A DNA stretch of 64,000 nt from Corylus avellana (taxonomy: Eukaryota; Streptophyta; Magnoliopsida; Fagales; Betulaceae). Below, piece by piece: positions 1 to 64,000 of the stretch. Position 1 is the stretch's first letter. The number at the start of each line of letters is the position of its first letter. A program made the position numbers and the translations under genes. The notes beneath the pieces were generated by a model. The model searched no databases, was not told where the DNA came from, and worked only from the letters and a program-made list of their open reading frames with translations. The stretch is from the NCBI RefSeq assembly GCF_901000735.1, contig NC_081542.1, forward strand, positions 13,761,229 through 13,825,228. The letters run 5' to 3'.

Positions 1-470
1 GCATCCTCAAAGTCCTAAGATGTCCAACCACTGAGCCAATCCCTTACAGTTTTTAGACAGAAAATTAACGAAACAACCATTTTAATTTAATGAAGGTGAA
101 AAGCACATGGATCAAATTTGGTACTTTTAAAAATCCAACGATTTTTTTTTTTTTTTTTAATAAAGTGTTAAGATAAGGGAACGAAATTTATATTTAACCC
201 TAAATTAAAATGCCCATCATTGATTGAGCTTTTGATCACGTAGAAGAAGAGAGCTACGGCCGGCCCTCTACTCTTTGTGAGTAACAAGCTGTGTTTGCTT
301 GATTACTCCATTATGAGAACAGTATCACAAACAAACTAAGGTGATATATAGAACTCAAAAAATATAACAAATATATTTAAATAACACAGAAAAATATGAA
401 ATACATGAAAGATGCAAAAAAACAATATAAAAATCACATTATTCATCAGAAATTACTCTAAAACGAAGAA
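1..470. other. AT-rich intergenic DNA, left edge
   Basis: No gene is seen. Read on the minus strand, the first 55 bases resemble the A-box end of a tRNA-derived SINE (GGCTCAGTGGTTGG), but only one end is in the window. The rest is AT-rich with A and T homopolymers. Confidence 0.4.
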
Positions 471-664
471 CTAGGAATCATTAACATGCATCACATATTC
501 ACTGAGAAAAAAAAAAAAGGCAAAAAATGAAAACCCATCTAAGTATATAACAATATAAGCCCCTTGTAAACAGAAATTAAGCAAAACAAGTAAAAGAATA
601 GAAAACCCAAATAGGAAAAATTTCAAAAAGGAGCCAACTTTCCCAAGTTCCGAGAGGTCATTTT

Positions 665-836
665 TACCTTGCTTATTGTGAGAAGGGAAGCCACCATCCA
701 TCCGTCTTCTGCTCTCACTTGCTGCTAGGGTTGCTCTCAACTCCTCCCCTTGTAGACCAACACTACTCATCTCTCTTTCCCTCTCAGAGCAGCAGATGAG
801 AAGGCAGAAGAGAAGAGGAAAATGAAGAAGACCCAC
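665..836 (-). CDS. Possible first exon of a minus-strand gene leaving the window
   Basis: Not recognised. Reading leftward from ATG at 836 (or the in-frame ATG at 770), an open frame runs to a good splice donor, CAAG|GTAAAA, near 665. Beyond the donor the frame becomes hydrophobic and T-rich, as intron sequence would. Upstream on the same strand are a GA/CT-rich tract (860-893), common in plant 5' leaders, and a TATA-like TTAAATAG near 905. From the internal ATG the peptide is small, polar and Arg/Glu-rich. No downstream exon is visible, so this could equally be a 5' leader exon or chance. Confidence 0.25.
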
Positions 837-852
837 AAAATAAAAAGCTAAA

Positions 853-1130
853 AGAATAAGAGAGAAAGAGAGAGCGAGAGAGAGAGAGAGAGAAAGGACA
901 AGCTATTTAAGAATCAGGGTGTGGCGTGTCCTCTGCAGAGCGTTCAATGTGTTGAGATTGTTACACTTACACACACCCATCTCTCTCTCTCTCTCTCTTC
1001 AGGTACGTACCTTCACTACCAGTCTACCACGCCACTCTCTCTCTCCCTACTGTGTGGCGTGATGTTTATTGCTGTCCTTGTAACGTTTATTGATGCATGT
1101 GTGTCGCGGAGAGAGAGAGAGGGGGGGGAT
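853..1130. repeat. GA/CT microsatellite cluster
   Basis: Several (GA)n/(CT)n tracts lie within 280 bases: 860-893, about 980-998, 1036-1046 and 1109-1123. Such tracts are common in plant promoters and 5' leaders. Short open frames across them encode only Ser/Leu or Arg/Glu runs and are not genes. Confidence 0.7.
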
Positions 1131-2727
1131 GTGGCGATGAGGGGTATATGATGGAGGTGGGGGTGGTGTGGCGTGGTTGTACATTTTCAGCGTTCTTTCC
1201 GCTTCAATTCCCTGCTCGATTCCTCGCCTCCAGCCACGCGTACGACACCGGCCCCTTTCTCTCTCTTTCTCTCTGGCGATATTAGCTACTTTGGGCCCGA
1301 TATCATCTATGTGCTTTATTGTCTCCCCTGCCTGCATGCACATGCATGCGATCGCCCTTTCTTTCTTTCTTTCTGTTTTTTTTTTTTTTTTTTGTCTTTG
1401 GATCTTCTGGCTTTCTCCGTCACTATTTTTTTTTTTCTTTTTCCTTTTCGTCCGTTTATCATTCTGGATTTAGGCCCGGGGCACGACTTACATGCCCCCT
1501 TGAGGGGTTTCAAGGGGCAAACGTATCCTCTCCATTTTAAAAGAAATGGAAAGGAGCTGTTCCTTGATTCATAAGATAAAACTGTCCAAAAATAAAGTAA
1601 AATTACAATTTTACCCTTATGATTGAGGTACCGGGGATCCTATTCCTCTCAAGGGACCATGTTTTTTCCAAAATTTTTAAAAAAGGTCTTTAAATTTTTT
1701 TTAAAATTAGAATTTAACATCCAAATTTTTTAATTTTGTCTTTCCGAACTTCAAATGCTAGTTCCGCCCCTGATTTAGGCTATGTTTGGTATGCTGAATA
1801 CTGATTTCTTAGCTCCACTATTAGGATGGATTAACTATTTTTTTAGTACATGTAGTAAGGTTTCTTTTTTATTTTTATTATTATCATCACATGGGTAGCC
1901 ACCGTCCAACCATCCGATCCGTGATAACTGATAAGGATTTCTCTCTTCTTTTTTTTTTGGATGATGATTATACTCAGTTTTCTTGGGGAATTGCTGCCGG
2001 CCAGCTATTCCCAGTAATATGTACAACCAAAACAATGTTAAGTGGCTGCATTTTTGTGAACCAAGAGCTAGCGTGACCTTATAAATTCAAATTTAAGCTT
2101 ATGAAGGTATTTTAATGTTTTGATAATAAAGAGGAGTTAGGATTTGCATAGTGGGCAAAACTTTGGTTATTGCATGCAGCGGAATAGCTTTAATCTACGA
2201 CAACACATAAGAGAAAGAATAAAAGGGATAGCTTGCGTCGCATGCAAGCTACAAGACTAGGGCAGTCGGGCCACCCTTATGGTCGTTGGAGTGGTTCAAT
2301 CACCTTCAAAGACTAATTTGAAAGTTGCTGAACCAGCTTAATTTATAGCAAAAGGAAGGTAATGACCTACAATAAATGAGAGGGTAGTAAATTTCGATTG
2401 TCTTGAATGGGAAATAAGAATTTGTCGATGAATTGACAAAATAGCAAAAGCTCGAATTTTTTATTTTTTATTTTTATTTTTTTATCTATCTTTACTTCCA
2501 CGCTAATGCGTCATTCTATTGGAATGTGCAAAAAATAAAAAATTCTTAAACTATTTTTGTTATATATTAGTTAAAAATGTCTAAACCAGAATGATGTAGA
2601 CTACATTTTTGTCTGGTCATTTGGTTTTTTGGGCAAACCTTTTGTCATTTAGTAAGTCAAAGGAAGATCGATCTTTGCAACTCAAACTCATTATTATTAG
2701 CTCGATTACCTTTTGCACAAAGTGCAT

Positions 2728-2766
<39 letters not shown>

Positions 2767-3917
2767 ATGGCATTTGCAATGGGATTACCTATCTATATTA
2801 AGCTAATTTACTTGCTAATTAATTAGCCCCACCTCAATTTAATTAAGTATTCCCCTTGTAAGCTAATAAGCTCGACATAGTTTTCAACCAACCATTGTGT
2901 CATCATACGAGGTGGAATGTTGCCCACGATTGACACTCTCTTTTTTTGTCCCACTTTTTTTCCCCTGTCCCACTAATAAATGATTGCCAGGTACTATGGT
3001 CCCTATGGTATAATTATTGATAGATTGGGCAGGGGAAATCAAATTGTTTAACCTCTTTACCAATTATTAGTATTATTATTATTATTATTTCACCCAATAA
3101 TTTTTTTTTAATTTCTCCCAAAAAAAAAAAAAAATCATTTTAACGAAACTCTATTTGGCGCTCTTTTAACGAATGCAATTAATGCTAGACCGATATGCGT
3201 GACCGGTTAGATTGAGTTTAAAAACGCACTTTTGTAATGAAATATATGGACCAACAAATACAAAAAAATAAAATAAAAAATAAAAAAATAAAAATAGTAA
3301 ATGCATGGAGCACCAACTACACTGGTGAAAGAGACACATCTACGGACATATTGATGTTGCTGTTTTTAGTTATCATCATTCAAGGCTCCATCTTTGCTTT
3401 CTCTACGAAGGTTCCTCATCATGTGGAAGTGTCGGTGGAGGAGGAGATCCTGTAATTCTGTAATTCTGGAACGAGATTTTTTATTTTTTATTATTTTATT
3501 ATTTTATTATTTTTTTATTTTTATGAATAACATAATGAAAATTTTCTTCCATCTTGTTCGATATTCACAAAAAAAATAAAATAAAAAATAAAAAATAAAT
3601 AAAATATCAAGAAGAATTGAAGAAGCAACATGTCTGATGGGGTGCACTCCGGACAAAGGCGGCTCTGGTACTGGGCGGTGCCAATAATGACGCCATTAAA
3701 GGTCCAAATTCCGTATAATGGTAGGGGCCGTTGCTTTGGTTAATTTGACGCCCGACCAAGGCTGTAGCTGTACAGGCTTGCCGGGTCCGACAAACAGGGG
3801 AGTTCAGAGAAATACACGTGGTCCTGACCCACTACATTTGTAAGAAGAAATGTATCAAATATCGTTAAAATGTAATTAACAATAATTAATTGTTAATGAT
3901 TCCTTGTGGATGATAAG
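1131..3917. other. Intergenic DNA with decayed repeats
   Basis: No gene is supported. There is T-rich low-complexity DNA at 1360-1450, a decayed repeat near 1490-1780 ending in a GCCCCTG motif, a perfect (TA)n microsatellite at about 2731-2763, ATT repeats near 3068-3090 and several A/T-rich tracts. Open frames here are low-complexity. Confidence 0.5.
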
Positions 3918-4153
3918 TAAAGGTGTACAAACCGAACGATTATAACCGCCTCACAACTGTTAATTGCTAATTGTTTTTGTAGATAATTTAGCGGTTTTAT
4001 GAGTAAGAAAAAGCGTTAATCGCCTATCCTTTTATATATATATAACATTAAAAAAAAGGTCGTTTAATTAAATACAAGTTAGAGATATGTTTCACCATAT
4101 TCATTCTTTTTTTGAAACCCAACCCAAAAAATAGGCCAAAAAAAGTGCAAAAG

Positions 4154-4191
<38 letters not shown>

Positions 4192-4375
4192 GGTTATAAA
4201 ACCGCCGTTTATTGGTTTGAATAACCACTAGCCGCTAATTATAAAATAACTACTAACAGCTTAAACGAAGCGGTTGCGGTTGACGGTTATTAAAATAAAT
4301 AATTGCCTTAGGCGGTTATGGTTAGCAGTTTTAGCCAATAACCACTAACCGTAACCGCTTGTACTCCCTTACACG
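3918..4375. mobile_element. MITE-like inverted-repeat element
   Basis: Its ends are imperfect inverted copies: GTAAAGGTGTACAAACCG on the left, and on the right a stretch whose reverse complement reads GTAAGGGAGTACAAGCGG. The interior is rich in AACCGCC/GGCGGTT motifs in both orientations, and a (TA)n tract sits at 4160-4187. There is no coding capacity. A terminal inverted repeat with a non-coding palindromic core fits a non-autonomous DNA transposon. No convincing target duplication was found. Confidence 0.5.
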
Positions 4376-4985
4376 TAAGATTTGGTATGTATAATAAATA
4401 TATTTAGGACTTAATAGATATCAATATAATTAGAAATTATTGAATGATATAACATGGCAAAGAATTACATTTACATAAGTAATTGTAAATACTCAGATTT
4501 TATCCCACTTCTATATACAATTAGGTTAGTGTGGCAATGCTCATAGTTTTTAAGATTTTTTTTCATTTTAAAAAATTATTGATCTAATGATTCATAGATA
4601 CTGTGATATCAACCCAATTATATAAAAGTGTGATACAATTTGAGTATATGCATATTAGTTATTTGTGTTGTGTGTTACAATATTACTCAATTAACTTTGT
4701 ATTTGGCGAAAAACTTTCTAATCCAATGTTGTAGCTAATAAGCGTGGAGACTTTGTTGCACGTAAACGTGATACATATTTTTGACATGTCCGGAGAAGGA
4801 GAATTCAAATCAGTAACGTCCGCTTATGAGACGTGATTTCCAACTTATTGAATTATTCTCTGAGAACTTGTTATGAATATGATTTGCGGCTGTACATAGG
4901 TTTGTTCAAAATTTGATATCCTCAACATGCCTTTTTTGGTCATGTTGGATACTCCAATGCATTGAGTTCATTGGAACACTCAAGT

Positions 4986-5034
4986 AGCCCATCCCATTTA
5001 AAGTGGGCTTTGATTTTAAAGTTCCAGGCCCACT
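4986..5034 (+). promoter_or_regulatory. Site II / TCP-type promoter motifs upstream of DEG2
   Basis: Three AGCCCA / GTGGGCT / GGCCCAC motifs lie within 50 bases, about 155-205 bases before the DEG2 start codon. Site II elements (TGGGCY) bind TCP factors and are frequent in promoters of housekeeping and plastid-protein genes. No TATA box is evident nearby, which fits this promoter type. The role here is inferred. Confidence 0.45.
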
Positions 5035-5189
5035 TCTGCTGTAACAAAGAAAAAAAAAAAAAAAAAAACGCAACGCGATTGGTCAAAACCGCCGAGGCGC
5101 CAAAAATCATCGACCTAATCCAATTTCGCGAAGCAGAGGATAAGGAAGAACTGAAACTGGAGTTCTGGAAGTGAAACAGCGAGCTTCAA

Positions 5190-8100
5190 ATGGCCGTTGT
5201 AGTTGGAAGCTGCTGCTTCTCTGTGCTCAACTCCACCGTGAAATTCCGTGGGTCTCTTACCTCCCAACGCCTCTTCGCCACGCCGCAGAGATCTATTGGC
5301 TCTATCACTCCCAAAGCCATCAATCACAGGCGCGGAGCTTCGAGTCCTAAAAGAGGCTCGTCGTCGTCGTCGTCGTCGTCGTCATCGTCATCGTCGTCCA
5401 ACTATAAATCTAACGGAGAGGTTAACCCTCTCTCTCACTCTCTCTCTTCCTATGTGTGTCTGTGTATTCATGTGACAATTAGGAGCAAATTTGGTGAAAA
5501 ATGCTAATTTTATTTTTGAAGCAATTATTGTGACATTGAGCATCTAGGTGTGTACGGCACGTGCATAGTGTCACTGTTATCATATTGTATTATTGGTATC
5601 TGTGAACATATTTGGAGGTCTAATGGGTGCACATATCGGATTCGTGTAGCAGACATATGCAGTTGGTTAGGGTGCTTATACATGTGTGTGTGTTTGTGTT
5701 GTAACAATGGTTAATTGCTAGATATATTTTCCTTTTGATATGGTGTAATGATATATAACATAAAGAGAAAACCCTATAGACGATTGCACATTTGAGGCAT
5801 TCTCAGAAGAAAAAGAAAAGTAACAGGACAATGAGAATATTAGAAGATAACAGGAGAGAGTATAATCTCAAACATAGGTCCAAGTTGCCAGAATGTGTGG
5901 TAGGTTGGACCCTTTTTTTTTGGGATAAGTAATTCAATTTTAGTCGAAAAGAAGAACCTGTGCAACCCAAGTACACATAAAGTATACAAAAGAGACACTC
6001 AACTAGGGGGACCAATATTTTGAAGCTCGAAGAACTTTATTGTCTCCTTGCCCATTGGAAGAGAGTGTAAAGAGGAAAAGTGGGAGAGCAAAATTGGTGA
6101 AACCTCTGCGTTAGTGCCTCTCGTTGGTGTGATCTATGTATTTGAAATATTAGTTCAAGGTCTTACTTGAGTTTACAATTTTGGTTCACTACATGCAGAA
6201 AGAAGCTGTTACACAGAAGAAGATTCCTGGAAGGTCAAACGATGAACGACCTTGTTCATATGCTGATGGAAATAGTGGTAGAGGGGATATCAAACGTTCT
6301 CAATCAACATCTTTTAAATTATATGGCACACAAAAAAAAGACAAGAAGGAGTTCCTGTTCGATATGAAGGAACAGCAGGTACATTCTCTATCGTTCAGTT
6401 ACTAGTGGAAATTAATATACTTCTTGGCTGCAGGATTCTTACAAAGGTTACTCTAGGATGAGGTTGTGTCGATGATTCAATGCATCTTTTTTCATTTTCC
6501 TGATGTACGGAAATTTGTTCTTAATGCGCGTTTCCTTGTGACGAACCTTCCACATTATGACTTGGTTCTCAAGATCTAGAGATTTTACTTTCTAAAAATT
6601 CTTACTCTACTTATATAATTTTTTACGAGATCTGTTATATCACAAATTTCTATCATCTTTCTCCTTCGTGTATTTTATAAAATTTAACAATTTTAAACAA
6701 GTTTAATCGTGGTCATCTCCTTTCACTCTTTTTCCATACAAAGTGATTCCATTGATTTCAGGTAGAACCAGGGAATCTTCAAGATGGAGCTTTTCTTAAT
6801 GCTGTTGTGAAGGTAAAAGTTTTAAACCATTGTTTTCAACTCATTCTCTGCTAAGTGATGGTGGAGCCGGACATCACGCTTTTCTTGAACTTTTTCATGC
6901 ATAGTACCTTCATATATTTGTAATTGGGGTAGCTCATATGTGTTGAGGTAACTTCCTTCCTCATATTATGTACACTAAGATGCAAAGCTCATGCGGGTCC
7001 TTTAGACAATTCAGTCATTAGACTATATCTAGTACCATAATAACTGATCAGTCCCTTGGCTTATGATAAATTCACTGTGCATATAGTATGACCTCTTGTA
7101 GTCTAAAGTATTCTAGCAAAAGTGCTAATTGGATATTGGGGATAACCACTCAAGTTATCTACACAATTTTTTTTTTGGGTATGGGGAGTACCTACAGTGC
7201 GCAAAGCCCATTGCTCATTCTGGTCTAAAGAGTTATATTATGTTCCAAGGATGAGTAAAGAATGCTTCCTGAGCTCTTTCCAAAATAAACTGCTTCTGCT
7301 GTAAAATTGGGCAAGGTACATAAAACTGCTATATATTTTTTTTTGGTGGTTACAGTTATATCATGCCAAAGGATCCATTGAGGGATGCTGGACTCCTCTC
7401 TGTGTAGAGAGAATTTTTCTTTTCACATTAAATATATTCTCAACGTTAGTTCATTAAGGATGATTTGTATGTTTAATGTGTCAAATTTTGTAGTATCTGT
7501 CAGTAATTGCATTATAGTTATTTGCTATATATTAGTTTTGATAAGAATTAGTGACTTTGGCATTTGTCTAGGTTTACTGCACCCATACTGCCCCAGATTA
7601 TTCCCTTCCTTGGCAAAAACAAAGACAATTTACAAGCACTGGAAGGCAAGTTTAAATCTTTAGCTGCTAGTTGCTCTTGAAGAATGTGGAAAGTACTTCA
7701 ATTAAGTAGTTAAGCCACTTGCTTTGAATTTTTTTTTTTTTTTTTTTATAGTCTTGTGGTTTACTCGTTGTGCCTGTAATTAACTACTGTTATTCACAAA
7801 GTCTTATAAGCTTTTTTATTTTGGCCCTCTCTTTTATGCAGTGCTTTTATGATTGGGGATGGGAAACTTCTGACAAATGCACATTGTGTTGAATATCATA
7901 CACAGGTAATTTACTAATATGTCAAAACACTATGATAAAACCAGTTGCATATATAAATCACTATGTCTAAACTTTTCAAAATACCCATTAAAACAATGAA
8001 TGCAGCACCTTGCATGTGGAGCTTCTATTGCCTGCTATAACTAGAAGTAGATAGCTAAGATCAAATTCTAACTATGCAGCTCCTGGCATATAACGCCCCA

Positions 8101-11100
8101 ACTTCCTCAACATCACCTGGACCCTTTGAATTATCTTTTCAATGAAGTATTTTCTGTTCAGGAACTAGGGCAGAGATTCACAAGTCCAATTGTTAATTAT
8201 CTCGGTGTTAATCTTTATCAGATATTTATTTTATTTTCTGTTAGTTTACCTTGTAATGTCTGGGGTTTTAATACAAATTAATTAATTAATTAATTATTAT
8301 TATTTCAATTATTTCAGGTCAAAGTGAAGAGAAGAGGAGATGATACAAAATATGTGGCTAAGGTATTGCTCCTACAGAAATACTGCTGTGCTTTATGAGT
8401 ATGTTTCTCAAAAATCACAACATTATGATTCTTCTCGATGATAATTATCTTTTGAGGCTGAGAATCCTACAAGAGTAGTATGATTTTATTTATCTTCATA
8501 ATATCTGAAGGTACAAAACCACAAACCATACAGTAAAGAGTCATTATGAATTGATGTATTGCATGTGGAACAGAAGTGAGCATGGATGGATTCCCTGGGA
8601 TTTGTAATGGATTCCATGGATGTGAGTATCAGTGGTTTTGGTTATAAGGGTCCATCTGTTACAAGTTTGTCAAAAGGGATTTAATTCTTAAAATTCTGTG
8701 GTTGGGTCAAAGCAAATGAGACTAAAATCAAATACAATTACTGGGATTGAGATTAATTGTCAAAAGACAAGGTTAAAGTTGAATGAAAAAAGTAAGCCAA
8801 GATTTATATGGGATAAAATTTGTTTTGAATGAACATTGTCTTTAATGACATTTGAGGTATTTGTTTACAGCTGATGTACCTTTTGACCAATATTTTAGGC
8901 AATATAGGATCGTTAACCTTTTTGATGATTATGCTTTGATTTGCGATGTATAGCTGAACTTGTAGTCCTTGAGGTCAACTCAATCTTGTTAATTTTTTAC
9001 AGTCACGCTAGTCAAGCAAGGTGCTGAGTTGCTTGGACTGAGTGCTTGCTTAAGTTTTTCAGTTTCAGATGGTATGGTCCTTATGGTACATTTATAAGAT
9101 GGTATTATACTCCTAAGTTGCATCATATGTGTTTTACATTAATGGTTGTTAAGGGACTTGGATGTGCTTGGACTTCTATAACTTGTTTTGCTTCTTATCT
9201 GATAGGAAAACCAAATTGAAAACCAAATCGGAAGATAATTTTTAACCACATAACTGTTAAAGGCTATTGAGTAGGTCCTCAAATTTCAGTCAAGATGGTG
9301 CCAAGCTTATTCGCTTTGATAGAGTTTAGTTTACTTATTCACAGTGATCTTATCTACAGGTTTTAGCCAGGGGTGTTGATTGCGATATAGCGTTGCTTTC
9401 AGTAGAAAGCAAGGAATTTTGGGAGGGAGCAGAATCACTCAATTTTGGGCGCTTGCCATGTCTTCAGGTCTAAATTACCCCATTTTGTTAGAGGCATGTT
9501 GTCATGTGTACCTCATTCTTCAATAATCAACACGCCTTGGGTTGAGTTGTTCACCTTAATTGAAAGGATGATTTCCGGTTCAGTATAATTAGGACATATA
9601 ACCAAATTTCATAGCTCTATTGCATGATAAAAGTCTATATTTAGCATTTAACTAATGATCCTCTGAACTCAAAGAACTCTATCCGTTGTATGATTAAAAG
9701 CTATATTTGTCCACCTAATCCAAACTTGACATCAAATGTTATAGGGTTGAGTATAGCTCCTTTCTCTTAATCTATACCACTTGTGCTAAGGTTATTTAAC
9801 TTGCATATATTATGGAAACGTGAAAAATTGCTGCTATTTTTTGAAGATTCTTACTTCATAGAAAGGAAATCCTCTTTATGTGTGCTGTAAACATCTATTC
9901 TAGGCAAATCTATTAAACTGCTTTTTGTGCTGCTTTATCAATGGGTAGGATGCAGTTACTGTTGTCGGATATCCCCTTGGAGGGGACACCATATCAGTGA
10001 CAAAAGGAGTTGTATCACGCATAGAGGTTTGATTTCTAGTCACTTTGATGCCCTTGGTTATGTCTATCCCAGATTGCCATTAAACAAAAATATAATATCA
10101 AGTTTCTTACCAACTCTATCTATCATCAGGTTACATCATATGCCCATGGATCATCTGATTTGTTAGGAATTCAAATTGATGCGGCCATAAATCCTGGTGG
10201 GTAAAAAACTTAAGTTTATTTTCTTAATCCTTCCAAGTCGAAACCTTTCCAAATAATGCATTTTCCTTTTGGAAGGCGCTTGTATTCAACTGCTCAAAAT
10301 ATTACAAGTTATCCCCCTTCACCCCCTTCCTTTTTCCTCTCAGTATCATTTTTCTTTTTGGTAAGCCCAAACATTATTCCATATCTGTGTGATGGCAACT
10401 GCTTATACTTGCTAGATTTTAGGTAATAGTGGTGGCCCTGCTTTCAATGACCAGGGGGAGTGCATTGGAGTGGCATTTCAGGTACATTTTGTGGCGCGCT
10501 ATCAAAGTTAACATCTGTTATGCCATGCCATTTTCTTAGTTTTATTGATCAATAATTCTCTGTAGCTTTTCAATAATTCTCTGTAGCTTTTGCTCCTGCC
10601 TGGTGCAAAGGCCACTTGTTTTTTTGTTCGGATGCATGTGTTTTTTGGTCTATTATGTTTTTATGAGACATTTCCTTTAGGTTTACAGATCTGAAGAGGC
10701 TGAGAATATTGGATATGTAATTCCAACTACAGTTGTGTCTCATTTTCTTGAGGACTATGAAAAGAATGGGAAATACACGGGTGAGAAACTCTTCTTGACC
10801 TTCATCTATATATAAGGCACAATTAGGGTTCTTTTTTCTGCAAGATCTATGTATTTGTAGGCATTTTGGATAAGAATGATACTGCACTAAAGATCGAGTA
10901 AGCAGAAGGCATTATTTATTTATTTTTTATGTCGGGGAACCTATCCAAGGCAGGGCCCTTTGGACCCACCCCTGCAGAGTAAACCCCGGTCCCGTGCACC
11001 GCACCCTCAAAAGTTTTCTTACACGGAATTGGTTAATTCACTGGCTTTTCACCAGGAGGTGTGGCCCCAAGAGATTGTTTGCACCCACAAGGTGTTGAAC

Positions 11101-12498
11101 CTTGAACCTTGAAGGGAGCAAACCTTAAGACCAAGGCCTCCACCACTTGGGCTCATATCAATTTAAGGATGTAAATTCATGTTTATCTTTACATGATTCT
11201 CAAAGTGTCTTAAATTCTAGTCAATTTAATAGGTGAGGCTACTTATTCGAAGACTAACTTGTCAATTATACTTTGTACGCCTAGCTACTCTATAAAGTCA
11301 TATTTTATTCACCTGTGGTTTGGGTCCAGTTTGATTCGTTACTGTGTGTTTAAAAATCGCACTTTATCTCTATTAGATCACATCCAATCACATCTTTGAA
11401 TTTTTTTAGCTCCAAATCTGTAAAACTTGCATGTGTAAGTCACTTGCCTCAAAAAGAAAGTTCAGAAAATATAAAGGCAATCACATTCCAATCTAAATAC
11501 ATTAAACTTATGAGTAACACCAATTCTCGTTTTTCCAGTCTCTTAGATTTTATGGATTCATCTTCTTTTAGTTCTCCCTAGTTGAGGGCCTTTCTTGTAT
11601 ACTTTCTGTGTACTTGGATTACGCCTGTTCGCGCTTTCTAATAAGAAGAATTACATATTAAAAACATTTAAATTATGATTAAAAAGCAAGTACAATCAGG
11701 TTTCAAGTGGGTAAACTATAACTTTTTGCATCACAGTTGACAGTTTGAACTCAACCCAAACCATGGTGGATTTAGCCTAGCCATTCCCTTTTGGCTTTTA
11801 TGATACTTCCCTGCTCTATAAATCTTTTGGCTTGTTTGCTAGTTTTTTTTATTCTTGTTTTGTTTCTTAATAATTAAGTCAATGCTTCTTGTCACTACCA
11901 TTTTCCAGTAAAGCTGTTTTTGATAAGTAATTCAATCTTATTAGAATGCACAAAGGAGTGCAACCTAAGTACACCGAAAGTATACAAGAGAGACCCCCAA
12001 CTAAAGAGAAGAAAAGTTTTGGAAAATTAGAAAGAAAGAGCTATTGTAAGTCGCTATCCAAACAAAAAGTGATTTGAACATAATAGTTTTTAACTCTAAT
12101 AGTGTTCTTTTACGATTTTCGAAGCTTTGAGCATTACATTCTCTCCAAAATACACCACATTAAGCACAAAGGAGCCATCCTTCAAACATTTATATTGCAG
12201 CAGCTTCCAACCTGACCTCTCTAGCTATCCAACAATTCCATCACCCTTCGAAGCATGACCTACTCTAACCCATCCAATAAAGCTGTTGTTTCTTCATAGG
12301 AATTTTTATTGTAGAGATTATACATTTGTTAATGTCTCTGGGTCTTTGTGCTTACTTGTAATGCACATGAACACTTGATTTATAGTTAGACATAAGCAAA
12401 GATAAATGCAACTGAGTTATGGAAGTAATAGATCTTACTAGCATCAATCCCTTTAAATATCGATGAGCCACATGCAGCTCCTCCTATCACTGGTTTTA

Positions 12499-12537
<39 letters not shown>

Positions 12538-14870
12538 CCCAGTAATTTAACTTGGTTTGACATGAAAATGTCCTAATAATATATCAAAGATTAACTTTCA
12601 GGTTTTCCTTGCCTTGGTGTATTGTTGCAAAAGTTGGAGAATCCAGCCCTACGTGCATGTTTAAGAGTACAGTCTAATGAGGTATTATGTCTATTTACCT
12701 AGTTTAGAAGGGTTTCTTGAATCTGCTGGAGTAATATAAAGTTCTAAAAATGTTTTCAGAGATATCAATTGCTATGAATTCACAAACACGATATCAATTT
12801 TTATCCTTATCTGCAATGGCGGAAGGCTTGGGGGGCTTTTCCAAAATGTTCTCCAAATGTTTTTAAAAATACCCCTATAATTCTAAAATCAAATTTTTAC
12901 CCCTTTATTTAAAAAATTTTTTTTTTTGTCCCCCCACATCTAAAATCTTAGTTTCACCCCTATCTGTATGTGAACTTGGTAGCCCTATGTCTGTCAATTA
13001 GTTTAGGTTTCTCACATGTCTCCTCACAATATCTGTCTTCTGCAGGGTGTACTGGTACGGAGAGTTGAACCCACTTCTGATGCAAATAATGTGTTAAAGG
13101 AGGTGTGTTTGCCATTTGCAGCTTGCAGAACTTGATAAACTGAATTGCACTTTTACATTCTAAAACAGTCACCAAAAAGGGTCCTTGGATCATTAGTGCT
13201 TCTCAACATATATAGCATATTAGATCTTATGTTATGAATACTTTGGAAGCTGTTTTGAAATAACTATGTAAAGTCAAAAGCTACAATTAGGGGTGAGCAC
13301 GGGTCGGATCGGGTCGGATATTGAGCATTTTCAGAACCTGCCCCGCAGGTTGCGGGTACTAAAAATGAGACCCCCAACCCGGCTATAATCAACAATATCC
13401 GCTGGGTTTTGGGGTTTGCGGGGCAGAGTGGGGTGGGTGATGCGGATTTGGGCGGGTGACGCGGGTTTGGAACCCAAGACTCAGAGAGCTGCAGACGAGA
13501 CCGCTAGAGAGAGAGGAAGAGGGAGAGGGAGAGGGAGAGAGCCGCAGGAGAGAGAGAGAGAGAAGCGCCGATGAGAGTGAGGTGCAGAGGAGAAGGAAGA
13601 AGAAGAAGAAGAAGAAAAAAGAGAGGTGCAGAGAAGAAGAAAGAAGAAGCAGATTCTGGAGAGAGAGAGAAGAAGAAGAAAATGAAAAATAAGAAGATGA
13701 TGATGAGAGGTGGCGTGAAGTGAAGATATGATGGGTTATTGTGGGTATTAGGTTTTTTTTTTAGGGTTGGGTTATATTGCGGGGCGGGGCGGGTACCCGG
13801 AAAATTTTAAAAATGATACCCGCAATCCGCCCCGCCATGTGCGGATATCCTAATATTTAACCCGAATCTACTTTTTTGTGAGGGAAACCGGGTGGGTCGG
13901 GTTCTGCGGGTATTTGCTCACCCTAGCTACAATAATAGGAGAAAAGCCAATGGCAATAGATGTGTTAATAGAAGAAGCTCTTAAGTTAGCTCTGGTGTCA
14001 AAGCATAATCTTAAATGGGGCATTTTGATTTAGTTTGGTCCATCTTGGACTACAAAGCATAATCATATAAACTATGGACATCTTTACTGCATTATCCTTA
14101 TTTTTGCATATGTGATTCATAGTTGAACAATTTTTGTAATTGTTCATAGTTTTATTGACCTAATAGAACAACCTTGCCTAAGATAAAAAGAAAAGGCTAA
14201 TATGCTATATGCTTTTTCAGATTTGGGTGCTTTTTTCCATAGCATTCCAAAGAATGCTGACTACTATATATGTTAGAAACTTTAATAGTACTTGCTCTTT
14301 TCAGGGGGATGTGATTGTAAGCTTTGATGATGTTCGTGTGGGATGTGAAGGAACAGTGCCATTCCGATCCAATGAGCGTATTGCGTTTCGCTACCTCATT
14401 AGTCAAAAGTAAAGGGCCCTACGTCGAGAATTATTTAACTAAATCTAAGACTTGTTCTTTCTTTTTTTTTTCAGTCTCTTCATGCCCCTGGACATCCGTG
14501 ATGATTCTTTCCTGAAGTTTTTTTTAATGCCGTATCCATGATTATGTTGTCATCTTGAATAATGATTCTCTTGCACAGATTTGCTGGTGATGTAGCAGAG
14601 CTTGGTATAATTAGAGCAGGAAAGTTCATGAAAGTTCAAGCGGTTTTGAATCCTCGAGTGCATTTGGTATGCGATTAGAATATTGATTCGGTATTTAATG
14701 ATGGAATGCATTAGTTTCACTTGTAAGTTTCATGCCCCGATGCTAATTAGTTTGGTTCCTTGTGTCCTTACTTGAAGGTTCCCTATCATATTGATGGAGA
14801 TCAGCCTTCTTATCTAATAATTGCTGGTTTGGTGTTTACCCCACTCTCAGAACCACTGATAGAGTATGTT

Positions 14871-14902
<32 letters not shown>

Positions 14903-16221
14903 TTCAGTTCCTGGCACTCAGCAATGTATAAAACCTCTTCATAGAGCCATTTTCCTTTTTCCCGTAAACACACACACAAGTGTTATTTTTGAACATTTAT
15001 CAATTCTGATGACTAACTAATGTTCTGTTTTTTTTGGTCAGTGAGGAGTGTGAAGAGACTATAGGGGTAAGTTGTAAATTGTAAAGGACACCTTTAAGCA
15101 CAATAGTAGTCCAAATTGATATTTTATTACCAAATTGCATAATATTGGTTTGAAGTTTGATTAGTTGGTCGTTCTTGTGGTTAGTTGAAACTACTGGCAA
15201 AGGCACGTTATTCCTTGGCGAGGTTCAAAGGGGAACAGATTGTGATCTTATCACAGGTTAGCTACATGCTATGTTCTCGAACAATAGGCATGGATTATTG
15301 AGATAATGGTTGTACTCTACGAAAAATCCTGTCATACATGTATAACTTAATGCTATTTTCTTCTGTGCTTCTGTCATTAGCTCAAAGAACTGACAGAGGT
15401 TCTGTGTCATTATTATTTCTTCATTTCATTAGAGAAGAATCATATCCCATTGCATTGAACCACCGTTCTTCTAGGAAATTGATTTTTTTTTTTTTGTCCT
15501 TTTAATAATGTTTATAGCAACCTTTCGATGGGTGGCCCTTTAACCCAAGGGGAAGGGGATTTACTTAGATTTGATACTAAACCAAGGTGGACAAACCAAC
15601 AGCGAGTCCAACCTAAGTTAACCCCTACATACTGTCAGCCACTTTAATACCCCTATTGATTACATGCTCATGTTTGTAGTACAGTTTCGCTTATCTTCTT
15701 TTACATTCATAGGTCTTAGCAAGTGACGTGAACATTGGGTACGAGGATATGAGCAATCAGCAAGTAAGTTACATAGTACTTTGACATCCACTGCCACTTT
15801 CATATAAATATACTCAGACAAAAACAATTGCAGGTTCTGAAATTCAATGGAAGTCGAATAAAGAACATCCATCACCTAGCACACCTTATAGATTGTAAGT
15901 GGTAACATCCCTTGTCTGTTTCCTGTCCATTCTTTTCTTGCTCTCATTTCTTATGGTTATCTCTGACCTTGATCAGCATGCAAAGACAAGCATCTAGTTT
16001 TTGAATTTGAAGACAATTACATTGCTGTTTTGGAGAGAGAAGCAGCTACTTCTGCTTCATCCTGCATTCTCAAAGATTATGGGATCCCATCAGAAAGATC
16101 CTCTGATCTGTTGGAGCCATATGTAGATTTATGGAGAGACAACCAAGCAATAGATCAGGATTTTGGGGAGAGCCCGGTTTCAAATTTGGAAATTGGCATA
16201 GACGGACTCCTCTGGGCATAG
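5190..16221 (+). CDS. DEG2: DEG2 chloroplast Deg/HtrA-type serine protease
   Basis: ATP-independent serine endoprotease of the stromal face of thylakoids, implicated in photodamaged-protein turnover. I assign 21 exons: 5190-5420, 6199-6378, 6762-6812, 7572-7645, 7842-7905, 8318-8362, 9360-9467, 9949-10026, 10130-10196, 10423-10481, 10681-10780, 12602-12681, 13046-13102, 14305-14408, 14579-14666, 14778-14863, 15042-15066, 15185-15256, 15713-15763, 15834-15894 and 15977-16221. They join in frame to 641 residues (Arabidopsis DEG2 is about 607). Residues 1-75 look like a Ser-rich transit peptide with a 14-Ser run from a TCG repeat. The catalytic triad is His193 (NAHCV), Asp224 (DCDIALL) and Ser302 (GNSGGP). 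PDZ-like regions follow, roughly 340-440 and 465-600, and the C-terminus ends GLLWA. Every intron is GT-AG except intron 4, which is GC-AG. Exon 17 is only 25 bases. All key residues are intact and the identification is firm. Confidence 0.96.
5357..5400 (+). repeat. Coding TCG/TCA microsatellite (poly-Ser)
   Basis: A trinucleotide repeat inside DEG2 exon 1 encodes about 14 consecutive serines in the predicted transit peptide. Ser-rich transit peptides tolerate length change, so this is a likely polymorphic site that leaves the mature enzyme unchanged. Confidence 0.8.
5905..6012 (-). mobile_element. LINE 3'-end fragment in DEG2 intron 1
   Basis: On the minus strand this reads like the 3' tail shared by plant L1 elements, with a TGTATACTTT / GTGTACTTGGGTTGCAC signature before a tail in AATTACTTATC. 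A related minus-strand copy lies at 11925-12290 and a plus-strand copy at about 11590-11655. They are short, 5'-truncated LINE tails without coding capacity. Confidence 0.5.
7646..7841 (+). other. GC-AG intron (DEG2 intron 4)
   Basis: The exon ends GGAAG and the intron begins GCAAGT. The next exon starts after TTATGCAG. Only this boundary restores the conserved [11 protein letters not shown] reading. Using the nearby GT at 7650 shifts the frame to a stop within about 17 codons. The AAG|GCAAGT context matches the strong consensus typical of GC-AG introns. Confidence 0.85.
10920..11160 (-). mobile_element. Au-like tRNA-derived SINE in DEG2 intron 11
   Basis: On the minus strand it starts AGCCCAAGTGGTGGAGGCCTTGG (box A-like, with tRNA character) and continues to GGTTCAAGGTTCAACACC (box B-like, slightly expanded). 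Further on it carries a conserved body with GGTGCGGTGCACGGGACCGGGG. This organisation is typical of Au-type plant SINEs. Family assignment is from memory of their general layout. Confidence 0.5.
11590..12290. mobile_element. Two LINE 3'-tail fragments in DEG2 intron 11
   Basis: About 11590-11655 carries a plus-strand L1 tail (GTATACTTTCTGTGTACTTGG, then a CGCTTTCTAATAAG motif). About 11925-12290 carries the same kind of tail on the minus strand, with a little adjoining 3' sequence. Neither has an open frame. They are dead, 5'-truncated copies. Confidence 0.45.
13288..13924. mobile_element. 637-bp non-autonomous element with exact 9-bp target duplication, DEG2 intron 13
   Basis: AGCTACAAT occurs at 13279-13287 and again at 13925-13933. 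Between them the left end reads TAGGGGTGAGCACGGGTCGG and the reverse complement of the right end reads AGGGTGAGCA, so short inverted termini are present. The interior holds CGGGTCGG/GCGGGTA motifs in both orientations around a GA-rich simple repeat (13498-13690). A 9-bp duplication fits Mutator-like transposition, but the termini are short. It lies wholly within an intron. Confidence 0.7.
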
Positions 16222-17793
16222 TTACCATATGTTGAGTGGTAAATCTTAAATTTCTTATAGCAGCCATTCTTGGGAAGTATAGTGGCCTAATTGGTTACTA
16301 CTCCACAGCATGCGCTCTTTTTTCCTGCTGTAACATTCTTTAGGTCTTTCTTTTTCTTTTTTTAATTTATATTTTCCCGGGGGGAGAGGAATTTGTAGTG
16401 AGGGTGAAGTTTTGATTGTAACAATTTTCTACATCTATTATTTCGAATAGGTAGAGCATAGTAGGTTACAAGGTATTTTTATGGGCCCCTGAAAGCAAAT
16501 GATGTAATGGTAACTGCCCTCGACACAGCCACTTAGAGCCTATTTGAGAAAGGCACAGTAGGCACTTAAAAAGAGCTTTTTAGTACTTTAAGAAGTTCTT
16601 TGAGGCAAAAATTGTTATGTTTGGTAAAAACCTTAAAAAGCTTTTTTTTTTTTTTTTTTTTTTTTTTGTGTGGCTCTAAAAAAGTTCAAAGTTACATTTT
16701 GGTAGAAGCTTGAAAATGAGGATTTTTCTAAGAAGCTTTTTTAAGCTTTTTCTATAGACAAAAGTGATGTAACCCTATCAATAAGAAAGCATGGTTGATT
16801 ATTATCTTCAAACCTTTAAAGGTCTAGGTTACCTTTATGAAACTAGAAGCCTAGGTTCTTTTGCGAACCTATTCGATTTATCATTTCCTATGTTTTGTGT
16901 TTTGTCATGATGACCCAACAACCATTGTGATGTTTTGCTCCTTGAGCTTATTCACCTGGTGCATATGGGCAATGAATTTGACCTAACAATCCAACCCCAA
17001 CAGAAAACCACTACCATTCAAAAACCAAAATCCAACTCACCGTCTATACCCAAAACTAAGCCACCATCATCAAAAAACTCAAACACACTTGTGCCAAGGA
17101 GACTAAGAGCTTGTTTAGAATTGTATTTAAGAAATAAAGCTTTTAAATAAAATAAAAAAATAAAAAAACGTTTTTTTGACAAAAATTTCATTTTTAAACT
17201 TTTGTCAAAAGAGTGTTTTGATTATTTTTTGGCTCTTAAAAGCGCTTTCAGTTTCGTTTACTAAAAACGGGTATTTTTATTTTTTCAAATGAACTTTTTG
17301 AACATTAAATTCATTTTTCGGTCTCTAAAATACACACCCAAAAAAGGCTCCAAATCGGAAACAACTATCATAAACGATTGCAATGCCGACAGCAAAGCGA
17401 TGACTGTCGAACGTCAAGGAAGTTCATGACCAACAGGTTCTTGTCCTTCCAAATGGCAACAAGAGGGTCAAAAGAAGTGGGTCAACTTTCGTCTTCTTTT
17501 GTGGCTCAAAAAGAGAAAGAAAGAAAAAGAAATCGTGTTTTTGTTTGATCCAGATAAAAAAAGATAGCCAATTCACGGTTGGCACACAGCCACTTGGCAT
17601 GGATGGATGGATTGGATGTTGTGATTTAGGAACCCAAGCAGCTATCGAAAGAGACGAACTGCCACCCGACATCAAATACAAGAGAGGCCCAGTGACACTG
17701 CTCAAAACTGTAAGGTTGTCAGCCACAGCCGCGTCTATTTTTAAATTAATATTCCTCCCCCAACTTCATCTAATTTAATTTGCTTCTCGGGTT
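16222..17793. other. DEG2 3' flank and intergenic repeats
   Basis: DEG2 3' untranslated sequence probably occupies the first 200-250 bases. About 16545-16760 is a decayed AAGCTTTTTAA-type MITE-like repeat with an internal T-run. About 17105-17345 is another dispersed repeat, related to 27090-27362 (shared CATTTTTAA.CTTTTGTCAAA and GCGCTTTCA/ACGCTTTCA stretches). No gene is seen. Confidence 0.5.
17105..17345. repeat. Dispersed AT-rich repeat, copy 1
   Basis: Shares collinear segments with 27090-27362: TTTTGACAAAAATTTCATTTTTAA / TTTGCAAAAACTTCATTTTTAA, then CTTTTGTCAAA, then AAGCGCTTTCA / AAACGCTTTCA, then a stretch ending in ACACGCCC-like sequence. Non-coding and probably MITE-derived. Confidence 0.5.
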
Positions 17794-17955
17794 TCCAAAT
17801 CCCAGTTTCTATCGAGGTAAGTTGGCAATATCAGATCAGTAATTAATAAAATTCTTTAGAGCATAATGAGTATTATTAGCCTCATCGTCCACAAAGACAA
17901 TTCACTGAAAATAAAAAAGTTTATTTCAGAATTTTATGCGGAACATGACATTTTT

Positions 17956-20212
17956 TTACAAGAGAGACTTGATATGATCAGCTATATTTTGTGCATCAGT
18001 GCTAGCTCCATAAATCCCTTTTCTTGCAAATCCGACGCAGTATAACCCTTTCTTTCCCTTCCAATGATTAGGGTAACTTGGCTTTGGAAGCCCGTCCTCG
18101 TTCAAAAGATAATCATCTCCCTGCTCAACATAATACGACATTTAACATAAGACACAAACATGTCTCAATACAACTCAAATTTAACGCGCAAAAATGAAGT
18201 TTAACAATCTTTCTAGAAAGGAGTACAGCTATTGTAGAACATCTTTTTATGTTCTTTTTTTTTTGTTTGAGAGACAAGATTGGACAACTTAATAAGTAAT
18301 CAAAAGAAGTAGCTTTACCTTGAGCCACAAGCTCGTAGACCTCTTGAAACCGGTACAGAAAACAATTGTGTCAAATGAACGTGACTTGCCGTCCTCGAAA
18401 AGTAGCTCCTTCCCACTCATGCTTGCTATTTCTGCTGGTATCACCTGCGAATACATCATACCATGCAGGGCCAATCAACAACTCCGTTATTAAAAGAAAT
18501 AAGAACTGCTAAATTTTTGACACAGTTTATGAATCTGATACAAATTTAACACTAAATTTAAAAGTTATGATTGATGAGTCTGACTCATTTAATTAAATGA
18601 GTTTAGTTATGATTGACTCATATAATTTTATATCTATGCTTCGACACAACTCAAACTCAACATGTAACGTAATGACATACAAAATTAAAGGATTAGAGTT
18701 AAAATGTTTGATCCGTTTAATTAAATAAGTCGAGTTATGGTTAATCTATATAGTATTTTATATATGTCTCGACACGATCTGAACTCAACATACGAACAAG
18801 AATTGCCAACCCTATGGATATGCCTCATTTGCTTACGTGCTAAAGCTGCCACCATTGATTTCGTAACTTTATTTTTATTTTTATTTTTCTTAGCCATGAA
18901 GACTTGAGGGTCAACTCATCGGCTTTTATCAGTTTAGGACTTTGAAGGTCAAAAGTAGTTAAACCACTTATATATTAGCATGGAGTGTAGACTGAGATTT
19001 TCTATTAGAGAATTACTTACTTTAGACATTTATTCTGAATAGTTTAAAATGCATAATTTATTTCCTCTTTTAAAATACTCAAATTTTCTATAAAATTCAT
19101 GATAACAATTTTTTAAAAAAAAAGAAGCAAAAGAGAGATTGAAGTAAAATGCTTTTTACTCAACCACCAACATGGTCACCAAACTTAACTGTGAAGTTAT
19201 GATTAAGCTGACGATCGACCTAAATAAGTTGAAGTTAAAACTCTTTACCTGAATTTCTCCGGCCTTGATCTTTTCATAGGCTCCGACGTCGGCCACCGGA
19301 TACTTGCCGTACTTATCCTTCATATAGAAAGGACCCTCACTAGGCCTTCTTATTCCATACTTGCTCAGATCCCCATAAACCACCTTGCTCATCATCACCA
19401 TCAACGAGTCCACCGTGCCTACCTCAAATCGCTTCAATAAAACTAACCCCATGTATATCATCTCCCTTGACAGAAAATGAACCTGCATATATATATATAC
19501 ATATATAAATTTTTAGGTGCAAGTTCACTCGACCCAGATAATTCCGGTTTATAAAAAAAGAAAAGAAAAAACAGAGCAAGGATTGATATGGTATTCATAC
19601 AGGGCTTCGAACAATAATGTAAGTGTTGGCACCATGATTGACAAGGTCCAAGGCGATTTCCATTCCAGAATTCCCAGACCCAACAACCAAAACCTTCTTG
19701 CCGTTGAACTCCTTCCCAGATTTGAACTGAGTAGAATGAAGAATCTCACCGGAGAAAGTGTCCAATCCCTCAATCTCCGGCGTATAAGGATCTGTGGCTT
19801 CCCCGGTCGCCACCACCAAAAACTTCCCGCGATAATCCTCAACCTCACCGGAGCCTGCATTTCTTGCCTTCACTTGCCATGTCTTGGAGACCTCATCGTA
19901 CTCTGTGGACTCAACGGTCCTCCTGTGCAGGGGATTAATGTTGAAATGGGAGACATAGTCGTCTAAGTATTGGATGAACATGCTTTTTGGTACGTACGTC
20001 GGAAAAGACGCCGGGAATGGCATGTGGGGGAGTTCACAGAATTGCTTTCTAAGGTGGAGCTGGAGACGGTCGTAGGCATATTTCTTCCAGAGAGAAGCGA
20101 AACAATCTTCTCTCTCGAGTATTATGTATGGGATTGATAGGCGGCTGAAGCACGCCGCCGTGGCAAGCCCAGATGGGCCAGCTCCGATGATTATTGCTAC
20201 TTGTTCCTGCAT
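17956..20212 (-). CDS. YUC11: YUCCA11-like flavin monooxygenase (indole-3-pyruvate monooxygenase)
   Basis: Converts indole-3-pyruvate to indole-3-acetic acid using FAD, NADPH and O2, the rate-limiting step of auxin synthesis. Minus-strand exons are 20212-19601, 19482-19249, 18444-18319 and 18120-17956, all with GT-AG introns, joining in frame to 378 residues; YUCCA proteins are about 380-430. It has the FAD motif GAGPSG (10-15), the GSGNSG NADPH-binding motif (178-183), a VVATGE segment (133-138), a CTGF motif in exon 3 and the family C-terminus with GLYCVGF and [10 protein letters not shown]. The wording is closest to the YUC10/YUC11 clade, and closer to YUC11 in my judgement. No defects are seen. 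Intron 2 carries a MITE-like repeat that is also present in the truncated copy downstream. Confidence 0.92.
18515..18815. repeat. MITE-like repeat in YUCCA intron 2
   Basis: Related sequence occurs at about 20570-20872 and, as part of the tandem duplication, at 22405-22712. Shared features are TTTGACACA, GTTTAATTAAAT(A/G)AGT, GCTTCGACACGA and a CCAACCCTATG-type end. The CACGA-rich style is like the larger hAT-like insert at 45097-47069, so these may be related non-autonomous hAT elements. No coding capacity. Confidence 0.45.
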
Positions 20213-21029
20213 TCTACCAGAGCTCCCTTTTGTTATTGCAGAGGAGGAAACATGGATGATAAGAAGGGCTGTGGAATTGTGGTTTTCTATGCATCTGGTT
20301 TTGTTTTGTTTTTGTTTTTATTTTTTTATTTTATTTTTTTTAAATATATATTTTTGTTTCCTTGGATTGAAAGGAAAATTAAACGAATGTAGTTGTCATC
20401 ACTCGAGAGGGTACAGCAAGGATGACCCAGATTTGATTTGTAATAGCTAGGTATGTGGGGGCCAGCCAAATCTTGATTTTTATTAAATTATCTTACAAAA
20501 AAATATCTTCAAATTAATTTTAGAGTCATATTTCTCGAGTTTCATGCATATTAAAGTTTACAATAATTTTTGACACAACCATGAATCTTAACATAAACAG
20601 AAACAAGAAATTAGTGGGTTATGGTCGAAAGGTCTAATCCATTTAATTGGTTAAAATTTGACATATGTCATAATTTTATACATATGCTTCGAAACGAGAT
20701 ATTAGAGTGATAATTTTTTACGCAACTCGTCAACTTAACATGAAATTAGATGATTACGATTGAAGTGTTTAACTGTTTAATTAAATGAGTCAGGTTAAAA
20801 TTGACTTATATACTCTTATACTCATGTTTTAACACGACTTGAGCATAATATAAGAACACAAATTGTCACCCTTATTGCATACTGATTAGCCTGAGTAAAC
20901 CAACTATGATAAGTCCTTCCTTGTATTCACTTAAGTTCTTATAAAGTAATTTTTTTTTTTTTAGTACCTTCTATGTTTAAAATTTGTAATACAACTTAGT
21001 TACAATATAATGCATAGTAGAATGTGGAG
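20213..21029. other. YUCCA upstream region
   Basis: The promoter of the minus-strand YUCCA gene should lie here. About 20290-20350 is T-rich low-complexity DNA. About 20570-20872 is a copy of the repeat found in YUCCA intron 2. No other gene is seen. Confidence 0.45.
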
Positions 21030-21114
21030 CAAAGTGGGTTATATGGGTCTAAAGTTAGATATGAATAACGCATATGATAGGATGAAGTGAAATTTTTTGG
21101 AGGCTGTTATGTGG
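21030..21114 (+). mobile_element. LINE reverse-transcriptase fragment
   Basis: One frame reads GLKLDMNNAYDRMK, then a stop and NFLEAVMW, matching the catalytic block of plant L1 reverse transcriptases (KLDMSKAYDR, then W.FLE). It is broken on the right by the start of an inverted LTR fragment at 21115. Confidence 0.7.
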
Positions 21115-21673
21115 TGTTGTGCCAAATACCCACCTAAATTAATAGGCGAATAACTGGTGCGTTTTACTCGCAAGTGCACGATATCAAAACGATAGTATAT
21201 GGTGCAAGTATGAGATCATTCCCACGAAGATTGTTGATTTTGTTTAAAACTGATTTTCCAAATTAATTTGCCAAATTGTCACCAATGTTGAAAGAGATAA
21301 AGATAATGAAAAGGTTAGAGATTTGATATCCACCACTAATCAGACTAATTAAAATACAAATACGCCAATGTTTCAATCATGTTGATGTATTTAATGCTTG
21401 TCAACATAAGAGCATGGTATCTACTCCTTAAGCTATCGATTTCCCTAAGCAATGAATTATGTATGATTTCTACTCTAATTCTTTTCTTTCCTAAAGGATT
21501 TAGCATTGTATCTACTAGGTTGTTCTTTAAGGAAACATAAATTTATAGAAATCAACAAACATATGAAGCTTAGGGTATGGGATCTACTTCTAGTTTCCCA
21601 TATTGATTACCCCAAGAACTCATGATAAGATTATTTTGTTACTTTATTAAATCTAAGAATCGGTCATCCAAAT
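21115..21673 (-). mobile_element. Truncated LTR (copy C of the TGATAAGTGCC family)
   Basis: On the minus strand this matches the 3' part of the LTRs at 38480-40317 and 42608-44101, ending GTATTTGGCACAACA. Shared landmarks include the CTATTAATTTAGGT segment and the GGATGACCGA / GGTCATCCAAAT block. The 5' two-thirds of the LTR is missing. The break coincides with the start of the duplicated YUCCA segment, and TCCAAAT is common to both sides of that junction. Confidence 0.75.
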
Positions 21674-23646
21674 CCCAAGTTTCTATCAAGGTAAGTTGGC
21701 AATATCACACCAGTAATTAACAATACTAAAATACAATTCTTTAGAGCATAATGAGTATTATTAGCCTCATCGTCCACAAAGACAATTCACTGAAAATAAA
21801 AAAGATTATTTCAGAATTTTATGCGGAACATAACATTTTTTTACATGAGGGACTTGATATGATCAACTATATTTTGTGCATCAGTACTAGCTCCATAAAG
21901 CCCTTTTCTTGAAAATCCGACACAGTATAGGCCATTCTTTCCCTTCCAGTGATTAGGGTAACTTGGCTTCGGAAGCCCGTTCTCGTTCAAAAGATAGTCA
22001 TCCCCCTGTTCAAAATAATACGACATTTAACATAAGGAACAAATATGTCTCGATACAACTCATATTTAACACGCAAAGATGAGCGGAATCCGCGTTTAAC
22101 AATCTTTCTAACCAGGAGTACAGCTATTTTAGAACATCTTTTTTCTCCTTTTTTTGTTTGAGAGACAAGATTGGACAACTTAACAAGTAATCAAAAGAAG
22201 TAGCTTTACCTTGAGCCACAAGTTTGTGGACCTCTTGAAATCGGTACAGAAAACAATTGTATCAAATGAACGTGACTTGCCGTCCTCGAAAAGCAGCTCC
22301 TTCCCACTCATGCTTGCTATTTCTGCTGGTATCACCTGCGAATATACATCATGCCATGCAGGGTCAGTCAACAACTCCGTTATTAAAAGAAATAAGAACT
22401 GATAAATTTTTGACACAGTTTACGAATTTGATACAAATTTAATACAAAATTTAAAAATTATGGTTGGTGAGTCTGATCCGTTTAATTAAATAAGTTTAGT
22501 TATAATTGACCCATATAATTTTATATCTATGCTTCGACACGACCCAAACCCCAACACATGACATAATAACATGCACAATTAAAGAGTTAGGATTAAAGGG
22601 TTTCATCCGTTTAATTAAATATATCGAGTTATGGTTAACCTATATAGTATTTTATACGTGTCTTTACACAATCTAAACTGGATATACGAACACAAATTGC
22701 CAACCCTATGAATATGCATCATTTGCTTAGGTGCCAATGCTGCCACCATTGATTTCCTAACTTGTTTTTTTTTTTCTGAGCATGAAGGCTTGAAGGTCAA
22801 CCCCTTGGCATTTATCAGTTTATGGACTATGAAGGTCAAAAGTAGTTAAACTACTTATATATTTGTATGGATCGTAGACTGAGATTTTCTGTTATTAGAT
22901 TGTTCAGAATTTAGCGGTCAAAAAAATGGGCTACGAGGATTACTTACTCTAGACATTTATTTCGAATAGTTTAAAATGCATAATTTACGACTCGGGATTG
23001 GCGAGTCACCTCTTCCTCTCTTAAAATACTCAAATTTTCTATAAAATTCAGGATCCCAATATATATATTTTTTTTAAAAAAAAAAAAATGCAAAAGAGAG
23101 ATTGAAGTAAAATGCTTTTTACTCAACCACAAACATGGTCACCAAACTTAACGGTGAAGTTATGGCTAAGCTGACGATCGACCTAAATAAGTAGAAGTTA
23201 AAACTGTTACCTGAATTTCTCCGGCCTTGATCTTTTCATAGGCTCCGACGTCGGCCACCGGATACTTGCCGTACTTATCCTTCATATAGAAAGGACCCTC
23301 ACTAGGCCTTCTTATTCCGTACTTGCTCAGATCTCCATAAACCACCTTGCTCATCATCACCAGCAACGAGTCCACCGTGCCTACCTCAAATCGCTTCAAT
23401 AAAACTAACGCCATGTACATCATCTCCCTTGACATTTAGGGTCAAGTTCACCCGACCCGGATAATCCGGTTTATAAAAAAAGAGAAGAAAAAACAGAGCA
23501 AGGATTGATATGATATTCATACAGGGCTTCGAACAATAATGTAAGTGTTGGCACCATGATTGACAAGGTCCAAGGCGATTTCCATTCCAGAATTCCCAGA
23601 CCCAACAACCAAAACCTTCTTGTTGTTGAACTCTTTCCCAGATTTG
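21667..23646. repeat. Tandem duplication of 17794-19724
   Basis: A direct duplicate of about 1.9-2.0 kb covers the YUCCA 3' flank, exons 4-2 and the 3' end of exon 1. It begins at TCCAAAT, shared by the YUCCA 3' flank (17794-17800) and the adjoining LTR fragment (21667-21673). It ends at CCCAGATTTG, after which the copies differ completely. The 7-base microhomology points to replication- or repair-mediated duplication. Confidence 0.85.
21841..23646 (-). pseudogene. 5'-truncated tandem copy of the YUCCA11-like gene
   Basis: Contains recognisable exon 4 (22005-21841), exon 3 (22335-22210), most of exon 2 (to 23211) and only the last 124 bases of exon 1 (23646-23523). The FAD-binding half is absent, so no functional monooxygenase can be made. 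A deletion of about 40 bases relative to the intact gene also removes the acceptor and first codons of exon 2 near 23435-23445. The conserved CTGF motif has become CTDF in exon 3. What remains is still highly similar to the intact gene, introns included, so the copy is fairly young. Exons 3 and 4 have no frame breaks. Confidence 0.92.
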
Positions 23647-24547
23647 TTTAATTACCGTATAATGCATCTAATTAACATTAAAATTCAAAATCTCAAAAGA
23701 ATATTAAAAAAACAATAATTATGCTAAATTGTAGTCTATGCTAGCTTCTTCGGCAAATAAAAGTCATTCATTATCAATTTCCATTGAGGATTTGTTTGGG
23801 TTTGCAATCTCAAAAAGTGGGATTTAAAAATAATGATTTGAAAATATGATTTTTAAAGACCCAGTTAAACGGTTGACAAAATTATAATTTGACTTTTAAA
23901 ATCGTAGTTTAGCTTTTAAAATTGTACATTTTAAATCGCAATATTTTAAAATTGTGCATTTTAAAACGTAGAAAAATTCTCTATGTCTTCAAATCGCAAT
24001 GTTTTAAAAACACAATCCCAAACCATCTATTTTTTTACGATTTGGTTTAAAATCTCACCTTTTGTCTTTAAAATCACAATGCCAAACATACCTTGAATAT
24101 TTCATTAATTTCCCCTCAGTATAGTTATCTACAACAAAATCGTACTTCATTTTATTTAAATTTTGTATTGATAATGCTTGTAGCTGAAAAAAAACTCACT
24201 TGATAGATTCATCTATTATTAAAATAAACAAACAGTTATTTGTAAGAGAAAAAAAAATATCTCTTTAAATGTGAGAAACCATAATTAGTTTTGATATACA
24301 AATATAAATAAACTATGAGTAGTGTTATTGACCATATTTTTATCTTTCTAAAATTAATGTGATTTTTTAAAATACTATTGAATTTTGACAATTTTAAAAG
24401 TTACATTAACTTAAAAAAATAAAAATAAAAAGGATTGTTGTAACATCACTAGTAACCTACGGCCTCAATTAATGAAAGGGCCCACCACATACTGAGAAGG
24501 CCAACTACATCTACATGGCCAACACCCAAAAAAAAAAAAAAAAAATA
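23647..24547. other. AT-rich intergenic DNA with a palindromic MITE
   Basis: About 23787-24095 is a MITE-like palindrome: GTTTGGGTTTGCAATCTC on the left, against GTTTGGCATTGTGATTTTAAA as the reverse complement of the right, with a core of alternating TTTTAAAATCGTA motifs. The rest is AT-rich with no gene. Confidence 0.5.
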
Positions 24548-24781
24548 GGATCATCTCCAGTCTATTATGGATCGGAGAATATTTAGTTCATGGCTAGAAT
24601 TTCTTCTTAGAAATTTAAGAGCTATAAATAGGACACTTGTCCCACTACAAAAAAATAATAAAAATAATAATATTTCAGATTAAAAAAATAATAATAATAA
24701 ATTAACAAAAAAATAAGCCACCCCTTCTTGGCCATAGGAGGTGGCTTGACCATTTCATTTTAGATGGGGGTGACTTGAGAG

Positions 24782-26454
24782 CAGAGACGGAGGGAGGGGG
24801 GGACCGGCTGGGGCCATGGTCCCCCCCCCCACTTCCTTAAAAAATATATTACCGATTATTCAAATTGCTATAGCTAGCTTCCAAAAAGTCTCTATAATTA
24901 ATACATGTTTGCAATGACGTTGCTTACACATAGAGACGGAGGGAGGGGGGACCAGCTGGGGCCATGGTCCCCCCCCCCCCCACTTCCTCAAAAAAGATAT
25001 TTTAAGGAGTAAAATAAATAAATAAATTATACTGGTCCCCGTCCAAAATAAATTGATAGGTCTCGGCCCCCCCAACTCTCCTCCACCTGTTGGTTCTTAC
25101 TTCTTAGGTTAATCATGGGGTTTTCTTTTGGTTACTTTTTAAATTGTTTGGCTTGGAAATTTGGTTAAGAATCAGAAAAGTTTATTTATTTATTTTTTTT
25201 TTTGCTTCATAGATTGGCTGTCGGCTTTGAAATTTGGAAATTCCTGTTGCTACTTGGAAATTTCTGTGTTTTTTGTTGTTATTATTTTCTTTATGTATGT
25301 ATGTAAATCTTGGATCTTTTCTCTGTGAGGATTTTTGATTCTTGATTTGGTATGGTCGTATGAGAATTTTTGATGGGTTTTTATAATTAATGCCATTGAG
25401 AAATCTCTAGTTTCTTTTTGAGTTTTTGTTCCACCCATTGAATTTTAAGTTTGAAATCATAATGATTTAGAGAATTTTGATTAGGTCCGAATTTGGGGGA
25501 ATTTTAGTAAGAAGCTAAATTCCTAAAATTAACTAGGGGCTTTTATGTGTAGTGGATTTCTATGCATGATTTAAGATCCGGGTTGTTAGATTAATGGGTT
25601 CAAAGCTTTAATTTCACTATTGTTTATAGTATGGACATAAACCATAATTTGTATAGTATGAATTAAATTAGGGCTTTTGGTATGTGAACACTAGGATTGC
25701 TAATTGGATGTGTTAATTACATTTAAAGCGTTAATTAACCCTAGACTTTCATGAGTTCAATGGAAATTGAAGCCCATGGGGAGGTTCTAATATGTCATAT
25801 TATAATCATATTGATTATTGTATGTGAATATGAGTATTATAAATTTGGAATAAGTTACTAGATCAATGGAATAGGAAGAGAATAATAATTATAGAGTTAA
25901 AGTGTAATGTTTGACTTAGAGTCTATGTGATGATTATGTTATTCATGTGAGTTTGTTCATTGTTAACCTACACATATTTTTTCTTTATTTTCTAAAGACT
26001 CAAAATGATCATGTAAATTTATTTGTAGATGATGAGAAAGTCAAATACAATGCTTGACTATTTCAAAAGAAAAAATGCACAAAGTTTATTGGAGTTTGAT
26101 CCTGGATTGTGTGTCACTTATGAGAATATCATGTTAATCAACGAGGTGCAAAATAACTCAACTCAGGTCGCACTTTTTGAGGTTAGTACTCAAAGCTCAA
26201 TTCCTAATCTAAGTGGTCTTGTAATTTAGATATTATGGTTATTAAATATTGAGAATATTGTTTGTTAGAATTTAAACATTTAATTGAAGAGTATGACACA
26301 ATTCTAAGCTCAATTCCTCATTGTATTTAAGTACCAGTGATTAGAGAAAGAAGAAAAAAAAAATAGAAAAAAGTACAAGTTCATTACACGCTGCCAAAAA
26401 AAAAAAAAAAATTGCTTTGATCCCCTGCCACAAAACTTCTTGGCTCCGTCCCTA
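24782..26454 (+). mobile_element. Non-autonomous hAT element (TTF-type) with exact 8-bp TSD
   Basis: CTTGAGAG is present at 24774-24781 and 26455-26462. The left terminus is CAGAGACGGAGG and the reverse complement of the right terminus is TAGGGACGGAGCC, close to the CAGGGGCGGAGCC terminus of TTF-type zinc-finger hAT transposons. Inside, 26029-26229 is an open stretch starting with ATG and including LDYFKRKN, like the N-terminus of those transposases; the rest of the transposase is missing. The first 60 bases of the element recur at about 24932-24990, an internal duplication of the left end. Length is 1673 bp. Confidence 0.9.
26029..26229 (+). pseudogene. N-terminal remnant of a TTF-type hAT transposase
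   Basis: A 66-codon open stretch beginning with two Met codons and containing LDYFKRKN followed by acidic and Ser-rich sequence, the usual start of zf-TTF / zinc-finger MYM-like hAT transposases in plants. No zinc finger, DDE core or dimerisation domain follows, so it is inactive. Its position inside hAT termini with a perfect 8-bp target duplication supports the identification. Confidence 0.6.
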
Positions 26455-27056
26455 CTTGAGAGCCATCCCAATGGGTGGCTAGGGGTGGCCGGACCACCCC
26501 TTGGCCTCTGGTGGCCAGACCACACCATGGCCTGGGGTGGTCGAAGCCACCCCAAGGGCCAAAAGAATTTTTTTTTTTTTAGATCTGGCCCTTGGGGGTG
26601 GTCCGGTCATGGGTGGCCGAAGCCACCCCCAGCCCCAACTGGGGTGGTCCAGCTGCCCCTTAAAAAAAAAAAATTTTTTTTTTCTTAGATCTGGCCCTTG
26701 GGGGTGGCTGAACCACCCCCGAGGACCATGGGGTGGCTTCGGCCACCCGAGGCCGGCCGGTCAAGGGTGTGAACCACTAAGGTATGAGGGTGGTCCTTAG
26801 AATTAGCGATTTTTTTTTTTTTTTTAGATCTAGCCCTTGGGAGTGACCTGGGGTGGCTTCAGCAATGGTCTAGGGTGGCTGAAGCCACCCAAGCCCCAAT
26901 TGGGGTAGCCAGCTACTCTTTAATTTTTTATAATTTTTTATTTTTTATTTTTTTTATTAATGGGACAGATGTCCTATTTATGACATTAGGATCTCTTTAA
27001 AAATATCCTGACCATTAACCGCATATTCTCCTGTCCAAAATAGACTAGAGAAGATC

Positions 27057-28014
27057 TTGTTCTCAATAAAAAAGAGACATGGGATTGCTCTCTCATTATT
27101 AATTTTTCAGCCAAAATGTTTTTACGAAGTATGTTTGAAAATGTGTTCGAGAATAGAGCTTTTATATCAAAAGGTGTTTTTTTTTGCAAAAACTTCATTT
27201 TTAAGCTTTTGTCAAAGTGCATTTTGGCCATTTTTGAGCTTTTTGGACCCTTAGAAACGCTTTCAATTTTTTTTACCAAACGTATACTTTTTTTCTCAAA
27301 CAAACATTTTAAGTATTAAACGCACTTTTAGGTACATCAAACGTACACGCATACACGCCCTTAACCATTAGAGACTCCTCCACTAACCATTGCGGTCCCG
27401 TAAAGGAAAACAAAGGAGGAGGCATCTTTTTCTAGCCTTCAAGGAAATGATAAAGACTGGAGTTTGTATATATATGGTGTCATCAACTTGTCTTTTTCAA
27501 TGAAACAAAATTCATAGCAAAATTAGGTAACTAAATAAATAAATAAATTAAGACCTTTTTTATTAATAAGAAATTACGGAAGACATTTAAACTAATAAAT
27601 TTATCATAATTTTTTTTTTTTATTTTTAAAAAAAGATTTGTATCATGTGGTTATATTTTTTTTGCTTCTATATTTTAAAGTCAAATATATACGTAAGATA
27701 ATTAGTTCAAGTTTGGGGTGCCACTATTGGAAAGTGACTAAAATCTTTCTTTACATTCAGCACCTCCAGGCTCTTAGCTCCCCTAGGGAGTTGGGGAGTG
27801 GCCATCCCTTGCCCAAATATGGAAAACCTCTTTGGGTCCTTTAAAAATAAAAAATAAAAAATTGAAAAACCCTTTTGGATCCCTAAAAATTTGACAAAAA
27901 CAAAAAAAAAACAAAAACAAAAAAAGAGAGAAAGTAATGCTATTCTTCACATTAGTTTTATTTTATTTTTATTTTTAAATAGTTGACATGAAAGGCTACT
28001 TAGAAGATGTCACA
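27057..28014. other. Intergenic AT-rich DNA with dispersed repeats
   Basis: About 27090-27362 is the second copy of the dispersed repeat seen at 17105-17345. The rest is AT-rich with T and A runs. No gene is seen. Confidence 0.45.
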
Positions 28015-28130
28015 TTGTCTCCGAAGAGTAACTCAATCGATTAGAGGTCACGTTGCATGAAGTCACTAGTTTGAATTGCTCTTTTCCCTTTTTTTTCACT
28101 TGTGCGGACATGTTAAAAAAAAAAAAAATG
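28015..28130 (+). mobile_element. tRNA-derived SINE-like element with A-tail
   Basis: A box A-like GAGTAACTCAATCGATTAGAGG is followed at tRNA-like spacing by a box B-like CTAGTTTGAATTGCTC. About 45 bases later there is a run of some 14 A residues (28115-28128). This is the layout of a short plant SINE. No target duplication was confirmed. Confidence 0.45.
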
Positions 28131-28203
28131 AAAGAAGAGAAGAACATGCCACGTTAGTCTGTGATAAATGAACGTGAATTTACCAAATGAAAAAAAGAAC
28201 ATG

Positions 28204-28206
<3 letters not shown>

Positions 28207-28243
<37 letters not shown>
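28207..28243. repeat. (TA)n microsatellite
   Basis: Uninterrupted TA dinucleotide repeat of about 37 bases. Similar but shorter tracts occur at 2731-2763 and 4160-4187. Confidence 0.9.
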
Positions 28244-28245
<2 letters not shown>

Positions 28246-28389
28246 TTGTCTGTGATGATACATCAACCAACCAACAGTTTATAGTTCAATGTAGTAATGT
28301 TTTTTATCCCACTTTTGTTTTTTTTTTTTTTTTGAAGCGATTTTATCCCACGTTATTAAGACGTTGAGATATTCTTTTTTTTTTTATTG

Positions 28390-28851
28390 GTTAAATACCT
28401 TTTTAATACCTTGATTTTTTTCACCTAGGTTTCATTTTGTATCATAGATAATACCTAAGTTATGACTAAATACGGAGATAGTATCAACGTTCATATTTCA
28501 TTAATAAAACTAACAGATTTCCACCTCAAAATGCAACCCCATACCGGCCCCGAGGGTGGTTGAGCTACACCCAATGGCCAAAATATGGGGGGCCGGCCAC
28601 CCCCATTGGCCAAAAATGGTGGTAGCCGAACTACTCCATGGCCGGTATGGGGGTGGCCAAACCACCCCAAAGTCCCCTGATTGCAAAAAGATGTGGGAAT
28701 CCCTTAGTTTTATTAATGGAAGATGGACAGATGTACCATTTCAATATTTAACCATAACCTAGCTAGGTATCATTTATGATACAAAATGAAACTTAAGTAA
28801 GAAAAAATAAAGGCATTAAAACCTAAATACCAAAAGAGTATTTAACATTTT
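28390..28851. mobile_element. Long-TIR MITE with GGCCGGCC/GGTGG core
   Basis: The left arm (GTTAAATACCTTTTTAATACC, then AGGTTTCATTTTGTATCAT) matches the reverse complement of the right arm (GTTAAATACTCTTTTGGTATT, then AAGTTTCATTTTGTATCAT) over about 90 bases. The core (28545-28670) has repeated GGTGG / CCACCC and GGCCGGCC palindromes. There is no coding capacity. Its composition resembles the larger foldback element at 24548-27056. Confidence 0.7.
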
Positions 28852-29547
28852 TTGTTTTTCAAAACTTCCTATATTATGATATTTATTCTTCGTGCTTTGA
28901 TAAATATAGTATAAATACAGTTACAATGTTATTTCATCTTCATTTTCTCAAGTGCAACAAATTTTACTTTTTGTTTTTTTTTTTTTTTTTCTAAAAAAAA
29001 AGAAAAAGAAAGTGAGGGAACCAGTCAATAATCTCATTTATTGGTTTTGTGTTTATTGTAGACATGATCCAGTCCTCCAAAAAAAAAAAAAAATCTCACT
29101 TGCAACAAAAATAAAATAAAAATCCTCCATCCGCCCATATAGATATTAAACCATACAATGAAAGAAAAGATAATCAAATGAAAAATAAAGACAATGGTAA
29201 AAATAAAATAAAAATAAGAGATTTTACGTTGTTCAGTTTATGACTTATATTCATAGGATAAAGCCTTAAGGGCTAAGTTTTTTTTCTTATTCACTTTATT
29301 GGATTTACAATACAAAAGACTCATGGTTATAGAAAAATTGGAGTAGGTTACATGGAAGGTCTCCTATAGGTTTCATGAAAGGTCTCCTATACAAACTTAT
29401 ACTAATTATATAATACATATAGGTACAACATAGTAATCTAAAATGGACATAACGTCTACTAAGTAATACAAACCGTCTAATTTAATGTAGATAATGAGAT
29501 TTTATCTTTAACATACAAAACCTCTGACACAAAGATGAGAGAAAAAT
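28852..29547. other. AT-rich intergenic DNA
   Basis: T- and A-rich homopolymers with no open frame of note. An ATGGAAGGTCTCCTATA motif occurs twice in tandem near 29352-29395 and again near 33057-33078, so a small repeat family is present. Confidence 0.4.
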
Positions 29548-30305
29548 ATCTAAAAAAAAAAAAAAGCCCCCCCCCCCCAAACTACCAGCCGTTTGCAATA
29601 TAGCCCCACAATATTCAAAGTGTACTAAAGTAGCCCCTAAAGTACCAAAATGTATCAAAAAGGCCACTTATTTTTTTTTTATATATATATTCTTATAATA
29701 CCTCTATTCTTTTAACAAATAAAATAATAAAATAACTGTAAAAACCAAACAATTTTTTAAAATTACAAAAAAACCAATCGGCGAATAAATACAAAAAAAA
29801 AAGTTTTTTAGAATAAATAAATAATTTAGGCCAACTACACTGACTATTCATGTCGTATTAAAGTAAAATTAAAGGTACGGTTCTTGAGATATTCCAAAAA
29901 AAAAAAAATTAGTCCATGGAGTCAAATTTTGTTAAAAAATCGTTTTTATTCGCCCATTGATTTTACTTTAATACGACATGAAGCAATTTGTAATTTAGGC
30001 TAACTACAGTGACTAATTATTTATTTATTCCAAAAAACTTTTTTTTTTTTTTTTTTATATTTTTCGCCCATTGGTTTTTTTTTGTATTTTTCACTAATTT
30101 TTTTATTTTTTTTTGTTTTTACAATTATTTTATTATTTTATTTGTTAAAAGAATAAGGGTATTATAGAAATATAAAAAAATAAGTGGACTTTTTGATACA
30201 TTTTGATAGTTTGAGGGGCTACTTTAGTACCTTTTGAACATTATGAGACTATATTGCAAACATCTGGTAGTTTGTGGGGCTTTTTTATATTTTTCTCCAA
30301 AGATT
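29548..30305. mobile_element. Foldback MITE (~750 bp near-complete inverted repeat)
   Basis: The left half (CCCCCAAACTACCAGCCGTTTGCAATATAG, then AAAGTAGCCCCT, then AAAATGTATCAAAAAG) matches the reverse complement of the right half (CCCCACAAACTACCAGATGTTTGCAATATAG, then AAAGTAGCCCCT, then AAAATGTATCAAAAAG) nearly end to end. An inner palindrome around CATGTCGTATTAAAGTAAAAT (29848-29868) and its complement (29960-29980) forms the loop side. The RNA would form a very long hairpin. Confidence 0.8.
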
Positions 30306-30477
30306 ACTATTTTTTTCCTGTATGTTTTGTGTTTTGTTTTGGCTTATTAAATCATCACTTATTCCTAAAAGTTTTGTGGCGATTTAACATAATATTAGAT
30401 CAAGCTCTTGGATTCAAATCTTTTTTCTGTCATTCACCATTTCATTGAGCTTCCATATATATATATATATTTGAAAA

Positions 30478-30918
30478 AAGTACATTTGCCACCATTAAAC
30501 TACCACCTCATTATCAATGTATCTTCAAACTATCAATTGTGTCATTGTCTCATTTAAATTAACAAAAAAATGTCAATGTACCTCAAGGCTAACAAAAATG
30601 ACTTTAACTTTTTTTTTTTAATAAGACAAAATATCCTTATAAATAAAAAATAAAAAATAAAAACAAAAAAAAAACTAATTGCTTAAAAAATTATTAAAAA
30701 ATTAAAAAATATTAAAATGACACCCTTGACACCCTTGGTTTTTTTTTTTTAATAAAAAAAAATTTAAGAATTTTTTTTCAAAAAATTGATGAATGGTATT
30801 TTTGTCATTAGGGGTATATTAACATTGTTTTGGTAGTTTAGATAGTACATTGACACATAGTTAGAAGCTTGGGAGAATATTGTCAATGAAGTGGTAGTTT
30901 GAAAATACACGCACTTGT
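30478..30918. mobile_element. Palindromic MITE-like element
   Basis: The left arm contains AAACTACCACCTCATTATCAATGTA. The reverse complement of the right arm contains AAACTACCACTTCATTGACAAT and GTGTCAATGTAC. The interior is A/T-rich. It is non-coding and of the same general type as the neighbouring foldback element. Confidence 0.6.
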
Positions 30919-33143
30919 CGTTTCAGATGCAATTTAAAAGCCTTTCTTTTTTTTTTCAAGGGTAGAGACTACATATGAGGAAGATGCAAATAGAGATTCT
31001 ACACCTTTTTTTATTTTTTATTTTTTTAAACAATGACTAATCTAATGGCCGATGAACACTATCACATGCACAAGTACGTAAAATAGGGTGCAATGCATTG
31101 CTCATATTTCAATCGTGTAATGTGAAGCATATTGCCATATTGGGTTGAATACCAATAATAGATGAGACAATATTATTGCAACTTTTCGTCGTGTTGTAGC
31201 ATTCTTAAGAACAAGAAGCGTGATGGATGATAGATTGTGGGGGGCTAACCATTCATTTGAAAAACTTTTGTGCTTGCTTCTGCAGGCTTCCTAATCCTTT
31301 GCATGTTAGGATTTTTGGTTCGATTTTATTACCAAAAGAAAAAGGTTGCTTCAAGTATGATTAAAGGTAAGGTCTTTTTTATGGTTGGATTTTGAGGGAT
31401 TGAGAATTGTAAGTAGGGGGGACAATTGGACAAAGGAAGCTTGTTCTGTCTAGGCTGTCCAAGGTCGGCGGGGGGGAAAAAGAAAAAGAAAAAAAGATGA
31501 TGAAAATATATGTTGCTTTGCGTAGAGTTTAAGTTACCTATTGGGATACATAGCACAAGGTCAATAAACTATAAAGATCTACTTTTGTTTTACTTTGTTG
31601 ATGTGATATTGTCGATCAAACTTTGAATTAGTCCTTTTTAAAAAAAGATTTGATCAAAAGATTGATTGGTAGCGTGAAATAAAAGTGTGGCCGATAGCAA
31701 TACTTCAACGAAAATTGCTAAATGAAATACAAATGTATATTATTATTACTTTTTTGTGGGGGGAGGTAGAGTTTAAAAAGTGAGGATTGAAATCCCTAGT
31801 AATTCCAAAGTTTCAGGTATATATAGTTCATTTTAAACAAATGGCCTGAATTAACCCAAAAATAAGTAAATAAGGGTTGGCCCACCCCTCAGTAGTGAGA
31901 GAGTGGTGTCGGGAGGTGGTTCATGAGTCCATCGAGGGTAGTCGCACCCCCTCACCCCAAGGGGCCGGGGGTGGCCAACCACCCCATCCATCCACCCTCT
32001 TAGAGTGGTTAACCACATTCTAGAGGATAAAACAATGATAAACCACTCATCAATGAGCTAGCCGATCACCTTAAGGGGTGGTTCAACCAAATCAAAGAGC
32101 AATATCTACAACCCAGCCCTAATAAGTAGGTATATTTTCTTTATTTTTCTAAAGCTTTTTTTTGGGGGTGCTTATACTTTGACAATTTGTGCTTTTTAAT
32201 CATTGGGTTAGTTATTTGAAATAAAAGCTGGTTTATTTATTTATTTATTTATTTATTTTGCATATTTTGTTTAATTGATATGAGTAAGTGTGAAACTGTT
32301 GGTTGTCGGGCTTGATTTCTGGTTGTTGGATGAGAAAATGGAAGAAAATAAATAGAAATACTTTTGAAGGAGGAAAAGACATAAATAGAAGAAAATTGTA
32401 AGCTTTATGTCTTTTCTTCCTTCAAAAGGGCGTTTCATTGTCGGAAATTTTCAGGCCACTCTTGGATTAACGCCCGGCCTTCTACAGGTTCGAGCAGGTA
32501 AAAATCGGGCCACTGACCCAAATTTTTTTGGCTTTTCATTTTTGGGCCCAAAAGAGAGAGACTCATTTTGCTTTTCGGTCCAGGGATGAAATTACAAAAT
32601 TCACAAAAGGATAAAACTATTTTTTTCTTTTGGCGGAGTTAAGAAATTAAGCGGCGAAAGTAGCGATTTTAAAATGTAAAATACGCAATTTGGCTTTTAA
32701 AATGCAGTTTAGCTTTTAAAATTCAACAACTAGAAAAAACGTAGATTTTTCATTTTTCTAAATTTTTTTGTTTAAAAAACACTTTTAAGGACTAAACGCA
32801 TTCTAAAGCCAATGGTGGTCTGGAACTTCTATAAATAGAACGCCACATGGCTCTCGTTTGGCACTTCATATGCCAACTATATGTGTCACGTGAAACATTT
32901 ATTTTAAATTACTAATGTGCCCTAAAGATTAAATTACTAACTTGGAACATTTGGTTAGCATGAACCAGCCTGCTTTCATTCCTAGAGATATATAGGAGAC
33001 CTTTCAACTAAGCTTAATCACAATGGACATTGTGATTAAGCTTTTGAGTAAGTTACATGGAAGGTCTCCTATACAAACTTATTTACTTTTGAGTTCATTG
33101 TTACATGAACATTTATTTATATGTTACATGAACATTTATTTAT
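30919..33143. other. Intergenic DNA
   Basis: No gene is supported. There is GGTGG/CCACCCC-rich sequence at about 31880-32100, another decayed foldback piece. A short hairpin lies at 32361-32428, and AT-rich repeat sequence at 32640-32810. At 32877-32985 a segment resembles the start of the LINE fragment that follows. Confidence 0.45.
32361..32428. repeat. Short perfect-arm hairpin
   Basis: CTTTTGAAGGAGGAAAAGACATAAA is followed after about 18 bases by TTTATGTCTTTTCTTCCTTCAAAAG. The arms are about 25 bases with one mismatch. It could be a tiny MITE or a hairpin RNA source; nothing else suggests a function. Confidence 0.7.
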
Positions 33144-33149
33144 ATGTCA

Positions 33150-35200
33150 CGTGAAACATTTATTTTAATTACTAACTTGGAACATTTGGTTAGCATGAAT
33201 CAATCTGCTTTCATTCCTTCTAGGAGTATCTTTGAAAATGTCTTGTTGGCTCAGGAAATTGTGAGGAATTATCACAAGGACAAAGAGAACCCTAGATGCA
33301 CTTTGAAGATTGATCTTATGAAGGCTTATGACTTTGTCAATTGGGAGTTCATGATTCACTGTCGACATTGTTTTGGCTTCCCAAATAGATTTCTGAGTTG
33401 GATTAAGAAGTGTGTAACTTTTCCTAGATTTTCCGTTTGCATCAATGGTGCTTTGGTTGGCTATTTTGAAGGAAAGAAGGGGTTAAGGTAGGGTGATCCT
33501 ATTTCTCCTTATATTTTTGTCTTAACCATGGAGGTCTTTTCTAGGATTATGGCTGATCATACTGGTGGCAGTTATGGTTTCAAGTTCCATCCCAAATGTG
33601 TGAGAATGAGGCTTACTCATTTATGTTTTGTTGATCTCCTGATTTTTTCTGAAGCTAGCTCGAGTTCTATAAATGTTATCAAGGTTACTCTTCTTGAGTT
33701 TGAAGATCTGTCTGGTTTGAAAACAAATCCTTCAAAAAGTTCCTTTTAATGTTCCTGAATTTCAAATAAAGTGAAGCATGTTCTGTTAGATGAGTTAATA
33801 TCTTGGGGTTCCTCTCATCTCCTCTAGGCTTTCTTTAGTTGACTGTGGGGTTTTGCTGGACAGAATTAGTGGTTGTATAGATTCTTAGCTTTCCAAGAAT
33901 CTTTCTTATGCAGGCAGGCTCCAATTGCTCTCCTTTGTGTTGTATAGTTTACAAGTGTATTGGACAGGAATTTTTCATTCTTCCTAAGAAGATTGTTAAA
34001 GCTATTGAACAAAAATGCAATAGGTTTCTTTGGAATGGGAAAGATGAAAGGACAACTAAGGCTAAGGTTTCTTGGTCTGATTTATGTTTTCCTAAGGAGG
34101 AGGGAGTTTTGGGTTTGAAGATTAGACATGTTTAGAGCATTTTTGCTAGGTCAGGATCCATTTGGGTAGCTTGGGTAAAAGAGAACCTTTTGAAAAGAAA
34201 GAGTTTTTGGAGTGTTGGCATTCCTCAGAATTGTTCTTGGAGTTAAGAGGAAAATTCTGAAGTTGAGGGATATTGCCAAAAGATTCTGAGGTTTGAGGTT
34301 GGGAATGGGGAAAACATCCATATGTGGTTGGACTTGTGGCATCATTCAAGGATTTTGGTTGAGCAATATGGTTTTAAGGTTGTCTATGATGCTCAAAGTA
34401 GTATTGGGGCCAAGCTTTCTTCTGTCATATGTAATGGGGATCGGCTCTGGAGACCAACCAAATTAGAGGCTCTAGTGAGATTCAAGCTAGATTTCCTGGA
34501 GTTAGCTTGGGACATTGTGATAAACCTGTTTGGACTGCCTCTAGGAAGGGTATCTACGTAAGCTCAGATATATGGGAGGTCTTTAGAGAGAAGAATGAAG
34601 AGGCTATATGGTGGAAGATGGTCTGGTTCCTCTTGCTATTCCTAGGCAAGCTTTTATCATGTGGCTTGTTATGAAGGATAGGCTTATTACAAGGGAGAGA
34701 CTGCTTCAATGGGGCTATAAGGGTGAAGTTCAGTGCAATTTCTGTCATAACTAACTGAAAAATCATGATCATTTATTTTTTGAATGCAGCTTTAGCTATA
34801 GAATTTGGAATTTCTGCATGCTACGTTGCAAAATTGAAAGCCCTCATGTGATTTGGGATGATATTGTGCAGCTAGGATGTAGCAATTTGGGGCACAAAAC
34901 TCTTAAATGCTTGTTATGTCGTCTGGTTCTTGAATATGTTGTGTATAACCTTTGGCGAACAAGGAATGAGCTCAAACATGCTGGTCTTCCAAGTACTGAA
35001 GAGCAGCTTTTGAAGAAAATATTGTGGGAAGTTAGAACTAGAATTGTTGGGAAAAGAGGGTTTCCTAGAACTAGGGAGAACCTTATTTTGTGTTCTTTGT
35101 GGAACTGATATGCTTTTGTAATGATGGCTTACAGGTTTTTTTCCCTGGTTTTGGTTGTTTTTCTTAGCCTTTAGTAAAGGCTTGTAACTAAGTTTGAGGT
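33150..35200 (+). mobile_element. 5'-truncated L1-type LINE (RT to zinc-knuckle)
   Basis: The broken frames read as a plant L1 ORF2 from mid reverse transcriptase onward: SAFIPSRSIFENVLLAQE, LKIDLMKAYD.VNWEF, GDPISPYIF, then LTHLCFVDLLIF where FADDLLIF is expected (one Asp codon lost), then SGLKTNPSKS. The C-terminal zf-RVT-like part follows (VYNLWRTRNELKHAG). Stops and frameshifts interrupt it at about 33489, 33750, 34133 and 34240. It lacks endonuclease and ORF1, so it is a dead 5'-truncated copy. No clear poly-A tail was found. Confidence 0.88.
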
Positions 35201-35723
35201 GTTGCTCTGTTTTGAGTTTTGTCCTGTCATGTTTTGCACCCTTAGATGTAAAGAATGGTCAGGATTTTGAAATTGGAGAAACTCATATTTCTCAAAATCG
35301 GAAGGGATCCGAATCCTTCTCATCCTTGGGAACTGTCGCCTACAGCCAACCGCTTGCCACACGTCATATGCAGCTACAATGCTAGTCCCTTTGCAGCTTA
35401 GTCCAGTCTCTTGCAATCACCCCTCCAAGCTTTTTCATAGAGTATACGAACGTCAGACGCTAGGTGCTGTTTGCTAAAGGCCTCAAATTTCAAATGGTGT
35501 CCTACTACTATAGGAGATGTGATTGTCCCCCATCAGACAGTTTGCTAGTTGTCAATATAGCGTGTGCTCCAATGCTTTTCTTTTGGGTTCGTTTGGCCTG
35601 GGGTGAAACAAGCTTGGTGAAACCGACCAAATCTCACATGGATGTCTTACGCGCTCTGCCAAAATTATAAAACGTAAAGGAGAACAAAACCAGAGAGAGA
35701 GAGAGAGACAGAGGCCAAAGCGA
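35201..35723. promoter_or_regulatory. Possible promoter region of the orphan exon
   Basis: Less AT-rich than its surroundings. An AATTATAAAACG stretch (about 35662-35673) resembles a TATA box. It is followed by an AGAGAGAGAGAGAGA leader-like microsatellite (35693-35709) just before the start codon at 35724. The assignment rests only on this arrangement. Confidence 0.3.
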
Positions 35724-35876
35724 ATGAATAAAGGGGCGGGAGTTCCAATAATCTCCGTGAACTGGTTCCGAATCTCCTCCACGGTAGAGCGATTGGCCAT
35801 GCTCCTTGGCCGCGGCAACTATTCTAACAACCCTGAGGTCTTCAGGCTCTTCTTGTCCCTCGCCAAGTATTTATGA
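35724..35876 (+). pseudogene. Orphan first exon of an unrecognised gene
   Basis: A short open frame starts with ATG after a GA-rich leader and reads like real protein, containing VNWFRISSTVERLAMLLGRG and NNPEVFRLFLSLAK. The composition is balanced and the codon use unlike the neighbouring repeats. A possible splice donor CCAA|GTATTT lies at 35865-35866; otherwise the frame ends at TGA 35876. Immediately downstream is an inverted LINE zinc-knuckle fragment, so any later exons are absent. I do not recognise the family. It is probably a truncated gene copy. Confidence 0.4.
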
Positions 35877-35938
35877 AAATGCAAACATTTTGCGGTGTGT
35901 GTATTTGAGGCATAATATTCTCTATTTGGAAACTCGTT

Positions 35939-36130
35939 TTAGCCTTTCACCGGTGGGTTTGGGCGAATTTGGTGTTGAGAATTGGATATCATGAAGGCTG
36001 GTTGCAGGCTGATCATATCCACATTTAGAATAGAGCTGAGCCCAAATCCTCCCTGCATAGCTACACTAAAACGGAGATGTTCGGCGCTTTCATCTTCAAG
36101 CGTGCACAGGCCACAAAGAGACACTGCCTA
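35939..36130 (-). mobile_element. LINE zf-RVT fragment
   Basis: On the minus strand the frame reads LCGLCTLEDESAEHLRFSV, matching the C..C...E...H...C pattern of the zf-RVT domain at the C-terminus of plant LINE ORF2 (final Cys lost), followed by a GFGL segment. It is a small fragment without neighbouring domains. Confidence 0.65.
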
Positions 36131-36204
36131 GACTCCTACACGAGGCAGCAATGGTGAAGGCAACCCCTCTCTTTCAAGAGGATTCGCCCCCTTTGTTTCG
36201 AATT

Positions 36205-36345
36205 CAGGTCCTTTGAACTAGAGAGGAGTCGGTTCCTTACATTTGAGGGTAAATTTGTCCAAAAAAAGTGAAATGGCAAATTTACCCTCTCAAATGTAAG
36301 GAATCGGCTCCTCTCCCGTTCAAATACTAGAGAGGATTCAGTTTC
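36205..36345. mobile_element. Small foldback MITE
   Basis: The left arm TTCCTTACATTTGAGGGTAAATTTG and the right arm CAAATTTACCCTCTCAAATGTAAGGAA are almost perfect complements around a 14-base A-rich loop. The stem extends outward through GAGAGGAGTCGG / CCGGCTCCTCTC-like sequence and TTGAACTAGAGAGGA. Total about 140 bp. Confidence 0.8.
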
Positions 36346-36351
36346 CTTTGT

Positions 36352-36420
36352 TCCTGAGTAGCTCAGTGGTAAAGCGGTTGACTGTTAATTGGCTGGTCAT
36401 AGGTTAAAAATGGCTGACAC
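36352..36420 (+). pseudogene. trnN: Organelle-like tRNA-Asn(GUU) remnant
   Basis: Matches the plastid (and plastid-derived mitochondrial) trnN-GUU over its first 50 or so bases: the acceptor start TCCTGAGTAGCTCAG, the D-arm GTGGTAAAGCGG and the anticodon CTGTTAA. Most differences are C-to-T or G-to-A changes, as expected for old nuclear copies of organelle DNA. After AGGTT the T-arm and acceptor end are lost, so it is not functional. Likely a nuclear insertion of organelle DNA. Confidence 0.6.
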
Positions 36421-37589
36421 ATTGACTGCCTTTGAAATATAAAATATAATCCAAGCAGTCTAACCCCGGGGCAAACCCCAACCGAAAGGTTTGATTTGAA
36501 AAAAGATCTTAAGAGTGTCTAGGATGTTCAGGTGCCCTTTGGTCTTCACGTGTCTACTGCTTAGTTAGCTATGTAGTTCTGTCTCGTTAGTTAGATCGAA
36601 ATGGACTGGATTCCTGACTCCTAGTACCAACCTCTTCCATTCTTCTTCTTTTGATGTACATGAGCTAAGAATCATGCTTTCATTAAATGATATACCCATA
36701 GAAAGCTCAACTGGAGGGCAAAGACTGCATTTACAAAAAAAAAAAAAAAAAAAAATGCATCCTTAGTTGGCTTTGGATTGGAGGCTAGATTCTGTCCACT
36801 AACTCTATTGGTTCGGCTGTTGGAATCTAGCCAATATCAACCCAATGGGTTGGTGCTAACCCCTGCTTGTGAGGAGAAGAGGAGCATAGAATAGAAGGAG
36901 GATCAATATTGCTTCAATGTGCAGTACAATGGTACAAGTCTGAGACTGTCGGGTACAAGTGTTTAAGTTTGATTCTTAAGGGTCACCACTTCATAAAATA
37001 AATATGAAGGGTGGGACCACATTTAACTCTTCCCTGGAGAACCCCACTTGAGTAGGACCAACACTAGTTTATGACCTTTAGTTAGTTCCAAATGAAAATT
37101 TGTTGGGGAATCACACTGCAATTTTCTTCTGGTGCTTTAGAATTTTGATATTATCAATGAATATAATCTAGTTCAAAATGGTCCTTTGTTTTTCGTTTTG
37201 ATGGGTTGTACAATTTTTTTTTTTTTTTTTCAATACTAGGACACCTTACATTGGCAACAGATTTATTAAAATGATGTTGAATTGATTATTTATTGATTTT
37301 TTTTTTCTTTTTCCACCAAAGAGTCATTAGGCTTGATTTTGGAAGAACATGATTTTGCATGAGTCTTTGAAATGTTGAAGTGATCACCATACCATGACTT
37401 TGAAATCAAGTAAGAATCTTAGACTACATATTTTGATCAATGAATGAAAATTTAATCAAAGCGATAAGCTTTGACAACTACATTACTAATAGTACTTGCA
37501 TTGTCTTCATTTTCCTTTTATATCATTTTATTTGTGTCATACTCTATTATGATGGTCTCCTTGTGAACTTGCTTTCTTTTTCCTATACA
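36421..37589. other. Intergenic DNA
   Basis: No gene is supported. It contains an A-run at 36737-36757, moderate AT-rich sequence and a T-rich stretch at 37209-37230. Confidence 0.4.
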
Positions 37590-38479
37590 AAATAAATGGA
37601 AAAATATCGTCCTCTGCTAGGGTTTCTCTCTAAGCTTTCTTCAGAGAGGACATAGTGGTGAGGAAAAGTCTCTTCCTTGGCAAGGGGATAATTGTGGTAG
37701 TACCTGTGGAAAGAGATGCACCCGACAGAAAACATGATGGGTAGGGCAGACAAGAGATCCTTGACTGAGGGAGAAAGGTGAGGGATTACGATCTTTGATG
37801 AAGAAGTGGAGGAGATCTGTCTGAAAAGTGCAAACTGCCTGGTGGGCAAATATTGGACGGAACGAAAATATAACAAAGAAGCCTTTAAGTCTGTCCTCTC
37901 GAAGCTATGGCGATTGGTAGGTAGAGTAAGTTTCAAGGAGTTATAAGACAATTTATGGCTTTTTGAATTTGCAAAGTATGATAAGCGCAAAGTGTTGGAT
38001 GGGCGGCCATGGTCATTTGACCTGCAGATCTTAGTGATACAAGACTTTGATGGTCTAATCCCACCTTCCCAAATGCAGCTCAACCACTCTTCATTTTGGA
38101 TCCAAAATCACGATATGCCGCTCTTGTGCATGACAAAGAGTGTGGGTACCAAACTTGGGGGCTCCTTGGGCTTACTAAAATATTTACATAAACGGGTGAG
38201 TATAGATGTGACCAAACCCCCGGAGCAAGGTAGAGCACTACATGTGGGAGGAAAATCCTTATGAGTGCATTTCAAAAACAAAAATCTCCCATTTTTTTGA
38301 TTCCACTGTGGATGCATTGTTCATGGTCCCAAAGGTTGTAGTGGAAAGTAGAGGATACGTTTCGCTTCAGAGGAAGGGGAGAAACAGTGGGGGGTATGGC
38401 TAAGAGCATATGACGGTAGGAGGAAGACAGGGTTAAGGACTAACCAGCCAAACCGAGATGGCTGGTCCCCGTCTCCGGC

Positions 38480-40317
38480 TGATAAGTGCCAAAATATTCA
38501 AATTTTACCCCTTAACTTATATTTGTTAGGAAAAAATCCACTTTGCTCCCTTGAAGTTTTAGGGGTTTTTCGACTTGAACCCCAAAATTTAAAAATTAGC
38601 AATATACTCCCTTAATGTTTCAAAAAATTTCAATTTAAACGTTCCGTTACTAATTTTCATCAAATTGGATGAAAATCTATGAAATTACATAATTACCCTT
38701 AGGCTTTTTTTTTAAAAAAAAAAAAAAAAAAAAAAATCCGTCCAATTTAACAAAAATTAGTAACGGAATGTTTAAATTGAAAATTTTAGAAACATTAGAG
38801 GAGTACATTACTAATTTTTAAACTTTGGGGTTCAAGTTGAAAACCCCTGAAACTTTAGGGGGTAAAATGGATTTTTCCCTATTTTTAATTCCTTAGTTTT
38901 GTTAGTTTATGCTATTTTATTTCCTTTTTGTATTTTCTTTGTTTTATAGGTTTTTGGAAGAAAAGAAAGCGTTTCCGGAAAAGTTCCAAGCTTAAAGGGA
39001 AAATTGGGAAGACCTAGAAGATATGATTAAGCTTAACCAATCATAATATGATGTGGTTAAGTTTAATCAAATAAAGGAAAGGATTAAATCGAAATTTCTC
39101 AAATTGGAGTCAAAATCGGATTTGATTCAAATTTGGATTCTGCATATGTTCCGGTATTTTGACCGTAACTTTCAGCTCAAATATCTGATTGAGGTGATTA
39201 AAGAGGCATTGGAAAGCTAACTTAAAATGATACAAATAATTGTGAAATAGTGTTTTCCTAATTCGGACTTCCACTATGCCAAAATCACCCCGCAAGATAG
39301 GAAAGCAATTTTGGACGAATCCTATTCCAATTTGGACTTAGTTTTTCTTTATCCTAATTGGACTAAGACTTAAATCTCCGAATTTCCTAGGATTACTAGG
39401 GCTTCTAGGACTCTCCTAATCCCTATAAATATACCTCTAAGCCTCACAATTCAATACACAATTTCAAGGAAACAACTTTGGGGAGAAGAATTGGAGGCTA
39501 CTTCAAGGAGTCGTTTTTGGTTCTTTCTTTCCCTTTTCTTTTTAGTTTTATTTTAATTATGTGTAACTAACTCTTAAGGAGTGCTAGATTGAAGCCCTAA
39601 TTATGTTCATTTAATATTTCAATATTGGCGCCTTTGTGATAGTCATATTGTGTTGCTTAACTTGATTAATTCCTGTTTTATTGAATTTCTCATATGTGTT
39701 TGTCTGATCAACATATGCATATGGTATAGACTAGTTAATTAAATCAATTTGGATGACCGAGTCTTGAGTTTAATAAGAGTAACAAAAGAAATCCACACTG
39801 GGTTCTTGGGTTAATCAACATAGGAAATCGAGAGTAGACATCCATTCCCTAGGCCTCAAGTGTTTGTCAATTTCTGCAGATTTATGCTTTCTTAAAGAAC
39901 AACTTAGTAGACATCCATGCTAAATCCTTTAAGAAAGAAAAGAATTAGAGCAGACATGCATGCATAATTCGTTGCTTAGGGAAATCAATAGCTTAAGGAG
40001 TAGACACCCATACTCTTAGGTTGGCAAACATTAAGTATTTATAATATGATTGGATCATTGGCATATTGTTATATTATCTAAGTATGATTAGTGGTCGATA
40101 TCAAAGCCCTACCTTTACCTTATCTTTATTTTTATTTCTTTTTCATAATATCAATATTGTGACAATTTTGAGATTTTAATTAATTCTAAAATAGAATCAA
40201 CAATTCTAGTGGGATCGATCTTGTACTTGCTGCATTATACTATCATTTAATCTTATGCACTTGTGAGTAAAACGTACTAAATATTATCTATTAATTTAGG
40301 TAGTATTTGGCACAACA
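38480..40317 (+). mobile_element. LTR copy A (5' of the NAC gene)
   Basis: Starts TGATAAGTGCC and ends GTATTTGGCACAACA, a TG...CA boundary. It is a direct repeat of 42608-44101, with roughly one difference per ten bases in the stretches compared by eye. A promoter-like CCCTATAAATA at about 39422 implies plus-strand transcription. It is longer than copy B because of a 351-bp MITE (38529-38879). The left flank CCGGC (38475-38479) resembles TCGGT after copy B. The right flank ACGCT (40318-40322) resembles ATGCT before copy B. Confidence 0.85.
38529..38879. mobile_element. Palindromic MITE inside LTR A, TA target duplication
   Basis: Termini are GGAAAAAATCC and GGATTTTTCCC, flanked by TA on each side (38527-38528 and 38880-38881). 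The two halves are long inverted copies: TTTTAGGGGTTTTTCGACTT with its complement, and TAACGGAA with its complement. LTR copy B lacks it, which independently defines it as an insertion. A TA duplication fits a Tc1/mariner-like origin. Confidence 0.8.
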
Positions 40318-40397
40318 ACGCTGATGTGGTGCGGGCTGATTGGGCAAGAAGCTTAAATTAAGTCCAAGTAAAGAAAGGAGTAGAACCACCGGCTTAC

Positions 40398-40413
40398 ATT
40401 TTATATATATATA
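40398..40413 (+). promoter_or_regulatory. TATA box of the NAC gene
   Basis: TTTTATATATATATAG lies about 50-60 bases before the NAC start codon and only about 80 bases after the end of LTR A. The distal promoter of the gene is therefore LTR sequence. Confidence 0.5.
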
Positions 40414-40460
40414 GTTGACGACCAAGGCCTCAATTAATCTTCTGAATCTAAATTTTGAGG

Positions 40461-41820
40461 ATGGGGATAAAGCTGAAACCCAAAGAAATACAACTTCTCC
40501 TCGAAAAGCTTTACAAGAAAGCAAATGGAGAATCAGAAAGCGATATCCCTGAATTCAACTTATACGGCGAGAAAGAGCCGTGGCAAATATGGGAGGAGGC
40601 AATATTAGCATCGGCATGCATGCAAGGTGGTGGTGCGGCTGCCGCCGCCACGTTAATGAACCAAAAAGAAGTTTGCATCTTCACAAAGGTGAAAAAGAAG
40701 ACCCTCAATAGCTCACGTATTGACCGGACAGTGGGAACCGGCGCGTGGAAAGGGGAGGACGCTGGCGTCACGATTTATGGTAACACGACTACTAATGAAG
40801 GAACTACTACGGAGCTTGTCGGAATCAGAAAAAGGTTTCCGTATGAGAGTAAGACGATCCATCACGGCCGTTGGATCATGTACGAGTATGCCCTTCAACC
40901 CTCCACGCTCACCCATGCAAAAGTAAATATTCATTAACCAATTTTACTTCTTTTTTCTTTTGTTATCTAGTAAATTTTTGTTTCAAAAGTTGGTTTCTAT
41001 TGGACAGAGTTTTCTTTCAAATTGGGTTCGAGGAACTTCCTTTAACCCAGTCTATAAAAATGACATGTGTCCTATTTTAATAACATATGACATACACATG
41101 AGTTTTTAATATTATTTATTCCAATTTTGTCCCTACTATTAAAAAACATGGGCATTTCACATGTTCAAATGACAACTCTGACCGTTTCTAAATTATGTCT
41201 TATCAGTTTATGACATATTTCTTAAAATAATAAATGACGCATCATTTAGAAACCAATTTTTGAAAATAAAATTTGAAATATGTAGCAATTCTCTATTGCT
41301 TTTGGAACACTCATGAACAAAGTATAATTTCAGTTAATTTCAATGTTCTTATTTATGGTCTGTGACTTGCATGCAGTTTCAAAATTATGTGCTTTGTTGG
41401 ATGAAGAAGATGGAGGGATCAGAAAAGAAGAGGAAACCAGAAGAAGAAGAAGAAGAAGAAGAAAGGCTAGATCAGATCCTAACACTGAACCATATTGGAC
41501 ATGATGATGATGAGAAGGAGGAGAATACGAGGTTGACCAATATTGGACATGATGATGGTGGTCATATATTTATTGACTTGTCTGACTCTGATGAACAAAC
41601 TGTCAACAATATTATTGAAACTAGTACATCGGTGTCGGTGGATGAGAAACAATCCAACGATTCACCGGAATCAAACTTTGACGACCATACAGACTGGGCA
41701 AAAGCATTCGCTGCAGAGTTAACTGAAGGCCAATCACACCTTCTGCAGGAGCCAGAGATTGAGATGTTGCCCAATACTGCATATTTTCTTGATAATTCTA
41801 TTAATTTCCAATTTTTATAA
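40461..41820 (+). CDS. Divergent NAC-domain transcription factor
   Basis: Plant NAC proteins are DNA-binding transcription regulators. Two exons, 40461-40922 and 41377-41820, are joined by a GT-AG intron in phase 0 and give 301 residues without a break. The N-terminal NAC domain (about 1-165) is diverged but recognisable: GIKLKPKE...L in place of the usual PPGFRFHPTDEEL, FNLYGEKEPWQIWEE (subdomain B), RIDRTVGTGAWKGEDAG (C), VGIRKRFPYE and GRWIMYEYAL (D), and FQNYVLCWMKK (E). The C-terminal part is acidic, with a Glu run from a GAA repeat and FIDLSDSDEQ, consistent with an activation region. The gene lies between two direct LTRs inside a LINE, which is unusual. The intact frame suggests recent arrival or selection; function is unproven. 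Confidence 0.8.
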
Positions 41821-42205
41821 AAATGATAGGTTTTCTTTTTTTTTCTTCTTTTGGTCTGTAAATCAATGAAAGACAGTATCTTTTTTTATTAATTTTCTTT
41901 ATTTATTTATTTATTTTTTTAGGACAGTGGAATGTTTTTATCAGGACACTTGTCAGTCGGACAAAATTGTCATGGAGGTACTAAATTGGTTTTATTGATA
42001 ACATAAATATCATCATGTAATACGGATTGAATAATCGAACAATATACAGTGGGTTGTATGCATTATTTTATGGTTTAGTTTAGTTTGTTGTCGCCTTGGT
42101 ACCAAGGGTTTATAGTGTGAAATACACAATAATGCTGCCTATTTTCTTGATAATTCTATAAATTCCCAATTATTATATAAATGATAGGCTTTTTTTTTTT
42201 TTCTT
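41770..42205 (+). repeat. Duplicated 3' end of the NAC gene
   Basis: The last 16 codons plus the start of the 3' flank (41770-41845: TATTTTCTTGATAATTCTAT, then AAATGATAGG and a T-run) recur at 42127-42205 with a few differences. A direct duplication of roughly 75 bases lies about 355 bases downstream, both copies running into pyrimidine-rich tracts. Confidence 0.8.
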
Positions 42206-42234
42206 TCTTTCTTTCTTTCTTTCTTTCTTTTTGG
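42188..42234. repeat. T-run and (TTTC)n microsatellite
   Basis: A T homopolymer merges into at least six TTTC units. Confidence 0.85.
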
Positions 42235-42607
42235 TATGTAAATTAATGAGAGACCCTAAACCCTAGTATCAAAGTCCAAGGCAATAATATATATCTCCTT
42301 TTTTTTTTTTAATTACAAGATGATGATTTAATGACATGCACTTCCACAACACATGACTGTTGAAGTGAGGGTAAAAGTGGAAGAAAAAAATTTAAAATGG
42401 CATATGACTTGCACATAACCATTGACCATCAATTTTAACCCATTTGACTGATGAAAATAGGTTTTTTGTCATAAGATGGTAGATTGATGGGGTCAGGTAT
42501 TATAGTTGGTAGTTCATAGGAGGAAAGTATCAAGTTGTTGTAGTTCATGGGAGCAAAAGGTAATCACTCCTATTTTTAATTTGTTTTTATTAATTACTTG
42601 GTATGCT

Positions 42608-44101
42608 TGATAAGTGCCAAAATATTTGTATTTTAACACTTAACTTATATTTTTGAATTCTTTAGTTTTGTTAGTTTGTGCTATTTTATTTTCTTTTTGT
42701 GTTTTTTTTGTGTTTTTGTAGGTAATGGAAGAAAAGAAAGCGCTTCCTGAAAAGTTTCAAGCTTAAAGGGCAAATTGGGAAGACCGAAAAGATATGGTTA
42801 AGCTTAACCCATCATAATAGAGGATCTATATAATGTGGTTAAGTTTAATCAAATAAATGAAATGATTAAATCGAAATTTCTCAAATTTGAGTCAAAATCG
42901 GATTAGATTCAAATTTGGATTCTGCATACATCTCGATATTTTGACCATAACTTTCAGCTCAAATATCCGATTAAGGTGATTCAAGTGGCATTGGAAAGTT
43001 AACTTCAAATGCTACAAATCATTTTGGATAGCATTTTCCTAATTCGGAATGACACTATGCCAAAACCACCCCGCAAGATAGGAACGCAATTTTGGACGAA
43101 TCCTATTCCGATTTGGACTTAGGTTTCTTTATCCTAATTGGACTAGGACTTAAATCTCCAAATTTCCTAGAATTACTAGGGCTTCTAGGACTCTTCTAAG
43201 CCCTATAAATAGACCTCTAAGCCTCACAATTCAATACACAATTTCAAGGAGACAACTTTGGGGAGAGGAATTGGAGGCTACTTCAAGGAGTCGTTTTTTT
43301 TTTTTTTTTTCCTTTTCTTTAGTTTTATTTTAATTATGTATTACTAACTCTTTAGGAGGACTAGATTGAAACCCTAATTATGTTTATTTAATATTTCAAT
43401 ATTGGCGCCTTTGTGATAATCATATTGTGTTGCTTAACTTGATTAATTCATGTTTTTTTGAATTTCTCATATGTGTTTGTCTGATCAACATATGCATGTG
43501 GTATGGACTAGTTAATTAAATCAATTTGGATGACTGAGCCCTGGGTTTAATAAGAGTAACAAAATAAATCTACACTGGGTTCTTGGGTTAATCAACATGT
43601 GGAACCGGGAGTAGACACCCATGCCCTAGGCCTCATGTGTTTGTCGATTTCCACAGTTTTATATTTTCTTAAAGAACAACTTAGTAGACACCCATGCTAA
43701 ATCCTTTAAGAAAGAAAAGAATTAGAGTAGACACTCATACCTAATTCATTGCTTAGGGAGATCAATAGCTTAAGGAGTAGACACACATACCCTTAGGTTG
43801 GCAAACATTAGGTATTCATAATATGATTAGATCATTGACATATTATTATATTCTTTGAGCATGATTGGTAGTAGATATCAAAGCCCTACATTTACCTTTA
43901 TCTTTATCTTTATTTATTTTTCATATGTCAATATCAATTTCGTGACAACTTTGATATTTTAATCAATTCTAAATAAAATCAACAATCTCTGTGGAATCGA
44001 TCTCGTACTTGCTGCACTACACTATTGTTTTGATCTTGTGCACTTGCGAGTTAAAGTATACTAAATATTATCTATTAATTTAGGTAGTATTTGGCACAAT
44101 A
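42608..44101 (+). mobile_element. LTR copy B (3' of the NAC gene)
   Basis: 1494 bp, starting TGATAAGTGCC and ending GTATTTGGCACAATA; the final CA has become TA. It is collinear with copy A along its whole length, including the CCCTATAAATA promoter-like motif at 43202, and lacks the MITE present in A. No polypurine tract precedes it; the preceding 40 bases are T-rich. It is followed by TCGGT (44102-44106) and then by LINE sequence in frame with the LINE sequence left of copy A. Confidence 0.85.
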
Positions 44102-45096
44102 TCGGTAGGCGGATGGAATTCTAGCAGTGGAGCACAGCCAACTTCCTCCCCAAGCATGGGAAGTTGCGGCAATCACGGAAACCCTAATGAAAGTATTCCC
44201 AGGAAGGAAGCAAGCAATACGGAATCCAGCTCTTTCCATAACGGTCATGGGACAGCATTTGTTGCCAGCTTTTCAAATGAGTCAACTGAGGGGGAAAGTG
44301 GAAAACAAACAACTGGAAGGGAGATGAGGAGCAGAAACATGTGAACCCTATTGGGGCAAAGAGGGGAATTTGTATTGGGACAGGCCAAATCAAGCCCAAG
44401 AATTATTCTGGAAGGGGAAGTCCAAAGCATAGGAAACTACAGCCCAAGTTAGGGCGAACTTGCTTAAACCATACTGGAGCTGGACCTGTGACCAAGTCGA
44501 AGCTGAAGCAGGGAGACAAAAACCACGAGAAGAATCTTACTATGATGACTCAAACACACGAAGGAAGTAGTTTGAGGACTTGGAAATGGAAGGGTCGTGA
44601 AATTAATGGTCAAGGCTTGGGACTTGAGATGGGAGGTGAGGAGTAGAACAAAGGAAGATTGAACACCTAGGGACAAAAGCGACATTGGAGGCTTCGATGA
44701 AGAAAGGACGACATGTAGATGTCTAGTGTCATGGCAGAGGCAGTGGAGCAGCCCCACCGCAAACAATGATTCTCCTTAGTTGGAATTGCCGGGGGCTTGA
44801 AAACTCCACGGCAATCCAAGACCTTTGCCAATGGGTAAGGAATAAGAAGCCCAACTTTTTGTTTCTTATGAAAACAAAAAGCTTTCAGAATAAGATGGAG
44901 AGAATTCGTGTACGTTTAGGATTTTTAGGGTTGTTTGTCGTCGACCTGGTGGGATGAAGTGGTGGGATAGCATTATTATAGCATGAGGAATGTGGAGCTA
45001 CCATCCCGAACTTCTCTAGAAGGCATATCAATGCTATTGTCTACCCTCCAAATGAGAGGAATTGGAAGCTCATGGGCTTTAATGGGCACCCAGAAG

Positions 45097-47069
45097 TAGG
45101 GCTCACAAAACGTGTTCATGTCCAACCCAATTACAACATGACACGTTGAAGCCCAACCCGAACACGACACGTTCAGCTAAACGTGTCGAATACCAAAACC
45201 CAAACACAACACATTTTATAAACGGTTAACACGACACGACACGTGTAACCTGTTTATATAAACGTGTTGTGTTGGGTCGACACAACACGACCCGTGAACA
45301 CGACCCAGGACGAATGTAAAGTCATTTTAGTTTTTAACCTTTTATAGATTTACCAAAATATAAAAATCTTAGCAAACAATGCAACAAATACAATGTGGCA
45401 GTCTTTCCTCTACTTTTTTTTTTCCTAATCAGTCTTTCCTCTACTTACTTTCACTAACAAAATCCTCTAAAACAATAATCAAACCATCAAGGGAAAAGCT
45501 TACAAAGTTACAAGGCCACATGGAGTAATGTTAAAACTAAATGAATTACATGCTCCTGTTAAGGAATATTAATAGAAATATATCCATGTGTACTGATTTC
45601 CATTGTCAGAGTAACTTCTTCTGGCTCATCCAACATAATCCATGTGCGTACTATATCAAAACATAAATCAGTAATTAGTGTTATTATAGTGTAGTAAAAA
45701 AAAATACAAGTTGATGAATGAATTAAATATGCAAATAACTAATATTACCTTGTTGTTTTTATAATCATTAAAAAAACCAACAAAGAATACAAACTCACTT
45801 CTAGTTCTAGCCATACAACTAAAACATCAACAAAAACATCAGTAAACCACCAACAATAACCCATCAGACTAACAAATTAACAATCAACAACCTGAAGGTA
45901 GAAAACAACCACAAACACAAACAGATTGTCAATGTAGAATGTCGAAATCCTAAGGAACATATTTACATCAGACTTACTGAATTTCCTTTTCCACCTGCGT
46001 CTATGTCATACATTCCAAATCACAGCCAGCAAGATTTTCTCCTAAGCTCTCGGTGGATTACCATGTCTTATAGTATTATTCCTCTGCCACCAGAATTGGT
46101 AAACAAAGAAGCACACCAAGTATAATTTGCACAAACTAGCCCTTAAAACCTTATTCCTCCAATTTTGAATTCCAAGATTCACAATATCTGGCCACTCAAC
46201 AGGGAAAACGCCAAAAAATACATCAAACTGCCATTCCTAAGCGCCTAAAACAGAGCAAAAAAAAAAAATCAAAAAATGCAGAAAAAGGCGGTGATTTGCA
46301 GGTTCTCATAAATGAATTTTGTAATCATAAATTACAAAATGCAGAGAAATAGCAAGAACTTTTGTAATCATAGGGTCATTGTTTCTTCATTTTTATTTTA
46401 TTTTTAGATGAGGGATAATGGAAATTACAATAGCAAACTAAAACAAAAGAAGAAAAATTACAAAAACCTAAATCAAAGACCAAAAAATAACACAAAAAAT
46501 AACCTATTTGTTTGAGCGAAGTATTGCCTGAAATGAATGCCTTCAAGGCTTCAAGCCTTTCAAAATTTTCTTTTCAACCACGAAATCAAGTAATTAACCA
46601 AAGGAAATAAAATACCTCGAGGTAGTGCTGCTACGCCGCAAACCAAGAGAGACAGAGAGACCAACAGAGAGAAGGCCGGAGAAGGAGATACCGATGGAGG
46701 TAATGTTGTTGTGCCGTGAACCAAGAGAGAAGGAGACACCGACAGAGAGAGTCGAGAGACTGAGAGCAAGAGCAAGCGATCGAAGCGAGAGTGAGAGAGG
46801 TAGTGGACAGAAGGTCTCCTGAGTGGCACAAGAGAGGCAGGAAGCGAGATTCTTTTTAGGGTTGAGTAAGTTAAGGCTTTTAGGTATAGAAACAAAAAAC
46901 AAAAAGAAAAAAACATACGGGTCAAACTTGTCAACCCGCGAACTCGGCGGGTTGACACGACCCGACACGTTTAATAAATGGGTCACCCGTTTAAGCCCAA
47001 CTTTAACCCGAATTTCAAGTGTTGTGTTCGTGTCGGGTTCGCGTGTCATGGGTTAAATTGCCAGCCCTA
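45097..47069. mobile_element. 1.97-kb non-autonomous hAT-like insertion in the LINE
   Basis: Ends are TAGGGCTCACAA and, as reverse complement, TAGGGCTGGCAA. The subterminal regions are full of ACACGACACG / CGTGTCGTGT motifs in both orientations. It is flanked by CCCAGAAG (45089-45096) and CCAAGAAG (47070-47077), an 8-bp target duplication with one mismatch. Removing the element plus one copy rejoins the LINE endonuclease frame at GFNGHPE|ATRRKEV. No transposase is present. Open frames on either strand near 46560-47050 are GA/CT-rich artefacts. Confidence 0.85.
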
Positions 47070-49407
47070 CCAAGAAGCGACAAGGAGAAAGGAAGTGTGA
47101 GTGTTAGTGAAACATCTCAAAGATTTCCCCTCGGAGCCTTGGTTGTGTGTCGGGGATTTCAACGAGATTGTTGTTCAATCAGAGAAGTGGGGTGCATCCT
47201 TGAGGAGGGAGAGCCAAACGGATGATTTTAGGACAGCAATTGAGGCAAGCAAGCTCAATGACTTGGGGTATAAAGGTTCACGGTTTACATAGACAAGTGG
47301 TATAGAGGACCACGGTTTCACTAAGGAAAGGCTTGATAAAGGCAGGGCTAATCATGAATGGTGCTTTACATTTGTGGAGGTGGAAGTGAGAGTTCTTGCA
47401 GCATGCACATCGGATCATAAACCTTTGCTTGTCAATTTGAGTCCTCTCCAGCACAACAAAAGCATTACAAAGGGTTGAGGTTTGAGGCTGTTTGGGTGGT
47501 AGAAAAATATTTTCATGATGTAGTTCAAAAAGCATGGTTGGACGGGCATAGAACAAAACCAGGGAGAATACGTACCAAGCTAGAACATTGCTGTAAGGTC
47601 CAATCCGATGGAAGTGCAAACAGCTTTCATCAACTTTTATCAACATCTTTTTTCTCCAAATGGGGTGAATGCAGTGGAGGATTGCTTAGCTGGTTGGAGG
47701 CAGCCCTAGGGCAGATGCACCTGCTCAAGTCTCCGGGGCCGAATGGCTTGGCTGCTTGTTTTTTCCATAACTCATGGACCATAGTGGGGAACAAGGTTAG
47801 TGCTACTGTACTTGATTTTCTGAATTATGATATTTTTTACTCTGCCACTAATCATACATTTATAGCCTTGATTCCAAAGAAAAAGAATCCCACTTGTGTC
47901 ACTAATTTTCGACCGATTAGCCTGTGTAATGTAATCTATAAACTTGGTGCAAAGGTGTTGGCTAATCAGTTAAAGAAGGTGTTGCCCGGCCCCCATATTA
48001 TTTATCCTACATAAAGTGCCTTTATCCCTAGGAGGCTTATCACAGATAATTTGCTAGTGGCATTTGAGGCTTTACATACCATGGGCAAACGAATGGGAGG
48101 CCAAGGACATATGGCGCTCAAGTTAGACATGAGTAAAGCCTACGACAGAATTGAATTGCAATTTTTAGAGGAGATGATGAAACAACTGGGGTTTGCCCCA
48201 AGATGGATTCATTTGATTATGACATGTGTGAGAATGATTACTTTCTCCATATTGATTAATGGCCAACCGCACGGTAACATTGTCCCAACAAGAGGAATAC
48301 GGCAAGGTAATCCTTTGTTCCCTTAGCTTTTTATTCTTTATACTGAAGGACTCAGTTTGCTGCTAAATAGAGTTGAGACAACCAAAGGAATTATGGGACT
48401 AGCAATCACAAGGGGAGGAACAAAGTTAAACCATCTCTTTTTCGCAGATGATAGCTTGCTCTTTTGCAAGGCTAACTTGAGGGAGTGGCAAAAAATCCAA
48501 GAACTCTTGGCGGTGTATGAAAGTGCTTCGAGGCAGAAAATTAATAGAGAAAAAGCTTCTATTTTTTTCAGCAAAAACACCAAGGAGGATATCTGAGCTA
48601 AAATACTTAACGCGTTAGGTGTAACTTCTACTACTTGTTTCGAAAAGTATCTGGGCTTGCCTATTCTAGTGGGTCGCTCTCGAGTACGTTCCTTTCAAAG
48701 CATACACGGGAGAATTTGGGACAAGATAAGTGGTTGGAAGGAGAGATTTCTCTCTCAAGCAGGGAAGGAAGTTCTTTTGAAAGCTGTGATCCAAGCAACC
48801 CCACATATACGATGAGTGTTTTTCAACTCCCCAAGACCTTATGCAAAAAAGATTAACTCTATGATGTCGAAATTCTAGTGGAGACATAAGGAAAATCTCT
48901 CTCGAACTACATGGAAAAGCTGGGATAAATTTGAGTTTGCCAAAAGAAAGGGGGGGGTAAGGGATATCAAGATTTGGAGGACTTCAATAAAGCCTTGCTT
49001 GCTAAACAGGCATGAAGGCTGCTATAGAATCCTCAATCTTTGGTGGCAAAATTTTTTTGTGAAAAATATTATCCTAGGAGCACTCTCTTGGATGCTGAAT
49101 TGGGTAGAACCCCTTCCTATGCCTGACGTAGTATATGGCGCTCTATGACACTCCTTAAGGAAGGACTGAGGTGGAGGGTGGGGAATGGGCAGAATATAAA
49201 AATTTGGGCAGACCATTGGCTCCTCTCTCCTCACACTTTTGCTGTCCAATCTCCCGTTCGAATTCTGCATAGGGAGGAAAGGGTGAGTGCACTCATTGAT
49301 CCTAAAACCAACTAGTGGAATTATTCCTTGATCAAGGAAATTTTCTGTGAGGAAGAGGCAGCCAGGACAAATTGTCATCCAAGAGAATAAAACAATCACC
49401 ACGAGCT

Positions 49408-49960
49408 CTGTTGGGTCAAATTTCGGCTTACTTGGGCCCAGTTCTGATCTACCGGCCCATTCCTCATACTCGGTCATTTTTACTGTTTAAAACAAACTCA
49501 TGTTCGGTAAGGCAGCTTTATTTGGTTGGGTTATTGATACTCGGCTGTCAAGCTCGGTCAACCGAGCTTAAGGCAGGTACCGAGCATTACTCTCAGAAAT
49601 ATTAGAATGTCAGGAATAAATATCTTGTTTTAGTATATTGTGGAACTCGGTAAATCCACAGTGTTAGATGAACAGGAACAATTCGATGCCTATAAAAGGG
49701 GAGTCCCCTCTCATTATTTTGGTAACTTCTTTTCACCCTCTAAAGCTGAATACTTTGATTATCTTTTTTCTGATCCATAATCTTCAAGTTCATTTTTCCC
49801 TTAAACACTGTGACTAACTTAGGCATCGGAGCTTCCTCTGGCCGGACAACGCCGGCAGCTTTGATCCCTTTTTCTTATCTCTTATTCTCAGCTCAACGTT
49901 CGGTTATCAACTATTGTACTGACCCCTTCTTACATCATCATTCGGAAAACTGCTTCAACA
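49408..49960 (+). mobile_element. Solo LTR, 553 bp, exact 5-bp target duplication
   Basis: Begins TGTTGGGTC and ends CTTCAACA (TGTTG...CAACA). AGCTC flanks both sides (49403-49407 and 49961-49965). GCCTATAAAAGGGG at about 49689 is a strong TATA box, so the LTR reads on the plus strand. There is no internal region, so this is a solo LTR left by recombination. It interrupts the 3' part of the LINE. The family is unrelated to the TGATAAGTGCC LTRs. Confidence 0.9.
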
Positions 49961-50502
49961 AGCTCCTATAGTTCTCATATGGCATAAACCCCCTGAAGGT
50001 TTTTTCAAGCTCAACTGGTGCATCTCTTGATGTAAAGCGGCAACAAATGGGGATGGGGATCGTAGTCTGGGATCATGAAGGTGGTGTGGTGGCTTCTTAC
50101 TTTGCAACAAAGGAGTTCATCACTGACCCAATCACTGCGGAGGCACTAGCTGCATGGAAGGCAATGGAGCTCAGTCATCACTTGGGCCTGCTGAAAATTG
50201 TGCTAGAAGGAGATTATTTGGAGGTTGTTAATGGCTTCAAACATGAGAGTAATTAGATGGGGAGATACGAGCGTGCGGTGCAAGACGCCAAGAATATGCT
50301 ACACTATCTTCTGGAATGGAGAGTAAGTCATGTACACCGTCAGGGTAACGGTGTTGCCCATAGCTCAATAAAGTTGGCTTTGTCCATTCGTCAGGAATCC
50401 TTATGGGTGGAAACCCCTCCTTTATGTATTCATGAGCTTGTTCTCGTTGAGCAAGGCTCGATTTAATCAATGAAAAGCACTGATATTCTCTCCAAAAAAA
50501 AA

Positions 50503-51600
50503 TCACTTATTCATCCAAAAAATAATAATTAAAAACAATTTTTTACAACCACTAATTGGTAAAGGGGGTTGCCCCTCACCACATGACTTGTCAAAAGAGA
50601 GCTAGGTGGCATTAATTTGCTAGTTTCACATTCCATATCATTAATTAATTAGACAGAGGTTGATAAAGGAATCTATTTAAAACTAGAGAAAAACGTAAAG
50701 AACTATTTAACGAAATTGAAAAACCTAAGGGCTAAGAAATTGCATTAAAGCCTAAGTACTAAATTTTAATTTTTCCCTAATTTTATTCAATTTTTTAATG
50801 GTAGATTGATTAGTCCAGATGCACTTGAAATTCTTTAAAATAATTTATAATAATCATTCTCGCCTAATAAAAAATCAATGTAAGACTTAACACTCATGCA
50901 TACTTATATAATCCACTAACTCAATATTCACAATTCATTTTTTTAAAATAAATTGTGACTAAATTTTTGGAGAGTCCCATGTAGTTCCAACAAAGAGAGC
51001 TTCGGACTTTCACATTGTTGGTCCTCTATTGAAAAGCATTTTGAACAAACAAACAAAAAAAAAAAAGGGAAGTGCATCCAAAAGCACTGTTCCCAATTAG
51101 ACACTTCTTTCACTGCACCTTCACTTTCACTACATTCATTTCTGTTCTCCAATGAAGAGCACAAACAAGAAGCCAAATCCAAATCAGCAGGATCAACAGA
51201 GTTGGAATGCTCAATTTTTGTCCCTCTCTGCCTGTTTTTGAGATCAACTTGCAACTTTCTTTTATGTTCTTATAATATAAAACAGAATTTCATGGGAGAG
51301 CTGCAGCAAAGCCAGCAACAATGCTGAAAAGGAAAAAGATGATGGACACTTCATCACCACGTGCCCCGGATGAAAATCACATATCCATCTTGTCCATTAG
51401 CACAACATGCAGGCTGTAGTCCCCACCACCACTTCCACAAAGACCCTTTTTTTATGCCTTAATCATCAATCTCCCCACATTTCTCTCATATTCTCATATT
51501 CTTCTCCTCTCCCTCTCTCTCACTCTCTCTCTCTCTCTGTGAGGAACACATTTATTACAGTTCATAATAAAGGCATTGATTCTATCATTCTATCATCATT
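50503..51600. other. Intergenic DNA and AGP promoter
   Basis: Left part: a MITE half-repeat near 50660-50790. Right part: upstream region of the AGP gene, with a TATA-like TATAATATAAAAC at about 51271 and a CT-repeat leader (51500-51540). An open frame starting at 51407 and running through the leader into the AGP frame is probably untranslated upstream sequence. Confidence 0.45.
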
Positions 51601-51601
51601 T

Positions 51602-52024
51602 ATGGGATCCTATTGGTCAATCTTGGCAATGTTGATGATGATCTTCTTCATGGCCTACCAGTCTTCATCAGCTTCAGCATCAGCATCTGCAGCAACTAGG
51701 AAAGTTTCTACTATTTCAGCTGCGCCTGCCGTCTTGCCAAGTGCTCCTCTGTTCTCTCCAGCTCTATCCCCAGACATCACTCCCCTGTTTCCTTCTCCCG
51801 GCGGCGTGACACTTCCTCCTTCTGAGTCATCACTGCCAACCATTCCTTCAAGCCGGACTCCAAACCCAGATGCCATGGCTCCTGAACATGATGCTGCCTT
51901 TCCCCCATCTGGGTCTTTGCCGCCATCATCCTCTGTTTCTACAGCTTCCTCTGGCAGGCCTCTTAACCTACTTTTATTGTTGGCTTTGGCGGCTGTTTGC
52001 ATAATGCAGCTCCCTGGTATGTGA
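51602..52024 (+). CDS. AGP26: Classical arabinogalactan protein (AGP26/27 type)
   Basis: Cell-surface proteoglycan core of 140 residues in a single exon. Residues 1 to about 24 form a signal peptide (hydrophobic LAMLMMIFFMAY). The middle is Pro/Ala/Ser/Thr-rich with hydroxyproline glycosylation sites (SAAPAVLPSAPLFSPALSP, PLFPSPGG, SLPPSSS). The C-terminus (ASSGRPLNLLLLLALAAVC) is a GPI-anchor signal. The conserved SPDI.PLFPSPGG motif resembles Arabidopsis AGP26/AGP27. I chose the Met at 51602 because it begins directly with the signal peptide and follows a CT-rich leader. It lies between DEG2 and NET3 homologues, as AGP26 does in Arabidopsis, which supports the assignment. Confidence 0.85.
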   Translation: MGSYWSILAMLMMIFFMAYQSSSASASASAATRKVSTISAAPAVLPSAPLFSPALSPDITPLFPSPGGVTLPPSESSLPTIPSSRTPNPDAMAPEHDAAFPPSGSLPPSSSVSTASSGRPLNLLLLLALAAVCIMQLPGM

Positions 52025-52989
52025 GGAATTTGTTGATGGACGGCTCCAATTATTGTTACTAGTGGTTCCACTTTATGTTTGTGGAATTTTTTTCTCTGTT
52101 CTTTTGGTAGTAGATGGTATGGTCTAGTGTGAAGTTAGGTATGTAGTGTAAGGCATTGTTGTGAGTTGTGATAGTATACTGTCTGCAGAAAAATATAAAA
52201 TAAAAAGTACTCGTCTTTTTTTCTTTTTTCTTTTTGCCCTTTTTCATATTGTATTGTCACTAATGGAAAGATTATTGAACTGGGGGCTTTTTTTTAGGTC
52301 TTTAATATTGCTAAACAAAAGGTATCCTGCCACTTAACAGTGATTCTTTTCCTTTTGTCTTTTTCTTTGTTAAAATATTAATTAAATAATAAAATTTTTT
52401 ATTTTTTATTATCTTCAACTTTTTTCAAACCCTGTCTTTATAATTCACTCTATTTTATTTAAATATTTTGCATATTAAATCTCATAAAATCTCACTTGTT
52501 AAAGCCTAAAGGGATGTAGGAACCACAAACAATGGTTTACCTATCATTCAACCATCTTTTTTTTTTTCTTTTGTACCTTTTTTTTTTTTTTTTTGTGATG
52601 AATTACTCACGGATCTTCAATTGAATCAGAAAAGTATATTACTTTAGAGTGCTTCTGGTCTGTTATGAAGATGAACATACTGCACTTTTTTCAGCCAAAG
52701 AGAATCTGATTCGTCCTTCCTGCAAAGTTCAAAGTGGGGGGACTTTTGCAGCCTATTTACCAAAATAGCGTAAAACAATGATTGAAGTAACCAAGAATAA
52801 AAAGGAGTAAATAAACAAGACAACAATTTGAACTAGAGATGATGAATATCAAGAAGAATGATGGAAAATGCTTTGAAAATAAGGGTTAGATTAACTTTCA
52901 AAGTTGGGCTCGAAGGGTATTCTCCTTAATATAGACATCTCTGTAGAATGTGTTACAAACTACACTACTTTACTAACATATAAACACCT
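52025..52989. other. Convergent 3' flanks of AGP and NET3
   Basis: Contains the presumed 3' untranslated regions of both genes (AGP reading right, NET3 reading left) and several T-runs, for example 52557-52595. No further gene is seen. Confidence 0.5.
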
Positions 52990-55273
52990 CTACAAAGCAA
53001 CAACACTTGGCTTCGAGGATCCACTAAACAAGTTCCCTAGAAATGCCTCCTTAAATTTGTTGAAATCAAAAAGAATCCGTTTCTTGGGGTCAGAGGAGTC
53101 TCTAGCAAGACATTTCCTCAGCCTCACGTTTTCATCCTTAAGCACATCCACAGCTAAACTCAGCTGTCTTATCACCTCTCTCTTCTCTTCATCTTTCTTC
53201 ACTAGTTCATCTTTCTGAATTCTGTTCTCTTCTTTAAGCCTCTCTATTTCTTCCGTCAGTTTCCTCACTTCATCGTTGCTGGCCCTACTTGGAATTTCCT
53301 CTCCTTTCATTACTTGATCATCTTGAGTTTCATCTTCCTGTTCAGGATCATCAACTTCAGACTCAACAGACTCTTCAGGGTCAGATGTCTCCGAGTAGTT
53401 GTCGTCCGTTTGATCCATCATGCTCTTTAACTTTTCCGGTCGAGTTTCAGTTGAAGAAAATGGGGACCCCAAGGTTGTCATGAGGCGAGTGCCAGAGTCC
53501 GACTTCAGTTGATCATATCGCTCGGCTAATGAACGATGAGCCCGATAAAATTCTTCAACCATGCTGATTAGCTCCGGTCGCTTCTTGTAATACATCTCTG
53601 CGCGTTGAGCAAAGGAATCTGCATCTTCTTCAACCAATTTTAGCATGGCCTTGGTCTTCTCATCCAGCTCTACCACAAACAAAATAAAGTGGATAGCCAT
53701 CAATACAAACAAATCAACCCGCTTGCATAAGGACATAAAGGGTTTAATACTTTAAAGGTCATAATTCGATAAAATGATTGAGAATTCTAGGGTTTAATAC
53801 TTGTTTGACCAGTCACTAATACTAGCATATGCTAAGATCTATGTGCCACCAAGTTGTTCAGATAACTCAAATAGGATTATTAATTTTTAAAGAACTTCAT
53901 GCACATGCCCCAGCTACCATGTTTAACCACCAAAATAGAAAGGAGAAGAAAAAGAAGATAAAAGGTTAGATTAATGAATAAGGGGCCCCATGGTCCTTCC
54001 TACTTTCTTAGTACTTAGAATCTGCTGCTTTGTGTGTTTAGAAAGTTTCTTTACATTAACGAGGCCCCAGGGGGTCCAAAGACAGGCTATTGAGGGACAA
54101 CTCCTAAAAGTAAATGTAAAAAAAAGCATTTGACAGCTCTTGGTGGAGCTGAGGCAAATCAACATTCAACAGTGAGGACCACTGTGAGCGTTCTGAGTGT
54201 TACACTCCATACAATCATCACATCAGTGACTATATATTACCTATCAGAGCCAGAGCCATGAAGACAAGACGTGGTACCTGTTCTAAGGAGCCAGAGGCCC
54301 TTTGAGTCCCAAATTCATCTCCCCAACCCTGTTACTTCATTATGTGAGTGGACCCTTTCACACATTTTGCTCAAAATCATGGCCCAATATAAGCTGCTGT
54401 AAGCTTTTTGGTTGAAAAAGTGTTCTGATGTGATATAAATGTCAAGTAATTTTGAGTATTGTGTAAGTGTCTTGTGTTTGAAGTTGTTTTTACTAAAAAG
54501 CAAAAAGCTCCCTAAAAAACTATGCAAATTTTGTTAGTCAGCTAACCAGAGTCATGGAATTGATTCAAGTCTACAGCAAGCCACCCCTTAAATTGATTTG
54601 TCAACTTACCTTTTCAACCCCCCTGCCCCCACCCTTCTCAAGTATTGACTTGTCCCTAATAGCATATAACGATTTGCCTAATTGAAGACTCATCATCCAA
54701 ATGTCCAATTCACAAAAAAATAAAATAAAATAAAAAATCTACGGAGGTCCATACAATAATACATTTAGTTTTTCTAATTTTTCTATTTACCTTTTAAATT
54801 TTGGACACACTAACAAAACCCTAGATCTAGAAATTTTGTTTGTATTCATTGGAGATAATCCACCCACCATTATACCAACCAGTCTCCCCGAGACTTGTTC
54901 ACTTGAATCACTTGTAATTCAAAACCCCCTCTGAAAATGCACTTAGTCACACAAAAGTACAAAGATTCAAACTTTCAAAAAATAACATTAAAAATACACA
55001 AAGATTCACACAACAAAAGTACAAAGATTCAAACTTTCAAAAAAGAACATAAAAATATACAAATTCTGCAGCGGTCAAGAATCAAGAACCAACCATCAAG
55101 ATTCACTTAATATATCTTTGAAAAAAAAAGGCAAGAAAACCCAAAGAAGGAAATAAACAAAAAGAGGGATTAGTTAAGGTACCAGCAAGAGTGGATTGAA
55201 GCCATTGTGAACGCCTTGTGCTGCTGTGGCTGTCAAGCCACCACCAATTTGATGATTGATTCTTCATCATCAT
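52990..55273 (-). CDS. NET3C: NET3-type actin-binding (NAB/KIP1-like) protein
   Basis: NET proteins bind F-actin through an N-terminal NAB domain and link it to membranes; NET3C acts at ER-plasma membrane contact sites. Coding exons are 55273-55183 and 53669-52990, joined with GT-AG and giving 256 residues. The NAB domain (about 9-85) carries [39 protein letters not shown] and [26 protein letters not shown] Glu/Asp-rich linker follows, then a coiled coil ([18 protein letters not shown] to [17 protein letters not shown]). Three Met codons start the frame; the first is at 55273. An AG|GTACTA donor at 55968 suggests a non-coding leader exon reaching about 56090, spliced to an acceptor near 55365. 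The length fits the short NET3 subgroup. Confidence 0.88.
53670..55182 (-). other. NET3 intron
   Basis: A 1.5-kb intron splitting the NAB domain after the STLA motif in phase 1 (donor CTG|GTACC, acceptor GTGGTAG). No element with clear boundaries is seen. There is a short direct repeat of ACAAAGATTCAAACTTTCAAAAAA at about 54958-54980 and 55019-55042. Confidence 0.7.
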
Positions 55274-56189
55274 TCCCACTCACTGATAACTCCTTACCTT
55301 CACAAAATCAAACCCCACATCTCAAAATTCTTTCTTTTTTTTTTTTTTTTTTTTTTCAACTACCCAGAAGTCAGTTAAGAAATATACAAAGCAAAAAGAT
55401 CCACATTTTCTTTCTTCAAAACTCACTGAATTAGAGGGAAATATCAAGGGGCTATTCTAGTCATTTGGCGTACTAAAAAGCTTAAAGGGAAAATCTCTCA
55501 TTTTTAAAAAGAAAACCTCCACAAAGAGAAATTTACAAAAACACCTACCTATAAAAGTGGATACAACAAGAGTAAACAAGCTAAGATGATCCACCACTCC
55601 TTGGCTAAAAAGGAAAAGAAAACTATGGTTGGTATCTATCTAGCTCACGACTAGTCGCATCAGGAAAACGACTGTCGCACAAAGGAACCATTGTAGTGCT
55701 ATAGAGGGACACTGTAAATCATATCAAACAGGGCAAATCTCACAGAGCTGTAAATTAAAGAGGGCTAACAAAATACCCCACTGCCCAGAAAAGAAATTTG
55801 ATAATTACCCACAAAAAAAAAAAAAAAGCAAGAAAGAAAGAAAATAGTCTCTTCAAGATTCAATGACTCAGAACAGGACCACTTTTCTATGCCCATCTAA
55901 ACCCATAACTTGAAAGTTTGAAACTTCAGAGAAGAAGAAGAAGAAGCTAGAAGAGAGACAGTAGTACCTGGTTCTGCTTTTGGCTCTTCTCCACGAAGAT
56001 GCCAATGGTGGGTCTCCTTCTCTCCCTCTGTCTCTATGTGCGAGCGTGTGTGAGTGTATTTACGTTTGGATTTGGTAGTTTTAAATGCACGACCTCGATA
56101 GTCTCCTTCTAGAACTCGGATTGTGCTGTAGACCGTTGTGATTTCGACACGTGTGCAATCCAAGCCAATTAAGTTGCAGTCCACGATGC

Positions 56190-57841
56190 TGGAATGGCGC
56201 TGAAAATGACTACATTACCATATAAACGATGATTTCAAAATTATTTTGTGAATCTACCCAGTTGCCCCAAATGAGGCCCTTTATTTACACTTCTCTACCC
56301 CAGTAATTCTCTATCTCCAATTCCAAATTTCACTCTAGAAATGAAGAGAAGGATCATATTCATGGGTAAGTTTTATGGAACCTCTCCATTCTAATCAAGA
56401 CGAAGACGAGAGGATATATTTTTATCATCAATATTATTCGATGTTGGTCTCTGTCAGTGGAATAGTTTACAGTTATAAAATAAAAATGTAATTTTTAATA
56501 TTATTAAAAAAAAAAAGTCTTAAACAATTTAATCAAATCATATCCTGAAACAAGTTATATCATGTACGCAATTTTTGGATGGTCTAAGACACTGTTTTAT
56601 GGTTTTATATGCTGACGAAAAAAGCTAAGTAAAAGCTAATTGTAGTCGGTGGACCATGTGGGGGAGCGTAGTAGGACGATTTGAAAAAAGGGAGCAACGG
56701 TCGAAAATGTCATAAAGAAGCTTGTATAATCAAAAGATGACGAGCTTTGAACTGTTGAGACGGATGTGACAAAATGGGTTCTGGCATCATCTAATGGAGT
56801 TCTTAATATAAACTCTCCACCTAAAATTATATATAAATGATTTGGATCCTGGGCATGTATTGTATTGGTAATATGTAGTGTTTGGTTGCAAATACAATCT
56901 TAAAACCTTGTTAGAATGATGATGGCTTATGATAAGAGTAATGTTAAGAAATTATATTTTTATTTTATAACTGTTTCACAATATTAACCTAAAAGTTCCA
57001 ACCAATTTTTGGATTAGTCCTTAGTAAAAAAAATTATCTAAAAATTAGTTAGGACTATTACTGCCCCCATCAACTTTGTATTATAGATGTATAATAAAAA
57101 TATGATGTATAACATTTCTTATGATAATTATGATGGGTTTGTTTAATTTTTCAATAGACAGTTTTTCTAAACTGGACTAGAGAAATCCTCTAATCTAGTT
57201 TATCTAACTAACATCTATCTCAAAAGCATGTTATTCTCAGTTTCTTACATGTATTTTTAATAAGATAAACCGTGGCTGTGAATGTAATACTCGCGGACAT
57301 TTTAAATTTATGTGAGAATTACATATACTAAAAACATATGTCAATTTAATAGACGAAATTTGACGAAATTTCTCAGGGCGAATTTGTAAGAAAAATTTGT
57401 TCATTTTTAATTTAGATTATATTTTATTAGGCCAGATGTACTTTGAATACTAATTCAATGTTTAGATGACTTGGCTACTCACTTACAAAGATAAAAAAAT
57501 ACTACTAATTGGATTTGGGTATAATTTATGCAGAGGACCATAAATACCAATTCACAATAACAATAGCAAACATGGCTGCATAAAAATACCATTGTAACAT
57601 TGCTTTCCTTTCTTTCACTCAACTATTTGAGCATTTTTAATGACTTCATCGTTTGCAATGGTATCTCTCTCTCTTAATCCATTCTTTCACGCTATCCACA
57701 TGCAAGTGTACTGACATGAATTTCAATTTATTTACATGAAACTATGAAAGCTTCAATTTCACTTGCGCAAGAAACATCCTATACTACCCATCATCAAAAT
57801 TCCATATGTTACTATATGTTATTATGTTAATCTATTTCTCA
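56190..57841. other. NET3 promoter and intergenic DNA
   Basis: Upstream region of NET3 (minus strand) and 3' flank of NHX (minus strand). GA/CT and AT-rich sequence with no open frame of substance and no element with recognisable termini. Confidence 0.5.
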
Positions 57842-60800
57842 TTACTGGACAACGGTTTCTGTGGGTGAACCGGGGACATGGGGAACAAACCCCCTCCCAC
57901 CAAACACGGGACGCATGAAAGCATTATCAAACTTTCTCCAATAGAAATGGACAGTGTGAGTTGGGGTGCTCAAGAGCATTCGCAAGCTAGTTGGACGGTG
58001 AATGTTGGCCCCCATGTCAGCTTCTGACTCGTGCCCCCCATTCCTGAGAAGTGGAAGATTCAGAGACTTGTGAGCAGTTAATTCAGAGCACATTTCGCTT
58101 CCCGAGTGTGTTTGTATTGGTTGCAAGAGCCTCACAAGAGGCTTGGTCAATAATCCACCCACCTGAAATTAATTCAACAATGAAAACATCATCAAACACT
58201 GCTTATCCCATAATAATTATCTTCCTATTTATCGATAGATATAGGATGTCTATCAAAGTTCGAACCACATGTTTTAAAAAAAGAAATGAATTGGAAATAA
58301 TGTCAAATACGCTTGTAAAAATAGAGCAGTCCAAAATCTAGGGCAACTTTTTTAACCTACGTGGAATGAGGTATCTTACCACAGTAGTGAAGAGAACAAC
58401 TGTGATGGTGCTGGTGATCATCATTGCATTTGCCAGCTGTTGAGTATGTCCTGACCTAGTAAACTGCACACACACCATGATACATACTTCATCACATGTA
58501 AAAACCACCTTAAATGAGTAAAGAATGCCGCTGTGTATCACTAATTTATTTTAGGTATTCAAAACAGTAGGAATGATAAGACTACATATGGTAACATTAT
58601 CATGATGTCACCTGCAACTGCAAAATGCACCAAGAAATAAGGAAAGAAATGCCATCCTCACCACTAAAGCATAGATCCTTGTTTACCACCAAGACACAAA
58701 TTGGTGTTGATCCATGTGGCCCGACAAAGGTCCCACCCATGCCCAACATGAATATGGGCCCCAATTCAAATATTGTGAGAAGAGTCATAACACAGGTAAT
58801 GAGTGAGTAGCACAGTAAACTTGTCCCACTTTTACCTGATTATAAGCAAGTGCCACGGATACAGCACCTCGCATGAGTCCAGCCCACCATATGGTCACCT
58901 GTTTGAGTTATGTTAATGAGTGACTGAGAATTCAGGGAGATGAAAAACTCAACACAACAATATCAAAAATACCTACCTGCTGCTTAAATGCAATTTTGTC
59001 ATTCTGAGACTTCTTGGTTAAGTTGGATATAAAAGATAGGGGGAATACAAAAGCTGCCCTTCCAATCAGAACCAAGGCAAGCAATATCGCACTCACTCCA
59101 ACTGATGTCCCAGGACTGTGAAAGTAAATTGAGCTCAGATTACAAAAATGACAAAACTATTTGCAAAAATCAAGTTACATTGAAAACCATTGTGATAAAA
59201 GTATAAGAGAACTTGAACTTCTTAGTACAAGCTGGATGAACATATCAACAATAAAATATATAGATTACAGGGGAAGATTAAGCTTAGTTGGATTATTCTT
59301 TTGTACACTTGTAGACTATTACCTCTTGCTTACAACTTTCCACTTCTCCATGTCCAAGGCATCCATACCAACATATAGGAAGATGAAAATCTCTGAGACA
59401 AATGACAACGTAGCAAAGGCATGCCTGCATAGATTATTAATTAGAATAGAAAAATATCTGCTTCAAATGACATTTGGAGAAAAAAACTATCATGTGAGGG
59501 AGGAAAGAAAAGTAGGTTTCAATGTCTAAGAAAATATTTACGAAGTTAACATACCTAGTTGTGACTCTTGAACTTTCAGTCACATTATGCCAGGTGTAGT
59601 GCGACATAACAATCCCGCAAAAGAACACAGTAAGAATGCCACTTAAATAGAACAGCTGGAAGACAGGTTTTAACAACATCGTTAGACCACAAAGTTCTAT
59701 TACATGAAATCCAAATACTAAATTTGAAATAAAAGTAAATGGAAGTTTCAGATCAACATATTAAAAAATCTTACTTCAGCCATCATGTATGAAAGGTAAG
59801 CCATTAGCATCATAAGAGCAACTTCACGATCAGTAGAGTGCCTGGCAACATTTGTTATAACAACTTCAATTCCAATTAAATAAAACAGAACATACATTTT
59901 TCCAGTTTTCTTTGTAGTTATCTTTTTTATCATGAGAAGCTTGATAGAGCAGAAAAGAGCAATGTTTTTCCTTTTAGAGAGTCACAACAATGGTATTATC
60001 ATTTATCACCACATTCTGTGCACTATTATTGACAAAATTGTGATTCTAAAAGCATAACAGCAGAAGTTCATGGGCTATACCAGACAATTGCTATACCTAT
60101 AAAACCTTTAGTACATCCTGCATAATTCAATTAGTCACATCCAATAATTGTTTATTTATGTTCCTAATTGATCATAATATTCTGTGGTTAGACAACAACT
60201 TATGTAAATTGTTCACTTTAGCCAAAGATTAGCAATTCTGAAACAAAAGGAAACTAAGGTCAAATCCAAAGTGCCCAAACCGATCAATACTAATAGGTAA
60301 ACTCCACTAAACTACACCTAAAGTTCCCCAATCAAAAAATAAAGCACATTTGTTTTACAGCAAAGAATCCAACAGAGTTTATATCTGAATTTTTATACAA
60401 TGATAAGAATAAACAAAAAGAAAAAAAAAAAGAAGGGAAACTTGACATAAAATAGAAAGAAATAAATACTAATAAAAAGGCAATTACTAGCCCTTGGCTA
60501 CCTGCCAAAGTACAACTTCTTTATTATGTATGCGCTGAGCAATCCAACCTGCAAGTAAAAGATGCAAAATGTCAATAGGTAATATACGAAAAGCCTAGTG
60601 ATTTAGGCTCCCTGTAGTCGGATGTTACCAAGAATTTCTAGTCTCTATAATTTATTAAGGATTCTCATTAAGGTGAGCTAAAGGGTCTCAGAAGCATGAA
60701 GAAACTCAATTCATAAGTCGTGTTACTGCATAGAAAGGCAAAACAGAATAATATTGCAGCAAAAAGGCAATGTTAACACCTGAAAAAGATGAGCACACAC

Positions 60801-63782
60801 ACACACAGAGACCAGAGAGAGAGAGACTCACTGCTACCCCCAGAACCGTGCTGGTGAAGAATAAATATAAGAAACTTCCAAGGAATCGCAAGGCATCGGT
60901 TGAGGTGATATTAGAAAGGTCAAATCTCTGGATTGCATTGAAAAGTACCACAGATGTGGCATCGTTGACTACTCCTTCCCCAAATACTAGACTGTACAGT
61001 AAAGGTGTCTCTTCCTGATTAAGCACCTGCCATGACAGATGGAAACTTAGTGAGGAATGCTTTATCTAGTTATTCACCAATTTTTGCTATTGTACACAGA
61101 ACTGCAGCCTTTTCAATATTTGTTACCTGCAATGTGCAAACGGAATCTGTAGCTGAAAAGATAGCTCCAAGTGCTACAAGTAATGAAACAAACTATAATT
61201 AGGGCCGAGTAAAGAGAATAAAGCAGTATTATACATAAAGATGTTTAAGCTTTATGTGAAGATATAGCTTTAAGAGGAAGGAACTTTGTCTTCAGCCAAT
61301 CATAGTATAGCATTCAGAACACTGACTGAAACACAGACAACAAGAGAGAAAACATAAAAGACAGTACAGATATTATGCATTGAAAAAAAAAACAAAAAAC
61401 AAATAGGACCATGAATTTCAAAGAGCCAAAAGCTCTCAATAGGCTCCATCAAAATACTTGCAAATGGGTCAATATTCCGAACCAATTCATAGAGCAAAGA
61501 GGGGTGAAGAGTCTGACCTCCCCCTTTAAATTTATTGTCCAAAAAGATCCCAAACCAATAGAAAAATGTAAAGTCTTCCAAATATTGATATGAAATTTAA
61601 CATAAGAAAGCGAGGATTACCAAGATAATCTCCAATCTCCAGGAAACCAATATCCAACTTTTTGAATAGCTGTATCGAACCTGGATCAAGATTCTAAAAG
61701 TTACAAAATCATAAAACATAAATATATACTGAATAACTATAAAGTTACGAACAAAAACCAGTTTTTTCCATCATTTAGGTTAACAATTTCCTTTTTATTT
61801 TTCTTTTTGGTGGTACCTTTCTCTTTCCAACAAAGAAATGGTATGATATGCTGAGATTCTGATGATAAATGCAAACATGCCATTTGAGATCCATCAAAAT
61901 CATTCACGCACTAGTTCTAGTAGCACTAAGTTGTCAACTTGAAAGAAAATAATTTTGCTGACAGATCCAAGGCAAGCACATATATCTTGGGAGTAAATAT
62001 CATAAACATCTGCTAAGAATTCGCACAATACATTTACTCCCAGAGGAGGTTTCTAATATAACAATGATCACAAGTTTTAGCACTTTATACAAACTTTAAC
62101 CTCATAAGAACATCTCAAACAATAGTGGCTATTTTAGCTACTCAAAATACACCTTTCTTTTCTATTTTAGTTACTTGCTTTTCAATACAAACTCCAACAG
62201 ACTATCTATTTCACTCTCTATTTTCTTTAAATATTATTTTCTAATCTTTGTTTATTTCTTTTTTTTTTCCACTTCTCCCTCACTCTCACTCCCACGCATA
62301 CCCCCATTCCCTGATTTTTCTTCTCACCCAAATCCCTTTTTCCCTCTTTTTGTCTTCCACACCAAGAGAAACTGAGAGAGAAATCGCACCAGGCTCTTTT
62401 TCTGGATCCCAGCTCATCCACCCCCCAAATCCCAAATGAAGTGCGAAAGATTTCTCTCAATCCCTGTCTCTGCGGTGTTCCTGTTAATGGGTTTCGTCTA
62501 TTACATCACAATTTTCGTTTTTTTATCAAGGATTGGGTCAGGTTGCAAAGCTCAGCTGGATCTTTGAACTCTTTGATTTTTTCTTCTTTTTGGTGTTTTC
62601 TTTGCCTTTTCTCTTTCTTTCTTGTGTTCTAATTGAGGACCAGCGCAACGAGAGAGGAGAGGAAGAAGTTGAAGCATGGAAAGAAGTTGATGGCCTGCTG
62701 GTGGCTTTGGTAAACTTTATGTATGGGGTTCGGCAAAGGGAGTGCTCTTCCTATGCTTCGTCTTATTTGGCAGTGAGGAGTGAGTGTGTGCTTCTGCAAG
62801 AGAGAGACTCTGAAAGGAGGGGGAGAGAGAAGGGAGCGTTGAGGGGGAGGAATAAAATTCTCATTAATTAATTCCCTTCAATGTGCTACAGTGAACTTTC
62901 ATATATGAAGTTCATTGTAGCAAAATGGCTATGACGACTATTATGTTGGAGGAGTAAAATGGCTCATAATAGCTAAATATAGCTATTATGAGCCATTTAG
63001 AGCATCTGCTGGAGATGCTCTAACAAGATAGAATAATATTACAGAAGTTTTCTTATAATGATATCCAGCATCTAGCAGAGAATGTAAACCCAATTACCTT
63101 CTAACAAAGAATGTAAACTTACTTGTCGAGTAATAACCTAAAGGAATATGCAGTTACAAAAAAGTAGGATGCTTGGAACAGTTAGCACCAGCAACATTTC
63201 CCATTCCGGAAGTAGAAAAAATTGTCCTAGCATTCAGATTCAAAAGTATTTCTAATCACTCTATTTGTCAACAGACTCAACATAGCTTAAATATTTTATT
63301 GCAATATCACCAGCAATTATTTTCATAGGAAATCTAGGTATACTTTCAGTCTCCCTCATGTAATATTTCTGCCTAATTTCTAGCAACAGAATTTTTTTTA
63401 TAATTAATAAATCAAAATATAACAGGGTCTAGTCAATTAAACTCATACAGCACAAAATAATAGGTGGATAACCCCTCATGCAAGTATGCATAAACATTTT
63501 ATTTTTAATGAGTACAATGCATGTATATAAAACTCGTGTGGATATGTGTAAGTACTTGCATATACATGCACAACAACCAAAATATTGGTCTGATTAAATA
63601 GAACGGAACAATGCAACATCTTGTATTCAAGAAAGACTGCATACTTGTCATGTCCATCTGTTGTAAGCATGTATGCTGATTGTTAACATACCTAGTGATA
63701 TGACGGAAAAGGATATTAAACTACCAATAGCACCAAACAAAATGATTGTCATGAAGTTTCGGAAAAATTGCTTCTTTTTCAC
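57842..63782 (-). CDS. NHX: Vacuolar NHX1/2-type Na+(K+)/H+ antiporter, 3' part
   Basis: Exchanges cytosolic Na+ or K+ for vacuolar H+, setting vacuolar pH, ion stores and salt tolerance. Twelve minus-strand exons are assigned: 63782-63692, 61680-61621, 61173-61127, 61026-60832, 60548-60502, 59841-59775, 59655-59555, 59424-59323, 59115-58977, 58898-58836, 58463-58380 and 58162-57842. They join in frame to 438 residues starting VKKKQFF, equivalent to about residue 98 of Arabidopsis NHX1 (538 aa). Earlier exons, including the amiloride-binding LFFIYLLPPI helix, lie beyond the right edge. Visible landmarks are ATDSVCTLQ, VFGEGVVNDATSVV, STDREVALMMLMAYLSYM, FFCGIVMSHYTWHN, FLYVGMDALD, IWWAGLMRGAVSVALAYN and the C-terminal FMRPVFGGRGFVP. 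All introns are GT-AG and no defects are seen. The vacuolar NHX1-4 subgroup is clear; the exact orthologue is not. Confidence 0.95.
62107..63021. mobile_element. Pack-type element carrying a protein S-acyltransferase gene fragment (in NHX intron)
   Basis: The left end AGAACATCTCAAACAATAG resembles the reverse complement of the right end AGAGCATCTCCAGCAGATG; both arms continue into TAGCTATTTTAGCTA-like sequence. The right arm also has its own hairpin (GCTCATAATAGCTA / TAGCTATTATGAGC). Between them is non-transposon DNA: a CT-rich leader, a gene fragment (62436-62630) and about 230 bases that may come from a second source. Flanking AACCTCATA and AACAAGATA match at 6 of 9 positions, so a target duplication is only suggested. 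It lies wholly within an NHX intron. Confidence 0.6.
62436..62632 (+). pseudogene. Captured 5' fragment of a DHHC protein S-acyltransferase (PAT16-like)
   Basis: From ATG 62436 the frame reads MKCERFLSIPVSAVFLLMGF and VYYITIFVF. A one-base shift in a T-run near 62520 moves it to the next frame, which continues FIKDWVRLQSSAGSLNSLIF and LCLFSFF. Together these match the first two membrane helices and the intervening loop of plant PAT16-type palmitoyltransferases. The catalytic DHHC domain is absent. About 200 bases of CT-rich leader upstream look like the parental 5' untranslated region. It is antisense to NHX and inside its intron. Confidence 0.75.
63022..63691. other. Remainder of the NHX intron
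   Basis: AT-rich intron sequence with no exon or element boundary that I can support. Confidence 0.5.
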
Positions 63783-64000
63783 CTGAAAACTGAACAGGAA
63801 AAGGATGCGATCAGAAACTCGGCATCAAAAATTAATTTTTAACATACTAAAAAACCTTCTCTAATGCAGGCATTGATAATTCAATATGCTCAATCCATCT
63901 GCAGCTCACTCAAATTAATAAGTGTACTGCACTGAAGTAGCAATATTTGAGAGGGTGAGGGGGGGTGAAGCAAAGAACATCAACTAAAAAGGTGAAGCTT
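63783..64000. other. NHX intron at the right edge
   Basis: Follows the acceptor (TTTTCAG on the minus strand) of the exon starting VKKKQFF. No further exon is seen up to the window end, so the preceding exon is outside. Confidence 0.6.

What the first reader, a model, noticed from the sequence alone, without database searches (positions are those of the whole stretch)
38475..44106. An intact NAC transcription factor gene bounded by two direct LTRs, the whole block inserted in a LINE
A two-exon NAC gene with an unbroken 301-codon frame occupies most of a 2.29-kb interior between two full-length direct LTRs (38480-40317 and 42608-44101). Both outer flanks are the same LINE ORF1. Joining LINE sequence left of LTR A to LINE sequence right of LTR B, with one pentamer removed, gives an uninterrupted frame (GWSPSPA|GGWNSSSGAQ). 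So the block behaves as one insertion. The interior has no gag-pol, no primer-binding site next to LTR A and no polypurine tract before LTR B, so it is not an ordinary retrotransposon. The retained intron, in the same orientation as the LTR promoter, argues against passage through spliced RNA.
Basis: partly seen in the sequence, partly recalled or inferred. Interest (0 to 1): 0.9.

Follow-up and report, generated by a model that had tools for sequence, protein, structure and literature searches.

The report
Gene docked between two LTRs, inside-out
A working-looking hazelnut gene sits between two retrotransposon ends inside an older element, and its shuffled order suggests that it was moved there as a small DNA circle by recombination rather than by normal retrotransposition.

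Summary
The window lies in hazelnut (Corylus avellana). An intact two-exon NAC gene lies between two direct LTRs, and both outer flanks are one LINE.

The 35 bp just before LTR B (42573-42607) are NAC upstream DNA. In the four other places where I found that DNA it runs uninterrupted into the sequence that here follows LTR A, and the two pieces overlap by exactly 5 bp (ACGCT/ATGCT), a target-site duplication. So one LTR once sat upstream of this NAC gene and a second LTR of the family in the LINE (CCGGC/TCGGT).

The NAC 3' flank is joined to a MITE loop at a 6-bp microhomology, CAACAC. Simplest account: microhomology closed a ~3.8-kb circle carrying LTR and NAC gene, which entered the LINE by LTR x LTR crossover. 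Tandem duplication plus LTR-anchored gene conversion predicts the same structure and is not excluded. Retrotransposition fits badly: PBS and PPT, present in a normal family element, are missing, and the intron is kept.

Five of six NAC copies found have full frames. Parallels are known in yeasts and cattle; my literature searches showed no such plant case.

The parts
37800..38479 (+). LINE ORF1, left part (broken by stops)
   Evidence: DUF4283 E=2.2e-10; collinear with LINE copies on C5 and C6
38475..38479 (.). outer 5-mer CCGGC, left half of a proposed decayed TSD in the LINE
   Evidence: 3 of 5 letters match TCGGT on the right, both differences C/T
38480..40317 (+). LTR A
38525..38881 (.). 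foldback insertion within LTR A (inverted arms 38558-38669 and 38741-38852)
40318..40322 (.). inner 5-mer ACGCT, one half of the TSD of an LTR insertion upstream of NAC
   Evidence: uninterrupted in the four other places found
40323..40460 (+). NAC upstream region with AT-rich TATA-like stretch 40400-40413; the site TTGAC 40415-40419, occupied by an LTR in the five other copies, is uninterrupted here
40461..40922 (+). NAC exon 1
40923..41376 (+). NAC intron (GT..AG), holding a repeat of about 175 bp
41377..41820 (+). NAC exon 2 with stop
41821..42352 (+). NAC 3' flank
   Evidence: aligned with array units and the C10 copy
42347..42352 (.). CAACAC, microhomology joint between NAC 3' flank and MITE loop
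42353..42572 (.). rest of MITE loop plus one arm of a common foldback MITE, inner to outer end
42573..42607 (+). 35 bp of NAC upstream DNA, out of order, ending in ATGCT (42603-42607), the other half of the inner TSD
   Evidence: 33/35 in unit 1 and C10, 30/35 in units 2 and 3
42608..44101 (+). LTR B
44102..44106 (.). outer 5-mer TCGGT, right half of the proposed LINE TSD
44107..45100 (+). LINE, right part: end of ORF1 and start of ORF2
   Evidence: aligned with the C5 and C6 LINE copies; the C6 copy's ORF2 start has Exo_endo_phos E=1.8e-14

Best explanation
Two LTRs of one gypsy-like family were already in place: one upstream of a NAC gene (TSD ACGCT), one in a LINE (TSD CCGGC/TCGGT). A segment running from the loop of a foldback MITE upstream, through the LTR and the NAC gene, into the NAC 3' flank was joined end to end at a 6-bp microhomology (CAACAC), giving a circle of about 3.8 kb. 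Homologous crossover between the circle's LTR and the LTR in the LINE opened the circle there and left LINE-LTR-NAC-LTR-LINE in circularly permuted order, intron kept. Shown by sequence: permutation, inner 5-bp overlap, microhomology joint, LINE continuity, absence of PBS and PPT. Inferred: that the intermediate was a free circle and not a tandem duplication copied by LTR-anchored gene conversion; that the LINE's LTR was solo by then; order and date of events. The NAC gene keeps its TATA-like stretch and frame and is probably functional. Confidence given is for the circle; for LTR-anchored recombination of either kind I would say 0.8.
For: Inner flanks ATGCT|LTR B and LTR A|ACGCT are one uninterrupted site in four other places. 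The 35 bp before LTR B are NAC upstream DNA beyond the MITE terminus; none of 16 MITE arms from 8 loci has GGTA(C/T)GCT there. NAC 3' flank and MITE loop share CAACAC exactly at the joint; the loop form is seen in 5 of 8 MITE loci. TSD length 5 in relatives: GGAAA pair (a ~70% identical LTR), CTTCA pair. LINE collinear. A normal family element has a PBS and PPT stretch, the window neither. No other NAC copy found has an LTR at ACGCT.
Against: The outer 5-mers match at only 3 of 5 positions, and the C5 LINE relative has a 9-nt length difference near the joint, so the outer TSD is not proven. LTR A and B give no recombination proof: A+B as sisters is not rejected (p-AU 0.43, 258 of 1,000 bootstrap trees), and a FastTree run placed A and B together at 0.84, which one common origin would also predict. 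No donor locus or excision scar was found; the genome searches for it did not complete. No circle was observed.
Confidence: 0.55

Rival explanations
1. Tandem duplication plus gene conversion: the same microhomology joint made a chromosomal tandem duplication (MITE-LTR-NAC | MITE-LTR-NAC). The LTR in the LINE was then repaired from this array by ectopic gene conversion anchored in both LTRs, copying one LTR-NAC-LTR unit. No free circle existed.
For: Predicts the same final structure. NAC units do form a tandem array 225 kb away. The wtf study names conversion and circles as equal options (PMC9562144 passages).
Against: The existing array has a different unit joint and its LTRs sit at TTGAC, not ACGCT; no array with LTRs at ACGCT was seen, though the genome searches for one did not complete.
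Confidence: 0.25
2. LTR-ended mobilisation: an RNA or linear DNA running LTR-NAC-LTR was integrated as a unit into the LINE by a retrotransposon integrase, as in gene capture.
For: 5-mers CCGGC/TCGGT at the outer ends; LTR ends intact; A and B as sisters not rejected.
Against: No PBS or PPT; intron kept; the permuted interior still needs a prior circle or tandem duplication; A and B share 1 exclusive site of 1,430, within the range of other pairs.
Confidence: 0.1
3. Assembly error: unrelated LTR copies were joined wrongly, producing an apparent NAC insertion in the LINE.
For: LTRs and MITE are repeated; reads were not inspected.
Against: The LTRs differ by about 11%, the LINE halves are collinear, inner and outer 5-mers pair separately, and the joint carries microhomology.
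Confidence: 0.04

Closest known systems
wtf genes duplicating into pre-existing 5S rDNA (Schizosaccharomyces; PMC9562144, passages)
   Same: Gene flanked by direct repeats at a site that held one repeat before; models offered are ectopic gene conversion or circle integration; S. pombe copies are flanked by solo LTRs.
   Different: Yeast meiotic drivers; here the TSD pairs, the permutation and the microhomology joint can be read in one plant locus.
LTR circles in S. cerevisiae (PMC4751563, passages)
   Same: The paper speculates that a circle could recombine with a genomic solo LTR and so move.
   Different: There the circle is a Ty element; here a host gene.
XylA circle in S. cerevisiae closed at an 8-nt microhomology and later integrated (PMC4352087, passages)
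   Same: Microhomology closure followed by integration.
   Different: Integrated at its own locus in tandem arrays, under selection, without LTRs.
Intact Fie2 gene inside a maize LTR retrotransposon (PMC1560396, passages)
   Same: Intact plant gene inside an LTR element, no donor site found, route unknown.
   Different: No permutation or TSD bookkeeping in the passages seen.
Chimeric EVD-gene circle in Arabidopsis mutants (PMC10462705, section 8 read)
   Same: A circle joining an LTR element with the gene in which it had inserted: the proposed intermediate, in a plant.
   Different: That circle held fragments; its reintegration was not shown.
Serial translocation of KIT by circular intermediates in cattle (original not read; title seen, content recalled)
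   Same: Circular permutation as the sign of a circular intermediate (recalled).
   Different: Not LTR-anchored (recalled); animal.

Membership tests
LTR retrotransposon with captured gene | Two direct LTRs with TG..CA ends | tested here: met
   TGATAAG..CAACA in A; B ends in CAATA
LTR retrotransposon with captured gene | PBS after the 5' LTR | tested here: not met
   window ACGCTGATGTGG.. against AGTTTTTAGCGCCGTTGCC.. in L033 and AGTTTTTGG.. in L037-L039
LTR retrotransposon with captured gene | PPT before the 3' LTR | tested here: not met
   window ..ACTTGGTATGCT against ..GTTTGGGGGTG in L033, the one element whose 3' end was read
LTR retrotransposon with captured gene | Identical TSDs around the element | tested here: inconclusive
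   CCGGC/TCGGT, 3 of 5
Processed retrogene | Intron loss | tested here: not met
   454-bp intron kept
Circle-mediated gene translocation | Circular permutation of the moved segment | tested here: met
Circle-mediated gene translocation | Free circle as intermediate | not testable with these tools
   needs circle sequencing
Circle-mediated gene translocation | Lone LTR at the target site beforehand | not testable with these tools
   no relatives' genomes held; LINE continuity shown only through a paralogous copy
NAC transcription factor | NAM domain above curated cut-off | tested here: met
   PF02365, 47.4 bits against cut-off 27; solved NAC19 chains match residues 64-171

The most novel reading that the evidence does not exclude
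Dispersed LTRs act as docking sites for gene-bearing DNA circles in plants: a gene that acquires an LTR can leave as a circle and re-enter at another LTR of the family, intron and promoter intact, without retrotransposition machinery. The hazelnut NAC family may have spread repeatedly this way, and intact genes found inside LTR elements (such as maize Fie2) could be explained by the same route.
Probability: 0.25. Interest if true: 0.8.

Novelty: new variant of a known kind. Interest (0 to 1): 0.62.

Why it matters
Intact genes inside LTR elements have been noted in plants without a mechanism (maize Fie2, PMC1560396 passages). This locus gives a base-level signature that separates recombination docking from retrotransposition: inside-out order, two independent TSD pairs, one microhomology joint, no PBS or PPT. 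The signature can be scanned for in any plant genome, so LTR-anchored gene movement becomes countable. It also shows a small NAC family in which all six near-full copies found (one capped search) sit beside LTRs of one family.

Tried and rejected
Gene capture by retrotransposition: set low because PBS and PPT stretches seen in family members are absent. Two solo LTRs landing independently on either side of an inserted NAC gene: rejected, since the LINE is collinear and the inner flanks form one uninterrupted site elsewhere. Processed retrogene: rejected, intron kept. That 42353-42607 is only a MITE end was tested because one search showed it to be repetitive; the 35 bp beyond the MITE terminus are NAC upstream DNA. 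An earlier count said 15 arms; the right count is 16. Dating by LTR divergence: K 0.111 gives 4.3, 7.9 or 37 million years at three assumed rates, and it need not date the event. Proof of crossover inside the LTRs: inconclusive; rows left out there were C10b (partial) and L039 and arrL3 (duplicate or near-duplicate; L039 also). LINE empty site by DNA: the right flank matches only itself, the left flank 4 places including itself. Pfam gave nothing for the 117-aa LINE junction peptide and nothing above a cut-off for the L033 gag-like frame.

Papers: listings only; searches are listings from which I opened five papers (one search's own two were not opened). Passages seen; one section read. That no such plant case is in print rests only in the open-licence library.
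Full report
WHERE IT IS. The window is C2:13761229-13825228 of a 369.9-Mb, 12-contig assembly. C2 is 50,858,233 bp long, equal to the contig length given for the best protein hit, Corylus avellana LOC132169096 (P0002). P0002 exon 1 matches array unit 1 at 100%, and that unit's frame stops at codon 258, as the 257-aa record does. So the genome is hazelnut.

THE OBSERVATION. LTR A and LTR B are direct repeats, 89.5% identical once the foldback insertion in LTR A is set aside (K2P 0.114; 0.111 in a wider alignment). The NAC gene is intact over two exons and has a NAM domain. The LINE frame closes when one 5-mer is dropped. The flank identity rests on DUF4283 in the left flank and, in the C6 copy that aligns with both flanks, on DUF4283, a zinc knuckle and an endonuclease domain. 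A LINE copy on C5 aligns across the junction in one piece (63.8% over 450 columns, E=1.4e-41), with 9 nt fewer near the joint, so it shows continuity but not the exact TSD. The C6 copy matches the left part and ORF2 but not the tail near the joint.

OTHER NAC COPIES. One search (1,478 first-look candidates, 40 scored) gave six near-full copies: the window, three tandem units at C2:14.026-14.035 Mb, C2:5.32 Mb and C10:9.18 Mb. Identities over the compared stretch are 90.6-93.0% with no clear branching. Full frames: 5 of 6. dN/dS of the window copy against unit 1, unit 2, unit 3, C2:5.3 and C10: 0.48, 0.37, 0.18, 0.27, 0.21 (pairwise NG86), which suggests selection on the protein; pairs with unit 1, which has the early stop, run higher, up to 1.05. 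All five other copies carry an LTR 3' end directly before TTGAC, 46 bp upstream of the ATG; in the window this site is uninterrupted. These LTRs group together with 100/98 support, so that was probably one older insertion, apart from LTR A and LTR B. Of five protein hits in the large database two are named, hazelnut and beech, both Fagales (the order is recalled).

THE KEY RESULT. In the four places outside the window where I found the relevant NAC upstream stretch (unit 1, unit 2, unit 3, C10) it reads ..TTACTTGGTACGCT then (G/C)ATG.. without interruption. In the window ..TTACTTGGTATGCT stands directly before LTR B, and ACGCTGATGTGG directly after LTR A. The overlap is 5 bp, the TSD length of LTRs of this kind: a perfect CTTCA pair around L041 and GTGGG/GTAGG around L040, and a perfect GGAAA pair around a more distant (about 70%) LTR. 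So LTR A and LTR B occupy, from the inside, the two sides of a single LTR insertion upstream of NAC: the interior is inside-out.

CHECK OF THE KEY RESULT. The stretch 42360-42572 proved to be one arm of a common foldback MITE (432 candidates, 40 scored), so the match might have been MITE against MITE. Sixteen arms from the eight loci that I fetched show that the MITE ends at about ..GGTAATTACCCCTA. The window's next 35 bp are NAC upstream DNA: 33/35 in unit 1 and C10, 30/35 in units 2 and 3, whose extra mismatches lie at their own tandem joint. None of the 16 arms carries GGTA(C/T)GCT; two (L047p, L049p) show a partial AT-rich resemblance, so that BLAST ran on to query base 252 and 249 of 255.

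THE JOINT. NAC 3' flanks read CTTCCACAACACTTTGTG in units 2 and 3, CTCTACAACACTTTGTG in unit 1 and CACAATACTTTGTG in C10. The MITE loop in 5 of 8 loci reads ..ATCCAACACATGAAAAC. The window reads CTTCCACAACACATGACTG. The shared CAACAC at 42347-42352 is a microhomology joint. The existing array has a different joint, so the window unit is an independent event.

WHY NOT A RETROTRANSPOSON. L033 lies between two LTRs of the family and has LTR|AGTTTTTAGCGCCGTTGCC.., a gag-like open frame (no Pfam match above a cut-off) and ..GTTTGGGGGTG before the next LTR. L037, L038 and L039 continue AGTTTTTGG.. after the LTR. The window has neither signal. Calling these PBS, PPT, gag and gypsy-like rests on position and on recalled plant sequences, not on a tRNA or protein match.

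MECHANISM. Circle closure by microhomology, then crossover between the circle's LTR and the LTR in the LINE, gives the observed order in two steps. Tandem duplication followed by gene conversion in the LTRs gives the same order. I favour the circle because no copy with an LTR at ACGCT was seen elsewhere, but the genome searches for such a copy and for a donor scar did not complete; in the stretches held, the NAC 3' flank occurs only next to NAC copies or their pieces. The LTRs do not decide: A and B share 1 exclusive site of 1,430 (0-7 for other pairs); A is as close to L037, L038 and L041 (K 0.104-0.107) as to B (0.111); FastTree put A and B together at 0.84 while IQ-TREE did not, with sister status not rejected (p=0.43, 258 of 1,000 bootstrap trees). 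Only five further LTR copies of a large family (6,524 candidates, 40 scored) could be fetched.

COMPARISON. The separate steps are known: a microhomology-closed circle that later integrates (PMC4352087), proposed recombination of circles with solo LTRs in yeast (PMC4751563), gene spread into pre-existing repeats by conversion or circles (PMC9562144), a chimeric LTR-element/gene circle in Arabidopsis (PMC10462705), and an intact gene in a maize LTR element with no known route (PMC1560396). What is new here is the combination in a plant, readable to the base. It works like circle-mediated translocation; membership is open, since no circle was observed.

Noticed in passing
window 18500-24500, minus strand: An FMO/YUCCA-like gene (FMO-like Pfam for 19595-20212; YUCCA recalled) with a second, 5'-lacking copy at about 21860-23640; a 5'-truncated relative of the LTR family (21115-21673, about 77%) lies between them.
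   Followed up: no
window 41000-41174: The NAC intron holds a repeat of about 175 bp with dozens of genome matches, often in both orientations at one place, so probably another foldback MITE.
   Followed up: no
L009, L010, L011, L012: The five other NAC copies have an LTR between the native TATA-like stretch and the ATG, so their promoters may have been taken over by the LTR.
   Followed up: partly
C1:37188968, 37193240, 37197521 (L033): Three LTRs at a spacing of about 4.3 kb; the interior read (L033) has a gag-like frame and no other long frame, perhaps a tandem non-autonomous element.
   Followed up: partly
C2:13910048: A related lone LTR with a perfect GGAAA duplication, apparently inside a LINE.
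   Followed up: no
L038 and L039 (C10:11709320, C3:20939275): Two LTR copies on different chromosomes are identical over the aligned LTR (K 0) with the same start of left flank, so either a recent duplication or an assembly matter.
   Followed up: no
L012 (C10), between NAC 3' flank and the second upstream piece: NAC 3' flank DNA is repeated there in inverted orientation, making a long palindrome.
   Followed up: no
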